NCBI GenBank assembly: GCA_031287715.1 | Contig: JAITSN010000027.1 | Location: 1-32,961 of the forward strand | Origin: Mediterranea sp. (in: CFB group bacteria) | GTDB lineage: Bacteria; Bacteroidota; Bacteroidia; Bacteroidales; Bacteroidaceae | Length of the DNA: 32,961 nucleotides | Direction: 5' to 3' | Shown: piece after piece, positions 1 through 32,961 of the stretch | How positions within the stretch are numbered: position 1 is the first letter of the stretch | Layout of the letters: each line of letters begins with the position of its first letter | Program-made: the position numbers and the translations under genes | Notes under the pieces: generated by a model | What the model was told of the DNA's origin: nothing | The model's database searches: none | The model's input: the letters and a program-made list of their open reading frames with translations, nothing else

Positions 1-195
1 TATCTTCGCGTTCAATATATTTTAGCAGACTTTCTGATCGGAATTGCGCGGGCTACGGCTTTCGCAAGTGTATCAAAGTAAATCCAGTAACCCACTGACG
101 GTGTAATATGGTCGCAGAATAGATATATGAATAATACTGCGTATCCGTTAGTTATAGTGTGATCTATAAGATTGTCCGATACCTTTTTTCAGTCG
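1..195 (+). repeat. Conserved leader repeat, copy 1
   Basis: This stretch is nearly identical to 1603-1797 (a few substitutions and short indels). In both places it lies directly in front of a variable lectin-like module that begins with the same GTG-GTT-ACT codons. It has no long ORF. One frame can be read as NCAGYGFRKCIKVNPVTH, which vaguely resembles the C-terminal end of a lectin-like module, so it may be a decayed module tail rather than a pure spacer. It runs off the left edge of the window, so its true start is not seen. Confidence 0.75.
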
Positions 196-212
196 GTTTT
201 ATAGTTAAATGA

Positions 213-434
213 GTGGTTACTCTTTATCCTGCTTCGGGTTTCCGTAATGCTGCATCCGGTACGTTCACCAGCACGGGTTCTTACAGAGACTGGTGGAGTT
301 GTGCCCTTACAGGTGCCAATGCCTACTATCTGTTCTTCGACTTGTCGCGCGTGCACCCGTCGAACAGCACCGCTCGCGCCTACGGTCTCAGCGTCCGTTG
401 CGTCCAGCATTTGCTACTGCTTAGATGTATATTA
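213..434 (+). pseudogene. Orphan variable lectin-like module 1 (DGR variable-region-like)
   Basis: The reading frame from GTG 213 encodes a module of about 65 residues starting VTLYPASGFRN and ending RAYGLSVRCVQH, then running into unrelated sequence until 485. The framework (LYPA.G.R, SG.F, W.., TGANAY, RAYG, VRCVQH) is shared with the modules at 1380 and 1804, while the residues between differ. This pattern is typical of the C-terminal C-type-lectin-fold ends of FISUMP-like proteins diversified by retroelements in Bacteroidales. That family assignment is from memory. No signal peptide or N-terminal domain precedes it, so on its own it should not yield an exported protein. It is either a silent cassette or a 5'-truncated remnant. 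Confidence 0.55.
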
Positions 435-447
435 ATAGCCTTTAGCG

Positions 448-485
448 TGGTGAGCGGGTTCTCCATGCATTGCGTCCGGAAGTGA
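448..485 (+). pseudogene. Decayed tail of a lectin-like module
   Basis: The bases around GGTTCTCCATGCATTGCGTCC resemble the conserved module ending (GGT-TTC-TCC-GTC-CGT-TGC-GTC-CAG) found at the ends of the three longer modules. Only about 30 bases are comparable, so this is a weak identification. Confidence 0.3.
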
Positions 486-555
486 TATATAAGCCAATTC
501 ATTAATCCTTTTAACTTATATCATTTGTCAATTATACTTAGGCAAATGTTCTATT

Positions 556-586
556 CTTGCGAATGCAAAAAATAAAACTACCTTTG
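556..586 (+). promoter_or_regulatory. Probable Bacteroidales promoter of higBA
   Basis: TACCTTTG at 579-586 matches the TAnnTTTG -7 consensus. CTTG at 556-559, 19 bp upstream, is a near match to the -33 TTTG. Transcription would begin about 15 bases before the higB ATG at 607. Confidence 0.55.
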
Positions 587-606
587 TATTGAACGGATAA
601 AACGAT

Positions 607-927
607 ATGATTGTAACTTTTGAAAAGGAATACTTGCGCGACTTGTACGAAACGGGAAAAGCCGATGATAAAAAGCATCGCTTCCAGCCTGAAGTAGTGC
701 GCAAATACCAATATTGTATAAACTTGATGCGCCGCGTGCCGGATACCAATTCGCTTGCAAAGTACAACGGCCTGAATTTCGAGAATTTGAAAGGCGACAA
801 GGCGGGTATTTCTTCTATAAGGGTAAACAATCAATACCGTATCGAATTTACGGTAGCAGACAACAGCGTTGAATCCGTTGTTATTATATGCAATATATTA
901 GAATTGTCAAACTATTATAAAAAATAG
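607..927 (+). CDS. higB: HigB-like toxin (RelE/ParE superfamily, plasmid maintenance killer family)
   Basis: This 106-residue protein fits the size of HigB mRNA interferases. These cut mRNA at the ribosome, and their partner antitoxin is encoded downstream, the reverse of the usual toxin-antitoxin order. Recognisable features are the N-terminal MIVTFEKEYLRDLYETGK, the central RxxPxTNSLAKYNGLNFENLKGD segment, and the core strand SIRVNNQYRIEFTV with the arginines expected in RelE-type toxins. higA starts 4 bp after the stop, so the two are co-transcribed. The ATG at 607 lies about 20 bases after a good -7 box. The pair lies inside a cluster of lectin-like modules, an arrangement consistent with a horizontally acquired stabilisation cassette. 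Confidence 0.85.
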   Translation: MIVTFEKEYLRDLYETGKADDKKHRFQPEVVRKYQYCINLMRRVPDTNSLAKYNGLNFENLKGDKAGISSIRVNNQYRIEFTVADNSVESVVIICNILELSNYYKK

Positions 928-931
928 TGTT

Positions 932-1264
932 ATGATTACCTTAAAAGGGGTTGACCCCCGCATGATAGCAAACAATCTTATACCGGCCGAGCCGATACAT
1001 CCCGGCGAGATTTTGAAAGAGGAAATTGAGTACCGTGGTATATCACAACACAAACTTGCTGCGCAAATGGGTGTTGCATATTCCGTTCTCAACGAAGTGT
1101 TGAATGCCAAACGTCCCATAACAACTGAATATGCTCTATTATTTGAAGCCGCTTTGGGAATTGACGCCGAACCACTTGTTGGTATGCAAGCCGATTATAA
1201 TATGCAAATGGCAAAGCAAAACAAATCTTTTTCCGAACGTCTCGCACGAGTTCGCTGTGTATAA
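932..1264 (+). CDS. higA: HigA-like antitoxin (XRE-family helix-turn-helix)
   Basis: This 110-residue protein has the HigA signature: an N-terminal NLIPAEPIHPGEILKEEIE segment followed by a helix-turn-helix at about residues 37-60 (GISQHKLAAQMGVAYSVLNEVL), then ITTEYALLFEAALG. HigA binds and neutralises HigB and usually represses its own promoter. It follows higB by 4 bp. The stop at 1264 is followed within a few bases by a fragment of a lectin-like module, so the toxin-antitoxin pair abuts repeat sequence on its right. Identity is firm; activity cannot be judged from sequence alone. Confidence 0.88.
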   Translation: MITLKGVDPRMIANNLIPAEPIHPGEILKEEIEYRGISQHKLAAQMGVAYSVLNEVLNAKRPITTEYALLFEAALGIDAEPLVGMQADYNMQMAKQNKSFSERLARVRCV

Positions 1265-1265
1265 C

Positions 1266-1345
1266 TAAATGCCTACTTTCTGGCTTTCCATTTGTCGGCT
1301 ATGCGTCCAGCATTTACGCTGTTTAAGTATAGCGTTCTTTGAAAG
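1266..1345 (+). pseudogene. Internally deleted module remnant plus repeat tail
   Basis: The sequence begins TGCCTACTTTCTGG, like the middle of module 2 (1480s), and then jumps to GCGTCCAGCATTTA, the module end. It continues with TTTAAGTATAGCGTTCTTTGAAA, which matches the sequence after module 3 (2010-2033, GAGTATAAGCGTTCTTTGAAA). It is therefore a fourth copy of the repeated unit with a large internal deletion. Confidence 0.55.
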
Positions 1346-1379
1346 ATTTAAGGTTAAGGACAATCTTACAGTTAATTGA

Positions 1380-1590
1380 GTGGTTACTCTTTATCCTGCT
1401 TCGGGCAACCGTAGCTCTGCGTCCGGTGCGTTCACCGTTACGGGTACTTACGGTTACGCGTGGAGTAGTGCCGTCACAGGCGCCAATGCTTACTTTCTGT
1501 GGTTCTACTCGTTGGTTGTGCACCCGATAGAAGGCAACAGCCGCGCCTACGGTCACCCCGTCCGTTGCGTCCAGCATTTATTACTGCTTG
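1380..1590 (+). pseudogene. Orphan variable lectin-like module 2 (DGR variable-region-like)
   Basis: The frame from GTG 1380 encodes VTLYPASGNRS... ending RAYGHPVRCVQH. The open frame then continues through the start of the next leader repeat to 1703. Compared with modules 1 and 3, differences cluster in codons between a strongly conserved framework. Several variable codons fit substitutions of adenines in an AAY ancestor (for example TAC/TCC, AGC/GGC/AAC, GAC/TAC). Others differ in third positions and do not. As in the other modules, no N-terminal domain or signal peptide is attached. Confidence 0.55.
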
Positions 1591-1602
1591 AAAGAAGAAT
1601 CC

Positions 1603-1797
1603 GTTATCTTCGCGTTCGATTATACTTTAGCAGACTTATTGATCAGAATTGCGCGGGCTACGGCTTTCGCAAGTGTATCAAAGTAAATCCAGTAACCCAC
1701 TGACGGTGTAATATGGTCGCAGAAAGAATAGATATGAATACTGCGTATCCGTTAGTTATAGCATATGACCTATAAGATTGTCTGAAACCTTATAGTT
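1603..1797 (+). repeat. Conserved leader repeat, copy 2
   Basis: This is the second copy of the sequence at 1-195, in the same orientation and again directly in front of a module. Its near identity contrasts with the high divergence inside the modules. The module is therefore changing faster than its flanks. Confidence 0.78.
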
Positions 1798-1803
1798 AAA
1801 TGA

Positions 1804-2031
1804 GTGGTTACTCTTTATCCTGCTGCGGGCTTGCGTTTGCAGACTTCCGGTGCGTTCACCAACACGGATGTTTCCGGTTACGCGTGGAATTGTGCCGTTT
1901 CAGGCGTCAATGCCTACTATTTGGGCTTCTACTCGTCGATCGTGTACCCGTCGAACAACAACGCTCGCGCCTACGGTTTGTCCGTCCGTTGCGTCCAGCA
2001 TTTACACTGCTTGAGTATAAGCGTTCTTTGA
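1804..2031 (+). pseudogene. Orphan variable lectin-like module 3 (DGR variable-region-like)
   Basis: The frame from GTG 1804 encodes VTLYPAAGLRLQTSG... with VSGVNAYYLGF and RAYGLSVRCVQH, followed by LHCLSISVL and a stop. It shares exactly the same beginning and the same VRCVQH ending as modules 1 and 2. The bases after the module (GAGTATAAGCGTTCTTTGAAA) recur at 1322-1343, which defines the repeat unit as leader, module and short tail. It lacks any start region that would give an exported protein. Confidence 0.55.
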
Positions 2032-2233
2032 AATAGTTAGAGCCTGCTTAAATTTCATAGAAGAAAAAGTTTAGGGGTGTTTCCATCAGTCCATAGAAAT
2101 GCGTTTATTTTGAAGTACTAACTTCATTTGCAAGAGAGGAAACACAAATATAGTTTACATGCTATATGGAATGGGGTGTTCTATGCGGCATGTAGCTGTC
2201 GATAAGGATTGACAAATAATTATTCTATGATCT

Positions 2234-2264
2234 TTTGCAAATACAAAAAACAACTTTAGCTTTG
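2234..2264 (+). promoter_or_regulatory. Strong Bacteroidales-type promoter of a small orphan transcript
   Basis: TTTG at 2234-2237 and TAGCTTTG at 2257-2264 are separated by 19 bp, matching the -33/-7 consensus exactly. Transcription would start near 2270 and run into the small open frame ending at 2500 and the terminator at 2506-2537. Between 2041 and 2230 I see no gene. Confidence 0.65.
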
Positions 2265-2305
2265 TAGCAATAAAAAAATCAGTAACAACATGAGAAGAAC
2301 TATAA

Positions 2306-2500
2306 TATGAGAAGAAGATTAATAAGGATAATAAAGAAGAGCTGATTACATTCTTTGAACCGGAAGATGCTGTTGCAAATGTTGGAAAGAGTATATTTCT
2401 CAAAGAATACAAGAGCGAAGCGTTAAGCCTTATTAGATATATAACCCCAAAAAGTCTCTACTTGCAACAGAACATCACCCCCTTAGGTGGAAAATACTAA
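2306..2500 (+). other. Small open frame without an obvious start codon; unknown
   Basis: An open frame of 64 codons runs from 2306 to the TAA at 2498-2500. It reads protein-like (for example KEELITFFEPEDAV, then ending NITPLGGKY) but has no ATG. Two short ATG-initiated peptides lie in other frames at 2289 (MRRTII) and 2307 (MRRRLIRIIKKS). A consensus promoter lies just upstream and an intrinsic terminator begins 6 bases after the stop, so a discrete transcript is likely. It could be the 3' part of a frameshifted small gene, a gene with an unusual start, or a noncoding RNA. I do not recognise the product. Confidence 0.35.
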
Positions 2501-2505
2501 GGCTT

Positions 2506-2537
2506 GCCACTCTCAAAAGGAGTGGCTTATTTTTTTA
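2506..2537 (+). terminator. Intrinsic terminator
   Basis: A perfect 7-bp stem, GCCACTC at 2506-2512 and GAGTGGC at 2520-2526, has a 7-base loop and is followed by TTATTTTTTT. It ends the small transcript upstream of recJ. Confidence 0.8.
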
Positions 2538-2655
2538 AAGAATAAATTTAATCCCTTTCCATACGATGTACTTCTATCTTTTTTCGTATTTTTACCCTCT
2601 GTTTGGGAAAGATGTTTCCCAACTCTAACAGAGCGTAGAAAAAAAACACTATATA

Positions 2656-4392
2656 ATGAATAACAGATGGAAGTATCAACCCATTACAAAAAAACAGGAA
2701 GATATCAGCAGGGAACTAGCGCAAGAGACAGGCATTAGTCCTATCTTAGGCAGGTTGTTGGTGCAAAGGGGAATAACCACCCTCGCAGACGCCAGGAAGT
2801 TTTTCCGCCCACAGCTCCTTGACCTGCACGATCCGTTTCTAATGAAGGATATGGAAGCGGCTGTGGAACACCTGAATCAAGCAATGGGTAAGAAAGAACA
2901 TATCCTGATATATGGCGATTATGACGTAGACGGTACCACGTCGGTGGCTTTAGTCTACAAGTTTTTACAGCAGTATTATTCCAACATCGACTATTATATT
3001 CCCGACCGGTACGAAGAAGGCTACGGAATATCCTTCAAAGGTGTAGACTATGCGGTGGCAACGGGAACGAAGCTGATCATCGTACTGGATTGCGGCATTA
3101 AAGCCGTAAAAGAAATTGCATACGCCAAAGAAAAAGGAATTGATTTTATTATTTGCGACCACCACGTGCCCGATGAAGTGATGCCGCAGGCTGTGGCGAT
3201 CCTGAATCCCAAGCGGCCGGACAACACCTATCCGTATGCGCACCTGTCGGGGTGCGGCGTGGGTTTCAAGTTTATGCAAGCCTTTGCGATAAGCAACGGC
3301 ATCGGTTTTCACCGCCTAATCCCCCTGTTGGACTTGGTTGCCGTAAGTATAGCGGCAGATATTGTGCCCATCATGGACGAGAACCGTATACTGGCGCACC
3401 ACGGGCTGAAACAGCTGAACAGTAATCCGAGCGTAGGGCTGAAAGCGATCATAGACATCTGCGGTTTGGCGGACAAAGAGATCACCATGAACGATATTGT
3501 ATTCAAGATCGGCCCGAGAATCAATGCGTCGGGACGGATACAGAACGGGAAAGAAGCCGTAGACCTGCTTACGGAAAAGGAATTGTCCGCGGCCTTGGAG
3601 AAAGCCAACCGGATCGACCGATACAACGAAACCCGCAAAGACTTGGACAAGCAGATGACCGAAGAAGCCAACCAGATCGTATCCGAGCTGGAAGCATTTT
3701 CCGAGCGGCGCTCCATCGTATTGTACAACGAGAACTGGCACAAAGGTGTGGTGGGCATCGTGGCATCGAGACTCGCCGAAATCTACCACCGCCCGGCGGT
3801 TGTGCTCACCCGCACAAACGATATGGCTTCGGGATCGGCCCGTTCCGTTTCGGGCTTCGACGTCTATAAGACGGTTGAACACTGCCGGGACCTGCTGCAA
3901 AACTTCGGAGGGCATACCTACGCCGCAGGCCTGTCTATGAAGGTGGAGAACGTGCCCGAATTTATGCGCCGCTTTGAAGCCTACACAGCCGAACACATCC
4001 TGCCGGAACAGACCCGCGCGGTGATCAACATCGACGCGACGATCAGTTTCAAGTACATCACCAACAAGTTCTACAACGACCTGAAGAAATTCAATCCCTT
4101 CGGGCCGGACAACAGCAAACCCGTATTCTGTACGCAGCAGGTGTTCGACTACGGCACGAGCAAGGTTGTCGGCCGGGAGCAGGAGCACATCAAGCTGGAA
4201 CTTGTGGATCACCGCCATTCGAGCAACGTGATGAACGGCATTGCCTTCGGGCAAAGCTCGCACGTGCGCTATATCAAGACCAAACGATCCTTCGACATAT
4301 GCTATACCATTGAAGAAAATACGCATAAACGCGGAGAGCTGCAGCTGCTCATTGAAGATATTAAGCCGACAGAGCAAAACGTAACAGAATAA
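2656..4392 (+). CDS. recJ: Single-stranded-DNA-specific 5'-3' exonuclease RecJ
   Basis: RecJ degrades 5'-ended single-stranded DNA in recombination, mismatch and excision repair. The 578 residues carry the DHH-family metal-binding motifs: GDYDVDG at about 87-93, LDCG near 145, and DHH at 168-170. A glycine-rich SGCGVGFK segment, GPRINASGRI, and the DHHA1-type GGHTYAAG at 418-425 follow. The length matches other RecJ proteins. recQ begins 18 bp after the stop on the same strand. RecJ and RecQ act together (helicase unwinding, exonuclease resection), so the operon makes functional sense. The ATG at 2656 is the first in frame; MNNRWKYQPI is a typical start for Bacteroidales RecJ. Confidence 0.96.
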   Translation: MNNRWKYQPITKKQEDISRELAQETGISPILGRLLVQRGITTLADARKFFRPQLLDLHDPFLMKDMEAAVEHLNQAMGKKEHILIYGDYDVDGTTSVALVYKFLQQYYSNIDYYIPDRYEEGYGISFKGVDYAVATGTKLIIVLDCGIKAVKEIAYAKEKGIDFIICDHHVPDEVMPQAVAILNPKRPDNTYPYAHLSGCGVGFKFMQAFAISNGIGFHRLIPLLDLVAVSIAADIVPIMDENRILAHHGLKQLNSNPSVGLKAIIDICGLADKEITMNDIVFKIGPRINASGRIQNGKEAVDLLTEKELSAALEKANRIDRYNETRKDLDKQMTEEANQIVSELEAFSERRSIVLYNENWHKGVVGIVASRLAEIYHRPAVVLTRTNDMASGSARSVSGFDVYKTVEHCRDLLQNFGGHTYAAGLSMKVENVPEFMRRFEAYTAEHILPEQTRAVINIDATISFKYITNKFYNDLKKFNPFGPDNSKPVFCTQQVFDYGTSKVVGREQEHIKLELVDHRHSSNVMNGIAFGQSSHVRYIKTKRSFDICYTIEENTHKRGELQLLIEDIKPTEQNVTE

Positions 4393-4410
4393 AGCTCAGC
4401 TACTATCCGA

Positions 4411-6315
4411 ATGGCAAGCTATAAGGATATACTCAAACAATACTGGGGGTACGACAGCTTTCGTGATTTGCAGGAAAGCATTATCCTAAGTATCGGAGAC
4501 GGGAAAGACACCCTTGGCCTCATGCCCACAGGAGGAGGCAAATCCATTACTTTTCAGGTTCCGGCTCTGGCCAAGGAGGGGTTGTGCTTGGTGATCACCC
4601 CGCTCATCGCCCTGATGAAAGACCAGGTGCAACACCTCAGGAAGCTCGGCATAAAAGCCGCCGCCATCTATTCGGGAATGACTCGCAGGGAAATTCTCAT
4701 CGCTCTGGAAAACTGCATCTTCGGCGACTATAAATTTCTGTATATCTCTCCCGAACGCCTCGATTCCGAACTCTTCCGCACGAAACTCCGTTCGATGACG
4801 ATCAGCATCATCACCGTAGACGAAAGCCACTGCATCTCCCAATGGGGATACGACTTCCGTCCGGCCTATCTCCGAATCGCTGAAATCAGAGCACTTCTGC
4901 CTGGCGTTCCCGTCCTGGCGTTGACGGCCACGGCCACGCCCGAAGTGGTTACAGACATTCAGAAACGGCTTCTGTTCAAGAAAGAAAACGTCTTCCGAAT
5001 GAGCTTTGAACGGGCCAACCTGGCCTACATTGTCCGCTATACGGACAATAAATACGGAGAGTTGCTGAACATCCTGCGAAAGGTGCCCGGCTGCGCCATC
5101 GTCTACGTAAGCAATCGCCGGAAGACCGGTGAAACGGCCGAGATCCTGACGAACGAAGGGATCGACGCCTGCTTCTACCATGCCGGCCTGAACGACGACG
5201 TGAAGGATCTCCACCAAAAACGCTGGCAGAACAATGAATGTCGGGTTATGGTGGCCACCAGCGCCTTCGGCATGGGCATCGACAAGCCCGACGTCCGGGT
5301 GGTGATCCACATGGATGTGCCCAATTCGCCGGAAGCCTATTTCCAGGAAGCCGGACGCGCGGGAAGAGACGGGAAGAAGGCATACGCCATTCTGATCCAC
5401 ATGGCATCGGACAGCAGGCTGCTCCACAAACGGATTGCCGATGCCTTTCCGGAAAAAGACTACATTAAAAACCTGTACGAAAACCTGAACTACTATTACC
5501 AGATGGCGATGGGCGACGGGTTGGGATGTATGTACGATTTCAGCTTAGACGACTTCTGCCGGAAGTTCAATTATTTCCCCGTGCCGGCCGACAGCGCCCT
5601 GAAGATACTCACCCAAGCCGGTTACATCGAATATACCGAAGAGCAGAGCAACACCTCCCGCGTGATCTTCACCCTCCGCAAGGAAGAACTGTACCGGCTG
5701 AGAGAAATGGGCAAAGAAGCGGAAGCGATCGTGCAGACTATGCTGCGCTCGTATACCGGCATATTCACCGACTACATCTATATCAACGAAGAAAGCCTGT
5801 CGATCCGCACGGGTATCCCCCACCATCAGATCTACGGCCTGCTGAAAATGCTGTCCGAGCGGCGTATCATAGACTATATTCCCCATAAGAAGACGCGTTT
5901 CCTGATCTACACCAGAGAACGCGTCGAATGTCGTTACCTTCAGCTGAAACCGGCCGTCTACGACGAACGGAAAAAATGGTTTGAGCAACGCATCCGGGCG
6001 ATGGTCGATTACATCACTTCGGATATGAAATGCCGGAGCCGGATGCTGCTGCGTTATTTCGGGGAAAAAAGCAAACACAATTGCGGGCAATGCGACATTT
6101 GCATAAATAAAAGATCCGACAACCGCTTTTCCGATAAACAGATGGAAAATATCCGGAAAGCCGTGATGGAAGTCCTGCAAAACGGCCGCCCGATGACCCC
6201 TGACGAACTTGCCGGCGAGCTGGACCTTGACGGGGAAGAATTGGGGAATTGCCTGCATTTTCTACTCGATGAAGGCATACTGATCAACAAGGACGACAAG
6301 ATAAGCATCGCTTAA
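4411..6315 (+). CDS. recQ: ATP-dependent DNA helicase RecQ
   Basis: RecQ is a 3'-5' superfamily 2 helicase that unwinds forks and recombination intermediates. The 634 residues show Walker A PTGGGKS (about 39-45), the DEAH-type box DESH (137-140) followed by CISQWGYDFRPAY, and motif VI QEAGRAGRDG. The RecQ zinc subdomain has four cysteines, C541, C558, C561 and C564. The C-terminus is a winged-helix-like segment ending LLDEGILINKDDKISIA. No HRDC domain is evident, so it is the shorter RecQ architecture. It is the second gene of an operon with recJ (18-bp gap). No clear terminator follows; 6316-6502 shows no gene. Confidence 0.95.
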   Translation: MASYKDILKQYWGYDSFRDLQESIILSIGDGKDTLGLMPTGGGKSITFQVPALAKEGLCLVITPLIALMKDQVQHLRKLGIKAAAIYSGMTRREILIALENCIFGDYKFLYISPERLDSELFRTKLRSMTISIITVDESHCISQWGYDFRPAYLRIAEIRALLPGVPVLALTATATPEVVTDIQKRLLFKKENVFRMSFERANLAYIVRYTDNKYGELLNILRKVPGCAIVYVSNRRKTGETAEILTNEGIDACFYHAGLNDDVKDLHQKRWQNNECRVMVATSAFGMGIDKPDVRVVIHMDVPNSPEAYFQEAGRAGRDGKKAYAILIHMASDSRLLHKRIADAFPEKDYIKNLYENLNYYYQMAMGDGLGCMYDFSLDDFCRKFNYFPVPADSALKILTQAGYIEYTEEQSNTSRVIFTLRKEELYRLREMGKEAEAIVQTMLRSYTGIFTDYIYINEESLSIRTGIPHHQIYGLLKMLSERRIIDYIPHKKTRFLIYTRERVECRYLQLKPAVYDERKKWFEQRIRAMVDYITSDMKCRSRMLLRYFGEKSKHNCGQCDICINKRSDNRFSDKQMENIRKAVMEVLQNGRPMTPDELAGELDLDGEELGNCLHFLLDEGILINKDDKISIA

Positions 6316-6502
6316 CCAACGATACATCCTGCCGAAAACGAACCGCCCGATCCGCTACTACAACTCCCAACAATAAAGGAACTTCGGAAACGCTCCGCCA
6401 AGCGCCATCTTCCGTTGCCGGTTTGGGCCATCCGTTGCAACTCCCCAGCGTATTTGCATCGCAGATGAGGCTGAAAATTTTTCCGAAACGCCATTCTGGG
6501 GC

Positions 6503-6868
6503 TTTTGTGAGGCATTGTCAAACTGCAATGCGCCGTCCGGCCACCGGAAATGACTTTGCAGTTTGACAATGCGGTTTCCGGCCACCGGAAATGACTTTGC
6601 AGTTTGACAATGCGTTTTCCGGCCACCGGAAATGACTTTGCAGTTTGACAATGCGTTTTCCGGCCACCGGAAATGGCTTTGCAGTTTGACAATGCGCCGT
6701 CCGGCCACCGGAAATGGCTTTGCAGTTTGACAATGCGCCGTCCGGCCACCGGAAATGACTTTGCAGTTTGACAATGCGTTTTCCGGCCACCGGAAATGGC
6801 TTTGCAGTTTGACAATGCGTTTTCCGGCCACCGGAAATGGCTTTGCAGTTTGACAATGCCTCACAAAA
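6503..6868. repeat. Array of 41-bp palindromic units closed by 26-bp perfect inverted repeats
   Basis: Eight copies of CCGGCCACCGGAAATG alternate with TTGCAGTTTGACAATGC at a strict 41-bp period. Each unit contains the palindrome TTTCCGG-CCA-CCGGAAA (sometimes CGTCCGG). Units differ only in short blocks (GGTTT, GTTTT or CCGT; GAC or GGC). The first half-unit is reversed, so the outer ends, 6503-6528 and 6843-6868, are perfect 26-bp inverted repeats. Weaker inverted similarity continues for about 20 bases outside them. All frames on the minus strand are open because the unit is free of stops, which explains several long spurious ORFs. There are no unique spacers, so this is not a CRISPR array. 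Confidence 0.9.
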
Positions 6869-6944
6869 GGCTTCAAATGATGTTTTTAAAGAAATAATTA
6901 TCTCTTCGATAAAGAAAATAGGAGATCAAGGTAGCAGGGAATAT

Positions 6945-7059
6945 GGCGCAGCCGCGTTAAGGACAGCAGTGGAAAGCCCGGAGTGGAGCGGAACGAAGTG
7001 CAGCGGAGCGAGGACTTGCAGCGGTTGGCCTGGGCCGCAGGCAACGCCCAAAGAATTGA
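6945..7059 (+). repeat. Dispersed 114-bp element, copy A
   Basis: This sequence recurs on the opposite strand at 31800-31913 with about seven mismatches. It is GC-rich with internal self-complementarity such as GGCCTGGGCC. It reads as an open frame (AAALRT, ESP, SGTKCS, ARTCSGWPGPQATPKEL), but most differences between the two copies change amino acids, which argues against protein coding. It lies in the gap between recQ and the aromatic amino-acid operon, directly after the 41-bp array. Confidence 0.75.
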
Positions 7060-7144
7060 GAACAAAGAGATGTCAATAAAGTTTCTGTCGTTGCAACAAA
7101 GTCATTGTCAATGATAAGACGAAACAAAAAAACCTTCTTTTTAG

Positions 7145-7173
7145 TTGGACATAAAAGAAATATATTATTTTTG
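7145..7173 (+). promoter_or_regulatory. Probable promoter of the Phe/Tyr operon
   Basis: TATTTTTG at 7166-7173 matches the TAnnTTTG -7 element. TTGG at 7145-7148 is a candidate -33 element with a slightly short 17-bp spacer. The start would lie near 7180, about 25 bases before the leader peptide. Confidence 0.55.
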
Positions 7174-7204
7174 CCGTCGATTTAAAACTAAAACGATAGT
7201 TCGC

Positions 7205-7264
7205 ATGAACCTGTTTGCATACACATTCTCTTTTTACTATTACTTTTACTTTAGCCGGAAGTAG
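7205..7264 (+). CDS. Phe/Tyr-rich leader peptide of the aromatic amino-acid operon
   Basis: A 19-codon ORF encodes MNLFAYTFSFYYYFYFSRK, with five phenylalanines and five tyrosines, eight of these ten in the run from codon 8 to codon 16. It sits between a promoter and an intrinsic terminator in front of the prephenate dehydratase gene. This is the layout of amino-acid-operon leader peptides such as pheL, in which ribosome stalling at scarce charged tRNA controls termination. The peptide itself probably has no function after synthesis. Its stop codon ends at 7264, the first base of the antiterminator arm described separately. The unusual content of both Phe and Tyr fits an operon that makes both. 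Confidence 0.85.
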   Translation: MNLFAYTFSFYYYFYFSRK

Positions 7265-7347
7265 AGCGGGAGTGTGTGTGCAGAACTAAACAAAACAAAT
7301 AGTAAACTAAACATAGAATCCCGCTCCACAGGACGCGGGATTTTTTT
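7264..7347 (+). promoter_or_regulatory. Transcription attenuator of the Phe/Tyr operon
   Basis: Terminator: ATCCCGC at 7318-7324 pairs with GCGGGAT at 7335-7341, followed by seven Ts. Alternative structure: GAGCGGGA at 7264-7271 pairs perfectly with TCCCGCTC at 7319-7326, which consumes the left arm of the terminator. The antiterminator's 5' arm starts at the last base of the leader stop codon. A ribosome that reaches the stop would mask it, so the terminator forms. A ribosome stalled on Phe or Tyr codons leaves it free, so transcription continues. pheA starts 18 bases after the T-run. Confidence 0.85.
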
Positions 7348-7365
7348 ATTTAAAAACCATTCAGA

Positions 7366-8208
7366 ATGAAACGAATAGCCATTCAGGGAACATTAGGTTC
7401 GTACCACGACATAGCGGCGCACAAGTACGCCGAAGAGGAAGAAATCGAGCTGATCTGCTGCTCCACGTTCGAAGAAATTTTCGACGCGATACGGAACGAA
7501 CCGGACGTGACCGGCATGTTGGCCATCGAGAACACGATTGCCGGCAGCCTCCTGCAAAACAACGAACTGCTGCGCCAGAGCAATACGCAGATCATCGGGG
7601 AATACAAACTGCGCATCTCCCATTGCTTCGTTTGCCTGCCCGATGAAGGCTGGGACGACATTACAGAGGTCAACTCCCACCCCATCGCCCTGATGCAATG
7701 CCGCGACTTTCTGAACAGGCACCCGGGCATCAAGGTGGTGGAAGGGGAAGACACGGCGCTGAGCGCGGAAATCATCAAGAAAGAAAACCTGAAAGGCCAT
7801 GCCGCCATCTGCTCCAAAGCCGCCGCCGAACGGTACGGCATGAAGATACTCCAGGAAGGCATAGAGACCAATAAACACAATTTCACCCGCTTCTTAGTGG
7901 TGGCCGACTCGTGGAAAGCGCACGAACAGCAGAAAGTGCACAACATCAACAAAGCGAACATCGTTTTCTCGCTGCCCCACGCCGAAGGAAGCCTGTCGCA
8001 AGTGCTGTCCATCCTCTCCTTTTATAAGATCAACCTGACCAAGATACAATCGCTGCCGATCATCGGGCGGGAATGGGAATACCTGTTCTACGTGGATGTG
8101 GTATTCAACGACTACCTGAGATATAAACAGGCCCTTACGGCCATCACTCCATTGACCAAAGAACTCAAAACATTAGGCGAATATGCAGAAGGAAAATCAA
8201 GCGTATAA
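7366..8208 (+). CDS. pheA: Prephenate dehydratase
   Basis: This enzyme converts prephenate to phenylpyruvate, the committed step to phenylalanine. The 280 residues form a stand-alone dehydratase without chorismate mutase. Motifs are the N-terminal RIAIQGTLGSYHDIAA, IENTIAGS (about 54-61) and the catalytic TRF (174-176), followed by an ACT domain from about 197 to 275. In the ACT domain the usual phenylalanine-binding ESRP is QSLP (228-231), and the GALV-like stretch reads EGSLSQVL, so feedback binding may differ from the E. coli type. It is the first structural gene after the attenuator. The following aminotransferase overlaps its 3' end by 26 bp, suggesting translational coupling. Confidence 0.95.
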   Translation: MKRIAIQGTLGSYHDIAAHKYAEEEEIELICCSTFEEIFDAIRNEPDVTGMLAIENTIAGSLLQNNELLRQSNTQIIGEYKLRISHCFVCLPDEGWDDITEVNSHPIALMQCRDFLNRHPGIKVVEGEDTALSAEIIKKENLKGHAAICSKAAAERYGMKILQEGIETNKHNFTRFLVVADSWKAHEQQKVHNINKANIVFSLPHAEGSLSQVLSILSFYKINLTKIQSLPIIGREWEYLFYVDVVFNDYLRYKQALTAITPLTKELKTLGEYAEGKSSV

Positions 8209-9388
8209 GATAAGGCCGGCCCGCAGGGTGGCCGGAGTAAGCGAATACTACTTCTCCCAAAAGCTGAAAGAAGTGGCCCGGATGAACGCCGAAGGCAAAG
8301 ACGTGATCAGCTTAGGCATAGGCAGTCCGGACATGCCCCCCGACGACGACGCGATCCGGGCACTTTGCCGGAACGCCTGGAATCCCGACGGGCACGGCTA
8401 CCAACTGCACAACGGCATCCCCGAACTGCGCAACGCCTTTGCCGGCTGGTACAAAGCAGGATATGGCGTTGAGCTGAACCCGGCCAACGAAATACAACCC
8501 CTGATCGGTTCCAAAGAAGGCATCCTGCACATCACGCTGGCCTTTGTGGACCCGGGCGAACAGGTGCTGGTTCCCAATCCGGGCTATCCCACCTACACCT
8601 CGCTAAGCAAACTGCTCGGAGCAGAGGTGGTGAACTATAACCTGAAAGCGGAAAACGGCTGGATGCCGGACTTCGACGAGCTGGAACAGCTGGACCTGAG
8701 CCGCGTCCGCCTGATGTGGACCAACTATCCGAACATGCCCACAGGGGCCAACGCCACGCCGGAACTCTACGAACGGCTGGTGCGGTTTGCACGGCAAAAG
8801 GGCATCGTTGTGGTGAACGACAACCCGTACAGCTTTATCCTGAACGACAATCCGCTGAGCATATTGTCCGTTCCGGGGGCCAAAGACTGCTGCATAGAGC
8901 TGAACTCCATGAGCAAAAGCCACAACATGCCGGGATGGCGGATGGGAATGGCCGCCTCGAACCCTGAATTTATCCAATGGATACTGAAAGCCGCCAGCAA
9001 CATCGAAAGCGGAATCTTCAAGGCTATCCAGCTGGCAGCGGCGGAAGCTCTGACCGCCGGACCGGAATGGTACGGAGAAAACAACAGGCGCTACCGCGAA
9101 CGCCGCCAACTGGCCGGAGAGATTATGGAAGCCCTGGGATGCACGTACGACGAAGAACAGGTAGGGATGTTCCTTTGGGGAAAGATCCCCGACTCCTGTC
9201 CGGACGTAGAAGAACTGACCGAAAAAGCGCTGCATCAGGCGCGGGTATTTATCACCCCCGGTTTTATCTTCGGAAGCAACGGGTCGCGGTACATCCGCCT
9301 GTCCCTCTGCTGCAAAAAAGAAAAGCTGGCAGAAGCGCTGGAAAGAATAAAAAGCAGCCGCTTGCTTGCACCGGCCGCTCAAGTATAA
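8183..9388 (+). CDS. Class I/II PLP-dependent aminotransferase, probably aromatic
   Basis: Fold-type I aminotransferase of 401 residues. Visible features are the NYPNMPTGA substrate/PLP loop (about 181-189), ND (212-213) for the pyridine nitrogen, Tyr216, and the PLP lysine K245 in SMSKSHNMPGWRMG. Related proteins include aspartate, aromatic and LL-diaminopimelate aminotransferases. Its place between pheA and the DAHP synthase gene indicates that it transaminates phenylpyruvate and 4-hydroxyphenylpyruvate as the last step to Phe and Tyr. Automatic annotation could call it an LL-DAP aminotransferase; context favours the aromatic role, but specificity is inferred. Its ATG lies 26 bp inside pheA, consistent with coupled translation. 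Confidence 0.88.
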   Translation: MQKENQAYKIRPARRVAGVSEYYFSQKLKEVARMNAEGKDVISLGIGSPDMPPDDDAIRALCRNAWNPDGHGYQLHNGIPELRNAFAGWYKAGYGVELNPANEIQPLIGSKEGILHITLAFVDPGEQVLVPNPGYPTYTSLSKLLGAEVVNYNLKAENGWMPDFDELEQLDLSRVRLMWTNYPNMPTGANATPELYERLVRFARQKGIVVVNDNPYSFILNDNPLSILSVPGAKDCCIELNSMSKSHNMPGWRMGMAASNPEFIQWILKAASNIESGIFKAIQLAAAEALTAGPEWYGENNRRYRERRQLAGEIMEALGCTYDEEQVGMFLWGKIPDSCPDVEELTEKALHQARVFITPGFIFGSNGSRYIRLSLCCKKEKLAEALERIKSSRLLAPAAQV

Positions 9389-9412
9389 ACAATAATCATT
9401 AATAACTTTATT

Positions 9413-10474
9413 ATGGAACTGGAATCAATCTTACTGCCCGGCCTAAGCGACCGGAGGCCTTTAGTGATAGCAGGCCCGTGCAGCGCCGAGACAAGGGAAC
9501 AAGTGATGAAAACCGCCACCCAGCTGGCTGACAAGGGAATCAGGATATTCCGTGCAGGCATCTGGAAACCCCGCACCAAGCCCGGAGGCTTTGAAGGCAT
9601 AGGCGTGGAAGGCCTGGCATGGCTCAAAGACGTGAAGAAAGAAACAGGCATGTATACGTCAACCGAAGTGGCCACCGCCATGCACGTTTACGAAGCGCTG
9701 AAAGCCGGAATCGACATCCTGTGGGTAGGAGCGCGCACCACCGCCAACCCCTTTGCCGTACAGGAAATCGCCGATGCGCTGAAAGGCGTAGACATCCCCG
9801 TATTGGTCAAGAACCCCGTCAACCCCGACCTCGACCTCTGGATCGGCGCGCTCGAACGCATCAACAACGCAGGACTGAAACGACTGGCCGCCATACACCG
9901 CGGGTTCAGCAGCTACGACAAGAAAATATACCGCAACCTGCCGCAATGGCACATCCCCATCGAACTGCGCCGCCGGCTGCCCGACCTGCCCATCATCTGC
10001 GACCCGAGCCACATCGGCGGCAAGCGCGAACTCATCGCGTCCCTGTCACAACAAGCTATGGACATGAACTTCGACGGACTGATCATAGAAAGCCACTGCG
10101 ACCCCGACGCCGCGTGGAGCGACGCCGCACAACAGCTCACGCCCGAAGTGCTGGACTACATCCTCAGCCTGCTCATCATCCGCAAGGAAACCCAAACCAC
10201 CGAAAACCTGCACGAGCTGCGCAACCAGATCGACGAATGTGACAACAATCTCATGCAAGAGCTGGCCAAGCGTATGCGTGTCGCCCGTGAGATAGGCACA
10301 TACAAGAAAGAACATAACATGACGGTACTGCAAGCCGGACGCTACAACGAGATACTGGACAAGTACGCCGCGCAGGCCGTACAGTGCGGGATGGATCCGG
10401 GCTTCATCAAAAAAGTGTTCGAAGCCATACACGAAGAGAGCGTACGCCAGCAAATAGAAATCATTAACCAATAA
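9413..10474 (+). CDS. Bifunctional 3-deoxy-7-phosphoheptulonate synthase / chorismate mutase
   Basis: This protein catalyses both the first step of the shikimate pathway (phosphoenolpyruvate plus erythrose 4-phosphate to DAHP) and the chorismate-to-prephenate rearrangement. Residues 1 to about 260 form a type I-beta DAHP synthase: VIAGPCSAE, FRAGIWKPRTKPGGFEG, LWVGARTTANPF, LVKNPVNPD, ICDPSHIGGKR and IIESHCDPDAAWSDAAQ. From about residue 262 an AroQ-type chorismate mutase helix bundle follows (ELRNQIDECDNNLMQELAKRM, EIGTYKKEHN). The mutase lies at the C-terminus, as in Porphyromonas and other Bacteroidetes. In this family the mutase domain also influences feedback of the synthase. It follows the aminotransferase by 24 bp and precedes tyrA by 4 bp. 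Confidence 0.95.
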   Translation: MELESILLPGLSDRRPLVIAGPCSAETREQVMKTATQLADKGIRIFRAGIWKPRTKPGGFEGIGVEGLAWLKDVKKETGMYTSTEVATAMHVYEALKAGIDILWVGARTTANPFAVQEIADALKGVDIPVLVKNPVNPDLDLWIGALERINNAGLKRLAAIHRGFSSYDKKIYRNLPQWHIPIELRRRLPDLPIICDPSHIGGKRELIASLSQQAMDMNFDGLIIESHCDPDAAWSDAAQQLTPEVLDYILSLLIIRKETQTTENLHELRNQIDECDNNLMQELAKRMRVAREIGTYKKEHNMTVLQAGRYNEILDKYAAQAVQCGMDPGFIKKVFEAIHEESVRQQIEIINQ

Positions 10475-10478
10475 AACA

Positions 10479-11252
10479 ATGCGCATACTCATACTGGGAG
10501 CCGGCAAAATGGGTTCCTTCTTTACCGACATCCTGAGCTTCCGGCACGAAACCGCCGTGTTCGACGTGAATCCCCATCAGCTCCGCTTCGTCTACAACAC
10601 CTGCCGCTTCACCGCGCCGGAAGAGATCGAAGCCTTTGAACCCGAACTCGTGATCAATGCCGTGACCGTGAAATACACCATCGACGCCTTCCGCCAGGTA
10701 CTGCCGATGCTACCCAAAAACTGCATCCTGAGTGACATCGCATCGGTAAAGAACGGACTGAAGAAGTTCTACGAAGAATCGGGCTTCCGCTTCGTCTCTT
10801 CCCACCCGATGTTCGGCCCCACCTTTGCGAGCCTCAGCAACCTCAGCAACGAAAGCGCCATCATTATCAGCGAAAGCGACCACCTCGGGAAAGTCTTCTT
10901 CAAAGACCTCTACAACGACCTGAACCTGAACATCTTTGAATACACATTTGAAGAACACGACCAAACGGTGGCCTATTCGCTCTCCATCCCCTTTGTCTCG
11001 ACCCTCGTGTTTGCGGCGGTCATGAAACACCAGGAAGCCCCCGGAACCACGTTCAAGAAACACCTGGCCATCGCCAAAGGGCTGCTGAGCGAAGACGACT
11101 ACCTGCTTCAGGAAATCCTGTTCAATCCCCGGACACCTTCGCAGGTAGACAGCATCCGCACCGAACTGAAAAACCTCCTTGAAATCATCAAGAACAAAGA
11201 CGCCGCGGAAATGAAAAAGTACCTGAACAACATCAGAGCGCATATCAAATGA
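10479..11252 (+). CDS. tyrA: Prephenate dehydrogenase
   Basis: Oxidises and decarboxylates prephenate to 4-hydroxyphenylpyruvate, the precursor of tyrosine, with NAD(P). The 257-residue protein starts with a Rossmann motif MRILILGAGKMGSFF (GAGKMG 7-12). It continues with the DIASVKNGL and FVSSHPMFGPTFASL segments typical of the TyrA family, whose histidine lies in SHPMFGP. There is no fused chorismate mutase or ACT domain; the mutase comes from the preceding gene. It is the last gene of the operon, four bases after the DAHP synthase stop. No clear terminator follows directly; the next 280 bases hold an HU remnant and a dispersed repeat. Confidence 0.93.
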   Translation: MRILILGAGKMGSFFTDILSFRHETAVFDVNPHQLRFVYNTCRFTAPEEIEAFEPELVINAVTVKYTIDAFRQVLPMLPKNCILSDIASVKNGLKKFYEESGFRFVSSHPMFGPTFASLSNLSNESAIIISESDHLGKVFFKDLYNDLNLNIFEYTFEEHDQTVAYSLSIPFVSTLVFAAVMKHQEAPGTTFKKHLAIAKGLLSEDDYLLQEILFNPRTPSQVDSIRTELKNLLEIIKNKDAAEMKKYLNNIRAHIK

Positions 11253-11326
11253 TCCCGAAAGGAAGGAAATGAGCATCTATCCCGACCCCTCTCCTTTGGG
11301 CAAGACACGGGGTGAAACTTTGGCAG

Positions 11327-11533
11327 TTTGTCTTCTTTTTTTGTAAAAGCCACAGCTTATCAGCATAGCTTCCGACCCCCCATCTGAAGGCCTTCTGTTG
11401 GGGGGTACCCACAGGGTGACCCTGCGGGTGGGACAAGGTGACCCTGCGGGTGGGACAGGGTGACCTTGTGGGTACCAAAAGGCCGGCTTGTCCCTACCAC
11501 CCTTTTGGAAGCCGGATAGGATGTCAGGAATTA
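11327..11533 (-). repeat. Dispersed HU-upstream element, copy 1, with remnant of an HU gene start
   Basis: Compared with 32701-32885 this copy has the same order of parts: an HU-gene beginning (minus-strand codons for AFTKKEDK versus AFFKKRRQK), a hairpin built from CCCCCC and GGGGGG, tandem GGTGACCCTGCGGGTGGGACA units flanked by GGTACC, a CTTGTCCCTACC segment and a terminal GGATGTCAGGAATT. Here the HU part breaks off after about ten codons and the rest of the gene is missing. The CCGGCTT/AAGCCGG pair at 11483-11489 and 11509-11515 could act as a weak terminator for the gene ending at 11534. Confidence 0.7.
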
Positions 11534-13258
11534 TTAAAGCGGCAGCAGGATGATCCTTACTTGCCCGTCGCCGTTTTGCACGTTGGCTTGCGTGAAGGGA
11601 TTGCTCATCGCCGGCTCCACTACTACGCTGGTACCCGAGCTGCCTTGCTGGCTGTATCCTGTGCCGCCGCTGCCTCCCCTGTGACCGCCGCCTCCGCCGC
11701 CGTGACCCGAATTTGTGGCTTGTCCCCCACTTTGCCCGGTGCCGCCATTGGCTCCCGTGGCTCCGGTCTGACCGCCAGGAAGCGCATTAACCTGCCGGCC
11801 TCCTCCACCACCGCCGCCGGCTATGATGATGCGGGTATCGGCAGTGGAATCCGCGTCTAAGTCTATACCCGCGATGCTTGCGTTTGAGGTTCGTACGTCG
11901 GATGCCGCTCCGCCCGAGCCGCCGCACGGAACAGGCTCATTGAATGCGTTTACTCCGCCAAAGCCGCCATTGCCTCCGCCGGGATTGCTGCCGACGGCGC
12001 CTCTGGTTTTATCGTAGGTATCGACCGCCGCGCTGCCCACACAAATGTACAAGACGTCATCTTTCTTCAGTTCTATTTCGCCCCTGGCATAGTCGCCATT
12101 ACGACCATTACGGCCATAGTTGCTTCCTGTTACATTCCCTCCTCTTCCTCCCCAGGCTTCGATCCGGTATGTTCCGTCTTTGGGCGCGGTGAATGTTTCT
12201 ATCGCGCCGGTGTAGCCGAAGTTCCAGACTATTCCGTCCACGTCTAAGGTGAAATCGTACAGGTAGGATTCGCCGGCCTCCCATTGGCTCGCCGGTAGCG
12301 TTCCTTCGATGGTATAGCCGGTAATATCGTACATCCGGAATTCCACCCGGATCTTGACTGTGCCGGCGGGTATGGTTTGTGGCAACAGGCAGAGCGTACC
12401 CGCCGTTGTGGCAACTTTGTTGTTTTCGGTAGCCGTGGTGCCGGCAATCTTTTTGGCGATTGCATCGGCAACCAACTCGTTCCGGGTGGAAGCCAGCGTG
12501 TAGACGCCCGAACCTTCCGGCGTGCCCCAGCTATACCCGCCGGCGACGAAGCGAAGGGTATTGCTTCCTTTCAGGCCGGAGAGTTCGATGGCGTCTATAC
12601 GGACTTCGGGCGGCAAGTCGTTATAATTATAGATATGCCTTGCCAAGAAGCCCACCTGCGCCATCACGTGGTCGAAGGCGAAGGATACTTTCCCGCCGCC
12701 GTCGCCCGGAGCGCTCCCGTTCGTATCGGCGACTGTGGTGTTCATCACAGGGACTGCCACGCAGAAGTCCACCTGGTCGGAGGGATTCGCCGCAGGCGTT
12801 ACCGTGAAGGCCGGGTAGCCCGCCTGGCTGGCAGTCGTCGCCGTGCTTATGCCGTTCGTGGCCGAAGGCGCAGGGCCGGCGGCAAGGAACGACAGTTTTT
12901 CGTCCGACAAAGGGGAAGGCCAATACCTCACGGGGGAGTAGCTCCATGGTCCGCCGCTCCGTGTCACCGTCTGGTTGTACATGAAGTCGGGCGTAGCTGT
13001 TGATTCGTTCCAGTCGCCCGTGGTTTTGTAACCGAACACGACCATTTCGGAAATGTTGTCTGTGGTGGTGAGGCTATTGCTCACACGCGCAATGCCTCCG
13101 GAAAGCTGCCGGTCGAAAAACACGGGCACATTCTCTTCGCCGAAACCGGAACCCGCGCGGGAACCTTCAGCACATGAAACATATACTAATGCCGTCAATA
13201 CAACGGGCAGCGCTAACAGCAGGAGGCCTGCCATCCTTCCTTTCATTGTCTTTTCCAT
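11534..13258 (-). CDS. Surface lipoprotein: fimbrillin-like domain fused to a glycine-rich domain
   Basis: 574 residues. A lipoprotein signal peptide ends LVYVSC with C29 as the likely acylated cysteine. Residues from about 45 to 345 look like the Mfa-like/fimbrillin family (EMVVFGYKTTGDW, the aromatic SPVRYWPSPLSDEKLSFLAAG, FAFDHVMAQVGF, SYLYDFTLDVDG). The rest is a glycine-rich domain of the ALK/LTK type, opening FGYTGAIETFTAPKDGTYRIEAWG and ending NGDGQVRIILL, with GGGGGGG runs. Fimbrillin-family proteins are exported lipoproteins that polymerise into, or decorate, surface fimbriae. The glycine-rich part could be an adhesive or structural tip; this is inference. The gene stands alone and its promoter lies in a probable invertible segment (13295-13485). 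A second ATG at 13246 is an alternative start. Confidence 0.78.
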   Translation of the reverse strand: MEKTMKGRMAGLLLLALPVVLTALVYVSCAEGSRAGSGFGEENVPVFFDRQLSGGIARVSNSLTTTDNISEMVVFGYKTTGDWNESTATPDFMYNQTVTRSGGPWSYSPVRYWPSPLSDEKLSFLAAGPAPSATNGISTATTASQAGYPAFTVTPAANPSDQVDFCVAVPVMNTTVADTNGSAPGDGGGKVSFAFDHVMAQVGFLARHIYNYNDLPPEVRIDAIELSGLKGSNTLRFVAGGYSWGTPEGSGVYTLASTRNELVADAIAKKIAGTTATENNKVATTAGTLCLLPQTIPAGTVKIRVEFRMYDITGYTIEGTLPASQWEAGESYLYDFTLDVDGIVWNFGYTGAIETFTAPKDGTYRIEAWGGRGGNVTGSNYGRNGRNGDYARGEIELKKDDVLYICVGSAAVDTYDKTRGAVGSNPGGGNGGFGGVNAFNEPVPCGGSGGAASDVRTSNASIAGIDLDADSTADTRIIIAGGGGGGGRQVNALPGGQTGATGANGGTGQSGGQATNSGHGGGGGGHRGGSGGTGYSQQGSSGTSVVVEPAMSNPFTQANVQNGDGQVRIILLPL

Positions 13259-13294
13259 ATCTTCTAAGTTTTATACATTCCGGATTGTCCCAAA

Positions 13295-13485
13295 AAACGT
13301 TGGTTTAATGACACACAAAAATAACCCTTTTCGCCAACAGTACAAATTCTATAACAACTAATTCTAACGACTGCCCGCAGAATCCCTGCCAATCGACCTT
13401 TCTGTATTCATTCCCCGGTATAAAAAGCAATCTTTCCGGAGGTGTAAGATCATGTCTGCACCTGTGGCTCATTAAACCAACGTTT
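13295..13485. promoter_or_regulatory. Probable invertible promoter segment with 17-bp inverted repeats
   Basis: AAACGTTGGTTTAATGA at 13295-13311 is exactly the reverse complement of TCATTAAACCAACGTTT at 13469-13485. The 157 bp between them contain a perfect Bacteroidales promoter facing the lipoprotein gene. Inverted repeats around a promoter of a surface-protein gene are the hallmark of DNA-inversion phase variation in Bacteroidales. In the present orientation the gene would be ON. No recombinase gene is present in the window, so the invertase would act in trans. Confidence 0.7.
13316..13346 (-). promoter_or_regulatory. Promoter of the fimbrillin-like lipoprotein gene
   Basis: On the minus strand, TTTG (13346-13343) is followed after exactly 19 bp by TATTTTTG (13323-13316), the full -33/-7 consensus. 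Transcription would start around 13309, inside the left inverted repeat, giving an untranslated leader of about 50 bases. Confidence 0.75.
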
Positions 13486-13506
13486 AATGAGCCACCCTGT
13501 TTTTTA
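13464..13506 (+). terminator. Hairpin overlapping the right inverted repeat, possible terminator
   Basis: GTGGCTCATTAAA at 13464-13476 pairs with TTTAATGAGCCAC at 13483-13495 around a CCAACG loop, followed at 13500 by a T-run on the plus strand. It could stop plus-strand transcription entering from the invertible segment before it runs antisense into btuD. On the minus strand there is no T-run, so it is less convincing as the end of the btu operon. Confidence 0.45.
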
Positions 13507-13567
13507 TTCTACAGCCTCACTCCAGCTTAGCGAGGACTTGCATCAGAATGGCCTTCGTTCAGCGCGG

Positions 13568-14593
13568 CTATCTTGTCGAGCAGCTCACCGCATCCAATAT
13601 GGATTCGATGCTTGCCGTCTTTGTCGTTTTCTCTTGCGGGATATGCAGGATGTAAGGACAGCAGTCGGGTGCGTTGTCTTTTACTTCAATATAAGCATCG
13701 GATGTTATGTCAGGGTTGGCCTTGATTCCGTTTCGCTGAAGCGCTTTGCGCAACATGGCGTATTTTTGGCCTTCGCCGATGAGCCTTATTTCTTTTGTGA
13801 ACACGTTGTCTACGCGGAACAATCCGGTTTCCATGTCGAAAGAAATGCCTTTCCGGGCGAAGGAGTGCCCCAGGCTCCCGTTGAGCGACAGGTCTTCGGG
13901 CGTGCCCACGGTTACGCCATGTTCTTTGTCCATGATCCAGAGCTTGTCGGCGATTTGTAGTGCCAGCTCCAGGTCGTGCGTGGAGAGGAAGATCGTTTTT
14001 CCGGTTTCGCGGCTTAGTTGGTGAAGCAGTTGCATGATCTCGACCTTGCTCGGGAAGTCGAGGAAAGCGGTGGGTTCGTCCAGGAAGATAACGGGCGTTT
14101 CCTGCGCCAGCGCTTTGGCTATCATGACCTTTTGGCGTTCGCCGTCGCTCAGCGTCTGTACCATGCGGTGCGCCAGGTTTTCTATTTTGATCAGCACGAT
14201 GGCGTCGGCAATGATCTTCCTGTCGTTCTTGCGCAGCCCGCCCCAGAACCCGGTGTACGGGCTTCGTCCCAGGCCGATAAGTTCTTCGGCGGTCATGTTG
14301 CGAATATCCGGCCGGTCGGTAAGCACAACGCCAACGATGCGGGAGAGTTGTTTTTCCGTATACGCTTCGATCGGCTTGCCTTGTATGCGGATCTCGCCGC
14401 CCAATTTGGGAAGGAAGGCCGAGAGCGTGCGCAGCAGTGTTGATTTGCCGACCCCGTTGGCGCCTAGCAGGCAGGTGAGTTCGCCGCTGTTGATGTTTGC
14501 ATGGATGCCTCCGGCTACTACTTTTGTTCCTTTCGGGGTGGGATAGCCGATAGTCAGGGACTTGATCTCAATCGTTTTGCTTGCGGCAGGCAT
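13568..14593 (-). CDS. btuD: Vitamin B12 ABC transporter ATP-binding protein BtuD-like
   Basis: ATPase subunit of a cobalamin importer at the inner membrane. Walker A is GANGVGKST (44-52), Q-loop region near 91, signature LSDGERQ (148-154), Walker B VIFLDEP (168-174) and the switch histidine H206. The core ends near residue 250, but the protein runs to 341. The extra 85 or so residues (FRVDNVFTKEIRLIGEGQKYAMLRKAL... to the end) are not part of a standard ABC domain. It follows the permease gene by 15 bp. Substrate assignment rests on the cobalamin riboswitch ahead of the operon; by sequence alone it could serve iron-siderophore import. Confidence 0.88.
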   Translation of the reverse strand: MPAASKTIEIKSLTIGYPTPKGTKVVAGGIHANINSGELTCLLGANGVGKSTLLRTLSAFLPKLGGEIRIQGKPIEAYTEKQLSRIVGVVLTDRPDIRNMTAEELIGLGRSPYTGFWGGLRKNDRKIIADAIVLIKIENLAHRMVQTLSDGERQKVMIAKALAQETPVIFLDEPTAFLDFPSKVEIMQLLHQLSRETGKTIFLSTHDLELALQIADKLWIMDKEHGVTVGTPEDLSLNGSLGHSFARKGISFDMETGLFRVDNVFTKEIRLIGEGQKYAMLRKALQRNGIKANPDITSDAYIEVKDNAPDCCPYILHIPQEKTTKTASIESILDAVSCSTR

Positions 14594-14608
14594 ACGTGTG
14601 TTCTTTCG

Positions 14609-15649
14609 TTATTCTTCGGTGGTGCCATGATGCCGTTTGCGGAAGAGTACCCAGGCGACAACCGGCGCTCCAACCAGGGCGGTGACGGAGTTGATGGGAA
14701 GCGCGCCTTCAAAGCCGGGCATACGGGCGATCAGGCTGCACGACAGGGCCAGCGCCGCTCCGGCAAGCAGCGTTGCCGGCATCAGTACGCGGTGGTCCGA
14801 CGAGTTGAAGATGCCCCGGCACAGGTGGGGCACGGCCAGCCCCACAAACATGATGGGGCCGCAGTAGGCAGTTACGATGGCCACCAGCACGCCCGAACAG
14901 AGGATGACCAACAGGCGCGAACGCTTGATGTCCAACCCGAGGTTGCGGGCGTAATTGTCGCCCAGCATCAGCAGGTTCAATGTTTTTATCAGGAGAAACG
15001 ACAAGGGGAGAAGGACGGCCATGGTGTAACCGAAAATCGTGACCTGGCCGCCCGAAACGCGGGAAAAGCTCCCCAGGCCCCAGATCACGTAGGCGCGGAT
15101 GTCTTCTTCGACGCTGAAATACTTCAGGACGCCGATCACGGCGCTCGCCACATAGCCGATCATGACCCCGATGATGAGCAACGTCACGTTACCCCTTATC
15201 TTTTGGGATACGTAGACGATAAGCGCCATGACGGACAAGGCTCCGGCAATAGCGGCAACGGACAGCGCCACCTCGCCCATGTAGCCCAGCTTGCTCAAGG
15301 CGATGCCTCCTAATTTCCCCGACAGCAGTACAACAAAAGCGACGCCTAAGCTGGCCCCCGAACTGATACCCAATACGGATGGCCCGGCCAGCGGATTGCG
15401 GAATACGGTTTGCATCTGCAAGCCGCCGACAGACAGTCCGGCGCCGGCCACCAAGGCGGTAATAGCCTGCGGCACGCGGGACTTCAGGATGATGTTTTGC
15501 CAAACGACCGGTTCGTCTCCCCTACCCCAAAGGATATTCCATGTCGAACCGAAAGGGATGTGCACCGATCCGAGCAACAGGTTCAGCAGAAAGAAGATCA
15601 GTATGCAAACGGCCAACAGCAGCATGAGGGGAAGAACCGGACGACTCAT
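14609..15649 (-). CDS. btuC: Vitamin B12 ABC transporter permease BtuC-like (FecCD family)
   Basis: 346 residues and strongly hydrophobic, with about ten predicted membrane segments, as usual for FecCD permeases. Family signatures include the N-terminal SVHIPFGSTWNILWG region, GAGLSVGGLQMQTVFRNPLAGPSVLGISSGASLGVAF and the coupling region GPIMFVGLAVPHLCRGIF. The subunit forms the translocation pore as a dimer with two ATPases. Its start lies 6 bp beyond the end of btuF, and it is followed closely by btuD, so all three are one transcript under the riboswitch at 16878-17050. Confidence 0.9.
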   Translation of the reverse strand: MSRPVLPLMLLLAVCILIFFLLNLLLGSVHIPFGSTWNILWGRGDEPVVWQNIILKSRVPQAITALVAGAGLSVGGLQMQTVFRNPLAGPSVLGISSGASLGVAFVVLLSGKLGGIALSKLGYMGEVALSVAAIAGALSVMALIVYVSQKIRGNVTLLIIGVMIGYVASAVIGVLKYFSVEEDIRAYVIWGLGSFSRVSGGQVTIFGYTMAVLLPLSFLLIKTLNLLMLGDNYARNLGLDIKRSRLLVILCSGVLVAIVTAYCGPIMFVGLAVPHLCRGIFNSSDHRVLMPATLLAGAALALSCSLIARMPGFEGALPINSVTALVGAPVVAWVLFRKRHHGTTEE

Positions 15650-15655
15650 GGATGA

Positions 15656-16828
15656 CTATTTAAGGAGTTCGTAATAACGGGGGACGTAGCCGGGAAGAAG
15701 GCCGGGGTGGAAAACGCAGATGAAGTCGGACAACACCAGCTCCGGCTCCACGGGCATGCTCTCGTAAAAAGGCTTTTGCCGCATGTTGCAATAGATGATC
15801 CCCTTGTCGCGGAACGCCCGGAAGTCGGCGTAACGCGAATCTTCCGACCGGAGCACATCGTACGAAAACTCTCCGTTGTAGCTATTGACAATACGCCAGT
15901 AACCGGCCGTTGAAGCCTGGCTGTACACCATTTCGTAATCGAGCGTCACCCCTCCCGAATGTGGATCGTCTTTCAGGAAATAATCTGCGCCGGCATCCTC
16001 GAATATCTGCGCCAGGAAACTCTTTCCGCCGACGGCATACCAGTTCCCGCCCCGCATTTCGCCGCTGAATATAACAGGGCGCTTCTGCTCTTTTGCCGTC
16101 AGCGCCTTCAGTTCGTTGTAGCGCGTTTCGATTGCGCCGAACAGGGTGTTTGCCACTTCTTCTTTGCCGATGAACAGGCCGATGAACTTGATCCATTCGG
16201 CTTGCCCCAACGGCGTGATCTCCTTATATCCCAAATGGGGGATCAGCGGTATGTTCACGTCCATGAGCACATCGTAGCCTCCCCGTTTGAAAGGAGAGAT
16301 AAGAATAATATCCGGTTTGATGCTCATGATGACCTCGTTGTCGAAGTTTCCTTCTATGCCGATCTTGGCTGTTTTCCCCTCTTTCAGCTGCCGGTTCATC
16401 CTTTCGTCAAAAAGATGGCGGGTGCTGGTTATGCCAACCACACATTCGCGGGCATCCAGCTTGATGAAGTTCGACAGTTGCAGCGACGTCATGCAAATGG
16501 CGCTCCGCACGGGGGTCTCAATCACCGTATAACCTTCCGGTATGTCCTGCGGAACGCTACCTTTGGGCACCAGCGCATAATGGAAAGACCGCGCGCTTTC
16601 CTGTTGCGGGTCGCGGATATCTACCAGCCGCGCCGTCGGGGTATATGTCACCGTAAACCCTTCGGCATACACCGGATGCACCTCGGCAGCATTGCCGCCC
16701 GATACTTCAATGGCTTCCTTCCCGTTGGCGGGCGGATTATTCTTCCGGCGGCAACCGCTGCCGGCCAAACAAGCAAACGCACATGCGATTGCTGCTAATT
16801 GTCTCGTCTTTATATTTCTGGTTCTCAT
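15656..16828 (-). CDS. btuF: Cobalamin-binding lipoprotein BtuF-like (ABC transporter substrate-binding)
   Basis: Periplasmic substrate-binding component. The ATG at 16828 gives MRTRNIKTRQLAAIACAFACLAGSGC, a lipoprotein signal peptide with GSGC as lipobox. An in-frame ATG at 16855 would add nine residues before the arginines and spoil the signal peptide. The mature part is a FecB/BtuF-type two-lobed binding fold (RSAICMTSLQLSNFIKLDA, MSIKPDIILISPF, IPLIPHLGYKEITPLGQAEWIKFIGLFIGKEE). At about 390 residues it is longer than E. coli BtuF (about 266), as common in Bacteroidales. It is the first gene after the cobalamin riboswitch and brings B12, taken up through outer-membrane BtuB-type receptors, to BtuCD. 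Confidence 0.88.
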   Translation of the reverse strand: MRTRNIKTRQLAAIACAFACLAGSGCRRKNNPPANGKEAIEVSGGNAAEVHPVYAEGFTVTYTPTARLVDIRDPQQESARSFHYALVPKGSVPQDIPEGYTVIETPVRSAICMTSLQLSNFIKLDARECVVGITSTRHLFDERMNRQLKEGKTAKIGIEGNFDNEVIMSIKPDIILISPFKRGGYDVLMDVNIPLIPHLGYKEITPLGQAEWIKFIGLFIGKEEVANTLFGAIETRYNELKALTAKEQKRPVIFSGEMRGGNWYAVGGKSFLAQIFEDAGADYFLKDDPHSGGVTLDYEMVYSQASTAGYWRIVNSYNGEFSYDVLRSEDSRYADFRAFRDKGIIYCNMRQKPFYESMPVEPELVLSDFICVFHPGLLPGYVPRYYELLK

Positions 16829-16877
16829 AAAAATGAATGTATATTCTATACCCACGAGAATATAACTCTCTACGCAT

Positions 16878-17050
16878 TGAACGGCAGGTCTTCTGACTGA
16901 CTCCCATCCTGAAGGCCTTCCCGGAATAAATCCAGTGGCAAATGTGGTTTCCAGGATGATAAGAGCTTCACAGCAGCGGGACTGTCCGGGATTCTCACCC
17001 GTGTTCCCTTTTCATTCGCATCCCCGTACGGGAATAACAAAACCGATTCG
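16878..17050 (-). promoter_or_regulatory. Cobalamin riboswitch
   Basis: On the minus strand the element contains GAGAATCCCGGACAGTCCCG followed by CTGCTGTGA, then GCCACTGG, CCGGGAAGGC and the B12 box AGTCAGAAGACCTGCC near 16883-16900. These are the conserved blocks of the adenosylcobalamin riboswitch. It lies about 50 bases before btuF, so B12 sufficiency should repress the btuFCD operon. Confidence 0.93.
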
Positions 17051-17054
17051 CGGA

Positions 17055-17062
17055 CAAATATA
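17055..17062 (-). promoter_or_regulatory. -7 element of the btuFCD promoter
   Basis: TATATTTG on the minus strand matches TAnnTTTG. A TTGG about 19-20 bp further upstream is a plausible -33 element. The start would fall at the 5' edge of the riboswitch. Confidence 0.55.
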
Positions 17063-17351
17063 GCACCAACGAATTGATTTGCCCAATCATCGTTGGATAA
17101 TTTCCCCCAAGCAGCCGCCTTTAAAGGGCAGACATGAAAAAAGCCCGCTGCGCATGTTTAGTACCCCATTGATTTCAGTAACGATATGTTCAAATGTGGC
17201 GGATAAACACTTATATAATATTTAAGCGCTTGCCAAAAGTTAGGAAAGGGCTTGTACAAAATTTAAGCGCCGGGAAAAGGTTGGAAAAGTATTTCCAAGC
17301 TATTGAGGAATATCTCCGTAAATTGTAGATTGTAAATGTTTGGGCGTTAGA
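17063..17351. other. Intergenic stretch with a short imperfect direct repeat
   Basis: No gene is visible. Two imperfect copies of ATTTAAGCGC...AAAAGGTTGGAAAAG lie at about 17220-17248 and 17260-17289. A weak A/T-rich region surrounds them. I see no promoter or RNA signature that I can support. Confidence 0.4.
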
Positions 17352-17387
17352 CAAAAAAAGAAGGTATCCTTTTGAGATACCTTCTTT
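17352..17387 (-). terminator. Terminator after the tRNA genes
   Basis: A 9-bp stem, GAAGGTATC at 17360-17368 and GATACCTTC at 17376-17384, is followed on the minus strand by a run of seven Ts. It ends the minus-strand tRNA transcript; a short T-run on the other side makes it possibly bidirectional. Confidence 0.8.
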
Positions 17388-17391
17388 TAAG

Positions 17392-17464
17392 AGCGGAAGA
17401 CGGGGCTCAAACCCGCGACCCTCAGCTTGGAAGGCTAATGCTCTATCAACTGAGCTACTTCCGC
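17392..17464 (-). tRNA. tRNA-Gly (anticodon TCC)
   Basis: 73 bases on the minus strand. Acceptor stem GCGGAAG/CTTCCGC with discriminator T, D-loop AGCTCAGTTGATAGAGC, anticodon loop CTTCCAA giving anticodon TCC, and T-loop GGGTTTGAGCCCC variant. CCA is not encoded. It is 13 bases from the tRNA-Tyr gene and shares its transcript. Confidence 0.95.
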
Positions 17465-17477
17465 AATATTAATTTCG

Positions 17478-17560
17478 TGGGCAAAGATGGATTCGAACCA
17501 CCGAAGTCGAAAGACAGCAGATTTACAGTCTGCCCCATTTGGCCACTCTGGTATTTGCCC
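17478..17560 (-). tRNA. tRNA-Tyr (anticodon GTA)
   Basis: 83 bases on the minus strand. The acceptor stem is GGGCAAA/TTTGCCC with discriminator A, the anticodon loop ACTGTAAATC has anticodon GTA, the variable arm is long as expected for tRNA-Tyr, and the T-arm is GGTGGTTCGAATCCATC. CCA is not encoded. Confidence 0.96.
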
Positions 17561-17587
17561 TTTTTTTTAAGGTGAACAAAGATACAA

Positions 17588-18082
17588 CTATTTATTTAAA
17601 CTCCAAGCGAAGTCTACCATCTTTATTGCTGTCACCGCACACTCATCGCCTTTGTTTCCGAGCTTTCCGCCGCTTCTGTCTTCGGCTTGTTCCATTGTTA
17701 AGGCAGTAATTAAACCGTAAATAACCGGAACGTCGCTGCTCGCGTTTAATTGAGTAATACCTTGGGTTACACCCATACATACGTAGTCAAAATGCGGAGT
17801 ATCTCCTTTAATTACGCATCCTAAAACAATTACAGCATCCAACTCGCAGCTTTCTAATAGTTGGTTGGCCCCGTATGTCAGTTCAAAACTGCCCGGAACG
17901 GTTTTTACCAGAATGTTTTCGGGTTTAGCGCCGTGTTTCTTTAATGTTTCTACTGTTCCTTCGAGGAGTTTACCGGTAATATGACTATTCCATTCGGATA
18001 CAACGATGCCGAATTTCATTTGCTCTATATTGGACACAGAAGTTAGGTCGTATTCCAACAAATTGCGATAAGCTGTTGCCAT
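17588..18082 (-). CDS. ribH: 6,7-dimethyl-8-ribityllumazine synthase
   Basis: Penultimate enzyme of riboflavin synthesis: condenses 5-amino-6-ribitylamino-uracil with 3,4-dihydroxy-2-butanone 4-phosphate. The 164 residues match the family length. Motifs seen are FGIVVSEWN near the start, the PGSFEL substrate loop, [14 protein letters not shown] with the catalytic histidine, and [15 protein letters not shown]. RibH assembles into pentamers or icosahedral 60-mers. The gene lies 82 bp after the TPR-protein gene, with a good terminator between them, so it may have its own promoter. No FMN riboswitch is visible ahead of it. Confidence 0.96.
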
Positions 18083-18102
18083 GAGAAGTGATTTTATTAA
18101 GG

Positions 18103-18140
18103 TAAAAAAGCTATCCCATATTAATGCTACGGGATAGCTT
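18103..18140 (-). terminator. Terminator between the TPR-protein gene and ribH
   Basis: A 10-bp stem, AAGCTATCCC at 18108-18117 and GGGATAGCTT at 18131-18140, is followed on the minus strand by a run of Ts. It lies about 20 bases after the TPR-protein stop and would limit read-through into ribH. Confidence 0.8.
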
Positions 18141-18164
18141 CCGTTTTTATGAGTTTAACTGAGA

Positions 18165-18845
18165 TTATTTCTGGAGATTGGCTCTTTCGATATATTTATC
18201 GATGTCCATCGCCTGATAAGACCGGAAATAGTTGTCTTTGATCTTGGTGTATGCTTTAACGGCATCGGTAAACTTTCCTTGTTTTTCATAAATGTTACCG
18301 GCCTGCATCAGGAAAATAGGGCTTAGCGTATTGTTGTCCGCCTGGTTTGCCGCCTTAATCAAATAAGATGTTGCTTTATCCAATTGTCCGAGGTTAGCAT
18401 AGCTGTTTCCGATAGCGCCCAAGATGGAAGGGGCAACCATGATGTCGGCGCCATTGAATTTATCCAGTTCTTCAATCGCCTTTTCGTACTCGCCAAGATT
18501 CATGTAGCAGATCCCTGCATAAGCTCTGGCCAGATTAGCGGCTTTGGTTCCACTAAATTCGTCGGCCACTTTAAGAAATCCTTTATAATTGATGCTGTCG
18601 CCGTTCAGGGCTGTTTCAAAAGCGTCCTGTTCAAACAATTGCTGTCCTTTAAACAAAGCAATTTGCGCTTTTTCTTCACGGGGATCGGCATATAAGTCTT
18701 TATATATCAAAACACCGGCTACAATCAGGATAATAGCAACAACACTACCGATGATCAACTTCTTGTGCTTAATAATAAATGCTTCCGATTGGGTTAATGC
18801 GTCTTCTACATTTAATTCTTCTTTATGGTCTTTCTTATCTGCCAT
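18165..18845 (-). CDS. Membrane-anchored tetratricopeptide-repeat protein (YfgM-like)
   Basis: 226 residues from the ATG at 18845 (MADKKDHKEELNVEDAL). An earlier ATG at 18890 overlaps the -7 promoter box, so it is unlikely to be the start. One transmembrane segment at about residues 28-48 (HKKLIIGSVVAIILIVAGVLIY) follows a charged cytoplasmic N-terminus. The rest contains TPR-type helices (NLARAYAGICYMNLGEYEKAIEELDKF, LGAIGNSYANLGQLDKATSYLIKAA, LMQAGNIYEKQGKFTDAVKAYTKI). Such proteins act as scaffolds at the membrane, and YfgM associates with the Sec translocon in E. coli. The exact role here is not known. Confidence 0.85.
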   Translation of the reverse strand: MADKKDHKEELNVEDALTQSEAFIIKHKKLIIGSVVAIILIVAGVLIYKDLYADPREEKAQIALFKGQQLFEQDAFETALNGDSINYKGFLKVADEFSGTKAANLARAYAGICYMNLGEYEKAIEELDKFNGADIMVAPSILGAIGNSYANLGQLDKATSYLIKAANQADNNTLSPIFLMQAGNIYEKQGKFTDAVKAYTKIKDNYFRSYQAMDIDKYIERANLQK

Positions 18846-18887
18846 TTTATTGTTTCTTTGGTTATTTTTTAAGAATATTTTGGTTAG

Positions 18888-18895
18888 CAAAAATA
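18888..18895 (-). promoter_or_regulatory. -7 element of the TPR-protein promoter
   Basis: TATTTTTG on the minus strand matches TAnnTTTG, with a TTTC-like -33 element 20 bp further upstream. The start near 18880 supports initiation of translation at 18845 rather than 18890. Confidence 0.5.
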
Positions 18896-18968
18896 GTTGA
18901 TTTATACATATAGACGAAATTTAGCGGTATCTTTTTTCTCCGGCCGTCTGAAAGCACAAAAATCTTGC

Positions 18969-18976
18969 TATTTTTG
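18969..18976 (+). promoter_or_regulatory. -7 element of the recF promoter
   Basis: TATTTTTG matches the TAnnTTTG consensus and lies 20 bases before the recF ATG. The -33 element is not clear. Confidence 0.5.
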
Positions 18977-18996
18977 TACTTCAGAACCAAAGGTTT

Positions 18997-20118
18997 ATGA
19001 TATTAAAGCGTATATCCATACTCAATTACAAAAATCTGGAAGAAACGGACTTGAGTTTTTCCGGTAAGCTGAATTGTTTCTTCGGGCAGAATGGCATGGG
19101 CAAGACGAATTTGCTGGATGCTATTTATTTTCTGTCATTCTGTAAAAGTGCGGGCAATCCGGTTGATTCCCAACATATTTGTCACGACCGGGAGTTTTTT
19201 GTAATACAGGGATTTTATGAAACAGCCGATGGAACGCCGGAGGAGATCTACTGTGGAATGAAACGCCGGCAGAAGAAACAGTTCAAGAGAAATAAGAAGG
19301 AATATACCCGTTTGTCGGATCACATCGGTTTTGTCCCTTTGGTTATGGTTTCACCGGCAGATTCCGAATTGATCTTGGGAGGAAGTGATGAGCGCCGTAA
19401 ATTTATGGATGTTGTTATTTCCCAATATGACAAGGAATATCTGGATGCCTTGATTCGATACAACAAGGCCTTGCAGCAACGGAATACATTGCTTAAAAGC
19501 GAACAGCCCGTTGAAGAAGAGCTGTTTTTGGTCTGGGAAGAGATGATGGCGCAAGCCGGTGAAATTGTATTCCGCAAGCGGGAAGCGTTCGTTCGTGAGT
19601 TTATTCCCATCTTCCGGAATTTCCATTCTTTTATTTCTCTGGATAAGGAGCAGGTCGGGCTGGCATACGAATCTCATGCACGCGATGCTTCTTTGTTGGA
19701 GGTGTTGAAGCAGAGCCGTATAAAAGATAAGGTACTTGGTTTTTCTTTGCGTGGCATTCATAAGGATGAATTGAATATGCTATTGGGAGATTTTCCGATC
19801 AAGAAAGAGGGTTCCCAGGGACAGAATAAGACGTATCTGGTTGCGTTGAAGCTGGCTCAGTTTGATTTCCTGAAACGAACAGGCCTGACTGTGCCATTGC
19901 TTCTGTTGGATGATATATTCGATAAGCTGGATGCTTCGCGGGTGGAGCAGATCGTAAAACTTGTGGCAGGCGACGGGTTTGGCCAGATCTTTATTACGGA
20001 TACGAACCGTGAGCATCTGGATCGTATATTATATAAGATGGGAAGCGATCACAAAATGTTTGAAGTTGTACAGGGGCGGATCAGCCAGATGAAGGAGGAA
20101 AGCGATGAAACGGCATGA
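18997..20118 (+). CDS. recF: DNA replication and repair protein RecF
   Basis: An ATPase of the SMC/ABC type that loads RecA at single-strand gaps with RecO and RecR. The 373 residues match the family. Visible motifs are Walker A GQNGMGKTN (30-38), the central VSPADSELILGGSDERRKFMD segment, and Walker B LLLLDDIFDKLDASR around residues 302-315, followed by FITDTNREHL. Its ATG at 18997 starts a typical MILKRISILNYKN. The next gene begins 14 bp before its stop. In this order the pair recF-DUF721 is common in Bacteroidetes. Confidence 0.96.
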   Translation: MILKRISILNYKNLEETDLSFSGKLNCFFGQNGMGKTNLLDAIYFLSFCKSAGNPVDSQHICHDREFFVIQGFYETADGTPEEIYCGMKRRQKKQFKRNKKEYTRLSDHIGFVPLVMVSPADSELILGGSDERRKFMDVVISQYDKEYLDALIRYNKALQQRNTLLKSEQPVEEELFLVWEEMMAQAGEIVFRKREAFVREFIPIFRNFHSFISLDKEQVGLAYESHARDASLLEVLKQSRIKDKVLGFSLRGIHKDELNMLLGDFPIKKEGSQGQNKTYLVALKLAQFDFLKRTGLTVPLLLLDDIFDKLDASRVEQIVKLVAGDGFGQIFITDTNREHLDRILYKMGSDHKMFEVVQGRISQMKEESDETA

Positions 20119-20395
20119 AGCGGAATCGATAGGGCAGCTTATTCATAAGTATCTTCGTCAGGAAAACTTGGAAGGACCACTTAACGAACGCCGGTTGCTG
20201 GATTCCTGGAACGCTGTTATGGGGGCGCCTATTGCAGCTTATACCACACAATTGCATATACGCAACCAGACGTTATATGTTCATTTATCTTCTGCGGTGC
20301 TCCGGCAAGAATTATTTATGGGCAAAAATCAGATCATCCGTAAGCTGAATGAGCATGTAGGGGCAACGGTGATTGTCAATATTGTTTTTTGTTGA
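20105..20395 (+). CDS. DUF721 (DciA-like) protein
   Basis: 96 residues (MKRHEAESIGQLIHKYLRQENL... RRLLDSWNAVMGAPIAAYTT...). It fits the small DUF721 family, to which the replicative-helicase loader DciA belongs. DciA loads DnaB in bacteria that lack DnaC, which would make it a replication-initiation factor; this is a family inference. It overlaps recF by 14 bp and is thus translated with it. At its 3' end it overlaps by 20 bp the convergent cyclo-ligase gene, so the two genes share their last codons on opposite strands. Confidence 0.8.
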   Translation: MKRHEAESIGQLIHKYLRQENLEGPLNERRLLDSWNAVMGAPIAAYTTQLHIRNQTLYVHLSSAVLRQELFMGKNQIIRKLNEHVGATVIVNIVFC

Positions 20396-20921
20396 AGATC
20401 ACTTCATCCATCCGTACGTCAAATTCTTCCGCAGGTATTTTATCCATTAGCTGAAACGGAAAACATATCCCTATTTTGTAGGCAGTAAGCTCAGGCAGCA
20501 ATTTGTCGTAATATCCTTTCCCGCGTCCCAAGCGTGAACCGGAAGTATCAAATGCCACTCCGGGAACAATAGCCAGATCAATCTGCGTATAATCGTGGAA
20601 AGCGGTGCCCGTGGGTTCTTTTATTCCGTAAGTTCCAACAGCCATATCATCGGGATTGCGGTATGAACGGATCTCCAACTCATCACCTTGTACTACGGGA
20701 AGAAGAATATGTTTCCGTTTGCTCCATTTCTCAATGAAAGCGTGGGTGTAGACTTCATCTTCCATTGAATGATAGAGCAGTACGGTGTTTGAAGAACGAA
20801 ACACCGGATGGTTTTCCAGTGTTTCGAGAATATCTAAAGACAGCGATCTAAGCGTAGCGGCGGACTGGCAGGCTTTTCTCCGGGCAATCTGCCTGCGCAG
20901 TTCATTTTTTCTCTCTTTCAT
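20376..20921 (-). CDS. ygfA: 5-formyltetrahydrofolate cyclo-ligase
   Basis: Converts 5-formyltetrahydrofolate plus ATP to 5,10-methenyltetrahydrofolate and so recycles the folate storage form. 181 residues, the usual length. Family hallmarks are the basic N-terminus KNELRRQIARRK, the PVVQGDELEIRSY strand, GIKEPTGT, DLAIVPGVAFDTSGSRLGRGKGYYDKLL (the GRGKGYYD phosphate/ATP loop) and GICFPFQL. It lies 37 bp downstream of the S41 protease gene on the same strand and ends inside the convergent DUF721 gene. Confidence 0.93.
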   Translation of the reverse strand: MKERKNELRRQIARRKACQSAATLRSLSLDILETLENHPVFRSSNTVLLYHSMEDEVYTHAFIEKWSKRKHILLPVVQGDELEIRSYRNPDDMAVGTYGIKEPTGTAFHDYTQIDLAIVPGVAFDTSGSRLGRGKGYYDKLLPELTAYKIGICFPFQLMDKIPAEEFDVRMDEVIFNKKQY

Positions 20922-20958
20922 TATCCTTCTTTCATTTTCCGCGTCGGCTGTTGGTTCT

Positions 20959-22596
20959 TCAATCCGTCTGTTGCGGGGCTTTGGGGAATGCTTCGCCGTT
21001 TTTCAGAATATCCAGCGCTGTTTTGACAATAGCATCGCTTTTATTGAAGTATTTGATGTAGCTTTCCTTACCCATTATATTATAGATAATGTGCCCATAA
21101 ATATTCTTTTCCAGCAGTTTATATGATTTCTGGATAAGGATGTTTCTCCTTTTCACACCTTTACTTTCTGCATACCTGGCGAATTGGGCAATCAGTCCCT
21201 GACGGCGGAGATGTTTTAATAAAGACTCTTCATCGTCAAAAGAGCTGAGTTTATTCCGGTTCCGGTCTGTGTAGTGGAATGTGAATTGATACGTCAGCCC
21301 CTTATTTAGTACGGTACTCAAATACGATGAAACGCCTGTTGTATCTTGCGGAACAAAGACGTCGGGCATGATGCCTCCGCCTCCGTAAACCGGACGGCCA
21401 AGGCCGGTGGAATAGCGCAGGCTCTCATCCATCTTTATACTGTCTTTGGAGAAAAACTCGCCGTGTTCGTAGCGGGTGATCACATCCATCTCGTAGTTGC
21501 TGTCTTTGCCGTTCTGATAAGGCTTTTGGATGGAACGCCCCGATGGTGTATAATATCTGGCCACGGTCAAACGAACGGCCGAGCCGTCGCTAAAGCCTAT
21601 CGGTTGTTGAACCAGTCCTTTGCCATACGAACGGCGGCCAACGATCATGCCGCGGTCATTGTCCTGAATGGCGCCTGCGAAGATCTCGCTGGAAGAGGCC
21701 GACGCTTCGTCCACCAGCACGACAACAGGAAGCCTCCGGCAGCTTCCCCTGCCGTCTGCATAGTCGTCCGTCCGCTGGTAATTACGTCCCTGGGCGTAAA
21801 CGATCAGTTTTCCTTCCGGCAGAAATTCATTGACCATCCGGACGGCTGCTTCCATATAGCCGCCGGTGTTTCCGCGCAAGTCGATGATAAGTCCCTCGCA
21901 GTTTTTATGGTTCAGGACAGCCAGCGCATTGAGCAGTTCGATATGCGTGCTGCGCCCGAATTTGGAGATCTGGATATAGCCGAACTTATCCGAAATCATG
22001 TATGCCGCATCTATTGTATTTTGTGGAATATCGCCACGGGTGATCGTGAAGAAGATAATGTCATTTTCCGTTGCGCGTTTAACTCCCAGCTTAATTTCTG
22101 ATCCTTTGGGGCCTTTAAGGGTTCTCATCGCCATTTGGTTATCTATTTTTTTGCCGACAAAGGCGCTGTCGTCAACAGACACGATGCGGTCGCCTGCCAT
22201 AAGCCCTACTTTCTCTGACGGGCCGCCTTCTATTACGCTGCTGATGTAGATGGTGTCTTCCTGAATTGTAAACTGCACGCCAATGCCGCTGAAGCTGCCT
22301 TCCAGTTCGGAATTGACTGCTTCCAGGTCTTGCGCCGGAATGTAGATGGAATGCGGGTCGAGTTCAGCAAGTATCTGCGGCATGGTTTCTTCAACCAGGT
22401 CGGCCACATTAACCGTATCCACATATTGATCGTTTATGACACGCAGTAAAGCGGTTAGCTTGTCTGTGGAGCCGTTGACGATTCCCAACCGGTTGCCGGC
22501 AAAATGCCTGGCATAGAAGGTTCCGATAAGGATCCCCACCACTACACTCAGTGCAATGATGATGGGCATGAAGCGGAATGTTCTTTTTGTATTCAT
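20959..22596 (-). CDS. S41-family C-terminal processing peptidase (CtpA/Prc-like)
   Basis: 545 residues from the ATG at 22596 (MNTKRTFRFMPIIIALSVVVGILIG), a single membrane anchor at about 9-26. An earlier ATG at 22662 lies inside the preceding dCMP deaminase gene. Domains in order: a short helical region (VINDQYVDTVNVADLVEE), a PDZ domain at about 95-185 (GSFSGIGVQF... GDRIVSVDD), and the S41 protease core with RGNTGGY, the serine region VDEASASSSEIFAGA (Ser near 301) and the general-base lysine K326 in SYGKGLVQ. The C-terminal tail of about 150 residues is specific to Bacteroidetes. These proteases trim C-termini of periplasmic proteins. It follows the dCMP deaminase gene by 34 bp. Confidence 0.92.
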   Translation of the reverse strand: MNTKRTFRFMPIIIALSVVVGILIGTFYARHFAGNRLGIVNGSTDKLTALLRVINDQYVDTVNVADLVEETMPQILAELDPHSIYIPAQDLEAVNSELEGSFSGIGVQFTIQEDTIYISSVIEGGPSEKVGLMAGDRIVSVDDSAFVGKKIDNQMAMRTLKGPKGSEIKLGVKRATENDIIFFTITRGDIPQNTIDAAYMISDKFGYIQISKFGRSTHIELLNALAVLNHKNCEGLIIDLRGNTGGYMEAAVRMVNEFLPEGKLIVYAQGRNYQRTDDYADGRGSCRRLPVVVLVDEASASSSEIFAGAIQDNDRGMIVGRRSYGKGLVQQPIGFSDGSAVRLTVARYYTPSGRSIQKPYQNGKDSNYEMDVITRYEHGEFFSKDSIKMDESLRYSTGLGRPVYGGGGIMPDVFVPQDTTGVSSYLSTVLNKGLTYQFTFHYTDRNRNKLSSFDDEESLLKHLRRQGLIAQFARYAESKGVKRRNILIQKSYKLLEKNIYGHIIYNIMGKESYIKYFNKSDAIVKTALDILKNGEAFPKAPQQTD

Positions 22597-22630
22597 ATTT
22601 TCGTTACTGTGGTTTCGGGGTATTTCTTTT

Positions 22631-23068
22631 TCAGTCTTCGGCAGAGAGGTAGAGCACTTCAATCCCTGCGCGTCTCAGCAAACTTATTCCATCTTCGAGG
22701 CGGTATGTATCGGAGTAAACAACGCGTTTGATTCCTGCCTGGATAATGAGTTTGGCACATTCTATGCAAGGGGCGGCGGTGACGTACATTGTCGCTCCGT
22801 CGCTGCTGTTATTGGAGCGGGCTATTTTGGTGATCGCATTGGCTTCGGCATGAAGCACATAGGGTTTGGTGAGATTATTTTCGTCTTCGCAAACATTTTC
22901 AAATCCGGAAGGGGTGCCATTATAGCCGTCGGAAATGATCATTTTATCTTTAACGATAAGCGCTCCCACTTTGCGGCGTTCGCAGTATGAATTGCCGGCC
23001 CAGATCAGGGCCATGCGAATGTATCGTTTATCCAGCTCGATTTGTTTATGCACTGCTTCCATTGTCAA
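22631..23068 (-). CDS. Deoxycytidylate (dCMP) deaminase family
   Basis: Zinc-dependent deaminase making dUMP from dCMP for thymidylate synthesis. 145 residues. The zinc/catalytic residues are H73 and E75 in LHAEANAIT, and C101 and C104 in PCIEC. A second pair, SYCERRKVGALIV and NGTPSGFENVCED, is characteristic of the dCMP deaminase subfamily rather than cytidine or tRNA deaminases. ComEB of Bacillus is a related protein. It starts 7 bp after the lipoprotein gene and is co-transcribed with it and with the S41 protease. Confidence 0.93.
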   Translation of the reverse strand: MTMEAVHKQIELDKRYIRMALIWAGNSYCERRKVGALIVKDKMIISDGYNGTPSGFENVCEDENNLTKPYVLHAEANAITKIARSNNSSDGATMYVTAAPCIECAKLIIQAGIKRVVYSDTYRLEDGISLLRRAGIEVLYLSAED

Positions 23069-23075
23069 TCCTGTT

Positions 23076-23561
23076 TTAATTCGCGTATAGAAGGAGGTAT
23101 TTGCTTGCGTTGTTTTCTTTGAAGTGGATGGTCAGGTTTCCGTTGGTATCTCCTTCATATTTATAGGCATTCTTGAGTGCGTTGATAAACACTTTACCCA
23201 ATAGGTCTTCGTTTGCGGCCGGGTCTGCCTGGTTTGTCCTGAAGGTATTGTTTTTCCCGTTGGCTTCCCATTTTCCGGAGAACGTATTGTTGGCAGCCCG
23301 GCCGCTGTACGTTCCCGTAACTGTTCCGTTGATTTCCGCGCCGGTAAAAGAGATGACGAAGTTCCCCCTTTCGCTCAACAGTTTCATGGATGCGTCCCAT
23401 TGCGCCTGACTTGAAAAGTATTCGCGCGTGCAATCTCCTTTATCCGTGCTGATATGGTTCAGCTTCCACGTCTTGCCTGTGAATATCTTCATGACATCGT
23501 CGGTTGGGTTGCAGCCAAGTATCGATAATAGCAATAACGGTATGGTATATTTAAATTTCAT
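23076..23561 (-). CDS. Small lipoprotein of unknown function (DUF4847-like)
   Basis: 161 residues with a lipoprotein signal MKFKYTIPLLLLSILGC (C17 acylated). The mature part (FTGKTWKLNHIS, NFVISFTGAEINGTVTGTYSGRAANNTFSGKWEAN, ALKNAYKYEGDTNGNLTIHFKEN) looks like a small beta-rich, lipocalin-type domain. I recall similar Bacteroidales proteins placed in DUF4847, but cannot confirm. It is the first gene of a minus-strand operon with dCMP deaminase and the S41 protease, and a consensus -7 box lies 26 bases upstream. Its function is unknown. Confidence 0.75.
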   Translation of the reverse strand: MKFKYTIPLLLLSILGCNPTDDVMKIFTGKTWKLNHISTDKGDCTREYFSSQAQWDASMKLLSERGNFVISFTGAEINGTVTGTYSGRAANNTFSGKWEANGKNNTFRTNQADPAANEDLLGKVFINALKNAYKYEGDTNGNLTIHFKENNASKYLLLYAN

Positions 23562-23586
23562 GCGTTCGTTTGTTTTCGGTGGAAGG

Positions 23587-23594
23587 CAAAATTA
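23587..23594 (-). promoter_or_regulatory. -7 element of the lipoprotein/dCMP deaminase operon
   Basis: TAATTTTG on the minus strand matches TAnnTTTG and lies 26 bases before the lipoprotein ATG. No clear -33 element was found. Confidence 0.45.
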
Positions 23595-23660
23595 GCAATT
23601 TTGTTTGTTCGTTTGGCCGGTGGAGGGTTCTTTTTTTGACGCCGCCGCCAAGTACAGGTA

Positions 23661-23694
23661 TAAAAAAACTGCCCCGTGTTATTCTGGGGCAGTT
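23661..23694 (-). terminator. Terminator of gap
   Basis: A 9-bp stem, AACTGCCCC at 23667-23675 and GGGGCAGTT at 23686-23694, is followed on the minus strand by a run of Ts. It lies 24 bases after the gap stop codon. Confidence 0.88.
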
Positions 23695-23717
23695 TCGTAC
23701 AAGTCTAATTGACCGGG

Positions 23718-24728
<1,011 letters not shown>

Positions 24729-24805
24729 CTAAACTTTTAAGGGTTTTATAATGTTAGTTCTTTAATAATATGTAGAATACTGCATATTCCTTTTATTTTG
24801 CGTTG

Positions 24806-24813
24806 CAAACTTA
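24806..24813 (-). promoter_or_regulatory. -7 element of the gap promoter
   Basis: TAAGTTTG on the minus strand matches TAnnTTTG about 85 bases before the gap ATG. The -33 element is weak. The 228-base gap to the sigma-factor gene also contains ATTGTCAATTGTCC near 24850, a short motif repeated near 31745-31800. Confidence 0.45.
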
Positions 24814-24894
24814 CGAAATTGTTTCTTATATCCGCCTTTCAATTTGATAATTGTCAATTGTCCATTGCTTTTCGTTATTCGAATACTTTTGTCT

Positions 24895-24902
24895 TATATT
24901 TG
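24895..24902 (+). promoter_or_regulatory. -7 element of the ECF sigma operon
   Basis: TATATTTG matches TAnnTTTG, with TTTC about 21 bp upstream as a candidate -33. It lies 48 bases before the sigma-factor ATG. Confidence 0.5.
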
Positions 24903-24950
24903 CAGGGTATCCTTCTATTTTGAAGGGTTAAATAACGAAGAATAGACGAT

Positions 24951-25526
24951 ATGCAGCATCCGAATGAAAACCGGAAGTCTTCTTACCAGGAGAAGGAGGT
25001 GTTGGCTTTGCTTCAGGACAAAGAGACCCGGCATGTGGGTTTTGAGAAGATTGTCCGCGAATATAGTGAGCAACTGTATTGGCAGATCCGCCGTATGGTG
25101 CTTTCGCATGATGATGCCAACGATCTCCTGCAGAACACATTTGTCAAGGCCTGGGTCAATATTGACTATTTCCGTGCCGATGCGAAGCTGTCCACGTGGC
25201 TGTATCGTATTGCGTTGAATGAATGTCTGACTTTCCTGAGCAAGCAGCGCGCTATGGGCGCCGTGTCTATCGACGATCCGGAGGCGGTTGTCATCCATAA
25301 GCTGGAGAGCGACCCTTATTTTTCGGGCGACCGCGTGCAGCTGCTGTTGCAGAAGGCGTTGCTGTCTTTGCCGGAGAAGCAGCGCATGGTGTTCAACCTG
25401 AAGTATTACCAAGAGATGAAGTATGAAGAAATATCGGCGATCCTGGGCACATCCGTCGGCGCGCTGAAAGCGTCTTACCACCATGCGGTGAAGAAGATAG
25501 AGAAGTACCTTGACGGAGCTGATTAA
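24951..25526 (+). CDS. RNA polymerase ECF-type sigma factor
   Basis: 191 residues. Sigma region 2 spans about 25-100 (QLYWQIRRMVLSHDDANDLLQNTFVKAWVNIDYFRADAKLSTWLYRIALNECLTFL), and region 4 lies at the C-terminus (LLQKALLSLPEKQRMVFNLKYYQEMKYEEISAILGTSVGALKASYHHAVKKIEKYL). Regions 1 and 3 are absent, as in ECF sigma factors. The following gene encodes a small single-pass membrane protein in the position of an anti-sigma factor, and a small secreted protein comes third. The signal is unknown; the third gene's weak likeness to envelope-stress proteins suggests an envelope role. Confidence 0.92.
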   Translation: MQHPNENRKSSYQEKEVLALLQDKETRHVGFEKIVREYSEQLYWQIRRMVLSHDDANDLLQNTFVKAWVNIDYFRADAKLSTWLYRIALNECLTFLSKQRAMGAVSIDDPEAVVIHKLESDPYFSGDRVQLLLQKALLSLPEKQRMVFNLKYYQEMKYEEISAILGTSVGALKASYHHAVKKIEKYLDGAD

Positions 25527-25578
25527 ACTTTTTGAATGAAATGCAGTCTAACCATACAGATAAAGAGGAGATAAACCG

Positions 25579-25962
25579 ATGAAAGAAGAAGATAAACTGT
25601 TGAAGAAAGCCGGGAAGGGCAATCCCTTTACGACGCCCGAAGGGTACTTCGAGCATTTTGCTTCGGAAATAATGAACGTACTACCCGAACAGGCGGCCCC
25701 ACAGTTCGTTGCGAAAGAAACAACGGTGTGGGATCGCGTCAAGCCGTGGGTATACATGGCTGCGATGTTTGCGGGAGCTTTTCTGATCATCAGGGTAGCG
25801 TCATACAATCCCAATCCGTTTGAAGACAAGCCGGCTGCGGTAACGGATGCGGCGGCAGATGCGGAAGTGGTTTACGACGGGTATATTGATTATGCCGTGA
25901 ACCAATCCATGCTGGACGACTACTCGCTGTATGTGTATTTCACCGATGCCGGTGTAGATTGA
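25579..25962 (+). CDS. Small single-pass membrane protein, putative anti-sigma factor
   Basis: 127 residues. The N-terminal NPFTTPEGYFEHF motif recurs in small membrane proteins encoded next to ECF sigma factors in Bacteroidetes (recalled, not checked). One membrane segment lies at about residues 57-75 (WVYMAAMFAGAFLIIRVAS). A C-terminal periplasmic tail of about 50 residues is acidic (DAAADAEVVYDGYIDYAVNQSMLDDYSLYVYF). It starts 52 bp after the sigma-factor gene. The topology (cytoplasmic N-terminus, one helix, periplasmic tail) suits an anti-sigma factor, but no known anti-sigma domain is recognisable. Confidence 0.7.
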   Translation: MKEEDKLLKKAGKGNPFTTPEGYFEHFASEIMNVLPEQAAPQFVAKETTVWDRVKPWVYMAAMFAGAFLIIRVASYNPNPFEDKPAAVTDAAADAEVVYDGYIDYAVNQSMLDDYSLYVYFTDAGVD

Positions 25963-25985
25963 TTCCATTAAACAAATTTGATCCT

Positions 25986-26459
25986 ATGAAAATGAAGAGA
26001 CTGCTTATTCTACTGTGTATATTGACGGGCGGGACGACATTGTCGCTCGCTTATGACGGTTACAATCAACATTTGTCTCCGGATGAATTTAAAGCCAGGC
26101 AAAAGACGTTCATTACCGACAAAGCCGAGCTGACGGAAAAGGAAGCCGACAGGTTCTTCCCGCTGTACTTTGAGCTTCAGGACAAGAAGAAGAAGATAAA
26201 CGACAGGGCGTGGGAACTGATGCGCAAAGGCAAGGATAACCGGATGACAGATGCGCAATACGAAGAGGTTATCCTGCAAGTGTATGACCTGCGCATTGAA
26301 ACGGACAACTTGGACAGGGCCTATTATACGCGATTCAAAAAGGTATTGTCTCCCAAGAAGATCTTCCAGGTGCAACGGGCGGAAGCAAGGTTCCACAGAG
26401 AGATGTTGAAGATTGCGCAGCAACCGCATAAGGGGGAACCGCCGAAGAGGAGAAAGTGA
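25986..26459 (+). CDS. Small secreted protein (Spy/CpxP-like helical)
   Basis: 157 residues from the ATG at 25986 (MKMKRLLILLCILTGGTTLSLA, a signal peptide). An upstream ATG in frame at 25959 would place nine extra residues before it. The mature part is mainly helical and highly charged (KAELTEKEADRFFPLYFELQDKKKKINDRAWELMRKGKDN, IFQVQRAEARFHREMLK), similar in style to Spy/CpxP periplasmic chaperones. It is the third gene of the ECF sigma operon and ends 17 bp from the convergent mazG. Function is inferred only from shape and context. Confidence 0.7.
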   Translation: MKMKRLLILLCILTGGTTLSLAYDGYNQHLSPDEFKARQKTFITDKAELTEKEADRFFPLYFELQDKKKKINDRAWELMRKGKDNRMTDAQYEEVILQVYDLRIETDNLDRAYYTRFKKVLSPKKIFQVQRAEARFHREMLKIAQQPHKGEPPKRRK

Positions 26460-26476
26460 CTTGCCCGCAACCCTTG

Positions 26477-27262
26477 TTACAATCCTTGTGCCTTTGCTTC
26501 GTTCCAGTAGTTGTCCATTTCCTCCAATGAGAGGTCTTTCAGATTTTTTCCTTTGCTGATGGTCTGGTCTTCCAGATAATTGAACCGGCGGATGAACTTT
26601 TGGTTTGTCCGTTCCAGTGCATTGTCGGGGTTGATCTTGTAGAGGCGGGCGGCGTTGATGAGGCTGAAGAACAGGTCGCCAAATTCGGCTTCCGCCTTGT
26701 CCCTGTCCATGCTTGCTATTTCGGCTTGCAGTTCGTTAAATTCTTCCTTCACTTTTTCCCAGACGTTTTCTTTCTGTTCCCAATCGAAGCCCACATTGCG
26801 CGCCTTATCCTGTATGCGGTAAGCCTTGATGAGTGAGGGCAGGGCTGCCGGAACGCCGCTCAGCACGGTTTTGTTGCCGCCTTTTTCTTTCAGTTTGAGC
26901 TGCTCCCAGTTTTCAGACACTTGTCCGGCGGTAGTGGCTTCCACATCGCCAAACACATGCGGATGGCGGAAGATGAGCTTGTCGCACAGCCGGTCGCATA
27001 TATCTTTCATGTCGAACTCGCCCTTCTCGGAGGCGATCTTCGCATAGAAAGCCACGTGCAGCAGCACGTCGCCCAGCTCTTTGCAGATCTCTTTCCGGTC
27101 ATCCTTGATGAGTGCGTCGCACAGTTCGTAGGTTTCTTCTATGGTGTTGGGGCGCAGGCTTTCGTTTGTTTGCTTCCGGTCCCACGGGCATTTTTCGCGC
27201 AACTCGTCGAGTATATCGAGAAACCGCCCGAAGGCTTCCATCTTTTCTTCTTTGGTATGCAT
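26477..27262 (-). CDS. mazG: Nucleoside triphosphate pyrophosphohydrolase MazG
   Basis: Hydrolyses (d)NTPs to monophosphates and pyrophosphate as housekeeping and stress clearance of aberrant nucleotides. 261 residues, the E. coli-type length with two MazG domains. The first carries CPWDRKQT, EETYELCDAL (E42, E43, E46) and KELGDVLLHV (E62, D65), which form the magnesium site. The second carries EKVKEEFNELQAEIASMDRDKAEAEFGDLFFSLINAARL. Convergent to the sigma operon with a 17-bp gap. The ATG at 27262 is used; no promoter could be assigned. Confidence 0.95.
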   Translation of the reverse strand: MHTKEEKMEAFGRFLDILDELREKCPWDRKQTNESLRPNTIEETYELCDALIKDDRKEICKELGDVLLHVAFYAKIASEKGEFDMKDICDRLCDKLIFRHPHVFGDVEATTAGQVSENWEQLKLKEKGGNKTVLSGVPAALPSLIKAYRIQDKARNVGFDWEQKENVWEKVKEEFNELQAEIASMDRDKAEAEFGDLFFSLINAARLYKINPDNALERTNQKFIRRFNYLEDQTISKGKNLKDLSLEEMDNYWNEAKAQGL

Positions 27263-27431
27263 GGCTATTATTCTATGGTTTTATGATTGATGAATGTGCC
27301 AAAGGTCGCAATAATATTCCGGCCGCCAAAAGCACCCAAGCTCAAAAAATCACCTATGAATGACCGGAAAGTGCACCCTGGGGCTACAGATAAACGTTTA
27401 ATTTGTATATTACTTTTTTAAAAACAACAAG

Positions 27432-29987
27432 ATGAAGAATATACGTTTTGCTTTATTGATCGCATCATTGTCTTCCCTGCATTTGTTTGCCCGGGAGCGG
27501 ATGAGTTATGAGCCGCTGGACAAAACCGACCCGGTCGTTTTCCGTGGCGATCATATTCGTTATAAGGGCAATAAGATTGCGCTGAACGAAACCGCTTTCT
27601 TTGTTGACGGCCGCCTTTCCGATGCGGATGCCGCCAAGTATCCCTTTGTGTTCAACAGCCTGAACGAGGCCTTAAAGCAGTTGAAAGACGGCTCCGAATC
27701 GGCTCCGATGACGCTCTACATCGCCCCCTATGTGTATTGGATAGATGACCCGGACGATCCGGAAGACCGCAAGCCGGCCGCAGGCTCAACGCCTTTCGGG
27801 CAAGTGGTGAAATGTGATTGGCTGCGATTTTATGGACTGACCGGCGACCCGGTGAATGTTGTCCTGGCCGGCCGACGGGGCCAGACGCAGGGAGCAGCCG
27901 GCAACTTCACCCTGTTTTATTTTGACGGCAACGGCATCAGCTCGGAGAACGTCACCTTTGGAAACTACTGCAATGTCGATCTTGAGTTTCCGCTGCTGCC
28001 GGAGCTGAACCGCCCCAAACGTTCTTCGACGATCACGCAAGCCCAGCTGATCATCTGCAACAGCGACAAGGTGCTGGCACGCAACACGCGCTTTATCAGC
28101 CGGCTGAACCTGTGCCCGTTTGCCGGAGCCAAGCGCGCCCTGTTCGACGGGTGCTATTTTGAATGTACCGACGATGCGCTTTGCAGCACCGGCCTTTACC
28201 TCAACAGCCGGTTCACCTTCTTCAGCTCAAAGCCCTTCCATCATACGCAGGGCACCGGAGCGGTCTTCCTGAATTGCGATTTTGACGTGCGGACAAAGAA
28301 CAGGCAGTACCTCACCAAGGTGGGCAGCCCCGTAACCATGGTGGACTGCCGCTTCAAAAGCCCTTCGGACTCACTGTATATCGGTTGGACACAGGATCCG
28401 GCAGACGATCTGCGCTGCTATCAATACAATGTATCCCTGAACGGATTGCCTCTGTTCATAAACGCCGGCAAGCCGGAAGCCACGGTAGACATGGCGGGTA
28501 AGCCCGTCCTGAAAGCCTACCGGCTGGAATACAAGGGCGAAGTTGTGTACAATACGTACAACCTGCTGCGGGGCGACGACGATTGGGACCCCATGGGCAT
28601 AAAGAGCAAGCTGTCGGACATGGAACGGCAGACCGGCAAGAACCTGACGCACATCCCGACCTACCTCAGGATCACGCCCCCGTCGGCATCCATAGAGTCG
28701 GGAGTAAGCTCGGCCGTCCTTCATGCCGTGGTCAAGCGTTTTGGAAACTGCGCGTACGACGGGGAACCCATCTCCTGGTCTATCCGGCCGGAAGACCGGC
28801 AAGTGGTACGCTTAAAGCATCATGATGCGGATAACACATGCGAAGCGGAAGGCACCAACAACAAAGAAGAAGCAGAGCAAGCCATTGTAAATGCAGCGAC
28901 CCCGGTCGGGCTGTCGTCGGCTTCCGCATTGACCGTCACCCCCCAATACCTGGAGGCCCCCGCGTTCATCTCCCTGCCCCGGATCATAAAGCCGGAAAAA
29001 GGAAAGCTCAAAGTCGATTACACGCTCAATCTGGAAGGGCGCAGCGACCAATCCCTCATCACCTGGTACCGCTGTTCGGAAGCAAAGGGCGGCCTGTGCA
29101 TACCCGTCCTTGTCTCGCGTTTGGACCGCCCCGAGCATACCTATGCGCTGTCGGACGCCGACAAGGGCTATTACATCATGGCAAAGGTCGCCCCGAAACA
29201 TTTGCGCTGCCACGCCGGAGAGCCTGTTCCGGCTGTGACGGCCACTCCCATTGAGGCGGAAGACGTCATTTCCAGCCGCAGCTATTCTACAGATTTCAGG
29301 AACTTCCCGGCAGATCGCCAGCCCCGGATCATCCGGGGCTTCTGGACGGTAGACCGGTTTAAGCCCGCCGGCCTGGAAGCCTGGCATTGGGGAGAACCGG
29401 CCACCGCCGACGCCTGGTATTACGGCAAAGGCCCGGACGGAATGAAAGGCTACGGGCTGGTGCAGCAGGAAAAGGGCGCCCGCCTGCTCTACACCCCCGT
29501 GGAAGAAACCTGCGGCGACATGTCCGTAACACTGAACGTCGATCCGGGCAAGACCGCCGGGCAGGGCTTTGGCAGCGCCACGGGGCAGTTCATGGAGATC
29601 TACATCAAATACGATACCCGGTCGCTCACCGGATACGGGCTGCGCATCATCCGCACAACCAAATACGATCATGCGGTAGACTTTATCTTGATGAAATACG
29701 AGAACGGGATAGCCACCCCAATCAGCCAACCCGTGTCTGCCGGCTGCTATCGTACGGATTGCACCATCGAGCTGAAAGCAGAAGGAAACAAGCTGACCGC
29801 CCATGTGGAAACAAAAACGGAAATCGCCGAACCGCTCTCACCCGGAGTGAAAAAGACGGTGGATCTCCAAGCGGACATCACCCCCAATCCCTTTGGCGGA
29901 ACCGGAGTGCAGCACACCGGTACCACGGGCGCCGGCGCCACCATGCTGCACCGGCTTCAACTGAATTGGGAGGATTTGGAGTATTAA
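27432..29987 (+). CDS. Large secreted protein with pectinesterase-like parallel beta-helix
   Basis: 851 residues. Signal peptide MKNIRFALLIASLSSLHLFA. Residues about 50-330 have repeated short strands with asparagine and aromatic ladders (VFNSLNEALKQL, MTLYIAPYVYWI, WLRFYGLTG, NVTFGNYCNVDLEF, CNSDKVLARNTRFISR, ALFDGCYFECTDDAL, AVFLNCDFDV, VTMVDCRFKSP). This is the pattern of pectinesterase/pectate-lyase beta-helices. Residues about 400-620 look like Ig-like domains (SGVSSAVLHAVVKRFGNC). The last 200 or so form a concanavalin/LamG-like sandwich (GQFMEIYIKYDTRSLTGYGLRII). It probably acts on an extracellular polysaccharide; the substrate is unknown. It stands alone and ends at a hairpin terminator. 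Confidence 0.72.
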   Translation: MKNIRFALLIASLSSLHLFARERMSYEPLDKTDPVVFRGDHIRYKGNKIALNETAFFVDGRLSDADAAKYPFVFNSLNEALKQLKDGSESAPMTLYIAPYVYWIDDPDDPEDRKPAAGSTPFGQVVKCDWLRFYGLTGDPVNVVLAGRRGQTQGAAGNFTLFYFDGNGISSENVTFGNYCNVDLEFPLLPELNRPKRSSTITQAQLIICNSDKVLARNTRFISRLNLCPFAGAKRALFDGCYFECTDDALCSTGLYLNSRFTFFSSKPFHHTQGTGAVFLNCDFDVRTKNRQYLTKVGSPVTMVDCRFKSPSDSLYIGWTQDPADDLRCYQYNVSLNGLPLFINAGKPEATVDMAGKPVLKAYRLEYKGEVVYNTYNLLRGDDDWDPMGIKSKLSDMERQTGKNLTHIPTYLRITPPSASIESGVSSAVLHAVVKRFGNCAYDGEPISWSIRPEDRQVVRLKHHDADNTCEAEGTNNKEEAEQAIVNAATPVGLSSASALTVTPQYLEAPAFISLPRIIKPEKGKLKVDYTLNLEGRSDQSLITWYRCSEAKGGLCIPVLVSRLDRPEHTYALSDADKGYYIMAKVAPKHLRCHAGEPVPAVTATPIEAEDVISSRSYSTDFRNFPADRQPRIIRGFWTVDRFKPAGLEAWHWGEPATADAWYYGKGPDGMKGYGLVQQEKGARLLYTPVEETCGDMSVTLNVDPGKTAGQGFGSATGQFMEIYIKYDTRSLTGYGLRIIRTTKYDHAVDFILMKYENGIATPISQPVSAGCYRTDCTIELKAEGNKLTAHVETKTEIAEPLSPGVKKTVDLQADITPNPFGGTGVQHTGTTGAGATMLHRLQLNWEDLEY

Positions 29988-30007
29988 GTAAGGCATGTGA
30001 TTTTACC

Positions 30008-30045
30008 AAAATCCCGAATATAGACATCTATATCCGGGATTTTTG
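30008..30045 (+). terminator. Hairpin terminator between convergent genes
   Basis: AAAATCCCG...CTATATCCGGGATTTT forms a long stem with one bulge and ends in a T-run on the plus strand. On the minus strand the pairing ends in TTTTGG, so it may also serve the C11 peptidase gene from the other side. Confidence 0.7.
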
Positions 30046-30074
30046 ATAATATTGCGTGGCAACCGTTCTGTAGC

Positions 30075-31271
30075 CTACCAACCTGTTTCCGGCCAGCCGG
30101 CAGCCTCATACCATTGGAAACTTCTATACGATTCGTTCAACGCCGGATTACCGCTACGCGGAACGTATATGGAAACGCCGCTATAACCGGTTACGGAAAA
30201 CATCATACCGTTAGAGAACATGGTAAAAATTCTATTTGTAGATTCCGCATAAGGCACAGCAGCAGCAAATGCGGCAGACCACGACGCCAATTCCCCTTCC
30301 GTATTGACTAACGACTTCATCAGCAATTCAAAATCATAATAACCGATATACGCGCTGTTCGACCGGCGATCGTAATCCAGCACACTGCCCACATCAACCG
30401 TCTCGCCGTTTTGTATCAAGGCAGGCAAGACAGCTTTGGTAGCCTCGGCCAATGCTTCGAGCTTATCCGTTTTTATCACAGATAAGGCCGCTCCGCCCGT
30501 CCAATGGTCTGAACTTGGTCTTTCTCCCGTATATAAACTCTCGTAATACCCATAATAGCTACGGGCGATCGCCATTGCCGGATCACTTGCAAACATCGCA
30601 GGCACGACCTCCTGATAAGGCGCTCCCGGGCCGGGTATTTCCGCAGGCGAGCCAATAAAAGAATTAGTATGTTCACGCAACTCATAAGCAACCTCAACCG
30701 ATTGCATAAAGCACGCATCAAAAAGAATATACTCATAACGCGGAACTACGCTTAACACCTCACTCAACGTAGATATGCCCAATGTTGCACCGCCACTGTT
30801 ATCCTGGCCTATCCACCGGGAAGACGGATCGTTTCCCGTACCGGGTTTCCAGCCTTCACCGTGAGACCACAAGACAAGGCCGTAACTCTCTGCCGGATAG
30901 TTCTTATGAACGAAAGAAAAGACCTCTTTCATTTCGGATAAGCCGACGGAATTCCGATTCGGCTCATACGTCTCAAGCACATCTTGATCAATCTCGCCAT
31001 TCTTCTTCTTATACATACGGAAAAGTTTCACCGAAGAGCCGTTATCAACATACACCAAAAGATTATTCCGGGTCAGATCGATTCCGGCCGCGCCTTCGGT
31101 CATTTCCGAAACATCTCCACTGATATACCGCTGCAAAGAATTATCGCCCATAATATAAACCAACACCGTACGGTTTATTACCGGTTTGTCGTTATCATCG
31201 TCACAAGTAACCAGGCACATAAGTACTAAGCTCATCAGCACATAACAGAATTTCATGTTTGTTCCCTTCAT
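30075..31271 (-). CDS. Clostripain-family (C11) cysteine peptidase, lipoprotein
   Basis: 398 residues from the ATG at 31271 (MKGTNMKFCYVLMSLVLMCLVTC); an alternative ATG lies at 31256, and the more upstream frame start is a TTG. C23 is the acylated lipobox cysteine. The C11 fold is visible: VLVYIMGDNSL, the catalytic histidine H137 in LWSHGEGW, the catalytic cysteine C187 in ILFDACFMQS, and the Ser-Pro-Ala-Glu-Ile-Pro-Gly loop after it. Clostripain-like peptidases cut after basic residues. In Bacteroides they include secreted proteases such as fragipain, which activates a toxin. It lies 14 bp after the small secreted protein gene on the same strand, which forms an operon with it. Confidence 0.9.
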   Translation of the reverse strand: MKGTNMKFCYVLMSLVLMCLVTCDDDNDKPVINRTVLVYIMGDNSLQRYISGDVSEMTEGAAGIDLTRNNLLVYVDNGSSVKLFRMYKKKNGEIDQDVLETYEPNRNSVGLSEMKEVFSFVHKNYPAESYGLVLWSHGEGWKPGTGNDPSSRWIGQDNSGGATLGISTLSEVLSVVPRYEYILFDACFMQSVEVAYELREHTNSFIGSPAEIPGPGAPYQEVVPAMFASDPAMAIARSYYGYYESLYTGERPSSDHWTGGAALSVIKTDKLEALAEATKAVLPALIQNGETVDVGSVLDYDRRSNSAYIGYYDFELLMKSLVNTEGELASWSAAFAAAVPYAESTNRIFTMFSNGMMFSVTGYSGVSIYVPRSGNPALNESYRSFQWYEAAGWPETGW

Positions 31272-31285
31272 TTTCAATTTACGAT

Positions 31286-31678
31286 TCAATCTTCAGCTTT
31301 CTTGAAAGAAAACGCGGCTTGCGGCAATTCTTCCAACAATACAGCCTTGTCTTTCTTGTACTTCCCCAGCAATTTAACCCTCTCTTTGGACAGCTTTGCC
31401 GGATTGTTCGAGAAATAGATCATACAAGTTCTGTTCTTCTTCCCTTGCTGATATTCCAGATAGTTCTTTAGCTGATAGCTATAATGGTCTCTATGAGGCA
31501 AGAAACCACTTTTGTCCAGATGCACACTGTCCAGCACCTGAATTTCCGTATAATACACAACACTATCTGTAAACGATGCCGAGAGGCCAAACGCATACAC
31601 AGACTTACTTTTTTTAGAAGCGGCGGAACAGACCGTCAAAACCGCCGCAAATAGAAGAGCTATTCTAACAAATTTCAT
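31286..31678 (-). CDS. Small secreted protein of unknown function
   Basis: 130 residues from the ATG at 31678, giving the signal peptide MKFVRIALLFAAVLTVCSAA. An upstream ATG in frame (31702) would add MTHYNHQN. The mature protein (AFGLSASFTDSVVYYTEIQVLDSV, GFLPHRDHYSYQLKNYLEYQQGKKNRTCMIYFSNN) is small and basic and shows no domain I can name. The spacing to the C11 peptidase gene, 14 bp, suggests joint expression, and it may be an accessory of that peptidase. Function unknown. Confidence 0.7.
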   Translation of the reverse strand: MKFVRIALLFAAVLTVCSAASKKSKSVYAFGLSASFTDSVVYYTEIQVLDSVHLDKSGFLPHRDHYSYQLKNYLEYQQGKKNRTCMIYFSNNPAKLSKERVKLLGKYKKDKAVLLEELPQAAFSFKKAED

Positions 31679-31743
31679 ATTCTGATGATTATAATGAGTC
31701 ACAAAAGTAACAATTTACAGAAAAAGCACACCACAAACCAAGA

Positions 31744-31800
31744 ACAATTGACAATTGACAATTGACAATTTGCCTGCGGTGGTATTCATTGTCAATTGTC
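31744..31800. repeat. Inverted array of ATTGACAAT units
   Basis: Three adjacent CAATTGACAATTGACAATT copies face CATTGTCAATTGTCAATT a short distance away (31786-31803), so the segment can form a long hairpin. The same motif appears once near 24850. Units of this kind are common extragenic repeats in Bacteroidales. The 114-bp dispersed element starts directly after it. Confidence 0.7.
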
Positions 31801-31913
31801 AATTCTTTGGGCGTTGCCTGCGGCCCAGGCCATCCGCTGCAAGTCCTCGCTTCGCTGCACTTCGTTCCGCTCCGCTGTGGGCTTTCCGCTCCTGTCCTTA
31901 ACGCGGCTGCGCC
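31800..31913 (-). repeat. Dispersed 114-bp element, copy B
   Basis: Minus-strand copy of the element at 6945-7059, differing at about seven positions. It begins directly after the ATTGACAAT array and is followed by the ACCATTT repeats. The pair is about 25 kb apart in inverted orientation. Confidence 0.75.
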
Positions 31914-31917
31914 TTCA

Positions 31918-32085
31918 CATTTACAATTACCATTTACCATATACCATTTACCATTTAATACCATTTACCATTTACCATTTACCATTTAATACCATTTACC
32001 ATTTACCATTTACGCCGGTATTAAATGGTAAATGGTAAACGGTAAATGGTAAATGAAGAGATGGTAAATGAAGAGATGGTAAATG
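31918..32085. repeat. ACCATTT/AAATGGT inverted repeat 1
   Basis: A run of TACCATTT units (about 31928-32013) is followed by an ACGCCGGTATTAA centre and then the complementary GGTAAATGGTAAA units, ending in two ATGAAGAGATGGTAAATGA blocks. The arms are complementary for several tens of bases. A second, similar inverted repeat follows at 32130-32225. Confidence 0.75.
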
Positions 32086-32122
32086 AAAAAACCCCCTGAA
32101 CAGTTCAAAGACGTTCAGAGGG
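32086..32122 (-). terminator. Terminator of the HU-like gene
   Basis: On the minus strand CCCTCTGAAC (32122-32113) pairs with GTTCAGGG (32101-32094) and is followed by GG and a run of six or more Ts. It lies about 100 bases after the HU stop, between the two inverted repeats. Confidence 0.8.
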
Positions 32123-32129
32123 CCTTAAC

Positions 32130-32225
32130 ATATTTACCATTTACCATTTAATACCATTTACAATTACGCCGGTATTAAACGGTAAATTGTAAACGGTAAA
32201 TGGTAAATGAAGAGATGGTAAATGA
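32130..32225. repeat. ACCATTT/AAATGGT inverted repeat 2
   Basis: The second inverted repeat has the same centre (CGCCGGTATTAA) and the same ATGAAGAGATGGTAAATGA tail as the first, which lies on the other side of the HU terminator. It would form part of the HU 3' untranslated region. Confidence 0.75.
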
Positions 32226-32227
32226 GT

Positions 32228-32728
32228 TCAGGCATCCGGGTCGGTAAAACCACCACCGCCGCCGCTTGGGGGGCTTGGCGGTTCTGCCGGTTGGGTGTCG
32301 GGTGTGTCGGGTGTTGCCGGCACGGCTTCCGCTCCAAGTTCCACCCAGAAGATCTCGTTGGAGATGAGCGAACGGGTAACGACCTTCCCTGCGGAGTTCT
32401 TGCCCACTTCAGGGGTAAAGCGCACGCGCACGTCGGTGATCTGCGATGCAGACACTTTTTCGGGATCGTCCACGCCCTTACCGGCAGTAACGGCGGTGTA
32501 ACGGAACGTTCCCAAGCCTTCTAACCTTACCGAACGGCCCTCGGCCATATAATCCGCCAGCACGCCGGCCAAATCCTTCAGCACGGCATACGTATCCGCG
32601 CGGGAAACAGTAGACATCGCCGCGAGGCGATCAGCAATATGGTCGGTGGTGACGGGGTGACCTACGATGACCGCTTCCGGATACCACTTTCCATTGATCT
32701 TTTGTCTTCTTTTTTTGAAAAAAGCCAT
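32228..32728 (-). CDS. HU-family DNA-binding protein with proline/glycine-rich tail
   Basis: 166 residues from the ATG at 32728 (MAFFKKRRQKINGKWYPEAV). The upstream in-frame sequence to 32830 is part of the dispersed element and unlikely to be translated. The core (TTDHIADRLAAMSTVSRADTYAVLKDLAGVLADYMAEGRSVRLEGLGTFRYTAVT) is the HU/IHF fold of the Bacteroidales-specific subgroup. From about residue 135 the protein ends in a low-complexity tail with TPDTPDTQPAEPPSPP and GGGGG. HU-like proteins bend and compact DNA. Several paralogues per genome are usual in this group, and a truncated one appears at 11327-11353. The terminator is at 32086-32122. Confidence 0.85.
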   Translation of the reverse strand: MAFFKKRRQKINGKWYPEAVIVGHPVTTDHIADRLAAMSTVSRADTYAVLKDLAGVLADYMAEGRSVRLEGLGTFRYTAVTAGKGVDDPEKVSASQITDVRVRFTPEVGKNSAGKVVTRSLISNEIFWVELGAEAVPATPDTPDTQPAEPPSPPSGGGGGFTDPDA

Positions 32729-32885
32729 AGTCAATATGTGTTGCTTCCTAACCCCCTCTGGAGGCCTTCTATTGGGGGGTACCCACAGGGTGACCCTGCG
32801 GGTGGGACAGGGTGACCCTGCGGGTACCAAAAGGTGACCTTGTCCCTACCGCCCTTTTTGAAGGCCCCAAGGATGTCAGGAATTG
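32701..32885 (-). repeat. Dispersed HU-upstream element, copy 2
   Basis: Full-order copy matching 11327-11533: HU start codons (about 28 bp overlap with the gene), a CCCCCTC...GGGGGG hairpin, tandem GGTGACCCTGCGGGTGGGACA units ending in GGTACC, CTTGTCCCTACC and a terminal GGATGTCAGGAATT. Copy 1 has three tandem units within the GGTACC flanks, this copy has two plus a displaced GGTGACCTTGTCCC. It provides the 5' region of the intact HU gene. Confidence 0.75.
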
Positions 32886-32923
32886 TTGATGGTAAGGCTT
32901 CATTCTTTAAGTATTCCTGTTGC

Positions 32924-32960
32924 GAGCTGCCTCCTCATAAATGAGGATTGCAGCTCTTTT
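32924..32960 (+). terminator. Hairpin at the right edge
   Basis: GAGCTGC at 32924-32930 pairs with GCAGCTC at 32950-32956, with a nested CCTCAT/ATGAGG pair, followed by TTTT. It resembles an intrinsic terminator on the plus strand, but no plus-strand gene ends before it inside the window. Confidence 0.45.
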
Positions 32961-32961
32961 C

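What the first reader, a model, noticed from the sequence alone, without database searches (positions are those of the whole stretch)
13295..13485. Probable invertible promoter driving a fimbrillin-like surface lipoprotein
Two perfect 17-bp inverted repeats (13295-13311 and 13469-13485) enclose a 157-bp segment with a complete Bacteroidales promoter (TTTG, 19 bp, TATTTTTG) pointing at the lipoprotein gene that starts at 13258. This matches the architecture of invertible promoters used for phase variation of surface structures in Bacteroidales. As sequenced, the gene is in the ON orientation. From memory, the repeat core AAACGTTGGT resembles the Mpi-type recognition sequence of B. fragilis, but this needs checking. 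Flipping would direct transcription the other way, towards the 3' end of btuD.
Basis: partly seen in the sequence, partly recalled or inferred. Interest (0 to 1): 0.85.

Follow-up and report, generated by a model that had tools for sequence, protein, structure and literature searches.

The report
Flipping promoter for surface fimbrillin gene
A 157-base stretch between two inverted 17-base repeats carries a predicted promoter pointing at a fimbrillin-like surface-protein gene and likely flips to turn that gene on and off; the same genome holds 15 such paired repeats, predicted to be flipped by one enzyme.

Summary
The 17-bp inverted repeat, the predicted promoter and the fimbrillin-like gene (PF13149) are at the stated places. 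The assembly holds 15 such pairs (single-site hits at up to 2 mismatches: 47, backward control 0), 178-190 bp apart between centres, each with a promoter-like sequence at one fixed end; 10 of the 15 lie beside TonB receptors or fimbrillin-like genes. It has one serine recombinase, above NCBIfam's cut-off for the Mpi master invertase. Two related genomes of 158 searched carry 17 and 11 such pairs. Of eight orthologous cassette pairs compared, five (four of six loci) have the promoter in opposite orientations. Both sites of a pair share the central dinucleotide in 42 of 43 pairs over five variants, as expected of serine recombination. So this is a new member of a known kind, Mpi-type invertible promoters; inversion itself was not observed and no reads were available. 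New point: the invertible segments evolve in concert. In 43 of 43 the nearest relative is in the same genome, even where flanking genes are orthologs. Exchange of promoter segments between loci, possibly by the invertase, would explain it; gene conversion is not excluded.

The parts
13295..13311 (+). gene-side recombination site (17-bp repeat; centre TT at 13300-13301)
13469..13485 (-). far-side recombination site (17-bp repeat; centre AA on + strand at 13479-13480)
13312..13468 (.). invertible segment of 157 bp, homologous to 14 others in the assembly
13316..13346 (-). predicted promoter TTTG-N19-TATTTTTG, pointing at the fimbrillin-like gene
   Evidence: motif alone weak (3 against 0.68 expected), position conserved in the family
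11534..13258 (-). fimbrillin-like gene, 574 aa (PF13149 plus PF12810 glycine-rich domain), predicted lipoprotein by eye; likely target
13464..13495 (+). hairpin around the far-side site, 14 pairs, followed by CCTGTTTTTT; terminator-like
13568..14593 (-). ABC transporter ATPase (btuD/fecE-like) behind the cassette; its 3' end faces it

Best explanation
The 157-bp segment at 13312-13468 carries a predicted promoter between two perfect inverted 17-bp sites and is likely inverted by the one Mpi-family serine recombinase found in this assembly, which would switch the fimbrillin-like gene 11534-13258 between ON (the predicted state as sequenced) and OFF. Inferred steps: the enzyme would bind the two sites, cut at the central TT and rejoin after rotation, so that the promoter turns round. 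In the OFF state the promoter would read towards the 3' end of the btuD-like gene, across a site followed by a T-run that may stop the transcript (suggestive only). Shown: the locus is one of 15 cassettes with the same site in this assembly. Inferred: the same recombinase serves all of them in trans, so that TonB receptors, fimbrillin-like genes and a polysaccharide-export gene phase-vary side by side.
For: 15 inverted site pairs in the assembly, 178-190 bp apart between centres; promoter at the same end in 12 of 15 exactly and in 3 of 15 as CTTG-N20. One serine recombinase in the assembly, Mpi equivalog 282.6 bits against cut-off 272. Opposite orientation in 5 of 8 ortholog pairs, 4 of 6 loci. 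Central dinucleotide identical in 42 of 43 pairs over TT, AT, TA, TC, AA, and all 29 matched pairs with a polar centre are inverted, none direct. Strict paired pattern in 11 of 158 genomes of the genus, control 0; 10 of these 11 have an over-cut-off Mpi against 40 of the other 147, p 4e-5, not corrected for kinship.
Against: No reads: inversion was not seen, and a species is held once only. G131, 60% complete, has 11 pairs but no Mpi match. One pair (G130:C100) has unlike centres. The gene-side outer arm of the window's site (AAAAACG) departs from the palindrome of most cassettes, so its rate could be low. 13 of 43 pairs have self-complementary centres (AT, TA), which carry no direction. Seven tyrosine-recombinase matches, six over the cut-off, are also in the assembly.
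Confidence: 0.87

Rival explanations
1. The segment inverts, but by a tyrosine recombinase (Tsr type) and not by the Mpi-like serine recombinase.
For: Seven PF00589 matches in the assembly, six over the cut-off; one at C63:28289-28699 lies about 500 bp from a sibling cassette.
Against: No such gene on the window's contig. Near-palindromic sites with a matched central dinucleotide in 42 of 43 pairs fit a two-base serine crossover; cassettes co-occur with Mpi in 10 of 11 genomes.
Confidence: 0.07
2. The cassettes are static: a dispersed palindromic repeat with terminator and promoter functions that no longer inverts.
For: At least a dozen single sites without partner lie in intergenic places of the assembly, several between convergent or co-directional genes, and look like terminators; the window's far-side site is a hairpin with a T-run.
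Against: Opposite orientation at 4 of 6 orthologous loci; matched centres in 42 of 43 pairs; recombinase present.
Confidence: 0.05
3. Chance inverted repeat beside an unrelated promoter-like sequence.
For: The promoter motif alone is not significant in the window.
Against: 15 copies of the pair in the assembly and 0 of the backward pattern.
Confidence: 0.01

Closest known systems
Mpi-regulated invertible promoters of Bacteroides fragilis (13 regions, seven of them capsule promoters; PMC4747536, passages; the primary papers Coyne 2003 and Krinos 2001 seen only as citations)
   Same: Promoter with the TAnnTTTG -7 element between short inverted repeats; many dispersed loci; one trans-acting serine recombinase of the same NCBIfam equivalog family; repeat core one base from the recalled consensus ARACGTWCGT.
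   Different: Predicted targets here are mostly TonB receptors and fimbrillin-like genes, one polysaccharide-export gene and no capsule locus recognised; sites are extended palindromes in most cassettes; interior segments are homologous and homogenised within each genome.
Inverton groups near fimbrillin and TonB/SusD genes in gut communities (PMC11892184, passages)
   Same: Invertible promoters grouped by repeat homology, near fimbrillin and TonB-dependent receptor genes, with the Bacteroides promoter motif.
   Different: That work shows flipping from reads; here there are none. Whether its repeat groups include this site was not tested.
Tsr tyrosine-recombinase switches of Bacteroides (Tsr19 promoters, Tsr0667 SusC/SusD shufflons; PMC4747536, passages)
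   Same: Invertible promoters or genes of surface proteins, SusC/SusD among the targets.
   Different: Different recombinase class; here the site anatomy points to a serine recombinase and no tyrosine recombinase is linked to the window's cassette.

Membership tests
Mpi-regulated invertible promoter | Mpi-family serine recombinase encoded in the genome | tested here: met
   single PF00239 match, NCBIfam Mpi equivalog 282.6 bits over 272
Mpi-regulated invertible promoter | promoter of Bacteroides type between inverted repeats | tested here: met
   TTTG-N19-TATTTTTG inside the repeats; exact in 12 of 15 cassettes
Mpi-regulated invertible promoter | several dispersed loci sharing one site | tested here: met
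   15 pairs in the assembly
Mpi-regulated invertible promoter | site core ARACGTWCGT (recalled) | tested here: inconclusive
   window core differs at one of ten bases; C63:2710 matches exactly; consensus not found in a held paper
Mpi-regulated invertible promoter | both orientations exist | tested here: inconclusive
   opposite orientation in 5 of 8 ortholog pairs across species; not shown for the window's own locus or within one population
Mpi-regulated invertible promoter | Mpi catalyses the inversion | not testable with these tools
   needs expression of the recombinase
Serine recombinase crossover | both sites share the central dinucleotide | tested here: met
   42 of 43 pairs in three genomes; TT in both sites of the window
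Tsr tyrosine-recombinase switch | a tyrosine recombinase linked to the cassette (recalled as common, not strictly required) | tested here: not met
   no PF00589 match on the window's contig; 7 elsewhere, one beside a sibling cassette

The most novel reading that the evidence does not exclude
The invertase does more than flip promoters: it trades them. Because the cassettes of a genome share crossover cores, the recombinase swaps promoter segments between distant genes. The 11-17 switches of a genome therefore evolve as one shared pool of promoters (concerted evolution) under a single trans-acting enzyme, while the genes they control evolve separately.
Probability: 0.33. Interest if true: 0.75.

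Novelty: new member of a known kind. Interest (0 to 1): 0.5.

Why it matters
It adds a lineage in which one predicted master invertase would control at least 15 promoters, mostly of TonB receptors and fimbrillin-like proteins and not of capsules. The within-genome homogenisation of the segments is a testable sign that invertible promoters are exchanged between loci, which would explain how such regulons reach new genes and keep alike promoters.

Tried and rejected
Chance repeat: rejected by the genome-wide family.

Contig joins as a sign of active recombination: C23 and C46 share 118 bp up to the end of a site, but contig C89 ends in the same sequence at both ends, so this is a two-copy inverted repeat and no proof of flipping.

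Terminator logic (a stronger hairpin with a T-run on the OFF side): T-run of 4 or more on the far side in 21 of 28 cassettes, on the gene side in 13 of 28, p 0.054; predicted hairpin energies are lower on the far side in most G130 cassettes but not uniformly. Left as suggestive.

Core compatibility: same-core cassettes are more alike than different-core ones in G130 (0.812 against 0.764, p 0.043) and G131 (0.782 against 0.669, p 0.012), which fits exchange but equally duplication.

Viral contigs: 14 stretches with one exact 17-mer each; not followed.

Choices by hand: the 8 ortholog pairs were recognised by eye and checked by blastn (two other comparisons there, L033/L041 and L034/L187, were not orthologs). 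Targets were chosen by hand for 28 of the 43 cassettes; 10 of the first 38 had no clear target, and the 5 fetched later were not given one. The target of G130:C157 is doubtful, its gene-side flank looks like other cassettes' far side. One search's automatic ON/OFF labels were set aside where short spurious frames intruded (for example C40).

Full report
Observation. The gene 11534-13258 is fimbrillin-like (PF13149, 70.5 bits against cut-off 27) with a glycine-rich ALK/LTK-type domain; its N-terminus looks like a lipoprotein signal by eye.

Genome-wide family. The window is contig 38 of a 2.5-Mb, 84%-complete assembly of 121 contigs. The 17-mer at up to 3 mismatches occurs 59 times against 10 for the backward control, and 47 against 0 at up to 2. 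Thirty sites form 15 inverted pairs, 178-190 bp apart between centres. Each pair has the promoter-like sequence at one fixed end: 12 of 15 exactly TTTG-N19-TAnnTTTG, three CTTG-N20-TAnnTTTG. Predicted targets: six TonB/SusC-type receptors (C3, C9, C23, C48, C79, C83), four fimbrillin-like genes (window, C2, C40, C63:27559), a DUF3575 protein (C118) and a polysaccharide-export gene (C63:2710), and a PAP2-like gene (C46, named by eye). C11 and C104 have no clear target.

Recombinase. The assembly has one PF00239 match, a 199-aa protein at 282.6 bits against the 272-bit cut-off for the Mpi master invertase. Seven PF00589 matches, six over the cut-off, are also there. The nearest named relatives of the enzyme lie in Bacteroides sp. 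51 (78%) and a Mediterranea MAG (79%) among nine loci found; records very near the window's genome may be left out by that tool.

Relatives. Of 158 genomes of the genus, G000 included, a strict paired pattern is found in 11: 15 pairs in G000, 15 in G130, 11 in G131 and one in each of eight others; backward control 0. Two further G130 pairs (C3, C49) miss the strict pattern, giving 17. In 6 of the 8 single-cassette genomes a gene that by eye looks like a fucosyltransferase reads away from the cassette; only 1 of the 8 segments holds an exact match to the promoter pattern. Ten of the 11 cassette genomes have an over-cut-off Mpi against 40 of the other 147, p 4e-5, not corrected for kinship. The exception, G131, is 60% complete.

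Orientation. Blastn of orthologous loci (genes 72-88% identical) shows the gene aligned in one direction and the segment in the other for C48/G130:C3, C3/G130:C77, C3/G131:C110 and, more weakly (72% over 79 bp), C46/G130:C49; the same direction for C23/G130:C34, G130:C108/G131:C99 and G130:C77/G131:C110. C63:2710/G131:C107 differ by promoter end, where blastn gave only site-sized pieces. So 5 of 8 pairs differ, covering 4 of 6 loci. By hand-chosen targets the promoter points at the target in 11 of 13 cassettes in G000, 2 of 11 in G130 and 1 of 4 in G131; G000 against G130 p 0.003. Opposite orientation is thus shown for sibling loci, not for the window's own.

Serine signature. Over 43 pairs in three genomes the centres are TT 27, AT 8, TA 5, TC 1, AA 1, and unlike (TT/AT) in one pair; the next two positions on one side differ in 6 and 2 pairs, and the outermost two of the 16-mer in 5 and 4. 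All 29 matched pairs with a polar centre are inverted. Spacing is 177-180 bp in 10, 186-190 in 32 and 194 in one, peaks about one helical turn apart. The cassettes are related to each other, so these are not 43 independent trials.

Concerted evolution. The interior segments group by species: nearest neighbour in the same genome for 43 of 43, and each species' set on one side of a branch (support 97/89, 96/91, 95/91; with the first 38 rows). Inside the sites, over the 28 cassettes with a target, orthologs average 55-56% identity, no more than unrelated cassettes of two species (54-56%), while same-genome paralogs average 67-69%; from 30 bp outside the sites paralogs fall to 46-51%, the background. 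Against a clean picture: orthologs outside average only 52-60% and stand clearly above background in the C3/C77/C110 trio and, further out, in C63:2710/C107, not in every pair; and the C48/G130:C3 segments (67%) are more alike than the median of C48's own paralogs (63%). The clearest case is G130:C77/G131:C110: gene-side flank 71-80%, inside 49-58%. The cassettes of C3, C77 and C110 lie 131, 136 and 136 bp from their gene starts, so the cassette there is likely ancestral and its segment was replaced. Exchange by the invertase is my inference; RecA gene conversion would stop at the same borders because the flanks are not homologous, and lineage-specific duplication may add to it. The odds of the novel case were set slightly lower (0.33) after this recheck.

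Literature. PMC4747536 (passages): Mpi inverts 13 regions in B. fragilis; TAnnTTTG is the -7 consensus. PMC11892184 (passages): inverton groups near fimbrillin and TonB genes. PMC12632263 and PMC10939037 (passages). Coyne 2003 and Nakayama-Imaohji 2009 are not held. No held paper joins 'concerted evolution', 'invertible' and 'Bacteroides'; one holds 'inverton', 'gene conversion' and 'Bacteroid' (PMC11868660, listing only). These searches cover open papers of one library only.

Verdict. A real and very likely working Mpi-type invertible promoter: ordinary in kind, notable for the size of the family in this clade and for the homogenised segments.

Noticed in passing
L195 (G000:C89 1-128 and 5144-5271), L197 (C46:1-217), L196 (C23:1-118): A repeat that ends at a site: both ends of the clpC-htpG contig C89 match the start of C46 (119 bp identical, inverted), and C46:100-217 equals C23:1-118 up to the site; two cassettes thus share one flank.
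   Followed up: partly
L051 (G000:C93), around 1790-2140: A cassette with one site only: the promoter TTTG-N19-TATATTTG is kept and points at a gene whose G130 counterpart is a serpin (counterpart scanned, the C93 gene only by eye); it may be locked ON.
   Followed up: partly
L059 (G000:C111, sites 2030 and 4984) and L165 (G131:C21, sites 2235 and 4078): Longer site pairs, 2.95 and 1.84 kb apart, between two outward-reading genes that are alike in both genomes; a larger invertible segment that could serve either gene.
   Followed up: no
L036, L043, L046-L049, L052-L054, L056-L058 (G000): Single, unpaired copies of the site palindrome in intergenic places, several between convergent or co-directional genes, often with T-runs: terminator-like.
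   Followed up: partly
L171-L173, L182, L183, L238, L239 (G131): Seven of 11 pairs in G131 have a self-complementary AT centre (and one TA), so their sites carry no direction; deletion as well as inversion would be possible in principle.
   Followed up: no
window 11534-13258: The fimbrillin-like gene and its cassette are absent beside the btuD-like gene in G130, where other genes follow it; the locus looks accessory.
   Followed up: partly
window 6486-6885: A cluster of inverted and direct repeats of about 40 bp (TTTCCGGCCACCGGAAAT...) behind the recQ-like gene.
   Followed up: no
window 31924-32209: Arrays of TACCATT units in both orientations, forming several long inverted repeats.
   Followed up: no
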